NCBI RefSeq assembly: GCF_008086115.1
Contig: NZ_VSIY01000003.1
Location: 434,001-498,000 of the forward strand
Reading direction: 5' to 3'
Origin: Maritimibacter fusiformis
GTDB taxonomy: Bacteria > Pseudomonadota > Alphaproteobacteria > Rhodobacterales > Rhodobacteraceae
Length of the DNA: 64,000 nucleotides
Part shown: positions 1 to 64,000 of the stretch, piece after piece
Numbering within the stretch: the first letter of the stretch is position 1
How the letters are laid out: every line of letters begins with the position of its first letter
Made by a program: the position numbers and the translations under genes
Notes under the pieces: model-generated
Databases searched by the model: none
Seen by the model: only the letters and a program-made list of their open reading frames with translations
Told to the model about the DNA's origin: nothing

Positions 1-70
1 CCGGTCTGGCTCCTGATCTGCCTTGCCGGTGCCCAGCCGAGAGGGCACGCGACGGTGTGTCTTCGAGGAG

Positions 71-295
71 CTATAGGATTTCTCGGTCGGTCGGCGTCGT
101 GGCGGAGAATGTTTCCAGGCGATCCGCCTGCTCTTTGGGCGTCAGGCTGCTGCTGCCCGGCTCTGCATAGAAGGCTTCGGCCTGCTCGTCCTGCTGCTCG
201 ATCGGGTGGAGCTTCGCAGGCTTCTGGTCGAGGCGCTTGCCGGCGGGCTTGAACACGTCCCATTTGTTGAAACTTATCTCTTTTTCCTTTCTCAC
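71..295 (-). CDS. small phage protein downstream of terminase
   Basis: A 74-residue protein of unknown function and the last complete gene of the leftward phage operon in this window. It starts with GTG overlapping the terminase stop as GTGA, so translational coupling is likely. The protein is charged (N-terminal MRKEKEISFNKW, then KPAGKRLDQKPAKL), has no membrane segment and no motif I recognise. Small proteins in this position are often head-assembly or connector genes, but nothing in the sequence proves that. Bases 1-70 beyond its stop show no gene I can support; a portal gene would be expected next to the left. Confidence 0.6.
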   Translation of the reverse strand: MRKEKEISFNKWDVFKPAGKRLDQKPAKLHPIEQQDEQAEAFYAEPGSSSLTPKEQADRLETFSATTPTDREIL

Positions 296-1746
296 CAGTT
301 GGTGTTGTGGGGCTCGAAGACCTCGTCGAGGACGACGAAACCGTCCCGGTGATGCTTCAGGCCCTCGAAATCGGTCTGGTATCTGCTTCCGTCAGGTGAC
401 CGCGGTCGAACGGTGTAGACGGCTTCCTCACGGTCGAGGAGCGCCGACGTGGCCATCGTGCAGGCCAGGGCGTCGAGGAAATCGGTGCTCATGCCGATCC
501 GCTTTCTGATAGCTTTCTTGCTCTCGACTTGGAGCCGGTTCTGAGAATTGATCTCGTACCGTGGCGCGCTCATCTCTCGTAGGATGTCTTCGCCCGGCGG
601 GATCGAGCAGTCGGAGCGTTCCGTCCAGGTCTTCACCGCGCTGATCAGTTCGGCCCGGCGGTTGGCATAGGCGTAGGCGTCGCTCTCTGTCGTCGGGCGC
701 CCGCCGAAGTCCACGCCCACGGGGTTGAGGCCGATCGAGCGGCAGATGTCCATCACGGCAGGCCCCTGACCTCCGGCACCGTTGTCGATGAAGAGTGCGT
801 CGGCATCGTACTCGCGCACCGTCGCGAGAAGTTTGTGGGCGATTTCCTGAACCGTGGGCGCTTGCATCACGACGTGGCGCAGGATCGCCGGCCCGGCGCG
901 GACGACGATGATCGTGCGGTCGGATGTCGGTGCGGGATCGCATCCCACGACGACGGGATAGGCCTGGACGAGCTGACGGATCATGGCCTCGGAGTGTCGT
1001 CTCTCCTGGGCGGCACGCACGAGCGCCTGGTCGATAATCGCCTCCTCGTCGGTGACGAACCTGTTCGCCTCGTACTCGCGCTGGAAGGCAGGCTTGCCCC
1101 AGCCACCCATCTTGTCGGCGACAGCGAGGAGCTCCTGCAGCGTGAAAACGCCAGCCTCGACGCCGGCGGTCGACGCTGGGAGGGTGATGGTGTGCTCACC
1201 CTGGGCGAGGTCAATATCTTCGTGGAGCTGGTACATCAGATCGACCGACCGGAAGGTCCCGATCGTGATCAGCTGGGCGTTGGGGCGGCCCGACATGGTC
1301 GGCAGGATCGCGTTCAGGTACACGTCGCTGCCCACTTGGGCCACCTCGTCGATGATTACCAGGTCGAAGCCGTAACCACGCACACCGCCGGCGCCACCGT
1401 CGTCGACGCCAGCGAAGAACCGGATCGTGGAGGTGCCGCCATCGGCTGCCGGTACCTCAATCAGCGCCTCGCCTTTCTTGACGACGAGCCCTGGCACATC
1501 ACGCAGACGATCGAGCACGTTGCGCCATCCGACGTTCAGCGCTTGGGTGAGCGTAGGGGCGATGAACGCGATGTCCGAGGTGCTCACGAGGGCGCGCATC
1601 GCGGCGATCGCAGAGACGAACACCGTCTTGCCCAGGCGGCGCGACGCGCCGATGTGGAGCGCGGTCGTGCTCTTCAGCGCGATGAGCCGGTGCGCCTCGA
1701 GGAAGCACGAGCGCGGTTTGTAATTTAGGGTGAGCGGCGTGGTCAT
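292..1746 (-). CDS. phage terminase large subunit
   Basis: DNA-packaging motor of a tailed phage or satellite (484 aa). An N-terminal ATPase carries a Walker A-like GASRRLGKT at residues 33-41 and a Walker B LVIIDE at 129-134. A C-terminal RNase H-like nuclease shows the expected acidic residues: Asp270 in VVVGCDPA, Asp321 in ALFIDNGAGG and Asp425 in TDFLDALACT. Together these should translocate DNA into a prohead and cut the concatemer. The start overlaps the stop of the upstream small-terminase-like gene (ATGA), and the stop overlaps the next gene. Length and domain order are normal and no frameshift is visible, so the packaging module looks intact. Confidence 0.93.
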   Translation of the reverse strand: MTTPLTLNYKPRSCFLEAHRLIALKSTTALHIGASRRLGKTVFVSAIAAMRALVSTSDIAFIAPTLTQALNVGWRNVLDRLRDVPGLVVKKGEALIEVPAADGGTSTIRFFAGVDDGGAGGVRGYGFDLVIIDEVAQVGSDVYLNAILPTMSGRPNAQLITIGTFRSVDLMYQLHEDIDLAQGEHTITLPASTAGVEAGVFTLQELLAVADKMGGWGKPAFQREYEANRFVTDEEAIIDQALVRAAQERRHSEAMIRQLVQAYPVVVGCDPAPTSDRTIIVVRAGPAILRHVVMQAPTVQEIAHKLLATVREYDADALFIDNGAGGQGPAVMDICRSIGLNPVGVDFGGRPTTESDAYAYANRRAELISAVKTWTERSDCSIPPGEDILREMSAPRYEINSQNRLQVESKKAIRKRIGMSTDFLDALACTMATSALLDREEAVYTVRPRSPDGSRYQTDFEGLKHHRDGFVVLDEVFEPHNTNW

Positions 1747-2255
1747 TCTGCACGTCTCCTGCGGCGCCTGGAGCGCATCGGGGAGGCCTCAGCGGCGTCC
1801 TCGGGTGTAGGCGCAGCCGCGGAGGCCGTCTCGGCCGTCCCGGGCTCGCTCTGCGGTGGGTTGAGCGTCTCCAGGGGCTCCTGGTACTCGATCTCAGCGG
1901 GTTTGCTCACTGCGTCGCTCGCCTGGCCATCAATCACGTCACGGGCGTCGACCGATGCCGGGGGCACAACACCAGGAGCGAGGAGGATTTGAAGGGTGCC
2001 TTCGGTTGTGGACTTGAAATCAATTTGCTGGGCAGCGAGATCGGGCAGGATTTTCTTCACCAGGGACTGGGCAGTGGAGACCCGTAGGCTGAGCTCGGGG
2101 GCGTCGGTCCAGTCGATAATTCTTCCCGCGGCGTCGCGAACGGGCGCGGGCTTCCCTGCCACGACGTCGAGCAGGAACTGCAGCGAGCCCGAGCGGCGGA
2201 TGGCCTCACGGTCTGCTTGGTTCTGTGCGTTCCTACTCGGCTTCCTGTCGGTCAT
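1743..2255 (-). CDS. probable small terminase-like protein
   Basis: A 170-residue protein directly upstream of, and overlapping by 4 nt, the large terminase. The N-terminal part (MTDRKPSRNAQNQADREAIR, then RSGSLQFLLDVVAGKPAPVRD) is helical and charged. The middle has LRVSTAQSLVKKILPDLAAQ, the C-terminal third is Pro/Ala/Glu-rich and disordered, and the tail is strongly basic (RSRRRRRR). Position and size fit a small terminase subunit, which recognises phage DNA for packaging, but I see no diagnostic HTH, so the role is inferred from context. ATG at 2255 was chosen over a longer frame because that extension would run into the preceding gene. Confidence 0.6.
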   Translation of the reverse strand: MTDRKPSRNAQNQADREAIRRSGSLQFLLDVVAGKPAPVRDAAGRIIDWTDAPELSLRVSTAQSLVKKILPDLAAQQIDFKSTTEGTLQILLAPGVVPPASVDARDVIDGQASDAVSKPAEIEYQEPLETLNPPQSEPGTAETASAAAPTPEDAAEASPMRSRRRRRRAE

Positions 2256-2257
2256 GG

Positions 2258-2602
2258 TCAGGCGACCTCCTCGACAGCGGCACGCTCGAGCTCGAGGCTG
2301 TTGGCCTCCATCAAGGTGTTGACGCGGCGCCAATCGCGGGGGCTAACGTGGCGGGTGTTGAGCCCTCGGGCTGCAGCGGCACCGAAAGTCAGCGCCTCGC
2401 GCACATCGACTGCGTCGTGCACGTAGAAACCCAGGACCACCAGGGGCTGCCGGATCATGTTGTGGGGCACGGTCGTCGGTCGCTGGGTGGCTGTCCAGAT
2501 CGGGTTGCCTTCCTCGTTCAGGCGGATGAGATGCCGGAGCAGGCGCAAGTTCGGGAGGCCCGGCGCACGCGGGATGATGGCGATGGCGTTGGTTTCGGTC
2601 AT
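2258..2602 (-). CDS. hypothetical phage protein, 114 aa
   Basis: Unknown function. It starts at ATG 2602, overlapping the previous stop by 4 nt (ATGA), and ends 2 nt before the next gene, so it is clearly part of the leftward operon. The sequence is compact and soluble-looking, with LRLLRHLIRLNEEGNPIW near the N-terminus and an LGFYVHDAVDVREALTFG segment in the middle. I recognise no catalytic motif. It sits between a small HTH protein and the terminase pair, so it may be a packaging accessory or a regulator. Confidence 0.65.
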   Translation of the reverse strand: MTETNAIAIIPRAPGLPNLRLLRHLIRLNEEGNPIWTATQRPTTVPHNMIRQPLVVLGFYVHDAVDVREALTFGAAAARGLNTRHVSPRDWRRVNTLMEANSLELERAAVEEVA

Positions 2603-2838
2603 CGTTGGTTCTCCTCTTCGATGGCGGGTGCGGGGTCGATGTCGGGGTAGGCATTGGCGGTGTAGGCGACGCGTAAGAGCGTCGATCGATGGATGCCGGT
2701 GGCCGCACTGATCTTATGCAGCGCACCAGGCTCGAGCACCTCAATGCGGGGCGCATCCGTCAGCAGGCGCTTGGCCAGGGCGATCTGGTCCGGCGTGTAG
2801 ATCCGACGGCGGCCTCGTTTTGTGGTTGCGGTGGTCAT
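2599..2838 (-). CDS. small HTH DNA-binding protein
   Basis: A 79-residue basic protein. After MTTATTKRGRRRIYTPDQIA it has a helix-turn-helix-like stretch around residues 36-58 (HKISAATGIHRSTLLRVAY), resembling Hin/transposase-type recognition helices. Start ATG 2838 is preceded by GAGGAG at good spacing; a longer upstream frame has no such site. It lies at the head of the packaging sub-cluster, behind a 161-bp AT-rich gap, so it could regulate the late genes or be a DNA-recognition packaging factor. Exact role unknown. Confidence 0.65.
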   Translation of the reverse strand: MTTATTKRGRRRIYTPDQIALAKRLLTDAPRIEVLEPGALHKISAATGIHRSTLLRVAYTANAYPDIDPAPAIEEENQR

Positions 2839-2999
2839 CGGTTGCTCCTCGTCGATGAGCTGATCTTGCGAACATCGTACCAGGAGGGCAGAGCACACCA
2901 CAACGGCTACCGTCGCACAATATGAACTACTTGAACACGTATTGTTAAAGAATGTTAATGACTTATCTGCGCTCAATGCCATGGGGTCTAATATCAGGT
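2839..2999. promoter_or_regulatory. AT-rich gap, likely promoter region of the packaging genes
   Basis: A 161-bp non-coding gap in an otherwise overlapping leftward operon. Bases about 2910-3000 are much richer in A+T than the flanking genes and contain a TTAA-N6-TTAA pair at 2944-2957. I could not pick a convincing -35/-10 pair. A late or middle promoter reading leftward into the gene starting at 2838 is the simplest explanation. Confidence 0.35.
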
Positions 3000-3392
3000 C
3001 TAGTCTAAGCCCGTTTTCAGGCCGAGGGCGGTCAGATCGACGCCTGGAGCGGTCACCAGGGTGATCGCGCGGCCGGAGGGCAGCAGCGCCCTGATCGGCA
3101 GGGTCGGGCCGTCCAGGAGATCAAGCGCGAGCTCCAGGTCGTCGATGATGCCGGCATAAAGCGCGGCGTCGACGGTTCCGTTGGCCGGGAACAGGTCCGG
3201 CAGGAGCAGCTCGGCGATCTCGGTGCGGGCATCGATCGGGCCGTCGTAGGGCACCAGGCGGTGGCGGTCGGCCAGATGTAGCATCCAGCCCTGGCGGCGG
3301 TTGTGGGCGAGGATTCTGGGGATGGCGAGTTGGCGCCGCTCCATGCGGCTGACGGGGCGGTAATTTGCCGGGGGCTTGGGCCGGGGAGTCAT
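3000..3392 (-). CDS. hypothetical phage protein, 130 aa
   Basis: Unknown function. The N-terminus is basic and Pro-rich (MTPRPKPPANYRPVSRMERR); the rest is Leu-rich and acidic (AELLLPDLFPANGTVDAAL, DDLELALDLLDGPTLPIRALL). No membrane segment or catalytic motif was seen. ATG 3392 is preceded by CGAGG at about 9 nt; a GTG 18 nt further up is also possible. Its start overlaps, as ATGA, the end of the doubtful frame at 3389-3784. It ends just before the AT-rich gap, so it is probably the last gene of the replication-side transcript. Confidence 0.6.
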   Translation of the reverse strand: MTPRPKPPANYRPVSRMERRQLAIPRILAHNRRQGWMLHLADRHRLVPYDGPIDARTEIAELLLPDLFPANGTVDAALYAGIIDDLELALDLLDGPTLPIRALLPSGRAITLVTAPGVDLTALGLKTGLD

Positions 3393-3784
3393 TGGCTGTA
3401 TACCTCGCACGGGGCTCCGGGGTCCGCCCCCCTTCCAACAAATATGTAGAGGGGGTGATATAGGTAAGTAGTGTTTACATACTTTTTGAAAGACCTTTTC
3501 TTAGGATACCCCCGGACCCCAGTACCCTCTGGAATGGAATCCACGGCCAACCTCCTGGTTTTTATGGACCGCCGACCGGGGTCCACCCCCGGCCCGTTTT
3601 CGCCCCCCGCCGGACCCCGAAAACTGGTACTTTTTATGTCTACACCGGGTACCAACCCAGCCATCGCTCGTGGCACCCGGATGTTACCCGGCGTAGAGGC
3701 CAAAAAGTACCTGTTTGGGGTCCGGGATAGCAATACTCCCGCCCCCCGGTCGGACCCTGTTGTCGACGCCCTAGCGAGCCTCAT
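3389..3784 (-). CDS. doubtful 131-aa frame tiling the gap after the primase
   Basis: This frame begins at an ATG overlapping the primase-helicase stop (ATGA) and ends overlapping the next start (ATGA), exactly like its neighbours, which argues that it is a gene. Against this, its codons are unlike theirs (several AGG, ATA, GTA and CTA codons), the product is Gly/Pro/Arg-rich with no recognisable fold, and the DNA is packed with a repeated CGGACCCC motif and an imperfect 22-24 bp inverted repeat. It may be a fast-evolving or repeat-invaded gene, or a non-coding origin or regulatory region that happens to stay open. Confidence 0.35.
   Translation of the reverse strand: MRLARASTTGSDRGAGVLLSRTPNRYFLASTPGNIRVPRAMAGLVPGVDIKSTSFRGPAGGENGPGVDPGRRSIKTRRLAVDSIPEGTGVRGYPKKRSFKKYVNTTYLYHPLYIFVGRGADPGAPCEVYSQ
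3612..3723. repeat. imperfect inverted repeat with CGGACCCC and GTACTTTTT motifs
   Basis: The arm at 3612-3635 (GGACCCCG, then AAAACTGGTACTTTTT) is nearly the reverse complement of the arm at 3702-3723 (AAAAAGTACCTGTTTGGG, then GTCC), separated by about 66 bp. The CGGACCCC/GGGGTCCG core also occurs, allowing one mismatch, at 3419-3426, 3513-3520, 3578-3585 and 3751-3758. Clusters of short repeats next to a replication gene are typical of iterons or operators. Here that is inference. Confidence 0.6.
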
Positions 3785-6651
3785 TCCAGGCCCTCCTCAG
3801 ACACCCGCCGGCGCTCCGTGATCACCTTTGCCGCCGACGCCAATCTCGTGATCTTCTCGTCGCCTTCCGGCGCGTAAGCCAGGACCTCAGACCGCTCTTT
3901 CACGGACATCTCCAGGAGAGTATTTGCGGCATCCGGACCACGCGCCAGGATGCGCTTCTTGAGCCCCCCGGCTATCTTGATACGGTCGCTCCCTTCATCG
4001 GTGATCACCCTCGTCCATCCGCGGAAACCACCTCCGCCCGAGGTCTGAGTCTTCAGCTCGTTCGGGATGGCGTTAATGGCGTCTTTCGAAGCGCCGCCGG
4101 CCTTTGCCAAGCGCTGCGCTTCCTTCAGGACCGCACCCACCTCGAGATACAGCCGATCCTCGCTCTCGAACTCCTCGAACGCCTCTTCGATGAACTCGTC
4201 CGACTGCTTCATGCTCATTTCGACCATACGACGCTTCGCAGGCGTATCCTGGGCGACCATGAACACCTCCTGGCGAGGGGCATGCCCCAAACGGGCCGGC
4301 ACGACCTCGAGGAAGTAGTTCCGCACCGTCGCGGCCATATCGTGCGTCACATCTGTCCCGTGCCCGACGCGCACCGCATTGACCCGGCGGAACAACTCGG
4401 CGTTGTCATGCAGCGCACCTTTGGCGCCAGAGGAGTAGACGTTGAACCGGCGGTTGGCGGATTTGAGGCTGAGCGGGACCGATCCCGGCTCGTTCGTCGC
4501 CATGCACATCGTGCCGAAGACATCGCCATAGAGGTCCTTTCCGCCTTTCTCGGTGCCGTGCGATTTGCCGGAGCTGACCTCCATCAGCTCTTTCGCGACC
4601 TCGACCGCGGCTCTGGTCATGCCCTTCATCTCTGGCACGAACCACATGAGCTTGTCGTATTGCCAGGAGGTATAGGCAGCTTGGCTGCCGCCCCCGAGTT
4701 TGCTCGAGGCCAGCTTCATGCAGTTGTCCGCGCCCAGGGCATTGAAGATGAACCCCTCGAACAGGGTATTCCGGCCGGTGCCCTCGACGCCGTCGGCGAC
4801 GAAGATATGCGTCACACCGCGCGCTCCCGGATTGGCGAATTTGTAGGCCATCACCTCTTCGAAGATCGCCCGCTCCTCGGGGCGGTCGAACAGGTGCTCC
4901 AGGAAATCGTCGAACAGCTCGACAAGCGCTTTCCGGGGCTCGCCCAGGACCGGCGGGGTGTAGCTGTTCACCTTCGTCACCTGGTCGTTCTCTTTCGCCC
5001 GCACGATCGCTGTGTCGGACCAATAGGCAAACTGATCGCCGTGGGTCCTGATCTGCAGCGGGTTGTGGCTCAGGAACACGTTGACGACCGGCAGCCACTG
5101 CGTCGTCGGCCTGTTGTCGGCGTCCACCTTCGTGCCGACCTTGACCTGGACGAGGTCGTCGAACAGCGCCTTGAACTCCGCCGTCGGCAAATCAGCGTGG
5201 CCAGGGGCCATCGGGTGCCACCGCGCGTCGCTCTTCGCCGCCAGGTTCCGCACGAACATCCAGCGCAGCGCCAAGAGCAGCGCCCTGGCCTCGACCTGGT
5301 AGCCGTTGTCGCCCTCGTCGTACCAGTCGCGCGTCGCGCGGCGATACTCTTCGAGCACCGCCTCGAGGTCTTCCCCCTCGACGGACGGCACCACACCTGC
5401 CTCGTGCAGGATTTCAGTCGCGCGCACCAGCACCTCAGCATCCGGATCGGCGTCCAGGCCGTCGTCGGGCGTCATGTTTTCTCCGGGAGGGACATCCTCG
5501 GGCGGGGTGTGCCCGAGCGAGCCTAGGAGCTTGCCCAGCCGCTCGGCACGGGCCGGCTCGAGGTCGGGGTTGGCGCTCGGCGGGTAGTACGTCACTGCGT
5601 CTTGGCTGTCGTGTATGCCCAGCACACCGTCGTGGCGCTCGGTCACGAAACCGCGCTCGGGGTTCGACCCGTCAACGTTGGGATCGAGGCCCAGGACCTC
5701 CGCCATGCGGATCGGCATCCCCTTCGAAAGCCCGTGGTAGCTCACCTGCTCGGGGAGGCTACCCTTGGTGCCCGTGTAGAAGAGCTTCGACGTGTCCAGG
5801 GTGTAGGACTTCACGCCGTCACTAGGGACGCTCACCGGGCTCGGCACCCAGCCCATTTCTTTGAGCCTGGCGCTGTGGTGCGACATGAACTCATAGAGCC
5901 GGGCGTGAGTCACCTCGGGGAGCTCCCAGCGCGGCACGGTGGCCGGCGAGCGGTTGTCTTCCCACTCGTATTCGATGCCCTCGATGCATTCATCCGGGTC
6001 CGGCACCGTGTGCCAGCCCAGGGCGCCAATCTGACAGTCACCACCACGGAACACCTCGATCATGTGAGACTTCGCCCCAGCGACTGCCCTGGTCCAGCCG
6101 GCGACCGTCTCCAAACCCTCGACCTGGTCGATCTCGGGGTCGAAGCCAGGCTCGAAGAACGACGGCCCCGCGAACTTGCCTTTCGCGCGGAACTCGACGT
6201 CGCCAGGGCGCGGCTTACTAACCCGGAACAGCCAAGCTTCTTTGGCGCTGCCGGCGCGGTAACGCACCGGGACGCTGTCATGCCACTCCTGGCCAAAGAT
6301 CGAAGCGGCCAGCTCGAACATGGCGGCCACCGCAGCGGGGTCGTCGATGTCCACGTCGAGGGCCACCAGGTCGCCCTCGATAACCACGCCGGTGGTCAGG
6401 TTGGGCAGGTCCAGGACCTCGCCGGTGTTGCTGTCGTGGGGATCGTCCCACCAGGTGACCGCATTTGTGCTGTCCGGAGCCTCGAGCCGGTCAATCGCGG
6501 CCTGGGACCATTTGCGGCCGCGGGATCGCTTGCCGTTGTTCGGCACCCAGGCGTAGCCGTTCTGCTGCACCTGCCAGCGGAGCGGCGTCTGCGGGTTGTT
6601 GTGATTCCCCGGCTGTGTGATCGCCGGCGTGCCGATGTTCTTTCTGCTCAT
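3781..6651 (-). CDS. phage prim-pol / DUF5906-type primase-helicase
   Basis: A large (956 aa) replication protein. The N-terminal region resembles bifunctional primase-polymerase domains, with an acidic pair in LVALDVDIDD (Asp99, Asp101). The C-terminal half is a superfamily 3/DUF5906-type helicase with a P-loop-like VEGTGRNTL around residue 627. The usual Walker lysine is replaced by Arg627, as in some DUF5906 relatives I recall. An acidic Walker B-like MWFVPEM and a sensor-like CMATNEPGSVPL follow. It should prime and unwind element DNA for autonomous replication. It is translationally coupled (ATGA) to the 28-residue gene upstream. There is no integrase nearby in this window. Confidence 0.85.
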   Translation of the reverse strand: MSRKNIGTPAITQPGNHNNPQTPLRWQVQQNGYAWVPNNGKRSRGRKWSQAAIDRLEAPDSTNAVTWWDDPHDSNTGEVLDLPNLTTGVVIEGDLVALDVDIDDPAAVAAMFELAASIFGQEWHDSVPVRYRAGSAKEAWLFRVSKPRPGDVEFRAKGKFAGPSFFEPGFDPEIDQVEGLETVAGWTRAVAGAKSHMIEVFRGGDCQIGALGWHTVPDPDECIEGIEYEWEDNRSPATVPRWELPEVTHARLYEFMSHHSARLKEMGWVPSPVSVPSDGVKSYTLDTSKLFYTGTKGSLPEQVSYHGLSKGMPIRMAEVLGLDPNVDGSNPERGFVTERHDGVLGIHDSQDAVTYYPPSANPDLEPARAERLGKLLGSLGHTPPEDVPPGENMTPDDGLDADPDAEVLVRATEILHEAGVVPSVEGEDLEAVLEEYRRATRDWYDEGDNGYQVEARALLLALRWMFVRNLAAKSDARWHPMAPGHADLPTAEFKALFDDLVQVKVGTKVDADNRPTTQWLPVVNVFLSHNPLQIRTHGDQFAYWSDTAIVRAKENDQVTKVNSYTPPVLGEPRKALVELFDDFLEHLFDRPEERAIFEEVMAYKFANPGARGVTHIFVADGVEGTGRNTLFEGFIFNALGADNCMKLASSKLGGGSQAAYTSWQYDKLMWFVPEMKGMTRAAVEVAKELMEVSSGKSHGTEKGGKDLYGDVFGTMCMATNEPGSVPLSLKSANRRFNVYSSGAKGALHDNAELFRRVNAVRVGHGTDVTHDMAATVRNYFLEVVPARLGHAPRQEVFMVAQDTPAKRRMVEMSMKQSDEFIEEAFEEFESEDRLYLEVGAVLKEAQRLAKAGGASKDAINAIPNELKTQTSGGGGFRGWTRVITDEGSDRIKIAGGLKKRILARGPDAANTLLEMSVKERSEVLAYAPEGDEKITRLASAAKVITERRRVSEEGLE

Positions 6652-6734
6652 GTCTTTGCCTTCTCGTCGAGACGTTTCTCGAACAGCGCCTTCCGGTGCT
6701 CGAGCTCGAACGGGGTCTTTTTCTTGTCAGCCAT
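6648..6734 (-). CDS. 28-residue microprotein coupled to the primase
   Basis: A very short gene encoding MADKKKTPFELEHRKALFEK plus eight residues. It is wedged between the HTH gene, whose stop it overlaps by 8 nt, and the primase-helicase, whose start overlaps its stop as ATGA. It is highly charged and probably a single helix. The double overlap in an operon built on such overlaps is the evidence that it is translated. It may be a primase accessory peptide or mainly serve translational coupling; the function is unknown. Confidence 0.55.
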   Translation of the reverse strand: MADKKKTPFELEHRKALFEKRLDEKAKT

Positions 6735-7053
6735 GCGCGGCCTCACCTTCTTTCAGGGGGTTGACGCCCGACGCTTTGGCATGCTGGGCGCGAGCCCAGC
6801 GGATCAGGTCGAGGCGGCTGCGATACCGCCAGCCCAGCCCGGGGATGCGTGCCCAGCCAGGAGGGGCGGTGTTGCCGCCTTTGGAGCGCAGGACCCGGAG
6901 CGATGCTTCGGGAATGCCAAGCACGTCTGCTGCTTCATGGCTGGTGCAGGGTTTCAGCAAATGCTCGACGCTCGTGTGGTCACCGATCGCTCGGAGCACG
7001 TCGGTGATGTCGCCATCGACCGCAGACAGTTTCTCTGTAGAGTTCATTGCCAT
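6727..7053 (-). CDS. excisionase/AlpA-like HTH protein
   Basis: A 108-residue DNA-binding protein and the first gene of the leftward operon. Residues 36-88 form a MerR/excisionase-type winged helix: CTSHEAADVLGIPEASLRVL, then WARIPGLGWRYRSRLDLIRW, where the second part is the usual wing and the ending that positions the tip. Such proteins act as excision directionality factors or as activators of element genes. ATG 7053 was chosen because GAAAGG lies 7 nt upstream; an ATG at 7047 is the alternative. Its location next to the primase matches alpA-pri order in phage satellites, but this homology is by pattern only. Confidence 0.75.
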   Translation of the reverse strand: MAMNSTEKLSAVDGDITDVLRAIGDHTSVEHLLKPCTSHEAADVLGIPEASLRVLRSKGGNTAPPGWARIPGLGWRYRSRLDLIRWARAQHAKASGVNPLKEGEAAHG

Positions 7054-7771
7054 AGGGCAGCCTTTCTCAGCACCCCCTCGCTCACCGAGGCCCACAGAGT
7101 GGGCAGCAGACACGCGCGAGGGGGAGCCCACGGGCCGTGCAAAAGTTCGATGTACTGGTTATGTGCAGGGACGCTGGCCGCCAGGGCATAGGCGTGTCGC
7201 ACCGCGTCGGGGCCGCCACCAATGCGGCCTACGCGTTCTCATCGCGTCTGTGCCGCTAAATCCTGCGGCTACGCGTTTCACGGGGGCCTATGGCTCCTCC
7301 CGTCAATTTTGAGAATACCCTACCTGCCGACCACGGCGCAACTCGACCTGGCGATATTTTTTCCGGCGCGCTCCGGGTTCGCCCCGCCGGCTTGTGGCGA
7401 AGGGGGGGCGTGTTGGCAAAGTGCTTCGTGTTTCGTTGCCGGCTCGGGCCCCGTTGCTTCCCTAAGATCGGTTTCGAAACCCCGATGGTCGCACCAACCG
7501 TCGGGGTTTCACATTTCTGGAATTAGACCCTAGTTGTACTTTTTGCCCCGCACCAAGGACCAGGACACCCATATTTTACAAGGTTTTCCAGCCATTTGAC
7601 TAATTCAAATAGATCATGATGGGCGACGACCGCGCGATCAGGGCCACCTGGGTGCGTGGCAAGAAAGTCTGATCGCCGGACAAAACGCGGATCAAAGAAT
7701 CGAAACGCCTGAATCCGTGTCCTTTTTCTGCCCAGATGTTGAAAAAACATAATTGGGCAGTTGAGGCAAAC
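7054..7771. other. non-coding border between mobile element and chromosome
   Basis: About 0.7 kb without a gene I can support. It contains a short palindrome GCCCACAGAGTGGGC (7090-7104), two similar 16-18 bp stretches containing TACGCGTT (7223-7240 and 7264-7280), a long hairpin at 7476-7510, another GTACTTTTT motif near 7535, and a more AT-rich stretch at about 7520-7760. The attachment site of the element should lie here, but no tRNA gene or clear att repeat is visible. The other end of the element lies outside the window. Confidence 0.5.
7476..7510. repeat. long inverted repeat (hairpin) at the element border
   Basis: GAAACCCCGA (7476-7485) and TCGGGGTTTC (7501-7510) are perfect complements. 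Inside them TGGT (7486-7489) pairs with ACCA (7493-7496), leaving a 3-nt loop and a 4-nt bulge. Neither side is followed by a T tract, so it is not a classical terminator. It could be a protein-binding site, a recombination site or part of an untranslated RNA. Confidence 0.6.
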
Positions 7772-8441
7772 ATGCACCGGGAAACCAAGAAATACATGCG
7801 CGGGGCGTATCGCCGCCACGCGTCCACGCGCACGCCGGGCAAGGTTCTGGACGTGGGCGCTTCGGGCAAACGCGGCTGGTTCCGCGAGATCTGGGGCAAA
7901 CGGCGGCTGGGTCTACGAAGGCATGGATATGGTCGAGGGGCCGCACATCAAGCACGTGCTGGGCGATCCGTGGAAATTCGACCTTCCCAGCGACAGCTAC
8001 GACGCGGTGATTTCCGGCAACATGTTGGAGCACAACGAGTTTTTCTGGCTCACCTTCCTCGAGATGTCGCGGGTTCTCAAACTTGGCGGTCTGATGGTGC
8101 ACATCATGCCGTCGCGCGGGATCGAGCATCGCGATCCGCAGGATTGCTGGCGTTTCTACCGCGACGGCATGACGGCGATGGGCAAATGGGCCGGGCTGGA
8201 CTGCATCGAGGCCACGACCGACTGGGCGCCGGAGCATTTCGACTACATCGACCGCAACCGCAAACACGCGCGCCGCGTGCCGGAGCTTAAAAAGACCATG
8301 CGCACCGCGGGCACCGACTGGGGCGACACGGTCGGCGTGTTCATCAAGACCGAGGAAACCGCGGCATCGCTGGGGATGGACTACATCCGCCATTTCGCCC
8401 GGCTGCATGAGGACGTGCCGGCAGCCCTGGCGGCGGAATAG
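7772..8441 (+). pseudogene. SAM-dependent methyltransferase, frameshifted
   Basis: A class I methyltransferase whose reading frame is broken. The first part, from ATG 7772 (GAGG five nt upstream), carries the SAM-binding motif I in GKVLDVGASGKRGW and runs to about residue 43 in one frame. The rest (VYEGMDMVEGPHIKHVLGDP and the motif region SYDAVISGNMLEHNEF to the C-terminus) lies in the next frame. Removing one G from the GGGG run at about 7894-7897 restores a continuous protein of about 220 residues. Either the gene is inactivated or the run was misread. It lies next to the mobile-element border, convergent with hisN. Confidence 0.8.
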
Positions 8442-8444
8442 GCC

Positions 8445-9251
8445 TCAGCGCGTTTTCGACAGGATCGCCAGCGCGGCGGCGTGCACCTCGGCATTGGCCG
8501 CCGCGATCACCCGCCCGCCCAGGTGCGCCGGGCCGCCCTGCCAGTCGGTGACAACGCCGCCGGCGGCCTCGATCACCGCCATCGGCCCCTGAATGTCATA
8601 GGATTGCAGGCCCGCCTCGACCACCAGGTCGATCTGCCCCGCCGCGACCAGACCGTAGGCATAGCAATCCATGCCGTAGCGCGTCAGCCGCACCTGGCCC
8701 GACAGCGCCTCGAAGCCGGCGCGCTCGGCCGGGCTTCCGACCTCGGGAAAGGTGGTGAACAGGATCGCCTCGGACAGCGGCCGGGGCGCGCGCGTGGCAA
8801 GCTGCTGCCGGCCCAGCGGCCCGGTCAGCGTGGCCGCGCCGAAGCCGCCGAAAAACCGCTCTCCGATATAGGGCTGGTCGATCACGCCCAGCAACGGCCC
8901 GGCATCGTTTCCGACCGCGATCAGCACGCCCCAGGTCGGGGTGCCGGACAGGAACGCGCGGGTGCCGTCGACCGGGTCGAGCACCCAGGTCAGCCCGCTG
9001 GTGCCCGGCTCGGCGTCGAATTCCTCGCCGACGATCCCGTCATCGGGCCGCATCCGCGCCAGCACATCGCGCATGGCCTGTTCGGCCTCGCGGTCGGCTG
9101 CCGTAACCGGGTCGAAACCGCCCGCCGACTTGTTGTCGGCCAGCAGCCCGTCGGCCCGGAAATGGCGCAAGGTGGCGATGCGGGCGACATCAGCCAGGGC
9201 GTTGGCCGTGTCGGCCAGCGCCGCGCGGGTTTTGTCGTCGATCAAGGTCAT
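8445..9251 (-). CDS. hisN: histidinol-phosphatase, inositol monophosphatase family
   Basis: A 268-residue metal-dependent phosphatase. It shows the family metal and catalytic motifs GEEF (residues 75-78) and DPVDGT (92-97), and near the C-terminus SYDIQGPMAVIEAAGG, which supplies the last metal-binding Asp. The closest functional class is HisN, which dephosphorylates L-histidinol phosphate in histidine synthesis. Inositol-1-phosphatase or another sugar-phosphate substrate cannot be excluded. ATG 9251 was preferred to a GTG 21 nt upstream. It is convergent with the broken methyltransferase and 50 bp downstream of the XRE gene stop. Confidence 0.82.
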   Translation of the reverse strand: MTLIDDKTRAALADTANALADVARIATLRHFRADGLLADNKSAGGFDPVTAADREAEQAMRDVLARMRPDDGIVGEEFDAEPGTSGLTWVLDPVDGTRAFLSGTPTWGVLIAVGNDAGPLLGVIDQPYIGERFFGGFGAATLTGPLGRQQLATRAPRPLSEAILFTTFPEVGSPAERAGFEALSGQVRLTRYGMDCYAYGLVAAGQIDLVVEAGLQSYDIQGPMAVIEAAGGVVTDWQGGPAHLGGRVIAAANAEVHAAALAILSKTR

Positions 9252-9301
9252 GGTGTCACCGGGGCAGAACACCCCGGCGGTAGCGGCCGGATGTCAGCGC
9301 G

Positions 9302-9670
9302 TCAAGCGGCGTCCGACAGAACCCGGGCCAGTTCGAACAGGCGCCGACGCTGGTTCTCGGGGATCGCGTAGTAGCTGCGCACCAGTTCCAGCGCTTCCTT
9401 GTCGGCCAGGATATCGCCCGGCACGGCCGCGCCGGACGCCTCTTCGGTCGCGCCTTCGATCCCCGCGAAGAAAAAGCTGACCGGCACCGACAGCGCCTCG
9501 GAGATGTCCCAGAGCCGCGAGGCGCTGACCCGATTCATCCCGGTTTCGTACTTCTGGATCTGCTGAAACTTGATCCCGACCTTCTCGGCCAGTTGTTGCT
9601 GGGTCATGCCCACCATCCAGCGGCGATGGCGAATGCGCTTTCCAACGTGGACATCAACAGGGTGCTTCAT
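9302..9670 (-). CDS. XRE-family transcriptional regulator
   Basis: A 122-residue regulator with a Cro/CI-type helix-turn-helix at residues 23-45 (TQQQLAEKVGIKFQQIQKYE) and a C-terminal helical region with LVRSYYAIPENQRRRLFELA. This is a widespread alphaproteobacterial type; the target genes are unknown. Start ATG 9670 is preceded by GAGGAGAAG. The longer frame upstream lacks a ribosome site. The upstream 356-bp region contains an inverted near-repeat of TTTTGGTCA, a plausible autoregulatory operator. Confidence 0.88.
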   Translation of the reverse strand: MKHPVDVHVGKRIRHRRWMVGMTQQQLAEKVGIKFQQIQKYETGMNRVSASRLWDISEALSVPVSFFFAGIEGATEEASGAAVPGDILADKEALELVRSYYAIPENQRRRLFELARVLSDAA

Positions 9671-10026
9671 ACAACTTCTCCTCACCAACCCGGCAATGAT
9701 CTCAAAGACCACGAGCCGGCCTTCAACCACAACCTGTCTTTTTGGTCAGTTTTCGCGTCATTGGAATGTGTTTGTTTTCAGGTTTTTACGGGGATTACCC
9801 CAAATACATGACCAAAAGGTCGGAAAATCCAGACCTCGCCAAAAACGCGCTATGCGTGTTTCGCATTTTTCTTTGCATTTTGCAAATACCCGACGCCGAT
9901 TCGCCGTGATTCCCGTCATGCGGGTATCCGCAGGGCTCCGCCCACCGCAACGTCGTCGCAACGTCACCGCATTCGGGCCTCGCGCCGGGCGCGCGTGCTG
10001 CTAATCTTGCGCCAAAGGAGGACCGG
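9671..10026. promoter_or_regulatory. divergent promoter region between XRE gene and oxidoreductase
   Basis: A 356-bp gap with markedly AT-rich DNA at about 9735-9890. CTTTTTGGTCA (9738-9748) and TGACCAAAAGG (9809-9819) form a near-perfect inverted repeat 60 bp apart, which may be operator half-sites for the XRE protein. AAAGGAGG at 10014-10021 is the ribosome site of the rightward gene. No small gene was found. Confidence 0.4.
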
Positions 10027-10998
10027 ATGAAAGCCTATCGTGTAGAAAGCTACGACCAACCGCCGCGCATCGCCGAGGTCGACACCCCCGCGCCCGGCAC
10101 GGGCGAGGTTCTGATCGACATCGCCGCCTGCGGCCTGAATTTCGCCGATCTTCTGATGATGAAGGGCCAGTACCAGGAAAAGCCGCCGCTGCCCTTCACG
10201 CTGGGGATGGAGGTGGCCGGCACCGTGCGCGCGCTCGGCCCCGAAACCGACGGCCCGGCGCCCGGCACACGGGTGGCGCTGTCGGGCGGGGCTGGCGGGC
10301 TGGCCGAGGCCGGCGTCTTCGCCGCCGCGCGCTGCGTGCCGCTGCCCGACGAGATGCCGTTCACCGACGCCGCCGCCTTCCAGGTCGCCTATGGCACCAG
10401 CCACGTCGGGCTGGCGCACCGCGCCCGACTGCAGCCGGGCGAGACCCTGCTGGTGCTGGGCGCCGCTGGCGGCGTCGGGCTGACCGCCGTCGAGATCGGC
10501 AAGCTGATGGGCGCGACCGTGATCGCCTGCGCGCGGGGGGCCGACAAGCTGGCGGTGTGCAAATCCGCCGGCGCCGATCACCTGATCGACAGCGACACCG
10601 ACGACATCCGCGCCGCGGTCAAGGCGCTGGGGGGCGCGGACGTGGTCTATGATCCGGTCGGCGGCGATCAGTTCAACGCCGCCCTGCGCGCCGCCAACCC
10701 CGAGGCGCGCATTCTCGTGGTCGGCTTTGCCTCGGGCGAGGTGCCGCAGGTGCCCGCCAACATCCTTTTGGTCAAGAACCTCGACGTGATGGGCTATTAC
10801 TGGGGCGGCTATGCCAGCTTCAGGCCCGGGGTGCTGGCCGACAGCCTGACCACCCTGCTGGGCTGGTATCGCGACGGGCGGATCAAGCCGCATGTCAGCC
10901 ACATCCTGCCGCTCGAGAGGGCGCATGAGGCCTATGACCTGCTCAGGTCGCGGAAATCGACCGGCAAGGTGGTGGTGACCACCGACGCGGGGGCATAG
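10027..10998 (+). CDS. NADPH:quinone oxidoreductase family protein (zinc-free MDR)
   Basis: A 323-residue medium-chain dehydrogenase/reductase of the quinone oxidoreductase type. It has the N-terminal catalytic fold (VLIDIAACGLNFADLLMM), then the nucleotide-binding motif VLGAAGGVGLTAVEIGKLMG, and DVVYDPVGGDQFNAALRA typical of the family. It lacks the zinc-binding cysteines of alcohol dehydrogenases. It likely reduces quinones or enones with NADPH in the cytoplasm; the substrate cannot be read from the sequence. Start ATG has a strong AAAGGAGG site. It is monocistronic: 187 bp separate it from the next gene. Confidence 0.88.
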   Translation: MKAYRVESYDQPPRIAEVDTPAPGTGEVLIDIAACGLNFADLLMMKGQYQEKPPLPFTLGMEVAGTVRALGPETDGPAPGTRVALSGGAGGLAEAGVFAAARCVPLPDEMPFTDAAAFQVAYGTSHVGLAHRARLQPGETLLVLGAAGGVGLTAVEIGKLMGATVIACARGADKLAVCKSAGADHLIDSDTDDIRAAVKALGGADVVYDPVGGDQFNAALRAANPEARILVVGFASGEVPQVPANILLVKNLDVMGYYWGGYASFRPGVLADSLTTLLGWYRDGRIKPHVSHILPLERAHEAYDLLRSRKSTGKVVVTTDAGA

Positions 10999-11185
10999 GC
11001 CGCCGACGCTATCGCCGCCCGGCGCCCCGTTTCGGGCCATCGACACGCCGGGCGGCCGCCGAGCGGAAAAACCGGCGCGAATGCTGCGCGGAACATCTTG
11101 AAAAGGCCACTGGTCTACCCGATATTCCTCTGGAACCGGCGCCGTGCGGGCGTCGGACAGGGATTGGTATATCTGGAGGCTGAAC

Positions 11186-11923
11186 ATGGCTGACTACAAC
11201 TCGATCCGGGCCGGCGCAGGCACCCGCTCGGCCGAGATCGACCAGGGCCTTCGCGCCCATATGAACAAGGTCTACGGCACGATGTCCGTGGGCCTTCTGC
11301 TGACCGCGCTGGTATCCTGGGCCGTCGGCTCGAGCCCGGCGTTGTTGTCGTTCCTCTACAACCTCGAGACCGGCAGCCCGAACATCCTCGGCTGGATCGT
11401 GATGTTCCTGCCGCTGATCATGGTGTTCGCCTTCGGTGCGGCCATCAACCGGCTGTCGGCAGCGGGCGCGCAGCTCTATTTCTACATCTATGCCGCCATC
11501 ATGGGCCTGTCGCTGTCGTGGATCTTCATGGCGTTCACCGGCATCTCGATCGCCCAGACCTTCCTGGTCACCTCGATCTCGTTCGCCGGTCTCAGCCTCT
11601 ACGGCTACACCACGAAGCGCGACATCTCGGGCTGGGGTGCGTTCCTGATCATGGGCCTGATCGGCCTGATCGTCGCCTCGATCGTGAACATCTTCCTGGG
11701 CAGCCCGGCGCTGCACTTCGCGATCTCGGTGATCGGTGTGCTGATCTTCGCGGGTCTCACCGCCTACGACACCCAGCGGCTCAAGAACGAATACATCCAG
11801 CACGCCCATGCGATGGACGCGGAATGGCTGGCGAAATCGGCGATCATGGGGGCGCTGCACCTCTATCTCGACTTCATTAACCTGTTCATGTTCCTGCTGC
11901 AGTTCATGGGCAACCGCGAATAG
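11186..11923 (+). CDS. Bax inhibitor-1/YccA family membrane protein
   Basis: A 245-residue integral membrane protein with seven hydrophobic segments, beginning about residue 32. The family signature is AYDTQRLKNEYI near the C-terminus, followed by GALHLYLDFINLFMFLLQ. BI-1 family members (YccA, YetJ) are pH-sensitive ion-leak channels or modulators of the FtsH protease in the inner membrane. Start ATG 11186 is supported by TGGAGG seven nt upstream and by the conserved N-terminal MADYNSIRAGAGTRSAEID. A strong terminator follows 25 bp downstream, so it is transcribed alone. Confidence 0.92.
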   Translation: MADYNSIRAGAGTRSAEIDQGLRAHMNKVYGTMSVGLLLTALVSWAVGSSPALLSFLYNLETGSPNILGWIVMFLPLIMVFAFGAAINRLSAAGAQLYFYIYAAIMGLSLSWIFMAFTGISIAQTFLVTSISFAGLSLYGYTTKRDISGWGAFLIMGLIGLIVASIVNIFLGSPALHFAISVIGVLIFAGLTAYDTQRLKNEYIQHAHAMDAEWLAKSAIMGALHLYLDFINLFMFLLQFMGNRE

Positions 11924-11947
11924 GCGCAACGCCAGCGCGAACACGCC

Positions 11948-11976
11948 AAAGGCCGGTCCCCGTGACCGGCCTTTTC
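11948..11976 (+). terminator. rho-independent terminator after the BI-1 gene
   Basis: AAAGGCCGGTC and GACCGGCCTTTT pair around a short CCCGT loop, with T's on the 3' side. It ends the BI-1 transcript. With A's on the 5' side it could also work on the other strand. Confidence 0.85.
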
Positions 11977-12076
11977 ATTGCCGCAAACCATGTCAAGTTT
12001 TCAACATTCCGGCGCCGGGTTCCCGCCGTATTCTCCCGCTAACCTGTCTGCGCAATAACGAGAGGTTAGGAAACCC

Positions 12077-12220
12077 ATGCAAAACGTGATCGATTCCCTG
12101 ATCGCACGACCGGGCATCACGCTCAGCGTCGGCGCGTTCCTGTCGGCGGTCGCGCTGTTCTACCTTGTGATGCAGCGCACCCGCAAACGGCGCCTGGACA
12201 AGTCCGACCAGAACGCCTGA
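12077..12220 (+). CDS. 47-residue single-span membrane microprotein
   Basis: A small gene not previously describable from a family name. The protein is MQNVIDSLIARPGITLSVGA, then FLSAVALFYLVM as the rest of one membrane helix (about residues 14-33), then a basic tail QRTRKRRLDKSDQNA that should face the cytoplasm. A purine-rich GAGGTTAGG precedes the ATG, and a clear bidirectional terminator lies 16 bp beyond the stop, which makes a free-standing gene credible. Function unknown. Confidence 0.65.
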   Translation: MQNVIDSLIARPGITLSVGAFLSAVALFYLVMQRTRKRRLDKSDQNA

Positions 12221-12235
12221 TCGCCACCCCGCAAC

Positions 12236-12270
12236 GAAAAAGGCCGCGCCCCGAGGGCGCGGCCTTTTTT
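12236..12270. terminator. bidirectional rho-independent terminator
   Basis: An A-tract, then GGCCGCGCCC / GGGCGCGGCC stem with a CGA loop, then six T's. It lies between the rightward 47-residue gene and the leftward rpmG stop, so it can terminate both. Confidence 0.9.
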
Positions 12271-12287
12271 CTGTCCGAGACGCAAGA

Positions 12288-12455
12288 TTACTTGATCTTG
12301 CCTTCCTTGTACTCGACGTGCTTGCGCACGACCGGGTCGTATTTCTTCACGACCATCTTTTCGGTCATGGTGCGCGCATTCTTCTTGGTCACGTAGAAAT
12401 GCCCGGTGTCCGCGGTCGAGTTCAGGCGGATCTTGATGGTGGTCGGTTTCGCCAT
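12288..12455 (-). CDS. rpmG: 50S ribosomal protein L33
   Basis: A 55-residue protein, [20 protein letters not shown], continuing [20 protein letters not shown] and [15 protein letters not shown]. This is the proteobacterial L33, a small basic component of the large ribosomal subunit near the E site. It is the cysteine-free (zinc-independent) form. Length and sequence are typical. It ends 18 bp before a strong shared terminator. It is monocistronic, with its own upstream region of about 140 bp shared divergently with the VOC gene. Confidence 0.96.
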
Positions 12456-12595
12456 GTCGTTCGCTCCTCATCGGGCGGCCTGCGCCCGGTCAAATCCTAG
12501 AAGCCCGCCTTTTACCTGCCCGCGCGCCCGAGTCAACCGCATTCGGCGCAGAATCGCGCTATGATGCCCCGGCGGACGAACAGAAAGGACAGCCC

Positions 12596-12967
12596 ATGCA
12601 ACTCGGCGCATTTTCGGTCAGCCTCGCGGTCAAGGACATAACGGCCTCGCGGGCCTTCTACGAGAAACTCGGTTTCACCGGGGCCGGCGGCGATGCCGCT
12701 CAGGGCTGGCTGATCCTGCGGAACGGCACGACCACGATCGGCCTGTTCCAGGGCATGTTCGAGGACAACATCCTGACCTTCAACCCCGGCTGGGACGACG
12801 CGGCCAACCCGCTTGCGCAGTTCGAGGACGTGCGCGACATCCAGGCCCATCTGACCAAGGCCGGTGTCGAGGTGATCGAACGCGCCGACCCCGACAGCAC
12901 CGGCCCCGCCCATATCACCCTGCGCGATCCCGACGGCAACGCCATCCTGATCGACCAGCACGTCTGA
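12596..12967 (+). CDS. VOC (glyoxalase/bleomycin-resistance) family protein
   Basis: A 123-residue protein of one VOC unit with paired beta-alpha-beta-beta-beta motifs. [20 protein letters not shown] at the N-terminus and [17 protein letters not shown] at the C-terminus are diagnostic. Family members are dioxygenases, isomerases, glyoxalases or antibiotic-binding proteins; this one has no feature that picks the substrate. AAAGGA precedes the ATG. It is transcribed alone, towards the 3' end of the RNase P RNA gene. Confidence 0.88.
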
Positions 12968-13028
12968 GACCGCGACCGCCCGCAGACCCGCCGGGTATCC
13001 GGACCGGGATGAAGCGGGAAAGGTAAAG

Positions 13029-13425
13029 GCGCGCGGATAGCCTGTAAGCCGGATTCTGTCACCCCGGGCATGCCCGGGGCCGATGACCATTCCTCTGGGC
13101 GCATGGTTGCCCATACGCTCTAGCTGCCAACCCGGACCTCCGGGCCAAGACGGCCCTGCGGCGAACCGCGCGAGATCCCTATTCGGCATTGCTCCCGGTG
13201 GGGCTTGCCGTGCCGGTCCTGTTGCCAGGCCCGCGGTGGGCTCTTACCCCACCGTTTCACCCTGACCTCTGCGTGCCGCGCGAGCGGCGCACGAAGGCGG
13301 ACTGTTCTCTGTGGCGCTTTCCCTCGGGTTACCCCGGCCGGGCGTTACCCGGCACCGTTGCCTTGTGGAGTCCGGACTTTCCTCGCAGGTGTCGCCACCC
13401 ACGCGGCCATCCGGCCATCCGCGCC
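13029..13425 (-). ncRNA. rnpB: RNase P RNA (bacterial class A)
   Basis: The catalytic RNA that trims 5' leaders from tRNA precursors. On the minus strand the 5' part carries the universally conserved GAGGAAAGTCCGGACTCC (13384-13367). The 3' end carries ACAGAATCCGGCTTACAGGC (13059-13040), followed by TATCCGCGC, which pairs with the 5' GCGCGGATGG to form helix P1. The length of about 397 nt is normal for an alphaproteobacterium. The 5' end is only about 9 bp from the stop of the upstream amidase gene, so the promoter lies in that gene or the RNA is processed from a longer transcript. Ends are approximate to a few bases. Confidence 0.95.
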
Positions 13426-13433
13426 CTGTTGAT

Positions 13434-14132
13434 CTAGGTATCCGCCCCGCCCCGGTCAACGCCAAAGCGCGCGGCAAGGTCGCTGATCGCCGCCATGTCG
13501 CCCGGCGCAAGCGGCCCCGTGGCCCCGGGGCGAAAGCGCAGGCGGAAGGCGGTGAGCACCGGCGCCGCACCCGCCTCGACCGGGTAGCCAAAGCGCCCCG
13601 CCGCCTCGAGGAACCCGTCCTCGCTGACCGGTGGCGCCCCAGCGTCGCCTTCGGGCCAGACCGACATGCCACGGCGCGACAGCCTTAGCCAGTCGAACCG
13701 CGGGCCGGGGTCGGCCTTGCGGGTGGGGGCGAGGTCTGAATGCCCGATCACGCCCTGGGGCGGGATCTGCCAGCGCGCCATGATCCCCGGCAACAACGCC
13801 TCGAGCCGGTCGATCTGGGCCGCCGCGAACGGGTGATCGCCGGCACAGTCCAGTTCCACCCCGATCGAGCGGGAGTTGACATCGCCGCTGCCGCCCCAGG
13901 CCCCGTGCCCGGCGTGCCAGGCGCGCGCATCCTCGTTGACCAGCGCGTATAGCCGCCCGTCGCGCCCGATCAGGTAATGCGCCGAGACCTCATGTTCCGG
14001 CGCGCAAAGCCGCGCCAGCGCAGCCTCGAGGCGCGGCATGCCGGTGAAATGCAGGACGATGAGTTCGGGCCGCAGCCCATTGCGGCGCGGCCCGAAGTTG
14101 GGCGACGGATGGGCGATTGCGCCCGGGTGCAT
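13434..14132 (-). CDS. N-acetylmuramoyl-L-alanine amidase, AmpD/AmiD type
   Basis: A 232-residue zinc amidase that splits the bond between MurNAc and the peptide stem in cell-wall recycling or turnover. Zinc ligands fit His28 (IVLHFTG), His131 (VIGHSDLAP) and Asp141 (KADPGP); SIGVELDCAG (89-98) is also typical. No signal peptide is visible at the chosen start, so it should be cytoplasmic like AmpD. The C-terminal 80 residues resemble a peptidoglycan-binding extension. ATG 14132 follows the stop of the upstream lipoprotein gene by one base (TGAGATG), so the two are coupled. Confidence 0.88.
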   Translation of the reverse strand: MHPGAIAHPSPNFGPRRNGLRPELIVLHFTGMPRLEAALARLCAPEHEVSAHYLIGRDGRLYALVNEDARAWHAGHGAWGGSGDVNSRSIGVELDCAGDHPFAAAQIDRLEALLPGIMARWQIPPQGVIGHSDLAPTRKADPGPRFDWLRLSRRGMSVWPEGDAGAPPVSEDGFLEAAGRFGYPVEAGAAPVLTAFRLRFRPGATGPLAPGDMAAISDLAARFGVDRGGADT

Positions 14133-14133
14133 C

Positions 14134-14820
14134 TCAGCTCTCGCCGGGGGTCTCGACCACGTCGTATTCGGTTTCGACCTCGGGCGCGCCGTCACGGGCA
14201 ACGCGGAACGGGCGCGGGTCCCAGTAGCAGGCAAAGCCGTCGCCGTCCGGGTCGATGCCGAAGCGGTCACGCTCGGGCCCGCCGGCATCGAGGAACGCCT
14301 GCTGCGCCGCGTCGTCGCTGACATACTTGGCGCAGTTGCGGGCAAAGCGCGCCTCGCTCGAAAACAGCGACGAGCGGTCATAGAGCGTCTGCCCCGGCGC
14401 GTTGTTGGTGGCCAGCGCGAAGGCCACGGTCGACGGCCCCTGCCCGTCCGGGCGCGGCGGCAGGTCGGTCGGCTGGATCACCACGTATTGCGCGCGGTTC
14501 TCGGCGATCCGCGCGGCGTCGGATTCGGGAGTTTCGCGCGCCGTCACGGCGGCAAAGCTCTGCTCGTCGGAGATCGCCGCCGGGGTCACCGGCGTGCCTT
14601 CGGGCAATGCGGCAACGGGGGCGGCGGCGGGCGTTCCGCCCAGCGCGCGCGTCGTCGCGGCGGCCAGCGCCTCGGGGCTGTCGCCTGCGTCCAGCGGCGC
14701 GGTCGCCACAGGCGCCGCGCGCGGCAGGGTTTCCGGCGTCGCGGCCTCGCGGCTGTCGGGTATCTGCGGGCTGCACGATGCCAGAACCAGGATCGAAAGG
14801 CCGATGATCGGGTTGCGCAT
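14134..14820 (-). CDS. lipoprotein with C-terminal excalibur-like calcium motif
   Basis: A 228-residue protein with a lipoprotein signal (MRNPIIGLSILVLASC, Cys16 after a LAS lipobox), a Pro/Ala-rich low-complexity middle, and a C-terminal region with two cysteines. That end contains DPDGDGFACYWDPRPFR, matching the excalibur motif (DxDxDGxxC), a predicted Ca-binding module of secreted proteins. It should sit on the periplasmic face of a membrane. Coupling to the peptidoglycan amidase downstream suggests a cell-wall role. ATG 14820 was chosen because the signal peptide begins there. Confidence 0.78.
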   Translation of the reverse strand: MRNPIIGLSILVLASCSPQIPDSREAATPETLPRAAPVATAPLDAGDSPEALAAATTRALGGTPAAAPVAALPEGTPVTPAAISDEQSFAAVTARETPESDAARIAENRAQYVVIQPTDLPPRPDGQGPSTVAFALATNNAPGQTLYDRSSLFSSEARFARNCAKYVSDDAAQQAFLDAGGPERDRFGIDPDGDGFACYWDPRPFRVARDGAPEVETEYDVVETPGES

Positions 14821-14860
14821 GTCTGAGCTACCTACCCCATGGATGGTTTGATCGCGGCAC

Positions 14861-16342
14861 TTACCACCATTTCGCCGGTTTGGAAACAAACCCGGCGGCG
14901 GCCTCGAGCGCATAGGCGGTATTCAGCATATCGGCTTCTTCCCAGGGCCGCCCGATCAGTTGCAGCCCAAGCGGCAGCCCCTTGGCGTCCAGCCCCGCCG
15001 GCACCGAGATGCCGGGCAGCCCGGCCAGGTTCACGGTGACGGTGAAGACATCGTTGAGATACATGCGCACCGGGTCGGCCTCGGCCATCTCGCCCAGCCC
15101 GAAGGCGGCGGACGGGGTGGCGGGCGTCAGGATCGCATCGACGCCCTGGTCAAACACCTCGTCGAAGTCGCGCTTGATCAGGGCGCGGACCTTGCGCGCG
15201 CGGTTGTAATAGGCGTCGTAGAACCCCGCCGACAGCACATAGGTGCCGATCATCACCCGGCGCTGAACCTCGGGGCCGAAGCCCTCGGCGCGGGTCTTTT
15301 CATACATCTCGGTGATGCCGTCACCGGCGGCCAGCTTGGCGCGGTGGCCATAGCGCACCCCGTCATAGCGCGCGAGGTTCGAGGACGCCTCGGCAGGCGC
15401 GATCACGTAATAGGCGGGCAGCGCGTATTTGGTGTGCGGCAGGCTGATGTCGATGATCCGCGCGCCGGCATCCTCCAGCATCCTGCGGCCCTCGGCCCAC
15501 AGCGCCTCGATCTCGTCGGGCATCCCGTCCATGCGGTATTCGCGCGGGATGCCGATGACCTTGCCGCGGATGTCGCCGGTCAGCGCCGCCTCGAAATCCG
15601 GCACCGGGATGTCGGCAGAGGTCGAATCCTTCGGATCGTGCCCGGCCATCGCCGCCAGCATGATCGCGGCATCGCGCACCGTTTTGGTCATCGGCCCTGC
15701 CTGGTCCAGCGACGAGGCAAAGGCGACGATGCCCCAGCGCGAACAGCGCCCATAGGTCGGCTTCATCCCGGTGATGCCGGTGAACGCGGCGGGCTGGCGG
15801 ATCGAGCCGCCGGTGTCGGTGCCGGTCGCGGCAAGGCACAGGTCGGCGGCCACCGCGCTGGCCGAGCCACCGGACGAGCCGCCCGGCGTCAGGTCACGCT
15901 CGTCGATCTTCCACGGGTTCACCACGTCGCCGTAAACGCTGGTCTCGTTGGACGAGCCCATCGCGAACTCGTCCATGTTGAGCTTGCCCAGCATCACCGC
16001 ACCCGCGTCCAGCAGGTTCTGGCTGACGGTCGATTCGTATTCCGGCTTGAAGCCTTCGAGGATGCGCGATCCGGCCTGGCTGGCCACGCCTTTGGTGCAG
16101 AACAGGTCCTTGATGCCCAACGGGATGCCGCACATCGCCGGCGCGTCGCCGGCCTTGAGGCGCGCATCCGCCGCGCGGGCCTGGTCGCGGGCGATCTCGG
16201 GCGTGTGGTGGACGAAAGCGTTCAGCTTGCCCGCGCCCTCGATGGCGCCCAGGCAGGCTTCGGTCAGCTCGACCGCCGTGGTCTCGCCCCTGGCCAGCGC
16301 GTCGCGCGCCTCGGCGATGGTCAGTTTGTTCAGATCGCCCAT
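14861..16342 (-). CDS. gatA: Asp/Glu-tRNA amidotransferase subunit A
   Basis: The glutaminase-type amidase subunit of GatCAB (493 aa from the ATG). It releases ammonia from glutamine and, with GatB, converts Glu-tRNA(Gln) and Asp-tRNA(Asn) to the amidated forms. The amidase-signature triad is present: Lys78 in LGIKDLF, Ser156 in GGSSGGSA and Ser180 in [11 protein letters not shown]. It overlaps gatC; a GTG three bases earlier could equally serve as start. gatB is not in this window. Length is normal. Confidence 0.97.
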
Positions 16343-16629
16343 CACTCCACCACCTTCGGCACCGCGAAAAAGCCCTCGCGCGCATCCGGGGCGTTCTTCA
16401 GAATCTTCTCGGGATAGCCGCCGTCCGTCACCTCGTCGACCCGGCGCTTCAGCCGCATCGGCGTCACCGAGGTCATCGGCTCGACGCCGTCGATATTGAC
16501 CTCGTTCAACTGCTCAATAAAGCCGAGGATGGTGTTGAACTCACCCGCCAGCGCCGGCAGCCGGTCTTCCTCGACCTTGATGCGGGCCAGATGCGCCACC
16601 TTGCGCGCGGTTTCGATGTCGATGGACAT
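16342..16629 (-). CDS. gatC: Asp/Glu-tRNA amidotransferase subunit C
   Basis: A 95-residue subunit that stabilises the GatA-GatB complex. It has the typical N-terminus ([20 protein letters not shown]), the [19 protein letters not shown] helix and the C-terminal [16 protein letters not shown]. It overlaps gatA, so the two are co-translated. The ceramidase gene upstream reads the same way and ends 32 bp before it. Confidence 0.97.
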
Positions 16630-16661
16630 GGGGCCTCCGGTTCAGGTTTCCGCCGCATCGT

Positions 16662-17324
16662 TTAGCCTTGGCCGCGCCCGCCCGCAAGCATGTGGCGCCG
16701 GTAGGTCTCGATCAGCCAGCCCAGCAGCAGCCCGTTGAGAATGTGCCAGACGAAATGCGTGCCAGGCGGCCAGACCGCGCAAAGCGGTGCGTCGAGGGTG
16801 CGAAAGGTCAGCGACACGATCAGCAACGCGCCCGCCAGCGCCATGTTGCGCGCGGTATCGGGTGCGCGGCGGCGCAGCGCGACGGCGTAGCCCAAGAGCA
16901 GCACCGGCACCGGCGCATAGCCCGCCGACGAGCCAAGCCCGGGGATCAGGGCGAAGAGCGGCACCGTGAGCGCGGCGAAGGGGAAGAAGGCAGCCACCGC
17001 CAACGCCGCCAAACGGGGCGAGGCCCCGAGGAAATCCCGTGTCGCCGCGAAGATATAGGCGAGGATGAACAGAAGGATCGGCAGCGTGTCCGCCAGCCCG
17101 GCCCAGCGGGTGGCGAATGTGTGAAAAAGGAAAGACCCGATGCCGATTGCGGTCAGAATCGCGATCAAAATGTTGGCATAAGGCAAGCGCGCCCCGCGCA
17201 ACCGCCACGCCATCACTGCCGCCGCGACCAGGAACGCCAGGTTGGTCGCAGCATTCAGCGGCTCGGCCCAAAAGGCGGCATCCAGCCGTTCGCAATAGCC
17301 GTCGACAGGTTCCATCCAGTCCAT
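16662..17324 (-). CDS. ceramidase-family (CREST) membrane hydrolase
   Basis: A 220-residue protein with about seven membrane segments. Ser64, His68 (GSFLFHTF), Asp79 (GLADTLP) and His190/His194 (THFVWHILNG) reproduce the spacing of the zinc site of alkaline ceramidases (Ser-x3-His-x10-Asp ... His-x3-His). It is therefore probably an active integral-membrane amidase on ceramide-like or related lipids, for example N-acyl amino lipids, in the inner membrane. GGAGGG precedes the ATG. It is divergent from the metallo-hydrolase gene and upstream of gatCA, with no obvious functional link. Confidence 0.85.
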   Translation of the reverse strand: MDWMEPVDGYCERLDAAFWAEPLNAATNLAFLVAAAVMAWRLRGARLPYANILIAILTAIGIGSFLFHTFATRWAGLADTLPILLFILAYIFAATRDFLGASPRLAALAVAAFFPFAALTVPLFALIPGLGSSAGYAPVPVLLLGYAVALRRRAPDTARNMALAGALLIVSLTFRTLDAPLCAVWPPGTHFVWHILNGLLLGWLIETYRRHMLAGGRGQG

Positions 17325-17415
17325 CCGCCCTCCGCATCCCCCGATTCCGCTGGCCCTCACCGGGTCGCATGTTACCCTTGCCCGGACCAGACCCGAAAAC
17401 GACCCGGAGGACGAC

Positions 17416-18108
17416 ATGAAAATCATCTGGCTTGGCCACGCCGGTTTCCGGCTCGAGATCGAGGACGTGGTGATCCTGCTCGACCCGTGGTTCCAGGGCA
17501 ACCCGATCTTCCCGGCGCATCGCCGCGACGAGGCGATCGAGGGGGCGACGCATCTGCTCATCACCCACGGCCACGGCGACCACACCACCGACGCGCCGCA
17601 CATCGCGCGCGAACTGGAGATCCCGGTTGCCGGCATCTACGACCTGATGGAGCAGTGGGGCCAGACCGAGGAGATCGAGACCATCGGTTTCAACAAGGGC
17701 GGCACCGTTGACCTGGGCAAGGTCCGCGTGACGATGGTGAACGCGGTGCATTCCTCGTCGATCGAGGGCGAGCACGGGCCGGTCTATGCGGGCACCGAAT
17801 CGGGCTACATGATCGAGGGCGAAGGCCACGTGATCTATGCCACCGGCGACACCGACATCATGGCCGACATGCAGTGGATGGGCGAGTTGCACAAGCCCGA
17901 CATCGGCCTGATCTGCGCCGGCGGCGTGTTCACCATGGACATGAAGCGGGCCAGTTGGGCGGCGAAGAAATACTTTGATTTCAAGACCGTGATCCCCTGC
18001 CACTACCGCACCTTCCCAGCGCTCGAACAATCCGCCGAGGAAATGGTCAAGGCCCTGCCCGGCGTGAAGGTGATCGAGCCGGAGGTGATGGAGGCGATCG
18101 AGATCTGA
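17416..18108 (+). CDS. UPF0173-type metal-dependent hydrolase
   Basis: A 230-residue metallo-beta-lactamase-fold protein with the metal-binding HGHGDH (residues 51-56), GDTDIMADMQ as later metal ligand region, and a C-terminal VIPCHYRTFP histidine. This is the widely conserved UPF0173 (YtkL-like) family of uncharacterised hydrolases. ATG with CCGGAGGACG upstream. It is monocistronic and convergent with tadA, 39 bp away. Confidence 0.93.
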   Translation: MKIIWLGHAGFRLEIEDVVILLDPWFQGNPIFPAHRRDEAIEGATHLLITHGHGDHTTDAPHIARELEIPVAGIYDLMEQWGQTEEIETIGFNKGGTVDLGKVRVTMVNAVHSSSIEGEHGPVYAGTESGYMIEGEGHVIYATGDTDIMADMQWMGELHKPDIGLICAGGVFTMDMKRASWAAKKYFDFKTVIPCHYRTFPALEQSAEEMVKALPGVKVIEPEVMEAIEI

Positions 18109-18147
18109 GGGGAAATCCGGTCGAAACCTTGCCCCGGCAACGTGGCG

Positions 18148-18600
18148 TTAACGCCTTTGTGCGAAAAAGGTCTTGAGGAGGGATTCGGACGCTTCCGCGC
18201 CGATGCCGTCATAGACTTCGGGCGCGTGATGGCATTGCGGATGGCTGAACACACGCGCGCCCTGCGCCACCCCGCCGGATTTCGGATCGGCGGCGCCGTA
18301 ATAAAGCCGCCTGATCCGCGCAAACCCGATGGCCGCGGCGCACATCGGGCAGGGTTCCAGCGTGACGTACAGGTCGTGGCCCGTCAGCCGCTCCGATCCC
18401 GTGGCCGCACAGGCGGCGCGGATCGCCAGCAACTCGGCATGCGCCGTGGGATCGTTCTGCTCGCGCGTCCGGTTGCCCGCGCGCGCCACGATCCGCCCGT
18501 CGGGGGCCACCAGCACCGCGCCCACCGGCACTTCGCCGCGCGCTGCGGCGGCGCGGGCCTCGTCCAGCGCCGCGTCCATGTATGAGGTAAAGCCGCTCAT
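18148..18600 (-). CDS. tadA: tRNA(Arg) adenosine-34 deaminase
   Basis: A 150-residue deaminase that converts A34 to inosine in tRNA(Arg)ACG so one tRNA reads three codons. The zinc and catalytic motifs HAE (residues 54-56) and PCPMC (83-87) are intact. ATG 18600 begins MSGFTSYMDAALDEA; an internal Met8 start is possible. It is divergent from the pseudouridine synthase gene, with 63 bp between the starts, and its stop overlaps a 12-bp palindrome GGCGTTAACGCC at 18144-18155. Confidence 0.95.
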   Translation of the reverse strand: MSGFTSYMDAALDEARAAAARGEVPVGAVLVAPDGRIVARAGNRTREQNDPTAHAELLAIRAACAATGSERLTGHDLYVTLEPCPMCAAAIGFARIRRLYYGAADPKSGGVAQGARVFSHPQCHHAPEVYDGIGAEASESLLKTFFAQRR

Positions 18601-18663
18601 CCCCCTGTCATGCCCCGCGATTGCACGCTTGCCAAGTGCGGGCACCGGCCCTAGGCAATCGCC

Positions 18664-19521
18664 ATGAGCAACCGCACCCCCTCCGATCCCCCGAAAGGCG
18701 AGCGCATCGCCAAGATCCTGTCGCGTGCCGGGGTCGCCTCGCGCCGCGAGGCCGAGCGGATGATCGAGGCCGGGCGCATCGCCGTGAACGGCAAGACCAT
18801 AGACTCGCCCGCGCTCAACGTGACCGCCAGGGACAAGATCACCGTCGACGGCAAGCCGATGGACGCGCCGGAACCGCCGCGCCTGTGGCTCTATCACAAG
18901 CCGGTCGGGCTGGTGACGACCGAGCGCGACGAAAAGGGCCGCGACACGGTGTTCGCCGCCCTGCCCGAGGACATGCCCCGGGTGATGAGCGTCGGGCGCC
19001 TCGACATCGCCTCGGAGGGCCTGTTGCTTCTGACCAATGACGGCGAGATCAAGCGGCGGCTGGAGCTGCCCTCGACCGGCTGGGTGCGCAAGTATCGCGT
19101 CCGCGTCATGGGCACCCCGAAGGACGAGGATTTCGCGCCGCTGCGCCGTGGCCTGGTGATCGAGGGCGAGAAGTTTCAGCCGATGGCGGTGTCGCTCGAC
19201 CGCCAGCAGGGCGCGAACGCCTGGTTGACCGTGGGCATCCGCGAGGGCCGCAACCGCGAGGTGCGCCGCGCGATGGAGGCGGTCGGGCTGGCGGTGAACC
19301 GGCTGATCCGGGTCAGCTATGGCCCGTTCCAGCTGGGCGACCTCAAGCCCGGCGCGGTCGAGGAGGTGCGCCCGCGCGTGATGCGCGACCAACTGGGGCT
19401 TGAGGCGCCCGCAACCGCCGCCGGCGGCAAGGCCGCGCGCAAACCGGGCGCCAGGTCCGGCCCGAAACCTGGCCCCAAGCCCGGCCCGAAACCCGGCAAG
19501 CCCCGGCCAAGGCAGCGTTGA
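18664..19521 (+). CDS. rRNA pseudouridine synthase, RsuA/RluB family
   Basis: A 285-residue enzyme that isomerises uridine in ribosomal RNA. An N-terminal S4 RNA-binding domain (about residues 14-60; [20 protein letters not shown]) is followed by the catalytic domain with [17 protein letters not shown], which contains the catalytic Asp. [20 protein letters not shown] is the family C-terminal motif. The tail is basic and repetitive ([12 protein letters not shown]), as in many RluB proteins. RluB (23S U2605) is the most likely specificity. Confidence 0.93.
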
Positions 19522-19598
19522 TCGCCGCGATTGTTCTGGCAAGCCCGCGCCATCGCCCCTATATCTAACACAACTCGTTTTTCCCGCTCCCGGGGGGT

Positions 19599-19685
19599 AT
19601 GGTGTCCGATACTGGCTTGCAGAAACTCGCGTTTTTTCTGCTCATGGCGTTGATCCTTTACGTGTCCATCACCGGGGGCGCGTGA
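19599..19685 (+). CDS. 28-residue membrane microprotein ahead of XpaC
   Basis: The short frame MVSDTGLQKLAFFLLMALIL plus YVSITGGA is almost entirely one membrane helix. A G-rich site (CGGGGGG) precedes the ATG, and the stop overlaps the XpaC start as TGATG, so the two are probably co-translated. It is the first gene of the TelA operon, 77 bp after the pseudouridine synthase. It could be a regulatory membrane peptide; function unknown. Confidence 0.55.
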   Translation: MVSDTGLQKLAFFLLMALILYVSITGGA

Positions 19686-20584
19686 TGGCCCAGCGATTTG
19701 GTGGGAAATTCAGCCCCGAGGACCGGCCCGCCGGTTCCGAAGCCGACGCCCCGGTGCAGCGCAGCCCGTTCGAGGGTCAGGTGCGCACCAAGGCGGGCGG
19801 GCGGGTCAATTTCCTGTTTCTCGCGCCCCTGCCCCTTGCCGTATCCGCCTTTTTCCTCGATCCCGCCGGGCTGGCCATGCGGCTGGTGGCCTTCGGGCTG
19901 CTGATCCTCGCCGCCTGGCTGACGCGCGAGGGGATCATCGCGCAGGAGGCCTATGAGGCGCGCAAGATCGCCCGCCGCCCGGCGATGCCGCGCAAGATCG
20001 TGGCCTCGATCACCACCGGCGCCGGGCTGGCACTGGCCGGTTTTGCCGGCGGCAGCGTGGTGAACGCGGCGATTTTCGGCGTGCTGGGGGCGGTACTGCA
20101 CAGCTTTGCCTTCGGTCTCGACCCCCTGAAGAACAAGGGGATGGAGGGCATAGACGAGTTTCAGACCGACCGCGTGGCCCGCGCCGTGGGCGAGGCCGAG
20201 AAGCTGCTGGCCGCGATGAAGGATGCCATCCTGCGCGCCCGCGACCGCGAGCTTGAACGGCGCGTCGACAGCTTCCAGGCCACCGCCCGGGCGATGTTTC
20301 GCACCATCGAGGACGACCCGCGCGACCTGACCGCGGCGCGCAAGTATCTCAGCGTCTATTTGATGGGCGCGCGGGACGCGACGATCAAGTTCGCCGACAT
20401 CTACGCCCGCGACCGCAACGCCCAGGCCCGCCGCGACTACATCGCGCTGCTCGACGATCTCGAGGCGAATTTCACCGCCCGCACCCAGAAACTGCTTACC
20501 GATGACCGCAGCGACCTCACCGTCGAGATCGAGGTTCTGCGTGAACGACTGGCCCGCGAAGGCGTGGTCACGCCCCGGAATTGA
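19685..20584 (+). CDS. XpaC-like membrane protein
   Basis: A 299-residue protein of the family named for hydrolysis of 5-bromo-4-chloroindolyl phosphate in Bacillus (XpaC); the true biochemical role is unclear. Four hydrophobic segments lie at about residues 42-60, 63-80, 103-121 and 124-143. They are followed by a long charged helical domain (RELERRVDSFQATARAMF) predicted as coiled coil. In Bacillus xpaC is next to a telA homologue (yaaN), as here: TelA starts 13 bp downstream. It probably anchors TelA or another partner to the inner membrane. Confidence 0.85.
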   Translation: MAQRFGGKFSPEDRPAGSEADAPVQRSPFEGQVRTKAGGRVNFLFLAPLPLAVSAFFLDPAGLAMRLVAFGLLILAAWLTREGIIAQEAYEARKIARRPAMPRKIVASITTGAGLALAGFAGGSVVNAAIFGVLGAVLHSFAFGLDPLKNKGMEGIDEFQTDRVARAVGEAEKLLAAMKDAILRARDRELERRVDSFQATARAMFRTIEDDPRDLTAARKYLSVYLMGARDATIKFADIYARDRNAQARRDYIALLDDLEANFTARTQKLLTDDRSDLTVEIEVLRERLAREGVVTPRN

Positions 20585-20597
20585 AGGAGAGGAATTG

Positions 20598-21788
20598 ATG
20601 TCCGAAGACATTCGCAAACAGGCCGCCGCCACCCTGAAAGAGGTGGAAGAGGTGACCGCCGTGCTGCTGCCGGAACCTTCGACCGCGCTGGTGCCGCTCG
20701 AGGACGCGGACAAGCCGACCTCGGCGGAAATCCGCAAGCGGATGGACGAGATCGACATCGCCAACACCCAGTCGATCATCGAGTTCGGATCGGCCGCGCA
20801 GGCGGAATTGCAGGTCATCAGCCAGGAGATGCTGCAAGGCGTGCGCAACAAGGATGTCGGCCCGGCGGGCGACAGCCTGCGCTCGATCGTCACCACGATC
20901 CGCGGCTTCTCGGTCAGCGAGCTCGACATGCGGCGGCAACGCAGCTTCTGGGAAAAACTCATGGGCCGCGCCGCGCCCGCCGCCAAGTTCATGGCGCGCT
21001 ACGAAGAGGTGCAGGGCCAGATCGACAACGTCACCGACAACCTGCTCAAGCACGAGCACGCGCTGCTCAAGGACATCAAGTCGCTCGACCTGCTCTATGA
21101 AAAGACGCTCGCGTTCTACGACGAGCTTGCGCTCTACATCGCCGCCGGCGAGGCCAAGCTGAAGGAACTCGACGACACCACCATCCCGGCCAAGGAAAAA
21201 GAGGTCGAGGCCGCGTCCGAGGATGACGGCGTGATCAAGGCGCAGGAATTGCGCGACCTGCGCGCCGCGCGCGACGACCTGGAGCGCCGGGTGCATGACC
21301 TCAAGCTCACCCGTCAGGTGACGATGCAGTCGCTGCCCTCGATCCGGCTGGTGCAGGAAAACGACAAGAGCCTGGTCACCAAGATCAACTCGACGCTGGT
21401 CAACACCGTGCCGCTGTGGGAAACCCAACTGGCGCAGTCGGTGACCATCCAGCGTTCGGCCGAGGCCGCGGCGGCGGTGAAAGAGGCCAGCGACCTGACC
21501 AACGAATTGCTGACCGCCAACGCCGCCAACCTTCGCGAGGCCAACAAGGTGGTGCGCCAGGAGATGGAGCGTGGCGTGTTCGACATCGAGGCGATCAAGG
21601 CCGCCAATGCCGACCTGATCGCCACCATCGAGGAAAGCCTGCAGATCGCCGACGAGGGCAAGGCCCGGCGCGCTGCCGCCGAACAGGAGCTTGAGAAGAT
21701 GGAGAGCGAGTTGAAGACGGCGCTGAGTTCGGCCAAGGCGCGTGGCGGCAAGACCGGCCACGGCATCGGCGAAGCGGTAAGCGGGTAG
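20598..21788 (+). CDS. TelA family toxic-anion resistance protein
   Basis: A 396-residue, largely alpha-helical cytoplasmic protein of the TelA/KlaA family (tellurite-resistance associated). It has the characteristic ERRVHDLKLTRQVTMQSLPS and RLVQENDKSLVTKINSTLVN segments and long heptad-rich helices to the C-terminus. Family members are linked to tellurite, envelope and antibiotic stress, but the mechanism is unresolved. GGAGAGG precedes ATG 20598. It lies between XpaC and a DUF2927 lipoprotein, each spaced by 13 bp or less, indicating one operon. Confidence 0.93.
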   Translation: MSEDIRKQAAATLKEVEEVTAVLLPEPSTALVPLEDADKPTSAEIRKRMDEIDIANTQSIIEFGSAAQAELQVISQEMLQGVRNKDVGPAGDSLRSIVTTIRGFSVSELDMRRQRSFWEKLMGRAAPAAKFMARYEEVQGQIDNVTDNLLKHEHALLKDIKSLDLLYEKTLAFYDELALYIAAGEAKLKELDDTTIPAKEKEVEAASEDDGVIKAQELRDLRAARDDLERRVHDLKLTRQVTMQSLPSIRLVQENDKSLVTKINSTLVNTVPLWETQLAQSVTIQRSAEAAAAVKEASDLTNELLTANAANLREANKVVRQEMERGVFDIEAIKAANADLIATIEESLQIADEGKARRAAAEQELEKMESELKTALSSAKARGGKTGHGIGEAVSG

Positions 21789-21794
21789 GCCCGG

Positions 21795-22748
21795 ATGCGC
21801 AACCGGCGGACAGGACTGGCGGCAATGCTGGCGGGGGCGACCCTGCTGGCGGGCTGTGCGCTCGACCCGTCGGGCGCACCCGAAACGTCGCCCGCCGCCC
21901 CGGCTCGGCCCGACGCCTCGCTGATCTCGGTGCCCGTCACCGGGGCCAGCGCGGAACTCGCGGACTACTACGCCCGGGTGCAGAACGGGCTGCTGGCGCA
22001 GGGTCTTCTGCGCACCGATGGCGGCGGCCCGGACGCGCCGTTCGGCCAGCGCGAATTGGTTCGCAACTTCCTGAAAATCGCCTTCTACGAGGAATATGTC
22101 GATGCCGGCGGGCGCCTGGTGGCGCGCGAAAAGGCCAGCCGGATGCACCGCTGGTCCAAGCCGGTGACGATCTCGATCGAATTCGGCGCCTCGGTCGACC
22201 ATGCCAAGCGCACCCGCGACCGCAACGAGTTCGTCGGCTTCATCCGCAGGCTGGCCCGGGTCACCGGCCACCCGATCCGCGAGACCGAGCCGGAGCGCGC
22301 CGACTTTCGCGTCTTCATCGTCAGCGAGGACGAGCGCCGCGCGCTTGGCCCGACGCTGCGCCAGATCATGCCCAACGTCTCGCGCACCGCGGTCAATACC
22401 GTGGTGAACTTGCCGCGCTCGACCTACTGCCTGGCCTTCGCCACCGACCCCGAGCAGGACGGCAGCTACGACCAGGCCATCGCGGTGATCCGCGCCGAAC
22501 ACCCGGACCTCTTGCGTGCCTCGTGCATCCACGAGGAAATCGCGCAGGGCCTCGGCCTGTCCAACGACTACGCGCTTGCGCGCCCCTCGATCTTCAACGA
22601 CGACGAGGAGTTCGGCCTGCTCACCACCCATGACGAGCTTTTGCTCAAGATGCTCTACGACGACCGCCTGCGCCCCGGCATGTCCGAGGCCGAGGCCCGC
22701 CCGATCGTGGAGCGCATCGCCGCCGAGTTGATGGGCGGCAACGTATAG
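21795..22748 (+). CDS. DUF2927 lipoprotein
   Basis: A 317-residue protein with a lipoprotein signal (LAAMLAGATLLAGC, Cys at about 22). The DUF2927 domain follows, with CIHEEIAQGLGLSND, which looks like a metalloprotease HExxH helix in which the second His is Gln. It is then either a degenerate peptidase or a variant metal site. It should be attached to the periplasmic side of a membrane, giving the TelA operon an outer arm. It starts 6 bp after telA and ends 9 bp before the SPFH gene. Confidence 0.85.
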   Translation: MRNRRTGLAAMLAGATLLAGCALDPSGAPETSPAAPARPDASLISVPVTGASAELADYYARVQNGLLAQGLLRTDGGGPDAPFGQRELVRNFLKIAFYEEYVDAGGRLVAREKASRMHRWSKPVTISIEFGASVDHAKRTRDRNEFVGFIRRLARVTGHPIRETEPERADFRVFIVSEDERRALGPTLRQIMPNVSRTAVNTVVNLPRSTYCLAFATDPEQDGSYDQAIAVIRAEHPDLLRASCIHEEIAQGLGLSNDYALARPSIFNDDEEFGLLTTHDELLLKMLYDDRLRPGMSEAEARPIVERIAAELMGGNV

Positions 22749-22757
22749 GAGACCTGA

Positions 22758-23873
22758 ATGGGCATTTTCGACTTTCTCACCGGCGAATTCATCGACGTCA
22801 TCCACTGGACCGACGACACCCGCGACACGATGGTCTGGCGGTTCGAGCGTGAGGGCCACGAGATCAAGTATGGCGCCAAGCTGACGGTGCGCGAGGGCCA
22901 GTCGGCGGTGTTCGTGCACGAGGGGCAGTTGGCGGACGTGTTCTCGCCCGGGCTCTACATGCTCGAAACCAACAACATGCCGATCCTCACCACGCTGCAG
23001 CACTGGGATCACGGCTTCAAGAGCCCGTTCAAGTCGGAAATCTATTTCGTCAACACCACCCGCTTCAACGACCTGAAATGGGGCACGAAAAATCCGATCA
23101 TGTGCCGCGACCCCGAGTTCGGGCCGGTGCGCATCCGCGCCTTCGGCACCTATTCGGTGCGCGTGACCGATCCGGGCAGGTTCCTGCTGGAAATCGTCGG
23201 CACCGACGGCGAATTCACCATGGACGAGATCAGCTTCCAGATCCGCAACATCATCGTGCAGGCGTTTTCGCGCATCGTCGCAGGCTCCGGCATCCCGGTG
23301 CTCGACATGGCCGCCAACACCGACGAGCTGGGCAAGCTGGTGGCGGGCGAGATCACCAAGGTGGTGGCCGATTACGGCCTCGAGATCCCCGAGTTCTACA
23401 TCGAGAACATCTCGCTTCCGCCCGCCGTCGAGGCGGCTATGGACAAGCGCACCTCGATGGGGATCGTCGGCAACCTCGACAGCTACATGAAATTCAGCGC
23501 CGCCGAAGCCCTGGGCGCGGAAAACAGCGCCATGGCCGCGTCGATGGGCGCGGGCATGGGCGCGGGGATCGGCATGGGCATGGCGCAGGCCGGCCCCTGG
23601 GGCGCCGCCCCCGCCGCCGCCGCACCTGCTGCCGCGCACCCCGCGCCGCCGCCCCCGCCGCCGGTCGAGAAGGTCTGGCACATCGCCGAGAACGGCGCGA
23701 CCAAGGGGCCGTTTTCCCGCGCCACGATGGGGCAGAAGGCGGGCGCCGGCGAACTCAAGCGCGAAACCCTGGTCTGGACCGCCGGTCAGGACGGCTGGAA
23801 ACCGGCCGAGGACGTGGCCGAACTGGCCCAGCTTTTCACCGTCCTGCCGCCGCCCCCGCCGCCTGCGGGGTAA
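22758..23873 (+). CDS. SPFH-domain protein with C-terminal GYF-like domain (YdjI-like)
   Basis: A 371-residue protein. Residues about 20-240 form an SPFH/band-7 domain (IKYGAKLTVREGQSAVFVHE; PPAVEAAMDKRTSMGIVGNL), of the virion-core/YdjI type without a membrane span. A Gly/Ala/Met-rich linker and Pro runs lead to a GYF_2-like domain at about 302-360 (VWHIAENGATKGPFSRATMG). SPFH proteins form membrane-associated scaffolds; the GYF part may bind Pro-rich partners, perhaps its own tails. In B. subtilis the homologue ydjI is in a PspA operon. Confidence 0.88.
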   Translation: MGIFDFLTGEFIDVIHWTDDTRDTMVWRFEREGHEIKYGAKLTVREGQSAVFVHEGQLADVFSPGLYMLETNNMPILTTLQHWDHGFKSPFKSEIYFVNTTRFNDLKWGTKNPIMCRDPEFGPVRIRAFGTYSVRVTDPGRFLLEIVGTDGEFTMDEISFQIRNIIVQAFSRIVAGSGIPVLDMAANTDELGKLVAGEITKVVADYGLEIPEFYIENISLPPAVEAAMDKRTSMGIVGNLDSYMKFSAAEALGAENSAMAASMGAGMGAGIGMGMAQAGPWGAAPAAAAPAAAHPAPPPPPPVEKVWHIAENGATKGPFSRATMGQKAGAGELKRETLVWTAGQDGWKPAEDVAELAQLFTVLPPPPPPAG

Positions 23874-23880
23874 GGCCGGG

Positions 23881-24246
23881 ATGCCCGAGGTGATCCGCGC
23901 CGCCGACTGCGGCAACTCGCCCAAGAACCAGCGCGCCGAAGAGATCGCGCTGGCGCTTTATGGCGTGGGCGCCCTGCCCGAAGACCAGATCGCGCAAGAC
24001 GCGGTCTGGGATCGGGCGGCAGGTGCGGTGTCGGGGCGCAGGGCGATCCTTGGAGCCATCGACCCCGACGGCATCGCGCGCGTCGCCATCGACCAGGTGG
24101 TGACCCACGGCAAGGCCGGCTCGGTCTCGGGCCGGATCACGCGGGGGGCCGACACGCGGCTCTTCTGTCACGTCATCCGCTTCACCTCGGCCAGCGCCCG
24201 CCAGATCGCCCAGCTTGTCAGTTTCGAACATCCCGGAGGCCGGTGA
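23881..24246 (+). CDS. conserved-looking small protein in the TelA operon
   Basis: A 121-residue protein with no motif I recognise: MPEVIRAADCGNSPKNQRAE at the start, VWDRAAGAVSGRRAILGAID in the middle, and RLFCHVIRFTSASARQIAQL near the end. The pattern of a helical N-terminus then alternating strands resembles an NTF2-like fold, but that is a guess. It starts 7 bp after the SPFH gene and ends one base before the zinc-ribbon gene start, so it belongs to the operon. Confidence 0.7.
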   Translation: MPEVIRAADCGNSPKNQRAEEIALALYGVGALPEDQIAQDAVWDRAAGAVSGRRAILGAIDPDGIARVAIDQVVTHGKAGSVSGRITRGADTRLFCHVIRFTSASARQIAQLVSFEHPGGR

Positions 24247-24247
24247 C

Positions 24248-25366
24248 ATGGACGACGAAAACCCCCTCGACGTGGTGAAACCCGAGGAAGAACACCGCTT
24301 TCCCTGCGATCAATGCGGCGCCGACATGCGCTTTGACGCGGCCGCGGGCCAGTTGACTTGCGACCATTGCGGCAACACCCGCCCGATCGAGGGCCACGGC
24401 GGCACCGTGACCGCCATCCAGGAGCTTGATTTCCGCGCCGCGCTCGACGCCAAGCTGCCCGAGGCCGAGATCGAGGAAACCCGGGTTCTGTCCTGCCCCA
24501 ACTGCGGCGCGCAGGTCGAGTTCGACGCCAACACCCACGCCGCCGAATGTCCGTTCTGCGCCACCCCCGTGGTCACCGACACCGGCACCCACCGGCACAT
24601 CAAGCCCCGCGGCCTGCTGCCCTTCGCGCTTCAGGAACGCGAGGCGCGTGCCGCCATGACCGACTGGCTGGGGCGGCTGTGGTTCGCGCCAAACGGGCTC
24701 AAGGAATACGCCCGCAAGGGCCGCAAGATGCAGGGCATCTACGTGCCGTTCTGGACCTTCGACGCCGACACCAAGTCGAGCTATCGCGGCGAACGCGGCA
24801 CGGTCTACTATGTCACCAAGACGGTGATGCGCGACGGCAAACAGGTGCAGGTGCAGGAACAGCGCATCCGCTGGTCGCCCCGATCCGGCCGGGTGGCGCG
24901 ATTCTTCGACGATGTGCTGGTGCTGGCGTCGAAATCGCTGCCCAAGCGCTTCACCGACGGGTTGCAGCCCTGGGATCTGGCCGCGCTGGAGCCGTATCGC
25001 CCGGAATACCTCGCCGGCTACCGCGCCGAGGGCTACACGGTCGAACTGCCCGAGGGCTACGACCAGGCGCGCCTCTACATGGACCAGATCATCCTGCGCG
25101 ACGTGAAATTCGACATCGGCGGCGACCGTCAGCGCGTGCACAGCGTCGACACCACGATTTCCGACGTGACTTTCAAGCACATCCTCTTGCCGGTCTGGCT
25201 GGCCGCCTACAAGTATCGCGGCAAGACCTACCGTTTCGTGGTCAACGGGCGGTCGGGCAAGGTGCAGGGCGAACGCCCGTGGTCGGGCTGGAAGATCGCC
25301 TTCGCGGTGATCGCCGGGCTGATCGTCGCCGGTATTGTCGGCTATTTCATCGCGCAGAACCAGTGA
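24248..25366 (+). CDS. zinc-ribbon membrane protein (YdjG-like)
   Basis: A 372-residue protein often annotated as a TFIIB-type zinc ribbon or primosomal N'-like protein. Two four-cysteine ribbons lie at about residues 20-43 (CDQCG ... CDHCG) and 83-105 (CPNCG ... CPFC). The middle is a soluble domain (YVPFWTFDADTKSSYRGERG) and the C-terminus is one membrane helix (IAFAVIAGLIVAGIVGYFIA). B. subtilis YdjG, next to the SPFH protein YdjI, has a comparable build. It likely tethers a complex to the inner membrane. Confidence 0.85.
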   Translation: MDDENPLDVVKPEEEHRFPCDQCGADMRFDAAAGQLTCDHCGNTRPIEGHGGTVTAIQELDFRAALDAKLPEAEIEETRVLSCPNCGAQVEFDANTHAAECPFCATPVVTDTGTHRHIKPRGLLPFALQEREARAAMTDWLGRLWFAPNGLKEYARKGRKMQGIYVPFWTFDADTKSSYRGERGTVYYVTKTVMRDGKQVQVQEQRIRWSPRSGRVARFFDDVLVLASKSLPKRFTDGLQPWDLAALEPYRPEYLAGYRAEGYTVELPEGYDQARLYMDQIILRDVKFDIGGDRQRVHSVDTTISDVTFKHILLPVWLAAYKYRGKTYRFVVNGRSGKVQGERPWSGWKIAFAVIAGLIVAGIVGYFIAQNQ

Positions 25367-25367
25367 G

Positions 25368-26039
25368 ATGGGCGACTACGACACGCTTTCCGCCCTCCTC
25401 GCCGCGCGCCACTCCTGCCGCGCCTTTCGCCCCGACCCGGTGGACCGCGCCGACATCGAGCGCATCCTGACCGCCGCCCAGCGCGTGCCGACCTGGTGCA
25501 ATTCGCAGCCCTGGCAGGTTGTTGTGACCTCGGGCGAGGAAACCTACCGCCTGCGCGCGGCCCTGACCGCCGAGGCGGCACGCGCGCCGCAAAACCCCGA
25601 CCTGCCCTTCCCGACCGCCTACACCGGCGCGCGGCAAGAGCGACGGCGCACCTGCGGCTGGCAACTTTATGCCGCGGTCGGGGTTGCCAGGGGCGACCGC
25701 GCCGCCTCGGCCCGCCAGATGATGCAGAACTTCGCCTTCTTCGGCGCGCCGCACGTGGCGCTGATCACTTCGGCGACAGAGCTTGGTGGCTACGGCGCGC
25801 TCGATTGCGGCGGCTTCATCACCGGCTTCACCCTCGCCGCGCAGGCACTTGGCATCGCCACCATCGCCCAGGCCGCGCCGGCGGGCTTCTCGCCCTTCCT
25901 GCACGACTGGTTCGACCTCGGGCCAGAGCGCATGGTGCTGGCGGTCGTGTCCTTCGGCCATGCCGACCCCGACCACCCGGCCAACAGCTTTCGCACCAGT
26001 CGCGCGCCGCTTGACGAATGGGTCACCTGGCGCGGCTGA
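25368..26039 (+). CDS. nitroreductase family protein
   Basis: A 223-residue FMN-dependent oxidoreductase of the nitroreductase superfamily. The N-terminal LLAARHSCRAFRPDPVDRAD gives the FMN phosphate-binding Arg and Ser; PTWCNSQPWQVVV and the C-terminal GIATIAQAAP also fit. It would reduce nitroaromatics, quinones or similar compounds with NAD(P)H. Its ATG is one base after the upstream stop (TGAGATG), so it is probably co-transcribed with the TelA operon. A terminator follows. Confidence 0.9.
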   Translation: MGDYDTLSALLAARHSCRAFRPDPVDRADIERILTAAQRVPTWCNSQPWQVVVTSGEETYRLRAALTAEAARAPQNPDLPFPTAYTGARQERRRTCGWQLYAAVGVARGDRAASARQMMQNFAFFGAPHVALITSATELGGYGALDCGGFITGFTLAAQALGIATIAQAAPAGFSPFLHDWFDLGPERMVLAVVSFGHADPDHPANSFRTSRAPLDEWVTWRG

Positions 26040-26045
26040 GGCATG

Positions 26046-26072
26046 AAAAAGGGGCGGTCGCCCGCCCCCTTC
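26046..26072 (-). terminator. terminator between nitroreductase and hsp20
   Basis: GGGGCGG and CCGCCCC pair around TCGC. The T tract lies on the minus-strand 3' side (CCCCTTTTTC), so it mainly ends the hsp20 transcript and may also affect the opposing operon. Confidence 0.75.
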
Positions 26073-26099
26073 TCTCGCGTCCCGAGGTGCACCTCCCGG

Positions 26100-26513
26100 T
26101 CAGCTTTTCTTGATCTTGATGGTCTTGGCCTCGGCCGATTTCGGTGCGGATTTCGGCACCGTCACGGTCAGAACCCCATCCTTCAGCCCGGCCTCGATCT
26201 TGGATGCATCCGCATCCGGCGGCAGCCGGAACGAGCGGCTGAACGACCCGAACTGGCGCTCCGAGAAATACCAAGTCTCGCCCTTCTCCTCGCGCTCGCT
26301 TTTCTTCTCGCCGCGGACCTGCACGACACCGTCGTTCACGGTCAGGTCGATGTCCTTTTCCTCCACGCCCGGCAATTCCAGCGTGATGGTATAGACATCC
26401 TCGGCCAGCTTGGCATCGGATGCGGGCGACAGGAATTCTGCCAGCCGCGTTCCGAAGGTCTTGAAGGGATCATAGAGCGACGGCCACAGGCCGGATTGCG
26501 ATTTTTCAACCAT
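26100..26513 (-). CDS. Hsp20/alpha-crystallin small heat-shock protein
   Basis: A 137-residue small chaperone that holds unfolding proteins. The alpha-crystallin domain covers about residues 35-125, with VYTITLELPGVEEKDIDLTV and the closing ASKIEAGLKDGVLTVTVPKS. Upstream on the minus strand CCCCAGATAT (26546-26537) resembles the -10 box of sigma-32 (RpoH) promoters, though the -35 is not clear. GAAAGGAGG precedes the start. It is monocistronic. Confidence 0.92.
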   Translation of the reverse strand: MVEKSQSGLWPSLYDPFKTFGTRLAEFLSPASDAKLAEDVYTITLELPGVEEKDIDLTVNDGVVQVRGEKKSEREEKGETWYFSERQFGSFSRSFRLPPDADASKIEAGLKDGVLTVTVPKSAPKSAEAKTIKIKKS

Positions 26514-26649
26514 GATAGCCTCCTTTCCTATGCTGCATATCTGGGGTCGGGTTTTCGTGTTGTGAAGAGCCTGCGAAACCTTGCCGCAGCCGTGGACGAA
26601 GGCCGCGCGCCGGGCTATGTCTGGGCGCTGACATCACAAGGAGCGCCCG

Positions 26650-27552
26650 ATGATCCTCTGCGCAGGCGAAGCCCTGATCGACATGCTGCCGCGCGAAACC
26701 CGCGACGGCGAAGCCGCCTTCGCCCCCTATCCCGGCGGCGCGGTCTTCAACACGGCGGTGGCGCTGGGGCGGCTGGGGGCCGACACCGGGTTCTTCTCGG
26801 GCATCTCGACCGACCTGTTCGGCCAGCGCCTGGCCGATGCGCTCACCGCCGCGAAGGTCGACGCCAGCTTTGCCCGGCACGGTCCAAGGCCCACCACGCT
26901 CGCTTTCGTCACCCTCGAGGGCGGCCATGCCCAATACGCCTTTTATGACGAGAACACCGCCGGGCGTATGCTGACCCCGGGCGACCTGCCCGAGGTGCCC
27001 GAGGCAGTCGATGCGCTGTTTTTCGGCGGCATTTCCCTCGCCGTCGACCCCTGCGGCGGTGCCTACAGCGCCCTGATGCTGCGCGAGGCGCCGCGCCGCG
27101 TCACCATGATCGACCCCAACGTGCGCCCCGGCTTCATCGCCGAGCCGGACGCCTACCGCGCCCGCATCGACGCGCTTCTGGCGGTGGCCGATATCGTCAA
27201 GGTCTCCGACGAAGACCTCGCCTGGCTCGGCCATGATGTCGAGGCGCTCCTGTCGATGGGCGCCCGCCTCGTCTGCCTCACCCGGGGGGCGCATGGCGTG
27301 CAGGCGTTCTGGCCCGGCGGCGAGGTTTTCGTGCCCGCGAAACCGGCCGAGGTGGTCGACACGGTCGGCGCCGGCGACACTTTCAACGCGGGGCTTCTGG
27401 CCGGGCTGGACCGCGCCGGGCTGCTCGACAAACAGGCGCTTGCCAACCTCACCGAAGAGGGCATCGTCCCCGCGCTCGAGCTTGGCACCGCCGCCGCCGC
27501 CATCACCGTCAGCCGCGCCGGCGCCAACCCGCCTTGGGAGCATGAGCTGTGA
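26650..27552 (+). CDS. PfkB-family sugar kinase, probable fructokinase
   Basis: A 300-residue ribokinase-fold kinase. It has the N-terminal [35 protein letters not shown] for the substrate lid, and the C-terminal signature [13 protein letters not shown] with catalytic Asp243. It phosphorylates a furanose, most likely fructose, using ATP. Its stop overlaps the start of dtd, so the two are co-translated. Confidence 0.88.
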
Positions 27553-27986
27553 GGGCGCTGGTCCAGCGCGTCTCCGAGGCCCGCGTGGTCGTCGACGGCG
27601 AGACCACCGGCGAAATCGGCCCCGGCCTGATGATCCTGGTCTGCGCCATGGACGGCGACACCGAGGCCCAGGCCGACGCCCTCGCCGCCAAGATCGCCAA
27701 GCTGCGCATCTTCAAGGACGATGCGGGCAAGATGAACCGGTCGCTGCTCGACACCGGGGGCGCGGCGCTGGTGGTCAGCCAGTTCACCCTGGCCGCCGAC
27801 ACCTCGCGCGGCAACCGCCCCGGCTTTTCCACCGCCGCGGCGCCGGACACCGGCGAACGCCTCTATGAATATTTCACCGCCCAACTCGCCGCCCAGGGCA
27901 TCGAGACCGCCCAGGGCCGCTTCGGCGCCGACATGAAGGTCAGCCTGACAAACGACGGCCCGGTCACGATCTGGCTCGAAACCTGA
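27549..27986 (+). CDS. dtd: D-aminoacyl-tRNA deacylase
   Basis: A 145-residue proofreading enzyme that removes D-amino acids (and glycine from tRNA-Ala) from charged tRNA. It has the family motifs SQFTLAAD and [10 protein letters not shown], the latter providing the cis-Pro selectivity loop, and [18 protein letters not shown] at the start. The GTG start overlaps the kinase stop as GTGA. It is convergent with hisG. Confidence 0.95.
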
Positions 27987-28022
27987 ACGCGTCCGGGTTG
28001 CGGACATCGAGGGGTCCAAAGC

Positions 28023-28721
28023 CTATCCGCCGATCCCCAGCTTTGCCTCCAGCGCCGCCATCACCCGCCGATCCTCGTCCGACCAGGCCGCGCGGCGCGA
28101 CTTGAACAGCACCGCCTGCGAGCGGTGAACCGGCCCGCCCGACAGCACCTTGAGGTGATTGGCCCTCAGCGTCTCGCCGGTCGAGGTGATGTCGGCAATC
28201 GCCTCGGCGGTCTCGTTCTTCACCGCCCCCTCGGTCGCGCCCTGGCTGTCGACGAGCTGGTAATCCGCGACCCCGTGTTCGCGCAGCCAGTCGCGCACCA
28301 GCCGGTGATACTTGGTCGCGATGCGCAGCCGAAAGCCGTGACGACGCCGGAACTCGGCGGCGATGGCATCGAGATCATCAAGCGTGGTGCAGTCGACCCA
28401 GGCGCGCGGCACCGCGATGATCAGGTCGGCATGGCCAAACCCCATCTTGTCCAGCTCCACCACCTTCTGCTGCCAGTTCCCCAGCTTTTCGCGCACCAGG
28501 TCCGAGCCGGTGACGCCCAGGTGAATGCGCCCGGCGGCCAGTTCACGCGGGATTTCGCCCGCCGACAGCAGCACCAGTTCCAGCCCCTCGATCCCGAGGG
28601 CGGCACCGGCATATTCGCGCTCCGACCCGGTCCGCGCGAGCGTCACGCCGCGCGCGCCGAACCAGTCGAAGGTCTTTTCCATCAGCCGGCCCTTGGATGG
28701 CACACCCAGCTTCACCGTCAT
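28023..28721 (-). CDS. hisG: ATP phosphoribosyltransferase, short form
   Basis: The first enzyme of histidine synthesis (232 aa), joining ATP and PRPP. This is the short form without the regulatory C-terminal domain and needs HisZ, encoded just upstream and overlapping it by 4 nt. Motifs: LGVPSKGRLMEKTFDWFGAR at the N-terminus and IADITSTGETLRANHLKVL for the PRPP site. It is the last gene of the hisS-hisZ-hisG run. Confidence 0.96.
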   Translation of the reverse strand: MTVKLGVPSKGRLMEKTFDWFGARGVTLARTGSEREYAGAALGIEGLELVLLSAGEIPRELAAGRIHLGVTGSDLVREKLGNWQQKVVELDKMGFGHADLIIAVPRAWVDCTTLDDLDAIAAEFRRRHGFRLRIATKYHRLVRDWLREHGVADYQLVDSQGATEGAVKNETAEAIADITSTGETLRANHLKVLSGGPVHRSQAVLFKSRRAAWSDEDRRVMAALEAKLGIGG

Positions 28722-29821
28722 GCCCCTGCCTCCTCGGCCAGACGCAGCAAAAGCTCGGGCCGGATCACGCCGCCGACCGCCGGTATCTCGCGCCCCTGCC
28801 CCAGCACCCGCGTCAGCGCGTCATAGCGCCCGCCGGTCGCCACCGGCGGCAGATCGGGGCGTCCCTCGGCGTAAAAACCGAACACGAAACCGTCGTAATA
28901 CTCCATCGAGGTGCGCCCATAGGCACCCTCGAAGGCCAGCGTGTCGATATCCACCCCCGCCGCCGCCAGCGCCTCGGCCCGCGCCGCAAACCGGTCCACC
29001 GCCGGGCCGATGGCCGGCATGTCGACGGCCAGATCGCGCAGATGCTCGGTCACGTTGGTCATGCTCTCGCTCAGACCCATGAGGTCATCGAGCAGCCCGA
29101 CCTCCTGGTCCGGGATCGGCGCGGCTTGCATGTCCTCGCGCAGCCAGTCGATCCGCGCGGCGATCTCGGCCTCGCTGCGCAGCCCCACCAGCGGCGCGTC
29201 GCAGGCCATCGGGTCGGGTTTGGCCAGCAGGTCCGCGCGCCCCTCGGGCATCGGCGTGCGCCCGGAAAACCGGTCGAGCAGGGTGCGAAACCGGCGCGGC
29301 CGCCACAGGTGCCGGAGCAGCGCGGCCTTGCGCCGCTCGGTCGTGGTCAGCCCGGCAATCGCGGCATGAAGCAGCCCCAGGTCGCCGGTCGCCACGCTCA
29401 GCCCGTAGGGCGCGAGCACCCGGTGAAACAGCGCAAACACCTCGGCATCGGCCCCCGCCAGCCGCGCCCGGTCAAAAAGCTCATAGCCCACCTGGAAATA
29501 CTCGGGCGCACGCTCGCTTTCATCCTCCTGCTTGCGAAACACCTCGCCCGCATAGGTATAGCGCGCCGGGTCCGCCCCGTTCGCCATGTGCATCCCGACA
29601 ATCGGCACGGTAAAGTCGGGCCGCAGCATCGCCTCGCCCATCGCCGGGTCGCTGGTGACATAGGCGCGCGCGCGGATGTCCTCGCCGTAAAGGTCGAGCA
29701 GCACCTCCGCCGGTTGCAGGATCGGCGTCTCGACCGGCTGCGCGCCCTCCGCCTCGAAAATCGCCATCAGCCGCGCGGCCTCGGCCCGGATCGCGGCCTT
29801 GTCAGCCATCGTCGCCGCCAT
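28718..29821 (-). CDS. hisZ: ATP phosphoribosyltransferase regulatory subunit
   Basis: A 367-residue HisRS paralogue that lacks tRNA ligase function and activates the short HisG, mediating histidine feedback. It has class II synthetase-like motif 2 ([16 protein letters not shown]) and motif 3-like [15 protein letters not shown] 29821 gives a 20-nt overlap with hisS; an ATG at 29809 is possible. The hisS-hisZ-hisG order couples histidine charging and synthesis. Confidence 0.93.
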
Positions 29822-31430
29822 GCGCCGCGATGATCTTCGCCACTTCCTTTACCAGGTCGCCCCGCGCCACTTCGACTTGCGAGGGGCGTTCCTTCCATTC
29901 CTCCAAGGTCGCACTCTCGGCGATCTGCGCGCCCAGGATCAGGTCTTTCACCTGCACCACGCCGCGCGCCTTCTCGTCCGCGCCCTCGATCACCGCCACG
30001 GGCGAGCCGCGTTTGTCGGCGTATTTCAACTGGTTGCCGAAGTTCTTGGGGTTGCCGAGATAGACCTCGGCGCGGATACCGGCGGCGCGCAACTCGCCCG
30101 CCATCGCCTGGTAATCCGCCATCCGGTCGCGGTCCATCACCGTCACCACCACCGGCCCGCGCGCCTCGACCCCGGCCCGGCCCTTGGCACGAAGCGCGGC
30201 CAGCAGCCGGTCGACGCCGATGGAAATCCCGGTCGCCGGCACCGCCTGCCCGGTGAACCGCTTGACCAGATCGTCATAACGCCCGCCTCCCGCAACGCTG
30301 CCGAACTGGCGCGGGCGGCCCTTGTCGTCGAGGATCTCGAAGGTCAGTTCCGCCTCGAACACCGGCCCGGTGTAGTAACCAAGGCCGCGCACGACGCTGG
30401 GGTCGATGACGATGCGGTCGGGTCCGTAGCCCTGGGCTTCGAGCAGGCCAGAGATCTGTTCGAGTTCTTCAACACCCTCTGCACCAACGCTGGAGTTCTC
30501 GACGACCTCTGACAGATACTTCAACATCATTCGGTTACGAGTTGCGAACGCCTCAGTCGAAACACTCAGCTTCTTTGCAACTACGGGGTCACGAGCATCC
30601 CGTGCATCTTGGATGTGCGATTTGACGCCTTTGGGCAGGTCTTTCGCTAACTCCAATCCGGCCACAAGGCGGCGATCCACTTCATCGCCTGCCATCAAGA
30701 ATGCGATCACCGGCCCGGCCTGTTCATCCGACAACCCGACCCCGTCGATATAGGCCCCCGACGCATCCAGTCGCCCCTTGCCCAGCAATTCGCGCACCCC
30801 CGCCTCGCCGACCTTGTCGAACTTGTCGATGGTGCGCAGCACGGCGGCGCGGGTGTCGTCCTCTGCGATGCCCGCGACCTCCAGAACCCCGTTCAGCACC
30901 TTGCGGTTGTTCACCCGGATCAGGTAGTCGCCGCGCTCGATCCCCACCGCCTCCAGCGTGTCGGCCAGCATCGCGCAGATCTCGGCATCCGCGGCCATGC
31001 TCGCCGACCCCACGGTGTCGGCATCACACTGATAAAACTGGCGAAACCGCCCCGGACCGGGCTTCTCATTGCGCCAGACCGGCCCCATCGCATAGCGCCG
31101 GTAGGGCGTCGGCAGGTCGTTGCGGTGCTGGGCATAGACCCGCGCCAGCGGCGCCGTCAGGTCATAGCGCAGCGCCAGCCACGTTTCGTCATCGGCCTCC
31201 TGCCAGGCAAACACGCCCTCGTTCGGACGATCCACATCGGGCAGGTATTTGCCCAACGCCTCGACCGTCTCCACCGCAGCACTTTCCAGCGCATCGAAGC
31301 CATAGCGGTGATAGACCTGCGCGATCCGGTCGAGCATCGCCTTGCGCTCGTCCACATCGGCCCCGAAATAGTCGCGAAACCCCTTGGGCGTCTCGGCCTT
31401 GGGCCGGGGCTGTTTCTTGTCCTTGGCCAT
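29802..31430 (-). CDS. hisS: histidyl-tRNA synthetase with a low-GC internal segment
   Basis: A class II synthetase that charges tRNA(His). It contains the family motifs [14 protein letters not shown] and [17 protein letters not shown] (motif 2), [20 protein letters not shown] (His-A) and [14 protein letters not shown] (motif 3). At 542 residues it is longer than the 420-500 usual for bacterial HisRS. Residues about 241-320, encoded by 30471-30710, use different codons (GTT, GCA, ACT, CGA). By hand count 95 of 180 bases at 30481-30660 are G or C, far below the flanks. That part may be an insert or a recombined segment. Confidence 0.95.
30471..30710. other. low-GC segment inside hisS
   Basis: About 240 bp with roughly 53 percent G+C within DNA near 70 percent. 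It encodes the charged helical stretch [20 protein letters not shown] up to [18 protein letters not shown]. The reading frame is intact on both sides. Differential codon use points to recent acquisition or gene conversion rather than a sequencing fault. Confidence 0.65.
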
Positions 31431-31552
31431 GATGCGTCCCGTCGTTGCCTCGGGCGCGGTTTATCCCGGCGCGCGCCACGGGGCAAGGCAGAGCGGTTGC
31501 CCCTCGCCCCCGCGCCGCCGCAGGGCTATGATCCGCGGCAAAGGAGCCGACA

Positions 31553-31753
31553 ATGGACGACCGTATCACCGCGCTGGAAGAACAGATCGCCCACCTGATC
31601 CGCGCGGTCGAAGACCTCTCGGACGTGGTCGCCCGCCAGGACCGCGAGATCGACCGGTTTGGCAAACGCCTGCACCTGCTGATCGAGCGCAGCCTCGAAC
31701 GCGACACCGAGGCCGAGATCGTGCTGACCGACCAACGCCCGCCGCACTGGTGA
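31553..31753 (+). CDS. slyX: SlyX family protein
   Basis: A 66-residue coiled-coil protein of the SlyX family: DDRITALEEQIAHLIRAVED, then LSDVVARQDREIDRFGKRLH and the usual C-terminal PPHW. Function is unknown despite wide conservation. AAAGGAG precedes the ATG. It is divergent from hisS, with a hairpin repeat starting 8 bp after its stop. Confidence 0.92.
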   Translation: MDDRITALEEQIAHLIRAVEDLSDVVARQDREIDRFGKRLHLLIERSLERDTEAEIVLTDQRPPHW

Positions 31754-31760
31754 GGCCGGG

Positions 31761-31812
31761 CCGGGGGACGCTGTCCCCCGGACCCCCTGAGGTATTTCGG
31801 CCAGAAAGAAAA
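31761..31812 (+). repeat. post-stop hairpin repeat, copy A
   Basis: A perfect stem CCGGGGGAC/GTCCCCCGG with GCT loop (31761-31781), followed by ACCCCCTGAGGTATTT and CGGCCAGAAAGAA. It lies 8 bp after slyX and is oriented away from it. Two related copies lie downstream of dnaE and of the P-type ATPase gene in the same orientation relative to their gene. It probably ends transcription or protects 3' ends. Confidence 0.75.
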
Positions 31813-31903
31813 GCAGATGGTTCAGCGTTTGTTAACTTGGTCGCTACTAAAGTCACGGCACGGTACAGGCTGAGGAGCCGATGACCGTCCAGGAAGAAGT
31901 CGG

Positions 31904-31929
31904 CCCGCACAGCACCTTGACTGTGCGGG
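31904..31929. terminator. hairpin between slyX and dnaE
   Basis: CCCGCACAG (31904-31912) and CTGTGCGGG (31921-31929) form a perfect 9-bp stem with an 8-nt loop, followed on the plus strand by TCGCGTTCTTTCT. It could be the terminator of a small RNA transcribed from about 31830, or a second terminator for dnaE on the other strand. The rest of the 300-bp gap (31754-32053) holds the two repeat copies. Confidence 0.5.
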
Positions 31930-31946
31930 TCGCGTTCTTTCTGTCG

Positions 31947-31997
31947 ATTTCTTTCTGGTGCAAATACCTCGGGGGTCTGGGGGCAGCGCCCCCAGGG
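31947..31997 (-). repeat. post-stop hairpin repeat, copy B
   Basis: On the minus strand, a perfect stem CTGGGGGC/GCCCCCAG with GCT loop (31995-31977), followed by ACCCCCGAGGTATTT and GCACCAGAAAGAA. It is placed about 58 bp after the dnaE stop and reads away from dnaE, matching copy A in sequence and relative orientation. Confidence 0.75.
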
Positions 31998-32053
31998 CCT
32001 GCGTGGCCCGAACGCACATGACACCTGCGCGCCCGCAGGGCGCTCCGCTCGGC

Positions 32054-35000
32054 TCACACCTCGTCGACGTTCACCACGCCGGGCAGCGATTTCAGCGCGC
32101 TCTTGACCTGCGGGTTCAAGGGAAAGCTGTCGCCCAGGCTGATGTCGATCTCAAAGGGCAGGTCCGGGTTCGTCAGGCACAGCGACACCTCGCCCGGCCG
32201 CGCCGAAGCCGCGCCACCCTGGGTCATCTCACCCGCCCGGGCCAGCATGTCATGCACGTTCGCCACCGCGTCCTCGCGCTCCACGAAGACCCTGAGCGCC
32301 ATGCCGCCGGCCTGCGCGACCACGTCGTCGACCGGCACCACCGAGCGGCCGATCGGGTCGAACTGGCCGTCGTTGAACCGCGCCTCGAGCGTCATCACCA
32401 CCGACAGGGTGCGCTCGAACACCAGCCGGCAGGCGTCGAAATCCTTGGCGAACAACGCCATGCCCGCGACCTGCCCGGTCGGGTCGGCGATGTTCATGCG
32501 GAAAAACCGGTTGCCCCGGCCCGACTTGCGCTCCTGCAGCGCCGACACCACCACGCCGACCTTGCCGACCGCCGCGCCCGCCTGTTCGGCCCTCTCGCGC
32601 AATTCTTCCAGCGTCATCGCCCCCTTGCGCCTGAGCGCCGGCAGGTAGTCGTCGAGCGGATGGCCCGACAGGTAGAACCCGATCGCCTTGTGCTCTTCGG
32701 CCAGCCGCTCGTTGGGCAGCCAGTCGGCCACCGGCGCGAGGCGCGGCTCGGGCAGGTCGTCACCCGCCTCGCCGAACAGCGACACCTGGGCCGAGGCGCG
32801 CTGCTCGTGGATCGCGGCGGAATAGTTCACCAGCGCGTCGAGCGCGTCGAACACCCGCCGCCGGTTCGGGTCGAGCACGTCGAACGCCCCGGCGCGCGCC
32901 AGCATTTCCATCGGGCGCTTGCCGATCCGCTTGAGGTCCACCCGCCGGGCGAAATCAAACAGCGTCACGAACGGCTTGTCGGGGCTGTCCGCGTCGTCCG
33001 GGTCCGCCCGGCGCCCCTCGACGATCAGCTTCATCGCCTCGGTGCCGACGTTCTTGAGCGCCCCCAGCCCATAGACCAACCGGCCCCCGGCCACGCTGAA
33101 CGCCGCCTGCGAGCGGTTCACGCAGGGCGGCACGATCTCGATATCCAGCCCGCGCCGCACCTCCTCGGCATAGATCGCAAGCTTGTCGGTCAGGTGGATG
33201 TCGCAATTCATCACCCCGGCCATGAACTCGACCGGGTGGTTGGCCTTGAGCCAGGCGGTCTGGTAACTGACCACCGCATAGGCCGCAGCGTGCGACTTGT
33301 TGAAGCCGTAGTTGGCGAATTTCTCCAGAAGGTCGAACACCTCCGACGCCTTGGCCTTGTCCACGCCATTGGCCTCGGCACCGGCGATGAACTTGGGCCG
33401 CTCCTTGGCCATCTCGGCGGCGATCTTCTTGCCCATCGCCCGGCGCAACAGGTCGGCGCCGCCCAGTGAATAGCCCGCCATCTCCTGCGCGATCTGCATC
33501 ACCTGTTCCTGGTAGACGATGATGCCCTGGGTTTCCTCGAGGATGTGGTCGATCAGCGGATGGATCGATTCAAGATCGCGCAGCCCGTTCTTGACCTCGC
33601 AATAGGTCGGGATGTTCTCCATCGGGCCGGGGCGATACAGCGCCACCAGCGCCACGATGTCCTCGATGCAGGTCGGGCGCATCCGCCTGAGCGCATCCAT
33701 CATGCCCGAGCTTTCCACCTGGAACACCGCCACCGTGCGCGCACTGGCATAGAGCTTGTAGGTGGCCTCGTCATCCAGCGGGATCGCGCCGATCTGGTTC
33801 TCCGCCCCCTCGGCGGGCTCATAGAGCCTGCGGCCATCCGCCCCGACATGCAGATCGCGGCCCGAGGCGTGGATCAGGTCGATGGCGTTCTGGATCACCG
33901 TCAGCGTCTTCAGCCCGAGAAAGTCGAACTTGACCAGCCCCGCCTGCTCCACCCACTTCATGTTGAACTGGGTCGCCGGCATGTCCGAGCGCGGGTCCTG
34001 GTAGAGCGGCACCAGCTCGTCCAGCGGCCGGTCCCCGATCACCACCCCGGCGGCATGGGTCGAGGCGTTGCGCAGCAACCCCTCAAGCTGCTGGGCATAG
34101 TCCAGAAGTCGCGCCACCACCTCCTCGCGCCGGGCCTCCTCATTGAGGCGCGGCTCGTCGGTGCGGGCCTTTTCGATCGACACGGGCTTCACGCCCTCGA
34201 CCGGGATGAGCTTGGACAGCCGGTCCACCTGCCCATAGGGCATCTGCAAGACCCGCCCCACGTCGCGCACCGCCGCCTTGGACAGAAGCGCGCCGAAGGT
34301 GATGATCTGCGCCACCTTCTCGCGCCCATACAACTCCTGGACGTAGTGGATCACCTCCTCGCGCCGGTCCATGCAGAAGTCGATGTCGAAGTCCGGCATC
34401 GACACCCGCTCGGGGTTCAGGAAACGCTCGAACAGCAGGCTGTAGCGCAAGGGATCGAGGTCGGTGATGGTCAGCGCATAGGCCACCAGCGAGCCCGCGC
34501 CCGAGCCACGCCCCGGCCCCACCGGGATGTTGTGATCCTTGGCCCATTTGATGAAATCGGCCACGATCAGGAAATAACCCGGAAAGCCCATCTGCTCGAT
34601 GATGCCCAGTTCGAAATCGAGCCGCGCCTCATACTCCGCCACCGGGGCGGCATGCGGGATCACCTCGAGCCGCGCGGCCAGCCCCGCCTTGGCCTGACGG
34701 CGCAACTCCTCGACCTCGTCATCGGCGAATTTCGGCAGGATCGGGTCGCGTTTCTCGACCTTGAAGGCGCAGCGCCGGGCGATCTCGACGGTGTTTTCCA
34801 GCGCTTCCGGCAGGTCCGCGAACAGCGCCGCCATTTCCTGCGGCGACTTGAAGTAATGCTGCGGCGTCAGCCTGCGGCGCGGCTCCTGCTGGTCGACATA
34901 GGCGCCCTCGGCGATGCAGATCAGCGCATCATGCGCCTCGTAGAGTTTCGATTTCGGAAAATACACGTCATTGGTCGCAACGATCGGCAGGCCCATCGCA

Positions 35001-35602
35001 TAGGCCATGTCCAGAAACGGCCGCTCGGTCATCGCCTCGGCCTCGGGCAGGTTGCCGCCCTCGCCCGGATGGCGCTGCAATTCGACATAGGTGCGGCCCG
35101 GATAGATCGCCGCGAATCGCTCCAGAAGCTCTTGCGCGCGCGGCGCCTGCCCGGCCCGGATCAGCCGCCCGACCGGCCCGGCAGAACCGCCCGTCAGGCA
35201 GATCAGCCCGGCACTATGCGCCGCAAGCTCATCCACCGTCACCTGCGGCAGCTCGCCACCGGCATCGAGATAGAGGCAGGAATTCAGCTTCAGCAGGTTG
35301 AGATACCCGGCCTCGTTCTGGGCCAGCAGAACCACCGGCGCGGGCGCGCGCGCGGCCTCGCCCGGGGCCCCCGGATCGAATGCGACCGAGACCTGACAGC
35401 CGATGATCGGCTGCACCCCTGCCGCCGCCGCACCCTCGGAAAACTCGAGCGCGCAGAACATGTTATCGGTGTCGGTCACGGCCACTGCCGGCATGTTCAG
35501 ATCGGCGCACAGCCCCGGCAGCTTCTTGACCGGCACCGCGCCCTCAAGCAGCGAATACTCGGTGTGAACACGCAGGTGAATGAATCGCGGAAGGCTCGAC
35601 AT
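32054..35602 (-). CDS. dnaE: DNA polymerase III alpha subunit
   Basis: The replicative polymerase (1182 aa). An N-terminal PHP domain begins FIHLRVHTEYSLLEGAVPVK. The polymerase core has the catalytic acidic PDFDIDF near residue 408, plus GRGSGAGSLVAYAL. A helix-hairpin-helix region and a C-terminal OB-fold (VGVVVSALQERKSGRGNRFF) follow, as does the tau-binding end. It is the DnaE1 type by length and intact motifs. ATG 35602 is supported by the conserved start. It stands alone, with a hairpin repeat downstream. Confidence 0.97.
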   Translation of the reverse strand: MSSLPRFIHLRVHTEYSLLEGAVPVKKLPGLCADLNMPAVAVTDTDNMFCALEFSEGAAAAGVQPIIGCQVSVAFDPGAPGEAARAPAPVVLLAQNEAGYLNLLKLNSCLYLDAGGELPQVTVDELAAHSAGLICLTGGSAGPVGRLIRAGQAPRAQELLERFAAIYPGRTYVELQRHPGEGGNLPEAEAMTERPFLDMAYAMGLPIVATNDVYFPKSKLYEAHDALICIAEGAYVDQQEPRRRLTPQHYFKSPQEMAALFADLPEALENTVEIARRCAFKVEKRDPILPKFADDEVEELRRQAKAGLAARLEVIPHAAPVAEYEARLDFELGIIEQMGFPGYFLIVADFIKWAKDHNIPVGPGRGSGAGSLVAYALTITDLDPLRYSLLFERFLNPERVSMPDFDIDFCMDRREEVIHYVQELYGREKVAQIITFGALLSKAAVRDVGRVLQMPYGQVDRLSKLIPVEGVKPVSIEKARTDEPRLNEEARREEVVARLLDYAQQLEGLLRNASTHAAGVVIGDRPLDELVPLYQDPRSDMPATQFNMKWVEQAGLVKFDFLGLKTLTVIQNAIDLIHASGRDLHVGADGRRLYEPAEGAENQIGAIPLDDEATYKLYASARTVAVFQVESSGMMDALRRMRPTCIEDIVALVALYRPGPMENIPTYCEVKNGLRDLESIHPLIDHILEETQGIIVYQEQVMQIAQEMAGYSLGGADLLRRAMGKKIAAEMAKERPKFIAGAEANGVDKAKASEVFDLLEKFANYGFNKSHAAAYAVVSYQTAWLKANHPVEFMAGVMNCDIHLTDKLAIYAEEVRRGLDIEIVPPCVNRSQAAFSVAGGRLVYGLGALKNVGTEAMKLIVEGRRADPDDADSPDKPFVTLFDFARRVDLKRIGKRPMEMLARAGAFDVLDPNRRRVFDALDALVNYSAAIHEQRASAQVSLFGEAGDDLPEPRLAPVADWLPNERLAEEHKAIGFYLSGHPLDDYLPALRRKGAMTLEELRERAEQAGAAVGKVGVVVSALQERKSGRGNRFFRMNIADPTGQVAGMALFAKDFDACRLVFERTLSVVMTLEARFNDGQFDPIGRSVVPVDDVVAQAGGMALRVFVEREDAVANVHDMLARAGEMTQGGAASARPGEVSLCLTNPDLPFEIDISLGDSFPLNPQVKSALKSLPGVVNVDEV

Positions 35603-35796
35603 TGGGCCAGTCTAGGCCCGCGCGCCGGGCGTTGAAAGCGGCTTTGCCAGCCCGGCCCCGGTCCCGCCCGCCACGGCCCGACGCGGCTTGCACCCTGCGA
35701 CATTTTGCGCATAGGGTTGGGAAAAACGGCCCCGCCCTTCTCCACCGCATCGAAGGGAGCCCCGGGGGACGATAGGGTAAAGCGGCAAGGACTTGC

Positions 35797-37182
35797 ATGG
35801 ATATCGCGTTTCTTCTGAACGGAGAGACTGTGTCTTTGCGCGATGTCGCCCCGACGACGACCGCGCTCGATTGGCTGCGCGACAGCGCGGGGCTGACCGG
35901 CACCAAGGAAGGCTGCAACGAAGGCGACTGCGGCGCCTGCACGGTGATGGTGACGGACACCACCGGCACCCGCGCGCTCAACGCCTGCATCCTGTTTCTG
36001 GCACAGCTCGACGGCAAATCCCTGACCACGGTCGAGGGTCTGTCATCGCGCGACGGCACCCTGCACCCGGTGCAGACCGCGATGATCGAACAGCACGGCT
36101 CGCAATGCGGCTTCTGCACGCCCGGCATCGTGGTGTCGCTGGCCGCGGGCCAGATCATGGGCGAGACCGACCATGACCGGCAGTTGTCGGGCAACCTGTG
36201 CCGCTGCACCGGCTATGCCCCCATCGTGCGCGCCGCCAAGGTCGCCGCGCGCCAGCCGGTGCCCGCGTGGCTGGACGGCATCCCCTCCGGGCCGGGCGTG
36301 TCGCCGGGGATGGGCTCGCGCGCCCTGCCGCGCACTGCCGATGCGCTGGCCCGCACCCTGATGGAACATCCCTGGGCCACGCTGGTGGCCGGCGCCACCG
36401 ATGTCGGGCTTTGGGTCAACAAGGACATGCGCGACCTGGGCGAGGTGATCTTCGTCAGCCAGATCGAGGAAATGCGCCGGATCGAGACCGCGCCCTACAT
36501 GATCCGCATCGGCGCCGCCGCCTCGGTCGAGGCGCTGAGGCTGGCGATGCAGGGCCCGCATCCGCAGTTCGCCGCCATGCTGGCCCGCTTCGCCTCGGCC
36601 CAGGTGCGCGCCGCGGCCACGGTCGGCGGCAACATCGCCAACGGCTCGCCGATCGGCGACACGCCGCCGCCGCTGATCGCGCTCGGCGCGACGCTTCTGC
36701 TCCGGCGCGGCGACGACCGGCGCGAATTGCCGCTTGAGGAGTTCTTTCTCGACTACGGCAAGCAGGACCGCCAGCCCGGCGAGTTCGTCGAGGCCATCAC
36801 CCTGCCGCGCGAACCGGGCGGGCCGCCGGATCGGCTGAAGGTCTACAAACTGTCCAAAAGGTTCGATCAGGACATTTCCGCGGTGCTGGGCGCCTTCAAT
36901 ATCGCCGTTGAGGATGGAAAAGTGACATCCGCCCGGATCGCCTTCGGCGGCATGGCCGGCGTGCCCAAACGCGCAGGCGCGGTCGAGGCGGCGCTGGTCG
37001 GGCAGGACTGGAGCCGCGAGACGGTCGAGGCCGCGATGGCCAGGTTCGACGAGGATTTCACCCCGATGAGCGACATGCGCGCCAGCGCCGACTACCGGCG
37101 CGAGGCCGCCGCCAACATGCTGCTGCGCGCCTGGCTCGAGGATCAGGGCCAGGCCGTGTCGGTGCACGAGGTGCAGCCATGA
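35797..37182 (+). CDS. xdhA: xanthine dehydrogenase small subunit (FeS/FAD)
   Basis: The electron-transfer subunit (461 aa) of the molybdenum enzyme that oxidises hypoxanthine and xanthine to urate. It has an N-terminal plant-type [2Fe-2S] motif ([12 protein letters not shown]), a second cluster domain ([13 protein letters not shown] ... [10 protein letters not shown]), and an FAD domain from about residue 180 ([20 protein letters not shown]). The ATG is preceded by AAGG. It overlaps xdhB by 4 nt. Confidence 0.96.
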
Positions 37183-39455
37183 GCGTCGGCAAACCCCTGG
37201 CCCACGACAGCGGCCCTTTGCACGTCACCGGCGCGGCGCGTTATGTCGACGACATCCCGGTGCCGGCGGGCACGCTGCACGTGGCCTTCGGCCTGTCGCA
37301 TGAGGCGCGCGGCACCATCGCCGCGATGGACCTGAGCGAGGTGCGCAGCACCCCGGGCGTGGTCGCGGTCCTGACCGCCAACGATCTCGACCGCCCGGTC
37401 GACGTGTCGCCCTCGGCGCATGACGAACCGCTCCTGTCCACCGGCGAGGTGCATTATCACGGCCAGCCGATCTTTCTGGTCATCGCCACCAGCCACCGGA
37501 TCGCCCGCGCCGCCGCGCGCCGCGCCAGGGTCGAGATCACCCCGCGCCCGGCGGTCCTGACCATCGACGACGCGCTCGAGGCCGGCACCTATTTCGAGGG
37601 CGGGCCGGTGGTCTGGACCCGCGGCGACATCAAGTCGGCGCTGGAGGCCGCGCCGCGCATCGTCGAGGGCCAGATCGAGATCGGCGGGCAGGAGCATTTC
37701 TACCTCGAAGGCCAGGTCGCGCTGGCCCTGCCGCAGGACGATGGCGGCATGGCCATCGCCGCGTCGACCCAGCACCCGACCGAGATCCAGCACAAGGTCG
37801 CCGACGCGCTCGGCCTGCCGATGAGTGCGGTGCGCGTCGAGACACGGCGCATGGGCGGCGGCTTCGGCGGCAAGGAAAGCCAGGGCAACGCGCTGGCGGT
37901 GGCCGCGGCCATCGCGGCGGCGCGCACCGGGCGGCCCTGCAAGATGCGCTATGACCGCGACGACGACATGGTGATCACCGGCAAGCGCCACGATTTCCGC
38001 ATCCGCTATCGCGCCGGGGTCGACGAGGACGGCAAGCTGATCGGCGTCGAGTTCGAGCAGTTCGTGCGCGCCGGATGGTCGCTGGACCTGACGCCGCCGG
38101 TGGCGGACCGCGCCATGCTGCACGCCGACAACGCCTATTTCATCCCCAACATGCGCATCGTCAGCCTGCGCCTGCGCACCAACACCGCGTCGGCCACCGC
38201 CTTTCGCGGCTTTGGCGGGCCGCAGGGGGTTCTGGGCATCGAGCGGGTGATGGACCACATCGCGCATGAGTTGGGCATGGACCCGCTCAAGCTGCGGCTG
38301 GCCAATCTCTACGCCAAGTCGGGCAAAGACGAGACCCATTACGGCCAGCCGGTCAAGGGGTTCGAACTTGCCGACATCATCGGGTCACTGGCGGAGTCGT
38401 CGGACTATCACAAGCGCCGCGCGGCGGTGGCCGCCTTCAACGCCGAAAACGACGTGCTCAAGAAGGGCATCGCGCTGACCCCGGTCAAGTTCGGCATCAG
38501 CTTCACGCTCACCCACCTGAACCAGGCCGGCGCGCTGGTGCATGTCTACCAGGACGGCTCGATCCACCTCAATCACGGCGGCACCGAGATGGGCCAGGGC
38601 CTGAACCAGAAGGTCGCGCAGGTCGCCGCCGAGGGCTTCGGCGTGGGTCTGGGCAGGGTGCGCATCACCGCCACCGACACCGGCAAGGTGCCCAACACCT
38701 CGGCCACCGCGGCCTCGTCCGGGTCGGATCTGAACGGCATGGCGGTCAAGGCCGCCTGCGACGAGATCCGGGGGCGGATGGTTCGATTCCTGGCAGAAAC
38801 CCACGGGTTGAAGCCGAAATCCATCCTGTTCAAGGATGGAAAAGTGCATCTTGGCAACCAGCGCCTGCGCTTTGTCGAGGCGGTTCAGGAATGCTATATG
38901 GGCCGCGTCAGCCTGTCGGCCACCGGCTTTTACAAAACCCCCGAGATCACCTGGGACCGGGTCGCCGGCAAGGGCCATCCGTTCTACTATTTCGCCAATG
39001 GTGCTGCGGTGACCGAGGTGGTGATCGACCGGCTGACCGGCGAATACCGCATCCTGCGCGCTGACATCCTGCACGATGTCGGCACCAGCCTGAACCCGGC
39101 CATCGACATCGGCCAGATCGAGGGCGGCTATGTCCAGGGTGCGGGCTGGCTGACCACCGAGGAACTGGTCTGGGACGACAAGGGGCGGCTGCGCACGCAC
39201 GCGCCCTCGACCTACAAGATCCCCGCCTGTTCCGACCGCCCGGCGCAGTTCCACGTCGCCCTCTGGGGCCGCAAGAACCACGTGCCGACCATCTACCGCT
39301 CCAAGGCGGTGGGCGAGCCGCCGCTGATGCTGGGCATCTCGGCGTTCCTGGCGCTGTCGGACGCGGTGGCGGCCTGCGGCGAGGTCTATCCGGCGCTCGA
39401 CGCGCCCGCCACGCCGGAACGGGTGATGATGGCCGCCAAGCGGGTGGCCGGATGA
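37179..39455 (+). CDS. xdhB: xanthine dehydrogenase large (molybdopterin) subunit
   Basis: The molybdopterin-binding catalytic subunit (758 aa). It has the conserved [34 protein letters not shown] and [15 protein letters not shown] regions. [15 protein letters not shown] near the C-terminus supplies the active-site glutamate of the xanthine oxidase family. It pairs with XdhA in the cytoplasm. It overlaps both neighbours by 4 nt, as expected for stoichiometric synthesis. Confidence 0.96.
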
Positions 39456-40444
39456 GCCTTGAGCGCGACACCCTTGCCCGCGCGGTGGCCGAACACGGCC
39501 CGGTGGCGCGGGTCGTGGTCGCGGATGTGCAGGGCTCGACCCCGCGCGAGGTGGGCGCGGCGATGCTGGTCTGGGCCGACGGGCAGCACGGCACCATCGG
39601 CGGCGGGGCGCTGGAATACGAGGCCGCGGCCAAGGCCCGCGCCCAACTGACCGAGGGCCGCGCGCACGCCTTGCACCGGGTGCCGCTGGGGCCGGGGCTG
39701 GGGCAATGCTGCGGCGGCGCGGTCACGCTGCTGACCGAGGTCTGGGACGAGGACGGCCCCGCCGCCCTGACCGGCCCGCTCTACGCCCGCCCCGTTCAGG
39801 GCGACAGGCCCGAACCGCTCGCCGTGGCACGCCTGCGCGCGCAGGCGCGAGCGTCGGGCGCGCGCCCGGCGGCCACCCTCACCGAAGGCTGGTTCATCGA
39901 GCCGATCAGCGCCGCCAAGACCCCGCTCTGGATCTGGGGCGCAGGCCATGTCGGGCGCGCGCTGGTCGCGGTCATGGCCCCCCTGCCCGACATCGCGATC
40001 ACCTGGGTCGACACCGGGCCGGAGCGGTTTCCCGACGATATCCCCGAGGGCGTCACCGCCCTGCCCGCCCCCGAGATCGCCGCCGCCGTCCGCCTCGCGC
40101 CGACCGACGCGCATCACATCGTGATGACCTATTCGCACCCGCTCGACCTCGCACTTTGCGACGCGCTGCTGACCCACGGCTTTGCCGGCGCCGGGCTGAT
40201 CGGGTCCGACACCAAGCGCGCGCGGTTTCGCTCGCGGCTGGACAAACTGGGCCACCGGGGCCAGGACATCGCCCGCATCGACTGCCCGATCGGCGACAAG
40301 AGCCTGGGAAAACACCCGCAGGCCATTGCGGTGGGGGTGGCGCGGGAACTACTGTCGAGGCTGGCGCAGACACGAGCCGGAAAGGCCGCGCCGGGGGATA
40401 ACAGGGGGGACGGGAGAGATGACACAGGCGCTGTTGACGCTTGA
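39452..40444 (+). CDS. xdhC: xanthine dehydrogenase accessory protein
   Basis: A 330-residue chaperone that binds molybdopterin, supports its sulfuration and inserts it into XdhB. It has the N-terminal XdhC/CoxI motif (VVVADVQGSTPREVGAAMLV; GTIGGGALEYEAA), a CCGG cysteine pair in GLGQCCGGAVTLL, and a Rossmann domain (LWIWGAGHVGRALVAVM). Its 3' end overlaps the ABC ATPase gene by 26 nt, which ties the enzyme to the transporter genes. Confidence 0.94.
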   Translation: MSLERDTLARAVAEHGPVARVVVADVQGSTPREVGAAMLVWADGQHGTIGGGALEYEAAAKARAQLTEGRAHALHRVPLGPGLGQCCGGAVTLLTEVWDEDGPAALTGPLYARPVQGDRPEPLAVARLRAQARASGARPAATLTEGWFIEPISAAKTPLWIWGAGHVGRALVAVMAPLPDIAITWVDTGPERFPDDIPEGVTALPAPEIAAAVRLAPTDAHHIVMTYSHPLDLALCDALLTHGFAGAGLIGSDTKRARFRSRLDKLGHRGQDIARIDCPIGDKSLGKHPQAIAVGVARELLSRLAQTRAGKAAPGDNRGDGRDDTGAVDA

Positions 40445-41960
40445 GGGGCTGACCAAGGCCTATCCCGGGGTGGTCGCCAACAACGACATCTCGTTCGAAA
40501 TCGGCCACGGCCAGGTGCACGCGCTGCTGGGCGAGAACGGCGCGGGCAAGTCGACGCTGGTGAAAACCATCTACGGGCTGGTGAAACCCGACGCCGGCCG
40601 GATGACCCTCGACGGCCGCCCCTATGCCCCCGCCAACCCGCGCATGGCCCGGGCCGAGGGCGTGGCGATGGTGTTCCAGCATTTCAGCCTGTTCGACGCG
40701 CTGGACGTGGCCGAGAACATCGCGCTCGGCATGGACAACCCGCCGGGGCGGCGGCAACTGGCCGCCCGGATCACCGAGGTCAGCGAGGCCTACGGCCTGC
40801 CGCTCGACCCGCACCGCATCGTCGGCGATTTGTCGGCGGGCGAACGCCAGCGGGTCGAGATCGTCCGCTGCCTGCTGCAGAACCCCAAGCTCCTGATCAT
40901 GGACGAACCGACCAGCGTTTTGACCCCGCAGGAGGTCGACATCCTGTTCAAGACCCTGCGCAAGCTGGCCGCCGAGGGCACCGCGATCCTCTATATCTCG
41001 CACAAGCTCGAAGAGATCCGCAGCCTGTGCGAACACGCCACCGTGCTCAGGCTGGGCGAAGTCGTCGCCGATTGCGACCCGCGCCAGCAATCGGCCCGCG
41101 ACCTGGCGGAACTGATGGTCGGCACCACGCTGCACACCCCCTCGCGCGAGGCCGGTGCGCCGGGCGAGGTGCTGCTGGAAGTCACCGGCCTCAGCCTGCC
41201 CGCCCCCACCGATTTCGGCACCGCCCTGCGCGACGTGGGCTTTTCGCTCTGCGCCGGCGAGGTGCTGGGCATCGGCGGCGTCGCCGGCAACGGCCAGGAC
41301 GAATTGCTGGCGGCCCTGTCGGGCGAGCGTCTGGCGCCCGCCGGCACCATCCGCCTGCGCGGCAAGGACGTGGGGCGTCTGCCGCCCAACGCGCGCCGTG
41401 CGCTCGGCATCCTCGCCGCGCCCGAAGAACGCCTCGGCCATTCCGCCGCGCCGGAAATGAGCCTGACGGAAAACGCGCTCCTGACCGGCGCGGTGCGCGA
41501 AAAGCTGATCAGCAACGGCTTCATCTCCTGGCCCCGCTCGCGCAGCTTTGCCCAGCGCATCATCGAGGGCTTCGACGTGCGCACCCCCGGCCCCGAGGTC
41601 GCGGCAGGGGCGCTTTCCGGCGGAAACCTGCAGAAATTCGTGATCGGACGCGAGATCCTGCAAGCCCCCGACATCTTCGTGGTCAACCAGCCGACCTGGG
41701 GCGTCGACGCCTCGGCGGCGGCGGCGATCCGGCAGGCGATCCTTGATCTTTCGGCCAAGGGCGCGGGCGTGGTGGTGATCAGCCAGGACCTGGACGAATT
41801 GATGGAAATCTCCGACCGCTTCACCGCCCTGAACGAGGGCCGACTGGCCCCGATCCGCCCGGCCAAGGGGCTGACGACCGAGGAGATCGGCCTGATGATG
41901 GGCGGCGCGCATGACATGGAAGTGGCGCATGTCGAAACCCTCGCGGAGGTGGATGCATGA
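40419..41960 (+). CDS. nucleoside-type ABC transporter ATP-binding protein (two ABC domains)
   Basis: A 513-residue protein with two fused nucleotide-binding domains, as in the simple sugar/nucleoside (YufO, RbsA-like) family. The first has Walker A LLGENGAGKSTLVKT, signature LSAGERQRVEIVRCLL and Walker B LLIMDEPTSVL. The second is degenerate, with GVAGNGQDELL and LSGGNLQKFVIGREIL. It energises uptake by the two permeases that follow. GGGAGAG precedes the ATG. Confidence 0.93.
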   Translation: MTQALLTLEGLTKAYPGVVANNDISFEIGHGQVHALLGENGAGKSTLVKTIYGLVKPDAGRMTLDGRPYAPANPRMARAEGVAMVFQHFSLFDALDVAENIALGMDNPPGRRQLAARITEVSEAYGLPLDPHRIVGDLSAGERQRVEIVRCLLQNPKLLIMDEPTSVLTPQEVDILFKTLRKLAAEGTAILYISHKLEEIRSLCEHATVLRLGEVVADCDPRQQSARDLAELMVGTTLHTPSREAGAPGEVLLEVTGLSLPAPTDFGTALRDVGFSLCAGEVLGIGGVAGNGQDELLAALSGERLAPAGTIRLRGKDVGRLPPNARRALGILAAPEERLGHSAAPEMSLTENALLTGAVREKLISNGFISWPRSRSFAQRIIEGFDVRTPGPEVAAGALSGGNLQKFVIGREILQAPDIFVVNQPTWGVDASAAAAIRQAILDLSAKGAGVVVISQDLDELMEISDRFTALNEGRLAPIRPAKGLTTEEIGLMMGGAHDMEVAHVETLAEVDA

Positions 41961-43051
41961 GCCTGATCCGGCTGGAAAAACGCCCCGCCCCCTCGGCCCT
42001 TCTGTCGGCGGCGACGCCGGTGCTGGCGGTGATCGCCACGATGATCGCGGGCGGGGTGATGTTCTGGGCGCTGGGCGCCAACCCGTTCGAGGCGATCCGC
42101 ACGATCTTCTGGGACCCGCTCTTTGACCCGACCTTCGGCGCCTATTCGCGCCCGCAGCTCTTGGTCAAGGCAGGGCCGCTGATCCTGATCGCGACCGGGC
42201 TGGCGCTGGGCTTTCGCGCCGGTATCTGGAACATCGGGGCCGAGGGGCAATACATCATGGGCGCCATCGTCGGCGCGGGCGTGGGGCTTGCGCTCTATCC
42301 GACCGAGACACGCTGGCTGTTTCCCCTGATGGTGGCCGCCGGCGCAATTGGCGGCTGGGCCTGGGCGATGATCCCGGCGTTCCTGAAAACCCGCTTCGGC
42401 ACCAACGAGATCCTGGTCAGCCTGATGCTGGTCTATGTCGCCGAGAACATCCTCGCCAGCGTGTCGTCGGGCCTGTTGCGCAACCCCGAGGGCCACGGCT
42501 TTCCCGGCTCGCGCAATCTGGCGCGCGATTTCCCGGCGGCCTCCAACCCGGAACTGATCGCGGGCACCGGCATGCACTGGGGCGTGGTCGCGGCCTTCGC
42601 GGCGGTGATCTTCGCCTATGTGCTGATGACCCGGCACCGCATGGGCTTTGCGATCCGGCTGGCGGGCGAGGCGCCGCGCGCGGCCCGCTTTGCCGGCGTC
42701 AACCCGGCCCGCCTCGTGCTGTTCTCGCTGGGCACCGCCGGGGCCTTCGCGGGCGCGGCGGGGTTTTTCGAGGTCTCCGGCCCCGCCGGGCAGATCTCGA
42801 TCGACTTCAACTCGGGCTACGGTTTCACCGCGATCATCGTGGCCTTCCTCGGCCGCCTGCACCCGGTCGGCATCCTGCTGGCAGGGCTTCTGATGGCGCT
42901 GACCTATATCGGCGGCGAGCTGGCGCAACTGATGCTGACGATGCCCGCCGCCGCAATCCAGTTGTTCCAGGGGATGCTGCTGTTCTTCCTGCTGGCGATG
43001 GACGTGTTCGCGAACTACCGCCTGCGCTTCGGCACCCCGGAGGTGGCGTGA
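41957..43051 (+). CDS. nucleoside/purine ABC transporter permease 1
   Basis: A 364-residue inner-membrane permease of the branched-chain/nucleoside (YufP) family, with about ten hydrophobic segments and IWNIGAEGQYIMGAIVGAGV as a characteristic loop. It overlaps the ATPase and second permease genes by 4 nt each. With the BMP protein it likely imports purine nucleosides or bases for XdhAB. Confidence 0.92.
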   Translation: MSLIRLEKRPAPSALLSAATPVLAVIATMIAGGVMFWALGANPFEAIRTIFWDPLFDPTFGAYSRPQLLVKAGPLILIATGLALGFRAGIWNIGAEGQYIMGAIVGAGVGLALYPTETRWLFPLMVAAGAIGGWAWAMIPAFLKTRFGTNEILVSLMLVYVAENILASVSSGLLRNPEGHGFPGSRNLARDFPAASNPELIAGTGMHWGVVAAFAAVIFAYVLMTRHRMGFAIRLAGEAPRAARFAGVNPARLVLFSLGTAGAFAGAAGFFEVSGPAGQISIDFNSGYGFTAIIVAFLGRLHPVGILLAGLLMALTYIGGELAQLMLTMPAAAIQLFQGMLLFFLLAMDVFANYRLRFGTPEVA

Positions 43052-44142
43052 TGGACCTCGGACAGATCAACCCGATCCTTCTGATCGCCTCGCTGATGGT
43101 CGCCTCGACTCCGATCCTGCTGGCCGCGCTGGGCGAGCTTGTGGTGGAAAAGGCGGGCGTCTTGAACCTGGGCGTCGAGGGCATGATGATCACCGGCGCG
43201 GTGGTGGGCTTTGCCATCGGCGTGAACACCGGCGCCCCGCTCATGGGCTTTGGCGCGGCGGCGCTGGCGGGGGCGGCGCTGTCGCTGCTGTTCGGCTTCA
43301 TCACCCAGATCCTCAAGTCCAACCAGGTCGCCACCGGCCTGGCGCTGACGTTGTTCGGCATCGGCCTGTCGGCCCTGATCGGCAAGCCCTACGTCGGCAT
43401 CAAGGCCCCCAGCTTTCCCAGGCTCGACATCCCGCTCCTGTCCGACATCCCGGTGCTCGGTCCGATCCTGTTTCGCCACGACCTCATGGTCTACGTGTCG
43501 CTGGCGCTGGTGGTGGCGGTCTGGCTGATCCTGGCGCGCACCCGTGCCGGGCTGATCCTGCGCGCGGTCGGCGAGAACCATGCCGCCGCGCATGCGCTGG
43601 GCTACAAGGTGGTGCGCGTGCGCCTGGCCGCGATCGCCTTCGGCGGCGCGCTGGCCGGGCTTGGCGGCGCCTATGTCAGCCTGGTGCGCGTGCCGCAATG
43701 GACCGAGGGCATGACCGCCGGGGCCGGCTGGATCGCGCTGGCCATCGTGGTCTTCGCAAGCTGGCGGCCGTGGCGGGTGCTGCTGGGCGCCTACCTCTTC
43801 GGCGGCGTCACCGTGCTGCAACTCAACCTTCAGGCCGCCGCGGCGCAGTTCCCGCTGGCGAGCCTGCCGATCATCGCGCTGCTGGTCCTGTTCTGGGATT
43901 CGATGTCGCAGCAGCGCAGGGGCCTGCCCCTGTCGACCCGGCGCAAGGTCGTCTACCTCGCGGTGGTGCTGGTGTGCCTCCCGGCCACGTTCCTGTGGTG
44001 GAACGTCTGGACCACCTTCAAGGTCGAGTTCCTTTCGATGTCGCCCTACCTTGTCACCATCCTCGTGCTGGTCCTAATCTCGGTGCGCGGCACCCACGGC
44101 GCACCGGCTTCGCTCGGGCGCGTGTTCCACGCCTCGACATGA
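43048..44142 (+). CDS. nucleoside/purine ABC transporter permease 2
   Basis: A 364-residue second permease (YufQ-like), with VLNLGVEGMMITGAVVGFAI as the family loop and eight or more membrane segments. It is somewhat longer than usual at the C-terminus: an additional hydrophobic region (VVYLAVVLVCLPATFLWW and LVTILVLVLISVRG) follows the normal end. The frame is continuous, so this looks genuine. Confidence 0.92.
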   Translation: MMDLGQINPILLIASLMVASTPILLAALGELVVEKAGVLNLGVEGMMITGAVVGFAIGVNTGAPLMGFGAAALAGAALSLLFGFITQILKSNQVATGLALTLFGIGLSALIGKPYVGIKAPSFPRLDIPLLSDIPVLGPILFRHDLMVYVSLALVVAVWLILARTRAGLILRAVGENHAAAHALGYKVVRVRLAAIAFGGALAGLGGAYVSLVRVPQWTEGMTAGAGWIALAIVVFASWRPWRVLLGAYLFGGVTVLQLNLQAAAAQFPLASLPIIALLVLFWDSMSQQRRGLPLSTRRKVVYLAVVLVCLPATFLWWNVWTTFKVEFLSMSPYLVTILVLVLISVRGTHGAPASLGRVFHAST

Positions 44143-44190
44143 CCCAGGACGATACCCGATGACCCACCCCAACCAACAACGGAGAAAGAC

Positions 44191-45276
44191 ATGAACATCA
44201 CCAGATCCCTTCTGGCCGGCGCCGCGCTCGCGCTCGGCCTCGCCGGAACGGCGGCGGCCGAAAGCCACGGCGGCCCGGTCAAGGCCGGCTTCATCTACGT
44301 CGGCCCGGTCGGCGACGGCGGCTGGACCTATGAACACGACCAGGCCCGCCTCAAGCTCGAAGAGCATTTCGGCGACGCGGTCGAGACCATCTACCAGGAA
44401 AGCGTGCCCGAAGGCGCCGACGCCGAGCGCGCCATCACCCAGATGGCGCTGTCGGGTGCCGACATCATCTTCACCACCTCGTTCGGCTTCATGGACGCCA
44501 CCGTCGCGGTGGCCGAGAAGTTCCCCGACATCAAGTTCGAGCACGCCACCGGCTACAAGATGGCCGACAACCTGGCGGTCTATTCGGCCCGCTTCTACGA
44601 AGGCCGCGCGGTGCAGGGTCTCATCGCCGGGCACATGACCGAATCCAACATCGTCGGCTATATCGCCTCGTTCCCGGTGCCCGAGGTCATTCGCGGCATC
44701 AACTCGGCCTACCTGCACGCCAAGGAGGTCAACCCGGACGTTCAGTTCAAGATCATCTGGGCCTACACCTGGTTCGACCCGGCGAAAGAGGCCGACGCCG
44801 CCAAGGCGCTGATCGAACAGGGCGCCGACGTGATCCTGCAGCACACCGATTCGACCGCGCCGCAGGCCGCCGCCCAGGCCGCGGGCAACGTCATCACCTT
44901 CGGCCAGGCCTCGGACATGTATGAATACGCGCCGACGCCGCGGGTCTCGTCGATCATCGACAACTGGGCGCCCTACTACATCGAGCGCGTGCAGGCCGTG
45001 ATGGACGGCACCTGGGAAAGCAGCAACACCTGGGACGGCATCGGCCCCGGCATGGTCGGGATCGGCGAGATCACCGATGCGGTGCCGGCCGACGTGAAGG
45101 CCGAAGCCGAGGCGCTGCGTGACGCGATCGCGGCGGGCGACTACCACCCGTTCACCGGCCCGATCAACAAGCAGGACGGATCGGCCTGGCTGGCCGAGGG
45201 CGAGATCGCCGATGACGCCACCCTCGCGGCGATGGATTTCTTCGTCGAAGGCATCACCGCCGAAATCCCGAACTGA
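44191..45276 (+). CDS. BMP-family ABC substrate-binding protein
   Basis: A 361-residue periplasmic protein with signal peptide MNITRSLLAGAALALGLAGT and cleavage near AAAE. The BMP/PnrA-type domain has GFIYVGPVGDGGWTYEHDQA and TTSFGFMDATVAVAEKFPDI. PnrA-like proteins bind purine nucleosides; next to xdhABC that, or xanthine-type bases, is the best guess for the ligand. A strong GGAGAAAG site precedes the ATG and a terminator follows. Confidence 0.93.
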   Translation: MNITRSLLAGAALALGLAGTAAAESHGGPVKAGFIYVGPVGDGGWTYEHDQARLKLEEHFGDAVETIYQESVPEGADAERAITQMALSGADIIFTTSFGFMDATVAVAEKFPDIKFEHATGYKMADNLAVYSARFYEGRAVQGLIAGHMTESNIVGYIASFPVPEVIRGINSAYLHAKEVNPDVQFKIIWAYTWFDPAKEADAAKALIEQGADVILQHTDSTAPQAAAQAAGNVITFGQASDMYEYAPTPRVSSIIDNWAPYYIERVQAVMDGTWESSNTWDGIGPGMVGIGEITDAVPADVKAEAEALRDAIAAGDYHPFTGPINKQDGSAWLAEGEIADDATLAAMDFFVEGITAEIPN

Positions 45277-45298
45277 TCCGATCACCCGGCACGACCCT

Positions 45299-45327
45299 AG
45301 GCCCCGCCACCCCGGCGGGGCCTTTTT
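45299..45327 (+). terminator. terminator of the xdh-ABC transporter run
   Basis: GGCCCCGCC and GGCGGGGCC stem with an ACCCC-type loop, followed by CTTTTT. It lies 23 bp after the BMP stop. Confidence 0.9.
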
Positions 45328-45405
45328 CATCGCCGCTCACGCCCGGCCAGCGTGCAACGTTCGGCTCGGGTCAGCATCACCCCGGACCAAGACGCGTAAA
45401 CCTGC

Positions 45406-45411
45406 TATACT
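45406..45411 (+). promoter_or_regulatory. putative -10 box of the Cys-module gene
   Basis: TATACT lies 27 bp upstream of the ATG, in a run that otherwise has high G+C. The -35 is unclear (a GACCAA lies about 20 bp upstream). Confidence 0.35.
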
Positions 45412-45438
45412 GGGCGTCACCCGAGTCGGGAGGGTGAG

Positions 45439-46059
45439 ATGATACCAACATCATCGCTTGCCGGTTTCGCCTTCATCGCGATGTCGGCCCTCGCGACCCC
45501 CGCCCATCCCGGTGCCAACCTCGACTGCGACGCCTATGCCGCGGCAGCGGTCGCCCAGCAGGAGCGCAACATCGCGCTCGGCTGCGGCTATCGCGGCGGC
45601 GGCTGGAGCACGGACTTCGCCGGCCACCGCACCTGGTGCCTGCAGGACAACGTCCGCATGGCCGACCTGACCGAAGAGGATGGCGACCGCACCGGGGCGC
45701 TGGACATCTGTCTGGCCAAGGCCCGGGCCTGCGATGCCTACGCCGACCTGGCGCTGCAGCAAAGCCGCCTGAACGACGAGGCCGGCTGCGGCCAGACCGG
45801 CGGACGCTGGTCGCCGGACGTGGCCGGGCACCGCGCCTGGTGCATGACGGCCCCGCCCGAGGCCAGCAGCGCCGAAATGGACCTGCGGCGCAGCATACTG
45901 CAATCCTGCGCCGCCATATCCGGCGATGACGCCCAACTCGCCACCGTCGATATGCAGTCCGCCCTGCAAAAACAGCAGCAGACCCTGCAGATGCTGACCA
46001 ACATCGCCAAGGCCATGAACGACAGCAAGATGAGCGTGATCCGGAAAATCGGCGACTGA
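45439..46059 (+). CDS. secreted protein with duplicated three-cysteine module
   Basis: A 206-residue protein with an N-terminal signal peptide (IPTSSLAGFAFIAMSALATP) and two copies of a module. Cys30-Cys49-Cys67 and Cys98-Cys117-Cys135 have identical spacings (19 and 18), period 68. They share GGxWSxDxAGHRxWC (GGGWSTDFAGHRTWC versus GGRWSPDVAGHRAWC). The C-terminus is a helical Gln/Met-rich segment (SALQKQQQTLQMLTNIAKAM). It should be periplasmic or extracellular. I do not know a named family. It is expressed alone from a TATACT-type promoter with a GGGAGGG site. Confidence 0.8.
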   Translation: MIPTSSLAGFAFIAMSALATPAHPGANLDCDAYAAAAVAQQERNIALGCGYRGGGWSTDFAGHRTWCLQDNVRMADLTEEDGDRTGALDICLAKARACDAYADLALQQSRLNDEAGCGQTGGRWSPDVAGHRAWCMTAPPEASSAEMDLRRSILQSCAAISGDDAQLATVDMQSALQKQQQTLQMLTNIAKAMNDSKMSVIRKIGD

Positions 46060-46112
46060 AAGCCGCGGCCAAGGCCCGGGCACATAACCATGCCCCGGCT
46101 CACCGCCCCCCC

Positions 46113-46195
46113 CTGCGCCTTCATCTTGGTGCGAAATACTCCTGCCGGAGGCCCCCGAGGGCGCGCCCGCGCCCGAGACATCATGCGCGCCGCAG
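46113..46195 (-). repeat. post-stop hairpin repeat, copy C (diverged)
   Basis: On the minus strand, after a G/C-rich stretch, GGGGGCCTCCGGCAGGAG is followed by TATTTCGCACCAAGATGAAG. It lies just after the stop of the P-type ATPase gene. The GAGTATTT-GCACCA-AGA tail is shared with copies A and B, but the stem is less perfect. Confidence 0.55.
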
Positions 46196-46213
46196 GCGCT
46201 CCATCTGGTGGCC

Positions 46214-48802
46214 TCAGCCCTCGCGCGCCGGCATCAGGGCCTTGATCACCTCGGGCACCACCACCAGCGGCAGCGCCAACAGCCCGATCAGCCCCCACTG
46301 GTCCCAGCCTAGCGGCACGGTGCGCAACAGCACCTGCATCGGCGGCCAGTAGACCGCCGCCAGTTGCGCCCCCACCATCGCCAAGAGCGCCAGGATCAAC
46401 AGCCGGTTCGAGAACCAGCCGATCCGCCAGTTGGTGTGGTGAAACGCCCGGAACGCGAACACCGAGACCTTCTCGAACAGCACCATCGCGGTAAAGGCCG
46501 CGGTGCGCGCCAGGTCCTCGCCCATCGGCAGAAAGGTATAGAAGATCCACAGGCTCGCGCCGCCGGTATAGGTGCCGAAGGCCAGGATCATGCCCAGCCC
46601 GGCGCGGCCCAGAACGCTCTCGCGCTTGGCGCGGGGCGGGCGCTTCATGGTGCCGGGCGTCGCCTTCTCCAGCCCCAGCGCCACCGCCGTCACCCCGTCG
46701 GTGATCAGGTTCATCCACAGGATCTGGGTGGCCAGAAAGATCAGCGGCCCGCCGATCAGGATGTTGACCATCAGCGCCACCACCTCGCCCGCGTTGGAAC
46801 TCAGCAGGTAGCGGACGAATTTTCGCACGTTGTCGAACTGCCGCCGCCCCTCGCGGATGGCGCGCACGATGGTCGAGAAATTGTCGTCCAGCAGCACCAG
46901 ATCCGAAGCGTCCCGCGCCACGTCGGTGCCGCGCTGGCCCATCGCCACGCCGATATCGGCCTGCCTCAGTGCCGGGGCGTCGTTGACCCCGTCGCCGGTC
47001 ATCGCCACGATCTGCCCCTGGCCCTGCAACATCCGCACGATGCGCATCTTGTGGACCGGCTCGGTGCGCGCGAACAGCACGTTGCCGCGCAGCGCCGCGT
47101 CGAGGGCGTCGTCCGCCATCTCCTCGACATCGCGCCCGGTCAGGACCGTGTCGACCTCGAGTCCGACCATCCCCGCCACCGCGCGCGCGGTCTCGGCCCC
47201 GTCGCCGGTGATCATGATCACCCGGATACCGGCGCCTTTGGCGGCGGCGATCGCGCCCTTCACCTCGGGGCGCGGCGGGTCCATCAGCCCGACAAAGCCC
47301 AGGAAGGTCAGGTCGTCCTCGTCGCGCGGCGCGGTCGCGTCGGGTTGCACACGCCGGGCCAGCGCGATCACCCGCGCACCCTCGGCCGCCACCGCCTCAT
47401 AGGCGGCGACGATCCGGGCGCGGCTGTCCGGGTCCATCTCGCGGTCCTCGCCCGCCTCGCGGTAGCGGGTCGAACGCTCGACGATCCGCTCCGGCGCGCC
47501 CTTGACGTGCAGCACCCAGTCCTCGCCCGCGCGGTCCCCCGCCGTGACCACCGACATGCGCTTTCGCTCCGAGGAAAACGGCAGTTCCGCGACCACCGGG
47601 TCGCCCTCGGGCAGCGGGCACCAGCCCTTGTAGGCCAGCGTCATCAGCGCCGCCTCGGTCGGGCTGCCGACGGTGACCCAGTCGTCGCCCTCGCGGGTCA
47701 GCTTGGCCCGGTTGCACAAGAGCGCCGCCGACAGCAGGTCGCACAGGTCGCGGTCGTCCCCGGCGCGCACCCGCGCGCCGTCCGCCGTCTCGATATGCCC
47801 CGCCGGGTCATAGCCGCCGCCGGTCACGGTATAATCCGCCCCCGCCGTCCAGATCCGGGTCGCGGTCATCTTGTCCTCGGTCAGCGTCCCGGTCTTGTCG
47901 GTGCAGATCACGCTGGCCGCGCCCAGGGTCTCGACCGCCTGCAGCCGCCGGGCCAGTGCCTGCTGGCGCACCATCGCCCCCGCCCCCAGCGCCAGCGTGA
48001 TCGTGACCACCGCGGGCAGCCCCTCGGGCACGATCGAGACCGCCAGCGACAGCGCCATCATGAACAACTGGTGCAGCCCGAGCCCGGTATAGAGCCCCGC
48101 CGCCACCACCAGCGCCGCCAGCCCCAGCGCCGCCAGCGTCAACTGCCGCGCCAGGCGTTCAAGCACCTGTTGCAGATGCGTGGTCTTTTCGCCCACTTCG
48201 GTGGTCAGCGTCGCGATCTCGCCGAACCGGGTGTCCCGCCCGGTCGCGGTGACCTCGCCCTCGGCATGGCCCGCCACCACCGAGGTGCCCATGTAGAGCC
48301 GCGCCTCGGGGTCGTCGGGGGCTTTCGACACCGGCAGGCTCTCGCCGGTCAGCGCGCTTTCATCGACCCGAAGCTGCACCGCGCCGGTCAGCCGCACATC
48401 CGCCGGCACCTTGTCGCCCGCCGACATCAGAACCACGTCGCCCGGCACGATCTCGCGGGTGTCGAGCACCGTCTCGGCCCCGTCGCGGATCACCCGCGCA
48501 TGGGCGGCCAGCATCGAGCGCAGCGCATCGATCGCGGTCTCCGCCCGCCATTCCTGCACGAAACCCAGCACACCGTTCAGAAGCACAACGAGGCCGATAG
48601 CAACGGCATCGATCACCTCGCCCAGCGCCAGCGCGATGCCGGCGGCGACGATCAGGATGACCACCAGAAGCCCGGTGAACTGGCGCGCGAGAATGGCCAG
48701 CGGCGAGACCTTCCTGGCCTCGCCCAATTCATTGGGGCCGTGCTTTTTCAGACGCGCGGCGGCCTCGGCCGTACTCAACCCGATCTTTTGTGCGTCCGGC
48801 AT
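46214..48802 (-). CDS. P2-type cation-transporting ATPase
   Basis: An 862-residue P-type ATPase of the calcium/sodium (P2, PMA1/PacL-like) group. It has the N-terminal actuator with LTGESLPVSK, the phosphorylation site DKTGTLTEDKMTA, nucleotide-binding KGAPERIVE, the hinge MTGDGVNDAPALRQADIGVA and about ten membrane segments. It pumps Ca2+, Mn2+ or other cations. GAGGGGG precedes ATG 48802; a longer start 24 nt up is less likely. A diverged hairpin repeat follows the stop. Confidence 0.92.
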   Translation of the reverse strand: MPDAQKIGLSTAEAAARLKKHGPNELGEARKVSPLAILARQFTGLLVVILIVAAGIALALGEVIDAVAIGLVVLLNGVLGFVQEWRAETAIDALRSMLAAHARVIRDGAETVLDTREIVPGDVVLMSAGDKVPADVRLTGAVQLRVDESALTGESLPVSKAPDDPEARLYMGTSVVAGHAEGEVTATGRDTRFGEIATLTTEVGEKTTHLQQVLERLARQLTLAALGLAALVVAAGLYTGLGLHQLFMMALSLAVSIVPEGLPAVVTITLALGAGAMVRQQALARRLQAVETLGAASVICTDKTGTLTEDKMTATRIWTAGADYTVTGGGYDPAGHIETADGARVRAGDDRDLCDLLSAALLCNRAKLTREGDDWVTVGSPTEAALMTLAYKGWCPLPEGDPVVAELPFSSERKRMSVVTAGDRAGEDWVLHVKGAPERIVERSTRYREAGEDREMDPDSRARIVAAYEAVAAEGARVIALARRVQPDATAPRDEDDLTFLGFVGLMDPPRPEVKGAIAAAKGAGIRVIMITGDGAETARAVAGMVGLEVDTVLTGRDVEEMADDALDAALRGNVLFARTEPVHKMRIVRMLQGQGQIVAMTGDGVNDAPALRQADIGVAMGQRGTDVARDASDLVLLDDNFSTIVRAIREGRRQFDNVRKFVRYLLSSNAGEVVALMVNILIGGPLIFLATQILWMNLITDGVTAVALGLEKATPGTMKRPPRAKRESVLGRAGLGMILAFGTYTGGASLWIFYTFLPMGEDLARTAAFTAMVLFEKVSVFAFRAFHHTNWRIGWFSNRLLILALLAMVGAQLAAVYWPPMQVLLRTVPLGWDQWGLIGLLALPLVVVPEVIKALMPAREG

Positions 48803-48865
48803 CGCGCCCCCTCGTTTCGTCGTCACAGATAGACAACCGCGCGGCGGCGCGAAAGGCGGGTGCGC

Positions 48866-50002
48866 TCAGTGGCCGCGGAGAATCGCCGCCGGATCGCGCC
48901 CCGCCGCCCGCCAGGCCGGGCCCAGCGTTCCGATCAGCCCGATGCCGATGCCCAGCGCCAGCGCGCGCAGGATCGTCGCGGTCTCGACCACCGGCACCAC
49001 GAACCCGGCCACCGCCGGGGCCGAAGTGATGCCCCAGGCCGCCGCGATCCCGACCCCCACGCCCAGGACCGAGCCGATCAGCGTCAGCACCATCCCCTCG
49101 ACAATGAGGCACAGGATGATCCGGCGGCGCGGCCAGCCGACCGCGCCCATGATGGCGATCTCGCCCCGGCGCTCGTTCACCGCCATCGCCATGGTGTTGA
49201 GCACCGCCAGCGCCGCCGAGACGATGGCCACGGACGAGACCGACCAGGCCAGCACCCGGGCGATGCGCAGGTTCATGAACTCGTCGATCAGGGTCTCGGT
49301 CGGGTCCACCGCCAGCGCCGGGAACCGCGCACGCAGATCGGCCATCACCGCCTCGCGCCCGGCCCCGTCCAGGCCCGGGTCGAACTGCGCCACCAGCGCG
49401 GTCGCCTGCCCCTTGCGGTAGGTCTGGGCCTGCACATCGGACAGACGCGCGATGGCCCCGTTGCCGACGATCACGCTCTTGGCCTCGAATATCCCGGTGA
49501 TGCGAAAGGGGGCGGCGAAGATCGACACCGACTCGCCGATCTTCAGCCCATGTCGGTCGGCCAGCGCCCGCCCGACGCCGATGCCCCCGGCCACCCCTCC
49601 GCCGGCATCGCCCGGCTCCGGCGCGCGCCCGGCGATGAAATCGACCGACGCCCAGCCGAACGCCCCCGGCGCCCAGCCCAGCACGTAGATTGTCGGGCCA
49701 TCGTTCATCGAGGTCAGCCGGCCAAGCTCTGCCGAGGCCGCCGCGACGCCCGGCGTGGTGGCGATCTCGGCCGCCAGGTCGTCGGGCACCACCGACGACA
49801 GGATGTCCTCGGCCCCGGCCTCCGACAGCACCAGGTCGGCGCCGCGCGAGGTGAAGCCATCGACCATCGTGCCCTCGATCCCCACAACCAGCCCGACCAG
49901 CGCGACATAGGCGGCAATCGCCAGCACCACGCCGCCCACCGACAACCCCGACCGCCACGGCCGGTGCATCAGGTTGCGCAGCGCCATGCCGACCAGCGTC
50001 AT
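48866..50002 (-). CDS. ABC transporter permease, MacB/FtsX type
   Basis: A 378-residue permease: one N-terminal membrane helix after MTLVGMALRNLMHRPWRSGL, a large periplasmic domain of the MacB/LolC type, and a C-terminal FtsX domain with three membrane spans (ERRGEIAIMGAVGWPRRRII). Such permeases move lipoproteins, lipids or peptides across the envelope by mechanotransmission rather than classical pore transport. It overlaps the ATPase gene by 4 nt. Confidence 0.9.
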   Translation of the reverse strand: MTLVGMALRNLMHRPWRSGLSVGGVVLAIAAYVALVGLVVGIEGTMVDGFTSRGADLVLSEAGAEDILSSVVPDDLAAEIATTPGVAAASAELGRLTSMNDGPTIYVLGWAPGAFGWASVDFIAGRAPEPGDAGGGVAGGIGVGRALADRHGLKIGESVSIFAAPFRITGIFEAKSVIVGNGAIARLSDVQAQTYRKGQATALVAQFDPGLDGAGREAVMADLRARFPALAVDPTETLIDEFMNLRIARVLAWSVSSVAIVSAALAVLNTMAMAVNERRGEIAIMGAVGWPRRRIILCLIVEGMVLTLIGSVLGVGVGIAAAWGITSAPAVAGFVVPVVETATILRALALGIGIGLIGTLGPAWRAAGRDPAAILRGH

Positions 50003-50673
50003 GGCCCGCCCTCGATCCGGCCATCCACCAGCCGCACCTGCCGGGTGCAGGCTGCCGCGACCTCGGGGTCATGGGTGACGATCACCATGGTGACGCCCGC
50101 GCGCGCCGACAATTCCGAAAGCAGCCTGACGATCTGGCGGGAGTTGTCGCGGTCAAGCTCGCCGGTCGGCTCATCGGCCAGCAGGATCGAGGGGTCGTTG
50201 GCCAGCGCGCGGGCAATCGCCACGCGCTGACGCTCGCCCCCCGACAGGCCCGCCGGGGCGCGCGCGCCCATGCCCGCCAGCCCGACCTCGGCCAGCAGCG
50301 CCTCGGCCCGGATCAGCCGGTCGCGCGCCCGCCTGCGCCCGCCGACCATCGGCATCGCCACGTTCTGCGCCGCGCTCAGCGTCGGCAGCAGCCAGTCCTC
50401 CTGAAACACCAGCCCGATCGGCCCGGCGCGCAGCCGCGTCCAGTCGGCCCGGCCTTCGGGGCGCCGCCCCGCGATCTCGACCCGTCCCGCCTCCAGCCCG
50501 ATCAGCCCGGCCAGCGCATACATCGCCGTCGACTTGCCCGAGCCCGACGGGCCGGTGATCGCCAGCATCTCGCCGGTCTCGACCATCAGCGACAGCCCGT
50601 CCAGCGCGGCCCGGTGCATCGAAGGGTAGCGCTTGACCAGCCCCTCGGCGCGGATCGCGATATCGCCCGTCAC
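49999..50673 (-). CDS. ABC transporter ATP-binding protein, LolD/MacB type
   Basis: A 224-residue ATPase with Walker [17 protein letters not shown], signature [20 protein letters not shown], Walker B ILLADEPTGELD and H-loop VIVTHDPEV, typical of the LolD family. It starts with GTG overlapping the stop of the MlaC-like gene (GTGA). It energises the MacB-type permease encoded next. Confidence 0.92.
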   Translation of the reverse strand: MTGDIAIRAEGLVKRYPSMHRAALDGLSLMVETGEMLAITGPSGSGKSTAMYALAGLIGLEAGRVEIAGRRPEGRADWTRLRAGPIGLVFQEDWLLPTLSAAQNVAMPMVGGRRRARDRLIRAEALLAEVGLAGMGARAPAGLSGGERQRVAIARALANDPSILLADEPTGELDRDNSRQIVRLLSELSARAGVTMVIVTHDPEVAAACTRQVRLVDGRIEGGP

Positions 50674-51245
50674 CCGCGTCCCCCCGCCGACAGATGCGCC
50701 ATCAGCCCGGCCATGTCGCCTGCGGCCAGGTGCGGGCGGAACTCGCGCGCCTGTTCGGCGGTCACCAGCACGCCCGACACCGCCGCGTTGATCACCCGGT
50801 AGCTCCCGGCCACCGGCGTCAGATACCATTCCACGCTGCGCCGCTCGCCGTCTTCGGCTGTCACGCGCGTGCCCACCAGCACCAGCCGCGCGCCGCGCAC
50901 CCGGCTTCCGAGGATCTCGGTGGTCCCCGCACCGCCCGCCAGGGTTTCGGCCACGAAACCGTCGGCCATGAACCCGGCGTAGGCCGCGACATAGCCCGCA
51001 TCGGCGCCGTCGCGGTAGTCCTCGGGCAGCACCGCCAGCGCCATCGCGCGCATGTCGAAGGCTGTCTCGAAGATGTCCATCACCGCCGCCCGCCCGGCCC
51101 CCGGATCGTCCTGCGACAGCGCCCCGGCGCGGGCAAGCTCATCGGACAGCGCGCGCACGAAACCTTCCGCCGCCGCATCGCCGGCACGGGCGGGCGCGGC
51201 CAGCACCAGGGCCACGGTGACGAGGCAGAGAAATAACCGGCGCAT
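50670..51245 (-). CDS. MlaC/Ttg2D-like periplasmic protein
   Basis: A 191-residue protein with a signal peptide (RRLFLCLVTVALVLAAPARA). The mature part resembles the MlaC/Ttg2D family: FETAFDMRAMALAVLPEDYR, VAAYAGFMADGFVAETLAGG and RRSVEWYLTPVAGSYRVINA. MlaC carries phospholipids between membranes with the MlaFEDB transporter. Here it is instead in an operon with a MacB/LolD-type pair, an unusual pairing. ATG 51245 was chosen for the signal peptide. It is divergent from the Pat-like gene. Confidence 0.8.
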   Translation of the reverse strand: MRRLFLCLVTVALVLAAPARAGDAAAEGFVRALSDELARAGALSQDDPGAGRAAVMDIFETAFDMRAMALAVLPEDYRDGADAGYVAAYAGFMADGFVAETLAGGAGTTEILGSRVRGARLVLVGTRVTAEDGERRSVEWYLTPVAGSYRVINAAVSGVLVTAEQAREFRPHLAAGDMAGLMAHLSAGGRG

Positions 51246-51341
51246 ATGCCCTTTCCGAAGCCCGTTTCGGACTGGCCCGAGCCTATTGCGCACCGGTCGG
51301 TTTGGAAAGGCCGCCGCGCCGCCGCATTCCCCTGCGTCACC

Positions 51342-51355
51342 TTGACCAAGGTCAA
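51342..51355. promoter_or_regulatory. FNR/CRP-type palindrome
   Basis: A perfect palindrome, TTGACCAAGGTCAA, within CTTGACCAAGGTCAAG. It resembles the FNR/Dnr-family box TTGAt-N4-aTCAA with C/G at the inner position. It lies about 88 bp before the Pat-like gene start and 97 bp before the MlaC-like start, so it could control either. Confidence 0.55.
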
Positions 51356-51442
51356 GGCGCGCGCGCGGCGCACTTGTTTCTTGGCCCCGGGAGGACGATC
51401 ATCGGACCACGCGCGAAAGCCAGGGTCGAAGGAGCACGAGAC

Positions 51443-54124
51443 ATGGACGCAAGCCCGCTTGCCAAGATGATGAACCCCGAGAACGTGGCCGTGTTCGGGG
51501 CCTCGGACAGTTCGAAAAGCGTCGGCGCGCTGGTCTTCGCCAACCTCGTCTCGGACGGGTTCGAGGGCAAGATCTTCCCGATCAACCCCAAGCACAAGAC
51601 CGTCGGCGGGCTGAAATGCCATGCCAAGGTCACCGATGTCGGCGAAGAGATCGACCTCGCCATCATCGCCACCCCGGCGCGCACCGTGCCCGGCATCATC
51701 CGCGATTGCGGCGAGGCCGGGATCAGGAATGCCATCGTGATCTCGGCCGGTTTCGGCGAGGGCGGCGGCGGCGGCAAGAAGCTCGAGGGCGAGCTGATCG
51801 CGGCGGCCAAACGCGCCGGCATCCGCTTCATGGGGCCGAACTGCGTCGGGCTGGTGCGGCCCTGGCACGGCATGAACGCCACCTTCCTGCGCGCCGGCAC
51901 CCCCAAGGGGCGGCTGGCCCTGATCAGCCAGTCGGGCGCGCTGAACGCGGCGATCTCGGACTGGGCCGGGCCGCACGACCTGGGCTTCTCGGCGCTGGTG
52001 TCGCTGGGCAATGCCACCGATATCGGCTTTGGCGACGTGTTGCAGTTCCTTGCCACCGACCCCCATACCGACGCCATCCTGCTTTATGTCGAAGGCGTCA
52101 AGCAGGCGCAGAAATTCATCTCGGCGCTCAAGATGGCAACTCGGCTCAAGCCGGTGATCGTGCTGAAATCCGGCCGTCACGTGACCTCGGCCAAGGCCGC
52201 CAGCACCCATACCGGTGCGCTCATCGGCTCGGACGCGGTGTTCGACGCGGCGCTGGAGCGCGCCGGTGCGGTGCGCGCCCAGACCTTCGGCCAGCTTTTT
52301 GCCGCCGCCGAGATCCTGTCATCATCGAAACGCTCGAACGGCAACCGGCTGGCGATCGTCACCAATGGCGGCGGCGCGGGCGTGCTGGCCGCCGACCGGG
52401 CCGCCGACCTCGGCGTCGACCTGGCCCAGCTTTCACCCGAGACCATCAAGAAACTCAACAAGGTGCTGCCGGCGCATTGGAGCCACGCCAACCCCGTCGA
52501 CGTGCTGGGTGACGCGGGCGCCAAGGAATACGGCACCGCCATCACCGCCTGCCTCGAGGATCGCAATGTCGACGGGCTTCTGGTGCTGCTCACGCCGCAG
52601 GCGATGACCGATGCCACCGCCGTCGCCCAGGCCCTGATCGACGCCAGCCCCAAGCGCAAGCCAAAGCCGATCCTCGCCTGCTGGATGGGCTCGACCTCGG
52701 TCACCGAGGCGCGCAAGCTGTTGTCGTCCAACGGCATCGCCGATTTCGTCACCCCGGAACGCGCGGTCGAAGCGTTTTCCTACCTCGCCCAGCACGCCCG
52801 CAACCGCCGCCTGGCGCTGGAGACGCCGGGGCCGATGTCCGAAGAGCACGGCCCCAACCTGGAAGGCGCGCGGATGATCCTGGCCAGCGTGCTGGCGGAC
52901 GATCGCGAGATGCTGTCGGATATCGAATCGAAAGCCCTGCTGCGGGCCTTCCGCATCCCGATCAACATGACGATCGAGGCCGACACCGCCGCCAAGGCGC
53001 TGGTCGCCGCCGAGACCGTCGGCTTTCCGGTGGCGATGAAGATCAACTCGCCCGACATCAGCCACAAGTCCGACGTGGGCGGCGTGCGCATCTCGATTTC
53101 CGACGCCGCCGAGGTCAAGCGCACCTTCCACGAGATCACCGAGGGCGTTAAGGCGCTGCGCCCCAACGCCCGCATCAAGGGCGTCACGGTCGAGGCGATG
53201 GCCCGGGTCGAGGATGCCCGCGAACTGGTGATCGGGGCCAGCCGCGACGAGGTGTTCGGCCCCACCATCCTGTTCGGCGCCGGCGGCACCATGGTCGAGA
53301 TCCTGAAAGACAGCGCCGTGGCGCTGCCGCCGCTCAACTCCGTGCTGGCCGACCGGCTGATCAACCGCACCAAGGTGGCGAAGGTGCTCGACGCCTTCCG
53401 CGACCGCCCCGCCGTCGACCGCGACAAGGTGATCGACGTGCTGCTGCGGGTGTCCGACCTGGTCTGCGAACTGGCCGAGGTGGTGGAACTGGACATCAAC
53501 CCGCTGTTCGCCGGGCCGGACGGGGTGCTGGCGGTGGATGCGCGCATCCGCGTCGCCCGCCCGCCCTCGAGCGACGGGCGCTACGACCACGTCGCCATCC
53601 ACCCCTATCCGCGCCACCTGATCATCCGCGATCACCTGACCGATGGCCGCCCGCTGACCATCCGCCCGATCCGCCCGGAGGACGCCGAAAGCGAAAAGGC
53701 CTTCGTGCGCGACCTGTCGGACGAGGCTAAGATGTTCCGCTTCATGGGCGCGCTCAACGAACTCAGCCCCGAGATGCTGGTGCAGTTCACCCAGATCGAC
53801 TACCGCCGCGAAATGGCACTGGTGGCGATGATCGAGGAGGACGGCAAGCAGGTGCAGATCGGCGTGGCGCGCTATGTCATCAACCCCGATGGCACAAGCT
53901 GCGAATTCGCCATCGTGGTCTCCGACAAGGTGCAGCGCCAGGGCATCGGCACCCGGTTGATGAAGGCGCTTTTCGGCGCCGCCCGCGACCACGGCATGAC
54001 GGTGATGGTGGGCAGCGTGCTGAAGAACAACGCCTCGATGCTGCAACTGATGTCCGATCTGGGCTTTACCCAGCGGATGGACCCTGACGACCCGGAACTG
54101 GTGGTCGTCGAACGCTGGCTCTGA
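51443..54124 (+). CDS. acetate-CoA ligase (ADP-forming)-like/GNAT acetyltransferase fusion (Pat-like)
   Basis: An 893-residue protein. An N-terminal CoA-binding and succinyl-CoA ligase-like part has a His256 in STHTGALIGSD, matching the phosphohistidine of ADP-forming ligases. An ATP-grasp region includes GFPVAMKINSPDISHKSDVG, and the C-terminal GNAT domain (about 725-893) has acetyl-CoA-binding KVQRQGIGTRLMKALF. The overall build is that of Pat/PatZ protein acetyltransferases, which modify acetyl-CoA synthetase. GGAG precedes ATG 51443. An HDAC-family gene follows 22 bp downstream, which suggests an acetylation/deacetylation pair. Confidence 0.9.
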   Translation: MDASPLAKMMNPENVAVFGASDSSKSVGALVFANLVSDGFEGKIFPINPKHKTVGGLKCHAKVTDVGEEIDLAIIATPARTVPGIIRDCGEAGIRNAIVISAGFGEGGGGGKKLEGELIAAAKRAGIRFMGPNCVGLVRPWHGMNATFLRAGTPKGRLALISQSGALNAAISDWAGPHDLGFSALVSLGNATDIGFGDVLQFLATDPHTDAILLYVEGVKQAQKFISALKMATRLKPVIVLKSGRHVTSAKAASTHTGALIGSDAVFDAALERAGAVRAQTFGQLFAAAEILSSSKRSNGNRLAIVTNGGGAGVLAADRAADLGVDLAQLSPETIKKLNKVLPAHWSHANPVDVLGDAGAKEYGTAITACLEDRNVDGLLVLLTPQAMTDATAVAQALIDASPKRKPKPILACWMGSTSVTEARKLLSSNGIADFVTPERAVEAFSYLAQHARNRRLALETPGPMSEEHGPNLEGARMILASVLADDREMLSDIESKALLRAFRIPINMTIEADTAAKALVAAETVGFPVAMKINSPDISHKSDVGGVRISISDAAEVKRTFHEITEGVKALRPNARIKGVTVEAMARVEDARELVIGASRDEVFGPTILFGAGGTMVEILKDSAVALPPLNSVLADRLINRTKVAKVLDAFRDRPAVDRDKVIDVLLRVSDLVCELAEVVELDINPLFAGPDGVLAVDARIRVARPPSSDGRYDHVAIHPYPRHLIIRDHLTDGRPLTIRPIRPEDAESEKAFVRDLSDEAKMFRFMGALNELSPEMLVQFTQIDYRREMALVAMIEEDGKQVQIGVARYVINPDGTSCEFAIVVSDKVQRQGIGTRLMKALFGAARDHGMTVMVGSVLKNNASMLQLMSDLGFTQRMDPDDPELVVVERWL

Positions 54125-54146
54125 GGCCGGCAGGAAAGGATAGCGG

Positions 54147-55070
54147 ATGCTGGGGATGATTTCGCACTACGAGTGCCTCGACCACGTGACCGGCGATCTG
54201 CACCCCGACACCCCGGCGCGGCTCGAGGCGATCAACAACCAGCTGATCGCCTCGGGCATGGATTACGTCCTGCGCCATTTCGATGCGCCGCTGGTCAGCC
54301 GCGAGGAACTGGGCCGGGTGCATGACGCGGCCTATCTCGACCGCGTCTATGCGATGGCGCCCGGTCCCGGCGGCGCCCCGGTCGAGATCGACGGCGACAC
54401 GGTGATGAGCCCGGGCACCCTGCGCGCCGCCGAACGCGCCGCCGGGGCCGGTGTCATGGCCGTCGACCTGGTGATGCAGGGCGACGTGAAACCGGTATTC
54501 TGCGCCATCCGCCCGCCCGGCCATCACGCGGTGCGCGGCCAGGCGATGGGCTTTTGCCTGTTCAACAACATCGCCGTCGCCGCCGCCCACGCGATGGAGG
54601 CGCACGGGCTCGAGCGGGTGGCGATCGTGGATTTCGACGTGCACCACGGCAACGGCACCGAGGACATTTTCAAGGGCGACAGGCGGGTGCTGTTCTGCTC
54701 GTCCTTCCAGCACCCGTTCTACCCCTTTACCGGGCATGAGAAAGAGACCGAGAACCTGGTCGACGTGCCGCTGCCCGCCGGCGCCGGGTCCGAGGAGTTC
54801 CGCGCCGCGATCGCCGACCACTGGTTGCCGCATCTGAACAGTTTCGCGCCGCAGATGCTGTTCATCTCGGCCGGTTTCGACGCCCATGTCGCCGACGACA
54901 TGTCGTCGATCTCGCTGGTCGATGGCGACTATGCCTGGCTGACCGAACAGCTCGTCGCCGTGGCCGCGCGCCATTGCGACGGGCGGATCGTCTCGATGCT
55001 CGAGGGCGGCTATGAGCCGGCCACGCTGGCGCGCTCGGTGGTGGCGCATCTGAAGGTGTTGTTGGGCTAG
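54147..55070 (+). CDS. histone deacetylase/AcuC family deacetylase
   Basis: A 307-residue zinc amidohydrolase. Catalytic His126-His127 (RPPGHHAVRG), zinc ligands Asp164 and His166 in VDFDVHHGNGT, and a later Asp in SAGFDAH are intact. Such enzymes deacetylate proteins (AcuC) or polyamines. It is co-transcribed with the Pat-like gene (22 bp gap), which points to reversal of that protein's lysine acetylation. AGGAAAGG precedes the ATG. It is convergent with the M20 gene. Confidence 0.92.
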   Translation: MLGMISHYECLDHVTGDLHPDTPARLEAINNQLIASGMDYVLRHFDAPLVSREELGRVHDAAYLDRVYAMAPGPGGAPVEIDGDTVMSPGTLRAAERAAGAGVMAVDLVMQGDVKPVFCAIRPPGHHAVRGQAMGFCLFNNIAVAAAHAMEAHGLERVAIVDFDVHHGNGTEDIFKGDRRVLFCSSFQHPFYPFTGHEKETENLVDVPLPAGAGSEEFRAAIADHWLPHLNSFAPQMLFISAGFDAHVADDMSSISLVDGDYAWLTEQLVAVAARHCDGRIVSMLEGGYEPATLARSVVAHLKVLLG

Positions 55071-55092
55071 AAGGGGGCGGGCCGGCGCGCGC

Positions 55093-56385
55093 TCACACCG
55101 CCTCGACGCCGCACCACTCCGCCACGAACAGCGCCGTCGCCTTGGTCACCCGGCGCATGCTCTCGAGTTCCACGCGTTCGTTGAACCCGTGGATCGCCTC
55201 GGCGCGCGGGCCATAGACCAGCGCGGGAATACCGGCATAGAGCCCGAAGAACCGCGCATCCGTGGTCGCGGTGATCGCCACCCGTTCGAGCGGGCCGCCG
55301 GTCACCGCCCGGTGCGCCCCCTCAAGCGCCGACACCGCCGCCCGCGCCGCCTCGCTTTCGTCCTCGGCCACCGCATAGCCCTCGGCCCGGAACCCGTGGC
55401 AGATCACCTCCGGCAGGCTCTCGCGCAGAAAGGCGTTGTCCTGCGCCGCATCATGCAGCACCGCCTCGATCTCGGCCCGGGCCGCCGCGATGTCCTGCCC
55501 CGGATAGATGCCCATGCGCACGTCGAACACGCACCAGGACGGCACCGAACTGGCCCAGTCGCCGCCCTCGATCCGCCCGATATTGAGGTTCAGCGGATGC
55601 GCCACCCCGGCAAAACCCGGATGCCGCGCCTCGTCGGCATTCCACCTGTCCTCCAACGCGTGCAGCGCCGCGATCAGCGGCACCGCCGCCTCGATCGCAT
55701 TGGCCCCGGTCCCGGCATAGGCGACATGGGTGGGCCGCCCGCGCAGACGCACCTGCAACCACAACACCCCGACCTGCGCCGAGACCAGCGCCTCGGCGAA
55801 GGGCTCGGGGATCAGGGCCGCCTCGGCGCGGTAGCCGCGCTGAAGACAGGCCAGCGCGCCGTTGCCGGTGCACTCCTCCTCGACCACCGATTGCACGAAG
55901 ACATCCGCCGCCGGCGCCAGCCCGGCGCCGCGCAGCGCATCCAGCGCAAAGAGGTTGCCCGCCAGTCCCGCCTTCATGTCGCCCGCGCCCCGGCCATACA
56001 TCCAGCCGCCTTCGACGCGCGGCGCATAGGGCGGGCTGTCCCACATGTCGTGCGGCCCCTCGGGCACCACGTCGATATGCCCGTTCAGGATCAGCGAACG
56101 CCCGCGCGGATTGCGCACGCGGTGCGCCCCGACCACGTTGACCGCATCGTCATAGTCGCCGATCACCGGCGAAAACCCCGGCATGTCGCGGATATCCGCC
56201 ACGTCGATGCGCCAGCGGTCGACCTCGTAGCCGCGCGCCGCCAGCGCCTCGGCCATCATCGCCTGCGCGCCCTGCTCATGGCCCCGTGTCGAAGGATGGC
56301 GCGTCAACTCGGCCAGGAACTCCACCTGCTCGTCGAACCGCGCATCGACCTCGGCAAGGATACGCTCGCGTATGGTCTGATCCAT
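55093..56385 (-). CDS. M20-family deacylase (ArgE/DapE/YodQ-like)
   Basis: A 430-residue metallo-aminoacylase. It has HIDVVPEG with the metal-binding His and catalytic Asp, GRGAGDMKAGLAGNLFALDA, QSVVEEECTGNGALA with the catalytic Glu, and a late AIHGFNERVELESM His. It hydrolyses an N-acyl amino compound. GAGGGG lies 5 nt before ATG 56385. It is the last gene of the leftward cluster and corresponds in position to B. subtilis yodQ. Confidence 0.9.
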   Translation of the reverse strand: MDQTIRERILAEVDARFDEQVEFLAELTRHPSTRGHEQGAQAMMAEALAARGYEVDRWRIDVADIRDMPGFSPVIGDYDDAVNVVGAHRVRNPRGRSLILNGHIDVVPEGPHDMWDSPPYAPRVEGGWMYGRGAGDMKAGLAGNLFALDALRGAGLAPAADVFVQSVVEEECTGNGALACLQRGYRAEAALIPEPFAEALVSAQVGVLWLQVRLRGRPTHVAYAGTGANAIEAAVPLIAALHALEDRWNADEARHPGFAGVAHPLNLNIGRIEGGDWASSVPSWCVFDVRMGIYPGQDIAAARAEIEAVLHDAAQDNAFLRESLPEVICHGFRAEGYAVAEDESEAARAAVSALEGAHRAVTGGPLERVAITATTDARFFGLYAGIPALVYGPRAEAIHGFNERVELESMRRVTKATALFVAEWCGVEAV

Positions 56386-56394
56386 CGCCACCCC

Positions 56395-57027
56395 TCAGAA
56401 CCTCGGAATCTCGCCCTTGGGCCGGGCCAGCGGCGCGTCGGTGGCGGCGGCAACATCGGCAAAGCTCACCCCCTCGGCCAGTTCGCGCAGCACGAAGCCC
56501 GCGCGCGTCACGTCGATCACCGCCATGTCGGTGAACACCCGGTCGACACAGCGCCGCGCGGTCACCGGCAGGGTGCAGGCCCGGCGCAGCTTGGGCACGC
56601 CGTCGCGGTCGACATGGGTGGTCAGCACCACCACCCGGCGCGCCTTCTGCGCCAGTTCGATGCCGCCGCCGGCACCGGGCGAAAACCTTCCGGGGATCTT
56701 CCAGTTGGCCAGGTCGCCGGTCTCGGCCACCTCGAACGCGCCCAGCATCGTCAGGTCGAGCCGCCCCGAGCGCACCAGCGCAAAGCTCACCGCGCTGTCG
56801 AAGAACGCCGACCCCGGCACGGTCGAGACATAGGCCCCGCCCGCGTCGATCAGGTTGCGGTCGGCATGCTCCGGGGCCAGCGTGGGGCCGATGCCCGACA
56901 ACCCGTTCTCGGTATGTAGGCAGACCGGGAAATCCGCCGCCAAGTGGTCGACCACCTTGGTCGGCAGGCCGATCCCGAGGTTCACCACCATCCCCGGTGC
57001 GATCTCGCGCGCCGCGCGCGCGGTCAT
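56395..57027 (-). CDS. 3-oxoacid-type CoA-transferase subunit B (YodR-like)
   Basis: A 210-residue beta subunit with the GMVVNLGIGLPTKVVDHL start and the catalytic glutamate motif HTENGLSGIGP. It transfers CoA between acyl-CoA and a free acid together with subunit A. ATG 57027 has an AGGA site and lies 7 nt after the A subunit stop. It corresponds to yodR. Confidence 0.92.
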   Translation of the reverse strand: MTARAAREIAPGMVVNLGIGLPTKVVDHLAADFPVCLHTENGLSGIGPTLAPEHADRNLIDAGGAYVSTVPGSAFFDSAVSFALVRSGRLDLTMLGAFEVAETGDLANWKIPGRFSPGAGGGIELAQKARRVVVLTTHVDRDGVPKLRRACTLPVTARRCVDRVFTDMAVIDVTRAGFVLRELAEGVSFADVAAATDAPLARPKGEIPRF

Positions 57028-57034
57028 CCGTTTC

Positions 57035-57727
57035 CTAGCGTCGGACAATCTCGTATTCCTCGCTGATCCCCGCCATCGCCACCACGTGATCGACGAACGG
57101 CCCCGGCGTGTGCACCGCGTCAGGTTCAAGCCCGCCCAGCGGCAGGACCGTCTCGGCCTCGGCGATCACGCGCCCGGCGGCCATCGCCATCAGCGGGTTG
57201 AAATTGCGCGCGGTGGCGTCATAGCCGAGGTTGCCGAACACATCCGCCCGCGCGGCATGGATCAGGGCCACGTCGGCGGTCAGCGCGGTTTCGACCATGC
57301 CCGCCGCGCCTTTCACCTCGATGCGCATCTTGCCATTCGCAAGCTCGGTCTCCATCGCGATATCGGTGACGATCCCGGCCAGCCCGGCGCCACCGGCGCG
57401 CACGCGCTCCGCCAGTATCCCCTGGGCGCAGAACTCCACCTCGATCTCGCCCGCGTTCATCATCGCCACCGCGCGCGGGTTCAGCCCGATATGCGTGGTG
57501 ATCAGCCGCGCCACCTGCCCGTTCGCCAACAGGTGATCGACACCCATGCCCTTTTCGTTGGCGTCGTTCTTGATGATGGTCAGCCCCGTCTGCCCCTGCC
57601 GCACAAGCTCGCGGATCAATGAGAACGGCGTGCCCGGCACGCCGAATCCGCCCAGCATCACGGTCGCCCCGTCCGTGATATGCGCCACCGCCTCGGACAT
57701 CGTGCTGGTCTTGTCGGGCAGCCTCAT
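57035..57727 (-). CDS. 3-oxoacid-type CoA-transferase subunit A (YodS-like)
   Basis: A 230-residue alpha subunit: SEAVAHITDGATVMLGGFGV at the N-terminus, GQVARLITTHIGLNPRAVAM for CoA binding, and GVDHLLANG. It overlaps the aminotransferase stop by 4 nt. The A-B pair probably activates the carboxylate produced after transamination, but the specificity is not readable. It corresponds to yodS. Confidence 0.92.
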   Translation of the reverse strand: MRLPDKTSTMSEAVAHITDGATVMLGGFGVPGTPFSLIRELVRQGQTGLTIIKNDANEKGMGVDHLLANGQVARLITTHIGLNPRAVAMMNAGEIEVEFCAQGILAERVRAGGAGLAGIVTDIAMETELANGKMRIEVKGAAGMVETALTADVALIHAARADVFGNLGYDATARNFNPLMAMAAGRVIAEAETVLPLGGLEPDAVHTPGPFVDHVVAMAGISEEYEIVRR

Positions 57728-59064
57728 GCGGTGCCCTCGCGCGGCAAACCGGCCTCGTCCGCGAAGGCGTCGAGGGCGGCCGTCAGCAGGTCCATGATCT
57801 CGTCCACCTGCGCCTCGGTCACGATCAAGGGCGGGCAGATCAGGAAATGATCGCCCTCGATGCCGCCGCGGGTGCGGCGCGAATAGATGATCAGCCCCAT
57901 GTCATAGGCGATATCGACCAGCCGGCTGTGCGCGTTCAGGCCCTTGGGCAGCGGCTCCATGCTGTCGCGGTCGCTGACCATCTCGAACGCCAGCAAGAGC
58001 CCCTTGCCGCGCACGTCGCCGATGAAGGGATAACGCTCCATCAGCCCGATCAGCCGCGCCTTCAGCACCTCGCCCATAGCGCCTGCATTGGCCACCAGCC
58101 CGGCGCGTTCGACCTCGTCCAGCACCGCCAGCCCGGCGGCGCAGGCCAAGGGGTTTCCGGCATAGGTAAAGCCGTGCAGGAACCCGCCCGCGTCCAGCAC
58201 CGCGTCGACGATGTCGTGCCGCGCCACCATCGCCCCCAGCGGCGCGTAACCGGCGGCAAACCCCTTGGACAGCGCCACGATATCGGGGGCGATGCCCCAG
58301 TGTTCGGCGGCAAGGAACTTGCCGGTGCGCCCGGCGCCCGTCATCACCTCGTCGTGGATCAGCAGGATGCCATATTCGTCGCAAATCTCGCGGATGCGCC
58401 CGTAATAGCTGTCAGGTGCGACCAGCGCGCCGGTCGAGGCACCCCCGACCGGCTCCATGATGAAGGCCAGCACGGTCTCGGGCCCCTGCGCTTCGATCTC
58501 GGCGCGCAGAAGCTCGGCATATTTTAGCCCGCGCTCATCGTCCGTCAGGTTGTCGCGGTCGAGATAGCAGGTCGGCGCCGCGATCTTGGGCATGTCGCGC
58601 ATCATCGGATCGAACGGCCGCGCCAGCGGGTCGTATCCGGTCAGCGCCAGCGCCCCCAGCGTGCAGCCGTGATACGAGGGAAAGCGCGAAATCACCTTCC
58701 AGCGCGACGCCTCGCCTTGCGTGATCGCGTATTGCCGCGCCAGCTTGATCGCGCTTTCCACCGCCTCCGACCCGCCCGAAACGAAGAACACCCGGTCCAG
58801 CCCCGCAGGCATCAGGGCGGCGGTGCGCGCCGCCAGATCCTCGGACGCCTCGGTTCGGAAATGCAGCCGGTAGCCGAAGGTGGCGCGGTCCATCTGCGCC
58901 TTCATCGCGGCGAGGACGCGGGGGTTGGAGTGCCCGATATTGGACACCATCGCGCCGGACGAGCCGTCGATATACCGTTTGCCCGACTGGTCGAAGAGAT
59001 AGATCCCCTCGCCCCGGTCCAGGAACGGGCGCGGCTGGCGCGACTGGTAGAAAAGGTTCGACAT
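57724..59064 (-). CDS. class III PLP-dependent aminotransferase (YodT-like)
   Basis: A 446-residue omega-type aminotransferase. It has FVSGGSEAVESAIKLARQYA, LLIHDEVMTGAGRTGKF with the PLP-contacting Asp, and ALSKGFAAGYAPLGAMVA with the Schiff-base Lys. Such enzymes act on amines, beta-amino acids or omega-amino acids rather than alpha-amino acids. It starts at the end of the transporter genes and overlaps the CoA-transferase. It corresponds to yodT. Confidence 0.94.
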   Translation of the reverse strand: MSNLFYQSRQPRPFLDRGEGIYLFDQSGKRYIDGSSGAMVSNIGHSNPRVLAAMKAQMDRATFGYRLHFRTEASEDLAARTAALMPAGLDRVFFVSGGSEAVESAIKLARQYAITQGEASRWKVISRFPSYHGCTLGALALTGYDPLARPFDPMMRDMPKIAAPTCYLDRDNLTDDERGLKYAELLRAEIEAQGPETVLAFIMEPVGGASTGALVAPDSYYGRIREICDEYGILLIHDEVMTGAGRTGKFLAAEHWGIAPDIVALSKGFAAGYAPLGAMVARHDIVDAVLDAGGFLHGFTYAGNPLACAAGLAVLDEVERAGLVANAGAMGEVLKARLIGLMERYPFIGDVRGKGLLLAFEMVSDRDSMEPLPKGLNAHSRLVDIAYDMGLIIYSRRTRGGIEGDHFLICPPLIVTEAQVDEIMDLLTAALDAFADEAGLPREGTA

Positions 59065-59067
59065 GGC

Positions 59068-59841
59068 CTACCTGTTGGCGTTGGCGAGGTGTTTTCGCAG
59101 GAAATTCTGGGTGCGCTCGTTATCGGGGTTGCGAAAGATCTTCTCCGGCGGCCCCTCTTCCACCACCACGCCCTGATCCATGAACAGAACCCGGTCGCAG
59201 ACCGATTCCGCGAATCCCATCTCGTGCGTGACGATCACCATCGTCATGTGTTCCTCGGCCAGCTTCTTCATCACCAGGTTGACCTCCTCGACCAGTTCCG
59301 GGTCGAGCGCCGATGTCGCCTCGTCGAACAGCATCACCTTGGGTTTCATCGCCAGCGCGCGGGCAATCGCGACGCGCTGCTTCTGCCCACCCGACAGCCG
59401 CGACGGGTAATAGTCGATCCGGTCGATCATCCCGACCTTCTCCAGTTGCTCGCGCGCCAGTTCCTCGGCCTCGTCGTCCGACAGGCCCTTGAGCATCTTC
59501 GGCGCCAGCGTCACGTTCTCGCGCACCGACAGGTGCGGAAACAGGTTGAAGTGCTGAAACACCATGCCGATGTTCTGGCGCACCTGGTTGATGTGTTTCT
59601 CGTATTGCCGGTGCGGCAGCTTCTTGTTGATCTGCACATCCTCCAGCCAGACCTCGCCCGCGGTCAGCGGATCGAGGTCGTTGATCGCGCGCAACAGCGT
59701 CGACTTGCCCGAGCCGGACGGGCCGATGATCGCGACGATCTGGCCGCGGTTCACCCGCAGGCTGATGTCTTTCAGGACCTCGAGCTTGCCATAGCTTTTC
59801 TTGGCGTTGCGGATGTCGAGAAAGGGTTTCTCGTCGGTCAT
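59068..59841 (-). CDS. polar amino-acid ABC transporter ATP-binding protein
   Basis: A 257-residue ATPase of the GlnQ/HisP family: Walker [14 protein letters not shown], signature [19 protein letters not shown], Walker [15 protein letters not shown] and H-loop VIVTHEMGF. It serves the two permeases and the binding protein of this cluster. It ends 3 nt before the aminotransferase start. Confidence 0.94.
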
Positions 59842-59856
59842 GCTGCTCCCTCCGGC

Positions 59857-60513
59857 CTAGCGCGCGGCCTGGATGCGGCGCTCGATCCGGCGCAGCACCC
59901 ATTCCATGCCAAGGTTGATGACGTAATAGAACGCCGCCGCGACGACGTAGAATTCGAACGGTCGATAGGTGCGCCCGATGGCGCGCTGCGCCGACAGGGT
60001 CAGTTCCGACACCCCGATCACCGACACCAGCGCCGAGTCCTTCAGCAGCGCGATCATGTTGTTGCCGATCGGCGGGATCACGTCGCGCACCGCCTGCGGC
60101 ACCACCACCTTGCGCAGCGCCTGCCCGCGCGACAGGCCAAGGGTGCGCGCCGCCTCCATCTGGCCACGGTCCACCGCGACGATCGCGGTCTGGATCAGTT
60201 CCGAGTTGTAGACCGCGAAATGCAGCCCCAGCCCGATCACCCCGGCGACGAAGGCCGGCAGGTCGATGCCCACCTGCACCAGCCCGAAATAGATCAGGAA
60301 CAGTTGCAGCAAGAGCGGCGTGCCCATGAACAGCCATTCGAACAGGCGAAACGGCAACCGGATGATCCAGTGGGTATAAAGCGCGATGACGGCGAAGAAG
60401 ATGCCGCCGAAAAAGCTCAGGATCGCGGCCCCGGCGGTGATGCCGATGGTCCACAGCACCCCCAGCAGGATGATGTCGAGGAACTTGGGAACGACCGAGA
60501 AATCAAGCCCCAT
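59857..60513 (-). CDS. polar amino-acid ABC transporter permease 1
   Basis: A 218-residue permease of the HisM/GlnP family with about five membrane segments and the EAA-type loop GQMEAARTLGLSRGQALRKV that docks the ATPase. It is 15 bp before the ATPase gene and 27 bp after the second permease. Confidence 0.92.
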   Translation of the reverse strand: MGLDFSVVPKFLDIILLGVLWTIGITAGAAILSFFGGIFFAVIALYTHWIIRLPFRLFEWLFMGTPLLLQLFLIYFGLVQVGIDLPAFVAGVIGLGLHFAVYNSELIQTAIVAVDRGQMEAARTLGLSRGQALRKVVVPQAVRDVIPPIGNNMIALLKDSALVSVIGVSELTLSAQRAIGRTYRPFEFYVVAAAFYYVINLGMEWVLRRIERRIQAAR

Positions 60514-60540
60514 GCCGGCCTCCTGTCTGCGCCCGCCCGC

Positions 60541-61188
60541 TCATACGATCCGCGCCCGGCGGTCGAGCCAGGCGATGCCGCGCCCGGTCACGTAGATGAT
60601 CACCATGTAGAGAACCCCCGCCAGCAGGAACATTTCGAACGGCTTGTAGGTCGACCCGATGTAGCGCTGCGCCGTATAGGTCAGCTCGATCACCGAGATC
60701 GGCGCGACCAGCGCTGTGCCCTTGATCAGCGCGTTGATGTTGACGCCCAGGGGCCGGATCATCAGCCGCGCCGCCTGTGGCAGCACCACCTTGCGGAACG
60801 ACTGCACCTGGCTCATCCCCAGGGTGCGCGCAGCCTCGCGCTGGCCCTTGTCGATGGCGATGATCGCGCCGCGGATGGTCTCGGTCATGTAGGCGCCGAT
60901 ATTGACCCCCAGCCCGATCACGCCCGCCGAGAACGCGTCAAGCTGGATGCCGATCTGCGGCCCGCCGAAGTAGAGGATGAAAAGCTGGATCAGCGCCGGC
61001 GTGCCCCGGATCACGCTGACATAGGCCGCCCCGATCCAGCGCAGCGCCGCGAACCGCGACAGCCGCGCCGCCGCGCCGAGCGAACCCATGATCAGCCCCA
61101 GGATGGTGGTCAGCACCGACAGCTCGATCGTGACCACCGCCGCCTTGAGGAAGAACGGGTAGACCCGCATCATCAGATCGACATCCAT
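60541..61188 (-). CDS. polar amino-acid ABC transporter permease 2
   Basis: A 215-residue permease of the same family with the docking loop GQREAARTLGMSQVQSFRKV. The pair of distinct permeases implies a heterodimeric channel. It starts 12 bp after the creatininase-family gene, in the same leftward transcript. Confidence 0.92.
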   Translation of the reverse strand: MDVDLMMRVYPFFLKAAVVTIELSVLTTILGLIMGSLGAAARLSRFAALRWIGAAYVSVIRGTPALIQLFILYFGGPQIGIQLDAFSAGVIGLGVNIGAYMTETIRGAIIAIDKGQREAARTLGMSQVQSFRKVVLPQAARLMIRPLGVNINALIKGTALVAPISVIELTYTAQRYIGSTYKPFEMFLLAGVLYMVIIYVTGRGIAWLDRRARIV

Positions 61189-61200
61189 CGCCCCGCCCCT

Positions 61201-61995
61201 CTAGTGATGGTCCACGCGCTCGAGGATCGGCAGCGCGCGGATCTCGCGCACCAGCGCCGTGGTCTCCTCGATCGCGGCCTCCAGGAATTTGCGCCCGGTC
61301 TCGGCATCGGCCACCGTCGGATCGCCCATCGTGCCGTCGGGCGACACCGCCGACCACCAGCGCATCAGCATCGCCCGTCCCCCGCCGCGCGCCAGGTCGA
61401 GGTTGAAGAACCGGCTGTCGGGATCATGCAGGTTCTGCGCCGCCGCCTTGCCCAGGTCGACATGCTCGGGGTGCAGATGCAGATACATCGCCGCCTCGAA
61501 CTCGCCGGCATGCGCGATGCCGCCGGTCTCGGACTTGCGATGTTCGTTGATCCGCTCGGAACACAGGTTCCAGTAGCTTGCCGACACGCAGATCACCCCG
61601 GTTTCGATCACCGTCTTGCGCGCGGCAAGGTCCAGCACCGGGTGGTTGGAGCCATGCGAATTCAACAGCAGAATACGCCGGAACCCGTGATGCGCCAGCG
61701 ACCGGGTGATGTCGCAGACAAAGGCGATCAGCGTTTCCGGCCCGATCCAGATCACGCCGGGGAAATCCTTGTGATGCTCGTTGAAGCCATAAGGCACCGG
61801 CGGCATCACCAGCACCTCCTCGGGCGCCGCCGCCGCCACGCCATTGGCCACCGCCATGCCCAGCACCGTGTCGGTATCGAGCGGCATGTGCGGCCCGTGG
61901 TCCTCGGTCGCCGAGACGTTCAGGATCACGACCCGATCCTTGTCGATGTCGCGCACCTCTTGCCAGGTCAGCTTGGCGTAGTCGGTCGTCGTCAT
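61201..61995 (-). CDS. creatininase-family amidohydrolase
   Basis: A 264-residue metal-dependent hydrolase of the creatininase family. Glu31, His33 and Asp42 (SATEDHGPHMPLDTDT) have the Glu-x-His-x8-Asp spacing of the binuclear metal site, and LNSHGSNHPVL and HAGEFEAAMYL follow. The family opens cyclic amides such as creatinine or hydrolyses formamides and peptides. Between the binding protein and permeases it may process the imported compound. ATG 61995 was chosen over a start 15 nt further up. Confidence 0.9.
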   Translation of the reverse strand: MTTTDYAKLTWQEVRDIDKDRVVILNVSATEDHGPHMPLDTDTVLGMAVANGVAAAAPEEVLVMPPVPYGFNEHHKDFPGVIWIGPETLIAFVCDITRSLAHHGFRRILLLNSHGSNHPVLDLAARKTVIETGVICVSASYWNLCSERINEHRKSETGGIAHAGEFEAAMYLHLHPEHVDLGKAAAQNLHDPDSRFFNLDLARGGGRAMLMRWWSAVSPDGTMGDPTVADAETGRKFLEAAIEETTALVREIRALPILERVDHH

Positions 61996-62016
61996 GTCGT
62001 GAAAATCCAAAACGAG

Positions 62017-62042
62017 GCCCGCCGACCGTGGCCGGCGGGCCG
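62017..62042 (-). terminator. hairpin between binding-protein gene and creatininase gene
   Basis: GGCCCGCCG and CGGCGGGCC pair around ACCGTGGC. No T tract follows, so it is likely a partial terminator or mRNA stabiliser that keeps binding-protein expression higher than that of the downstream genes. Confidence 0.6.
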
Positions 62043-62050
62043 AAGCTGCA

Positions 62051-62833
62051 TCAGCGGATGTCGGCGCCGATCCATTCCATCGCGATCTCGGTATAGGTGC
62101 CGTCTTCCATCATCGCGTCGAGCGCCTCCTGCATCGCGGCGGCCAGGTCGGGGTTGCCCTCGCGGATGGCGAAGCCGGCGCCGAATTCCTCGGTCTCGAA
62201 CTCGATGGTGTCGTATTCCTGACCCTTCTCGTTCATCGCGAGAATCGCGGCGATCGAATCGTTCACGATCGCGTCGACACGCCCGTTCTCGAGCTCCAGC
62301 AGCAATTCCGGCAGCCCCTTGTAGGTGCGCACCTTCCAGCCGCGTTCGCGCGCCCATTCCTCGTGGGTCTCGCCCAGCGTCACGCCGATCTCGGCATCGG
62401 CAAGCTGGTCGATCGAGGTGAACTCGCTGCCGGGCTGGGTGAAGATCGCCCGCTTGGTGGTGTAATAGGGGCCGACGAAATCGACCACCTCGTCGCGCTC
62501 CTCGGTGATCGTCATCGAGCCGATCACAGTGTCATACTTGTTGGCCAGCAGCCCGCCGATGATGCCGTCCCACGCGGTCGTCACGATCTCGGCCTCGACG
62601 CCCATCCGCCGGGCGATTTCCTTGCCGATCGAGGGGTCGAAGCCGACCACCTCGTTCTGGTCGTTGACGAAGTTGAACGGCGGGTAGGCGCCGCTCATCG
62701 CGATGCGGATCACGCCGCGTTCCTTGATCGCCTCAAGTTCGTCGGCAAAAGCGCCCGAGGCGAACCCCAGCCCGGTCACCGCCGCGATGCCGGCCGTCGC
62801 CAGCGTCTTCACAATCGTCCTGCGCAAAACCAT
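62051..62833 (-). CDS. polar amino-acid ABC substrate-binding protein
   Basis: A 260-residue periplasmic binding protein with a signal peptide (VLRRTIVKTLATAGIAAVTG ... GAFAD) and the family signature GVIRIAMSGAYPPFNFVNDQ. It is the first gene of the leftward catabolic/transport cluster. Ligand unknown; the Asp/Glu and Arg positions of amino-acid binders cannot be judged by eye. Confidence 0.93.
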   Translation of the reverse strand: MVLRRTIVKTLATAGIAAVTGLGFASGAFADELEAIKERGVIRIAMSGAYPPFNFVNDQNEVVGFDPSIGKEIARRMGVEAEIVTTAWDGIIGGLLANKYDTVIGSMTITEERDEVVDFVGPYYTTKRAIFTQPGSEFTSIDQLADAEIGVTLGETHEEWARERGWKVRTYKGLPELLLELENGRVDAIVNDSIAAILAMNEKGQEYDTIEFETEEFGAGFAIREGNPDLAAAMQEALDAMMEDGTYTEIAMEWIGADIR

Positions 62834-62918
62834 GTCTCTCTCCCATGTCGGTCGCTTGCGTTTCCTCCGACCATGCGCCGGTTCGCCCGAAGGCCCGGCG
62901 CACGCTCTGGCGAAACGC

Positions 62919-62943
62919 TTGCATGCGGCGGTGCATCATGCAA
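62919..62943. promoter_or_regulatory. likely LysR operator (TTGCATG-N11-CATGCAA)
   Basis: A perfect 7-bp inverted repeat separated by exactly 11 bp, containing the T-N11-A pattern of LysR-type sites. It lies between the divergent binding-protein gene and the LysR gene, 86 bp and 36 bp from their respective starts. An AT-rich stretch follows at 62941-62980, probably the promoter. Confidence 0.75.
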
Positions 62944-62978
62944 ATAGATATGAGAAATCGAGAATATAGATTTGATCT

Positions 62979-63950
62979 ATGCTGCGCCCCTATGAACACC
63001 GTTTCCCCTGGAACCTCGACTGGAATCTCCTGCGCACCTTCATGGTCGTGGTCGAACAGCGCAGCATCTCGCGGGCGGCGGATTTTCTCGGCCTGAAACA
63101 GCCCACTGTCAGCGCCGCACTGAAACGGCTGGAGGACAGCGTCGGACAGGTGCTTATCGAACGACGGCCCAACCGCTTCCGCGTCACCCGCGCCGGCGAG
63201 GTGCTGTTTTCCGAATGCAGCACGATCTTCGGCACCGTGTCGCAACTGCCCGCGCTGATGCAGGCCGGCGCCGACACCCTCAGCGGCCATATCTCGCTGG
63301 TGATGACCAGCCACGTGGTCTCGCCGCATCTCGACGCGGTGCTGGCCGACTTCGCCCAGCGCCACCGCGACGTGACCTTCTCGGTGGTGGTGGCCGAAAG
63401 CGGCGAGGTGCTCAAGCTGATCGAACAGAACCGCGCCGCCTTCGGCATCTGCCTCATCAACCGCCAGCCCCGGCACCTGCACGCGCCGGTCCTCTGCCGC
63501 GAGTTCTTCGCGCTCTATTGCGGCGCCAAGCACCGGCTGTTCGGCAAGGCCCGCATCGCGCTGGCCGACCTGGCGGGCGAACCGTCGGTGGCGTTTCACA
63601 CCGAGGTCGAGGGCGGGCCGCTGCAATCGGTCAACCGGCTGCGCGAACGGGCGCGCCTGGCCCCCGGCCCGCGCGGCGTGTCCGCCAACCTGCCCGAGGT
63701 GCGCCGCATGATCGTCGCCAACATCGGCATCGGCGCGCTGCCGGTGCATGTGGCGGCGCGCGACGTGGGCCTGGGCCTGCTGCGCCAACTGCCGCCGCAC
63801 GACCGTCTGCCGGCGATCGACATCCACCTTGTCACCAACCCCCGCCGGCAGATGTCCGCGCCCGAGGCCGCGCTGAACGCCGCCTTCACCGATCTGATCG
63901 ACGGCGAGAGCCTGGCCGCCCGCACCTACGGCGTTTCTGCGCCACTCTGA
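62979..63950 (+). CDS. LysR-family transcriptional regulator
   Basis: A 323-residue regulator. The N-terminal winged helix (residues about 15-74) has TFMVVVEQRSISRAADFLGL and KQPTVSAALKRLEDSVGQVL; the C-terminal effector domain follows. It is divergent from the catabolic cluster and so probably controls it in response to the transported compound, through the palindrome at 62919-62943. The remaining 50 bp of the window after its stop include a TTTGATCAAA palindrome and no gene. Confidence 0.93.
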   Translation: MLRPYEHRFPWNLDWNLLRTFMVVVEQRSISRAADFLGLKQPTVSAALKRLEDSVGQVLIERRPNRFRVTRAGEVLFSECSTIFGTVSQLPALMQAGADTLSGHISLVMTSHVVSPHLDAVLADFAQRHRDVTFSVVVAESGEVLKLIEQNRAAFGICLINRQPRHLHAPVLCREFFALYCGAKHRLFGKARIALADLAGEPSVAFHTEVEGGPLQSVNRLRERARLAPGPRGVSANLPEVRRMIVANIGIGALPVHVAARDVGLGLLRQLPPHDRLPAIDIHLVTNPRRQMSAPEAALNAAFTDLIDGESLAARTYGVSAPL

Positions 63951-64000
63951 CTTTTGATCAAATTCCCTCTGGCATCTCCGCGCCAAATCTGCCACCGGTG

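What the first reader, a model, noticed from the sequence alone, without database searches (positions are those of the whole stretch)
55093..62833. yodT-S-R-Q-like cassette fused with an amino-acid importer and a creatininase-family hydrolase
Class III aminotransferase, CoA-transferase A, CoA-transferase B and M20 deacylase follow each other in the order of B. subtilis yodT, yodS, yodR, yodQ, with overlaps or gaps under 10 nt. The Bacillus operon adds an acetyltransferase and lysine 2,3-aminomutase; both are absent here. Instead there is a complete polar amino-acid ABC transporter, a creatininase-family amidohydrolase and a divergent LysR regulator. This suggests a self-contained catabolic route: import, ring or amide opening, transamination, CoA activation and deacylation. 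Substrate guesses (beta-amino acid, N-acyl diamine or lactam) are inference only.
Basis: partly seen in the sequence, partly recalled or inferred. Interest (0 to 1): 0.8.

Follow-up and report, generated by a model that had tools for sequence, protein, structure and literature searches.

The report
Beta-lysine scavenging operon with swappable modules
A bacterial operon that most likely imports and digests an unusual amino acid (an acylated form of beta-lysine) is kept nearly whole in dozens of related bacteria, and its middle and last steps are carried out by two interchangeable enzyme sets, which points to candidate genes for reactions that may never have been tied to genes.

Summary
Nine minus-strand genes (62833 to 55093) encode a binding protein, a creatininase-fold amidohydrolase, two permeases, an ATPase, a class III aminotransferase (AT), CoA-transferase A and B and an M20 deacylase, opposite a LysR gene. 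AT-CoTA-CoTB-M20 has the order of the Bacillus yod operon, where it precedes ablB-ablA. The creatininase-fold gene marks a conserved cassette: of 69 loci with an orthologue (71% identity or more), 65 run past the AT; 47 continue with CoTA-CoTB (46 with M20), 18 with a beta-keto-acid cleavage enzyme, BKACE (17 with an acetylpolyamine-amidohydrolase-like deacetylase); none has both or neither. A thiolase follows in 30 of 47 CoA-transferase loci and 0 of 18 BKACE loci. The AT product is therefore most likely a beta-keto acid, so its substrate is a beta-amino acid. Links to lysine 2,3-aminomutase in Bacillus and on rhizobial plasmids, recurrent acetyltransferases and the deacetylases point to N6-acyl-beta-lysine broken down to 4-aminobutyrate. 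No aminomutase or cassette acetyltransferase was found in the window's genome, so it probably scavenges. The creatininase-fold enzyme is not creatininase; its role (freeing the substrate from an amide) is a guess. Substrate and reactions are inferred from gene context; nothing was assayed.

The parts
62979..63950 (+). LysR-type regulator, divergent
   Evidence: Pfam PF00126 + PF03466; homologue beside the cassette in 67 of 69 creatininase loci, the other two (L123, L126) being cut by the contig end, and in 15 of 28 AT loci of the class search
62051..62833 (-). periplasmic binding protein of a polar amino-acid (PAAT) importer
   Evidence: PF00497; 59-85% identical in sister cassettes; solved relatives include Gln- and other amino-acid-binding proteins
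62016..62041 (-). GC-rich hairpin between binding-protein and creatininase-fold genes (possibly an attenuator or mRNA-stability element that raises binding-protein output; inference)
   Evidence: 11-pair stem; -29.9 kcal/mol, z -3.4, 1 of 200 shuffles as good; a 45-nt stretch folding at -18.8 kcal/mol or better in the same gap of 67 of 67 sister loci measured (no shuffle control there)
61201..62010 (-). creatininase-fold (PF02633) metallo-amidohydrolase, cassette marker; proposed entry hydrolase
   Evidence: PF02633 233.8 bits; 69 close orthologues, all among the importer genes of this cassette; model pLDDT 90 matching creatininase 3a6j
60541..61188 (-). PAAT permease 1
   Evidence: PF00528, TIGR01726
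59857..60513 (-). PAAT permease 2
   Evidence: TIGR01726 over cut-off
59068..59841 (-). PAAT ATPase
   Evidence: best NCBIfam model EhuA 315.7 bits, under its cut-off of 345.4
57724..59064 (-). class III aminotransferase, proposed N6-acyl-beta-lysine beta-transaminase (YodT-like)
   Evidence: PF00202; followed by CoA-transferase (with a GNAT gene in between in 15) or BKACE in all 65 creatininase-cassette loci that reach that far
57035..57727 (-). 3-oxoacid CoA-transferase subunit A
   Evidence: TIGR02429 216.2 bits over cut-off 128.5
56395..57027 (-). 3-oxoacid CoA-transferase subunit B (start at 57027 chosen by likeness to annotated homologues; a TTG lies at 57048)
   Evidence: TIGR02428 251.4 bits over cut-off 243.55
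55093..56391 (-). M20 ArgE/DapE-family deacylase, proposed 4-acetamidobutyryl-CoA / 4-acetamidobutyrate deacetylase (YodQ-like)
   Evidence: NF005306 635.4 bits over cut-off 376; 69% identical to the M20 beside a lysine 2,3-aminomutase-like gene in Rhizobium sp. C104

Best explanation
The cassette imports and catabolises an acylated beta-lysine compound. Proposed route: (1) the PAAT importer takes up a beta-lysine conjugate; (2) the creatininase-fold hydrolase splits an amide to free N6-acyl-beta-lysine (weakest step); (3) the class III aminotransferase removes the beta-amino group, giving 6-acetamido-3-oxohexanoate; (4) CoTA/CoTB make its CoA thioester; (5) a thiolase, encoded elsewhere in this genome, cuts it to acetyl-CoA and 4-acetamidobutyryl-CoA; (6) the M20 deacylase removes the acetyl group, giving 4-aminobutyryl-CoA or 4-aminobutyrate, which goes to succinate by the ordinary GABA route. 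In sister cassettes steps 4-5 are done by one enzyme, BKACE, and step 6 by an acetylpolyamine-amidohydrolase-like enzyme. The N-acetyl group would stop 6-amino-3-oxohexanoate from closing to a pyrroline. Shown: gene content, order, conservation, module exchange. Inferred: the substrate and every reaction.
For: Of 69 close creatininase loci, 65 reach past the AT: 47 CoTA-CoTB, 18 BKACE, 0 both, 0 neither; both enzyme types act on beta-keto acids (family knowledge). The exchange happened more than once: 5 changes on the quick AT tree, of which well-supported branches force at least 2, 4 without three long rows, and the CoA-transferase rows as one clade are rejected (AU p 2.4e-106). A thiolase starts 7-110 nt after M20 in 30 of 47 CoA-transferase loci and 0 of 18 BKACE loci (Fisher p 1.8e-6, rows not independent). 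Each module carries its own deacetylase: M20 46 of 47, HDAC-like 17 of 18, a representative of the latter being closest to acetylpolyamine amidohydrolases. GNAT genes alike in sequence lie inside 15 of 47 and 11 of 18. Beta-lysine link: same gene order with ablB and ablA in two Bacillaceae; in Rhizobium sp. C104 a lysine-2,3-aminomutase-like gene (TIGR03822 555.9 bits, cut-off 396.25) ends about 436 nt before CoTA-CoTB-M20-thiolase-GNAT; 9 of 9 rhizobial plasmids with an M20 of 65% identity or more carry that aminomutase at 79% or more; it aligns with solved LAM 2a5h and keeps the two Asp that I recall as binding the epsilon-amine. The own genome has two thiolases of 59-61% identity to the cassette type and an SSADH over cut-off.
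Against: No enzyme was assayed. No aminomutase and no cassette GNAT were found in the own genome, so the beta-lysine link is by homology. The aminomutase is adjacent in only 1 of 9 rhizobial plasmids; in the others it lies about 7 to 120 kb away, and four more S. meliloti plasmids carry it at 78-79% but are not among the M20 hits of 65% or more. The rhizobial module, where read (L156, L157), has a HemL-like aminotransferase, not this one. The GNATs are not AblB (no TIGR03827 hit for the three tried; no BLAST match). NCBIfam names the BKACE a 3,5-dioxohexanoate enzyme, over its cut-off. Four AT loci with the DMFA2_C gene (L033, L047, L048, L050) show no deacetylase, L049/L126 lacks M20, and L038 has neither CoTA nor BKACE. 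M20 identity to the Bacillus protein is only 33-34%, and the M20 model matched is not substrate-specific.
Confidence: 0.58

Rival explanations
1. Same chemistry (beta-amino acid to beta-keto acid to CoA ester or acetyl-CoA cleavage, plus removal of an N-acyl group), but the substrate is another acylated diamino acid or beta-amino acid conjugate, for example a beta-ornithine, beta-arginine or 3,5-diaminohexanoate derivative or a natural-product fragment.
For: All context evidence for the beta-keto acid holds without lysine; the genes that may feed the pathway vary: creatininase fold, DMFA2_C protein (PF20254), amidohydrolase plus alanine racemase, DAO plus Rid, which suggests several conjugates or substrates.
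Against: Aminomutase and AblB/AblA links in Bacillus and rhizobia; Asp pair kept in the rhizobial aminomutase (its lysine role is recalled).
Confidence: 0.3
2. The AT is an omega-amine or alpha-amino acid transaminase and the CoA-transferase, thiolase or BKACE handle an unrelated acid, as an ordinary amino-acid catabolic cluster of mixed content.
For: Class III aminotransferases are broad; the nearest solved structure, 3i4j, has no known substrate to my knowledge.
Against: Strict either/or of CoA-transferase and BKACE behind the AT in 65 of 65 loci, with more than one exchange, is hard to explain if the AT product is not their substrate.
Confidence: 0.07
3. Creatinine or a creatinine-like ring is the substrate: the creatininase-fold enzyme opens it and the rest consumes the product.
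For: PF02633 family membership and closest fold creatininase 3a6j.
Against: TIGR04448 creatininase 109 bits against cut-off 235; creatininase E122 aligns with S121 and W174 with a gap between G163 and G164 (both residues are named in the mutant titles); no creatinase or sarcosine oxidase among the operon's family hits; the gene is missing from AT clusters that keep importer, CoA-transferase and M20 (L147).
Confidence: 0.03

Closest known systems
Bacillus yodT-yodS-yodR-yodQ-yodP(ablB)-kamA(ablA) operon
   Same: Gene order AT-CoTA-CoTB-M20, tight spacing, homologous proteins at 33-49% identity
   Different: No ablB/ablA; importer, creatininase-fold hydrolase and LysR added. YodT and the role of KamA were described as unknown in a 2019 survey (PMC6522883, passages)
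L-beta-lysine degradation of a Pseudomonas studied by Barker and co-workers, with EC 2.6.1.65 and EC 3.5.1.51 (recalled; no call returned these papers)
   Same: Proposed steps match what I recall: N6-acetylation, beta-transamination, cleavage, deacetylation to 4-aminobutyrate
   Different: There the acetyltransferase acts first; here none was found, and the genes of that pathway are, to my recall, not assigned
Lysine fermentation with Kce (BKACE), AtoA/AtoD and the HemL-like 3-aminobutyryl-CoA transaminase Kat (PMC3149608, passages)
   Same: Uses BKACE, a CoA-transferase, a thiolase and a class III beta-transaminase downstream of lysine 2,3-aminomutase
   Different: Goes through 3,5-diaminohexanoate; the transamination is on a CoA ester; no acyl protection
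Ectoine uptake and degradation (ehuABCD with hydrolase, deacetylase and aminotransferase; recalled)
   Same: Same type of importer (EhuA the best model for the ATPase) followed by hydrolase, deacylase and aminotransferase logic
   Different: EhuA and EhuB models are under cut-off (315.7 against 345.4; 74.7 against 190.9); other hydrolase families
Creatininase EC 3.5.2.10 and relatives MftE and IolN
   Same: Fold and aligned metal-site residues E36, H38, D47, H119 (ligand roles recalled)
   Different: Under the three equivalog cut-offs; creatininase E122 and W174 not kept

Membership tests
Bacillus yod / abl operon type | AT-CoTA-CoTB-M20 in one operon and in this order | tested here: met
Bacillus yod / abl operon type | ablB and ablA in the same operon | tested here: not met
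   absent from the operon; no AblA match in the genome
Bacillus yod / abl operon type | AT and M20 reach the equivalog models that I take to be YodT and YodQ (PRK06917, PRK06915; that reading is mine) | tested here: not met
   428.2 against 535 and 309.4 against 428 bits
3-oxoacid CoA-transferase (ScoAB/PcaIJ family) | both subunits over the TIGR02429 and TIGR02428 cut-offs | tested here: met
   216.2 and 251.4 bits
ArgE/DapE family deacylase PRK06837 | score over cut-off | tested here: met
   635.4 against 376; the model names no substrate
Creatininase (EC 3.5.2.10) | TIGR04448 cut-off 235 | tested here: not met
   109 bits
Creatininase (EC 3.5.2.10) | E122 (metal ligand, recalled) and W174 (flap, recalled) | tested here: not met
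   S121, and a gap between G163 and G164, at the aligned places; S121 invariant in 24 aligned relatives
PF02633 creatininase-fold superfamily | Pfam cut-off and metal-site residues | tested here: met
   233.8 against 31.3 bits; E36, H38, D47, H119, E170 invariant in 24 aligned sequences
Mycofactocin MftE | TIGR03964 cut-off 172 | tested here: not met
   145.5 bits
N6-acetyl-beta-lysine degradation (EC 2.6.1.65 / 3.5.1.51) | transaminase active on N6-acetyl-beta-lysine | not testable with these tools
   needs an assay
N6-acetyl-beta-lysine degradation (EC 2.6.1.65 / 3.5.1.51) | beta-keto acid processing gene behind the transaminase | tested here: met
   65 of 65 creatininase-cassette loci that reach it; 18 of 19 AT loci of 64% identity or more in the class search
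N6-acetyl-beta-lysine degradation (EC 2.6.1.65 / 3.5.1.51) | beta-lysine acetyltransferase in the organism | tested here: inconclusive
   cassette-type GNAT not found in own genome; present in 26 of 65 sister cassettes; AblB was not searched in the own genome
Ectoine Ehu transporter | EhuA and EhuB equivalog cut-offs | tested here: not met

The most novel reading that the evidence does not exclude
The cassette is a dedicated salvage route for an environmental beta-lysine conjugate (an amide, lactam or peptide). Its creatininase-fold enzyme is a new amidohydrolase activity that opens this conjugate, and in other bacteria a DMFA2_C protein, an amidohydrolase with a racemase, or a FAD oxidase feeds other conjugates into the same transaminase. 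Rhizobial plasmids that carry the module beside lysine 2,3-aminomutase, ATP-grasp and NRPS genes would be makers as well as eaters of such a compound.
Probability: 0.35. Interest if true: 0.78.

Novelty: new variant of a known kind. Interest (0 to 1): 0.62.

Why it matters
It gives concrete, clonable candidates for beta-lysine catabolic reactions that, to my recall, are known only from enzyme work without genes (EC 2.6.1.65 and 3.5.1.51), offers a function for the unexplained yodTSRQ genes beside kamA in Bacillus, and predicts who eats N-epsilon-acetyl-beta-lysine, an osmolyte of salt-adapted methanogens (PMC1224877, passages). The repeated swap of CoA-transferase + M20 (often with a thiolase) for BKACE + HDAC-like deacetylase behind one transaminase is a clean natural example of two enzyme sets for what look like the same reactions.

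Tried and rejected
Creatinine catabolism: rejected on model scores and residues. Ectoine system: under cut-offs. Function from distant creatininase-fold relatives: 11 relatives of 36-44% identity in other phyla; none of the 11 loci has other cassette genes (several of these contigs are only 4-7 kb), and 8 of the 11 neighbourhoods were looked at by eye, without a family scan, and showed no common theme. Defence system: no PADLOC hit for the two proteins tried. Aminomutase in the own phylum: 0 of 299 genomes over the AblA cut-off. The window's HDAC-family gene (54147-55070) as part of the cassette: in AT loci it only finds the APAH genes at 31-35% identity, and it was no best hit in the creatininase loci. 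Peribacillus and Nitratireductor M20 hits lie in other contexts. Literature: searches for yodQ/R/S/T, acetyl-beta-lysine catabolism, BKACE, names of the acetamido intermediates and EC 2.6.1.65 (41), beta-lysine with Pseudomonas, acetylpolyamine amidohydrolase with Kce, beta-lysine orphan enzymes, yodP/kamA, creatininase with beta-lysine or BKACE (106) listed no paper that, by title and listed start of abstract, describes this cassette or its genes; of the papers only passages of PMC6522883, PMC3149608 and PMC1224877 were seen, the rest as listings. The library lacks most subscription papers. BKACE pocket residues against Kce were not compared.

Rows dropped: the AT tree used 99 of 113 loci plus the window (loci without AT, or with weak, short or interrupted hits, left out); the AU test left out L058-L060; the alignment used 14 of 69 close and 9 of 11 distant loci; the hairpin count used 67 of 69 loci; the counts leave out the 11 distant loci. 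L049 and L126 have the same length, match positions and AT and are taken as one contig; L105/L106 are near copies. Loci are not independent samples.


Full report
What is there. Nine genes run on the minus strand from 62833 to 55093 with short gaps or overlaps, opposite a LysR gene at 62979-63950. NCBIfam and Pfam identify a PAAT-type importer (binding protein, two permeases, ATPase), a PF02633 creatininase-fold protein, a class III aminotransferase (AT), 3-oxoacid CoA-transferase A and B (both over their curated cut-offs) and an M20 ArgE/DapE-family deacylase (NF005306, 635 bits). A strong hairpin sits between the binding-protein and creatininase-fold genes, and the same gap can form one in 67 of 67 sister loci measured (no shuffle control there).

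The Bacillus comparison is right. In B. velezensis and Cytobacillus spongiae the order is AT, CoTA, CoTB, M20 'peptidase', ablB, ablA; the window proteins are 33-49% identical to these. YodT and the window AT share the same nearest solved structure, 3I4J (for YodT: PMC6522883, passages). The same survey calls YodT uncharacterised and the role of KamA undetermined.

The cassette is real and conserved. All 69 lie among the importer genes of this cassette; 4 are cut off by a contig end before the deciding gene. Of the other 65, 47 go on from the AT to CoTA-CoTB (46 with M20) and 18 to BKACE (17 with an acetylpolyamine-amidohydrolase-like HDAC-family protein); none has both, none neither. None of the 11 distant relatives has the cassette. 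The gene is patchy: 1 of 288 other genomes of the class and 9 of 148 other genomes of the family.

The AT defines the pathway. A class-wide search gave 28 other genomes of 384 with an AT homologue. Of the 19 at 64% identity or more, 15 have BKACE, 3 CoTA-CoTB and 1 (L038) neither; of the 9 at 49-61%, none has BKACE and one has a distant CoTA-CoTB about 7 kb away. On the quick AT tree the downstream module changes 5 times, of which well-supported branches force at least 2, 4 times without three long rows, and a single clade for the CoA-transferase type is rejected. BKACE (PF05853) and 3-oxoacid CoA-transferase both take beta-keto acids (established knowledge of the families), so the AT most likely makes one. 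This predicts a thiolase for the CoA-transferase type only: it starts 7-110 nt behind M20 in 30 of 47 such loci and appears in 0 of 18 BKACE loci. The window's operon lacks it, but the genome has two thiolases of 59-61% identity to it.

Why an acyl group. Both module types bring a deacetylase, of unrelated families: M20, or an HDAC-family protein whose closest solved relatives (one representative searched) are acetylpolyamine amidohydrolases. GNAT acetyltransferase genes alike in sequence (35-40% mutual identity for three representatives) lie inside 15 of 47 CoA-transferase and 11 of 18 BKACE cassettes. Acetylate, transaminate, cleave, deacetylate is the order that I recall for beta-lysine breakdown in a Pseudomonas; the acetyl group would stop a 6-amino-3-oxo acid from closing to a pyrroline (inference).

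Why beta-lysine. Besides ablA/ablB in Bacillus, Rhizobium sp. C104 has a lysine-2,3-aminomutase-like gene ending about 436 nt before CoTA-CoTB-M20-thiolase-GNAT; the M20 is 69% identical to the window's. All 9 rhizobial plasmids with an M20 of 65% or more carry this aminomutase at 79% or more, though it is adjacent only in C104 and about 7 to 120 kb away in the others; four more S. meliloti plasmids have it at 78-79% but are not among those M20 hits, and in S. meliloti ml56 the CoA-transferase is annotated in five fragments. It aligns with solved lysine 2,3-aminomutase 2a5h, including the two Asp that I recall as binding the side-chain amine. The transaminase there is HemL-like (L156; L157 is 90% identical to it), the type of Kat, a beta-transaminase of lysine fermentation that works on CoA esters (PMC3149608, passages).

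The window's organism probably scavenges. No lysine 2,3-aminomutase and no cassette GNAT were found in a genome given as 94.8% complete, but it has an importer and an SSADH over cut-off. N-epsilon-acetyl-beta-lysine is an osmolyte of salt-adapted methanogens (PMC1224877, passages), and many hosts of the cassette bear names that I know as marine or saline genera, so it is a sensible candidate.

The creatininase-fold enzyme. It keeps E36, H38, D47, H119 and E170 (ligand roles recalled) and folds like creatininase (pLDDT 90; top match 3a6j), but scores 109 bits against a creatininase cut-off of 235, has serine in place of E122 and a gap in place of W174. In AT loci without it other genes appear: a DMFA2_C protein (5 loci of 113, never with the creatininase-fold gene, which is in 70; Pfam checked on one of them; also annotated in L156), an amidohydrolase with alanine racemase (but also together with the creatininase-fold gene in L067), or a DAO oxidase with or without Rid. 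This looks like a set of exchangeable entry enzymes, and amide hydrolysis is my guess for this one; I give that step about 0.4.

Against. Nothing was assayed; the aminomutase link is to the CoTAB-M20-thiolase-GNAT module, not to this AT; four DMFA2_C loci show no deacetylase and L049/L126 lacks M20; the GNATs are not AblB; NCBIfam's BKACE name is a 3,5-dioxohexanoate enzyme over its cut-off. A different acylated beta-amino acid remains possible (0.3). My confidence is about 0.85 for a beta-keto acid intermediate and 0.58 for the beta-lysine pathway as stated.

Noticed in passing
just outside the window: L178:14034-15173 (own genome C11, about 498033-499172): A FAD-dependent DAO-family oxidoreductase follows the LysR gene on the same strand; homologues (39-65% identity) lie in 11 of the 113 loci compared, 8 of them AT loci with a Pot-type transporter, but in only 1 of 69 creatininase loci (L088). 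It may be a further entry enzyme of the same regulon.
   Followed up: partly
L159, L160, L161 (Rhizobium plasmids): In the stretch around the CoTAB-M20-thiolase module lie one or two lysine 2,3-aminomutase genes, ATP-grasp or biotin-carboxylase-like genes, in C104 an NRPS condensation-domain gene, and peptidases: possibly a cluster that makes a beta-lysine-containing compound.
   Followed up: no
window 51302-55070: An ADP-forming acyl-CoA synthetase with a GNAT domain (PatZ/Pat type, recalled name) and an HDAC-family protein run towards the cassette; a possible protein acetylation/deacetylation or acyl-CoA pair, not seen as part of the cassette elsewhere.
   Followed up: partly
L033, L047, L048, L050, L150, L156: A DMFA2_C-like protein (PF20254 confirmed for L033) beside a beta-transaminase or CoTAB module, in five of the six with an amino-acid importer; suggests that N,N-dimethylformamidase-beta-like proteins include hydrolases of natural amino-acid amides.
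   Followed up: partly
L175 (own genome C12:246000-262000): A second, distant class III aminotransferase (33%) and a BKACE (35%) lie within 16 kb of each other together with an aldehyde-dehydrogenase gene; the gene after BKACE looks by eye like a 3-hydroxyacyl or carnitine dehydrogenase, so this may be carnitine breakdown.
   Followed up: no
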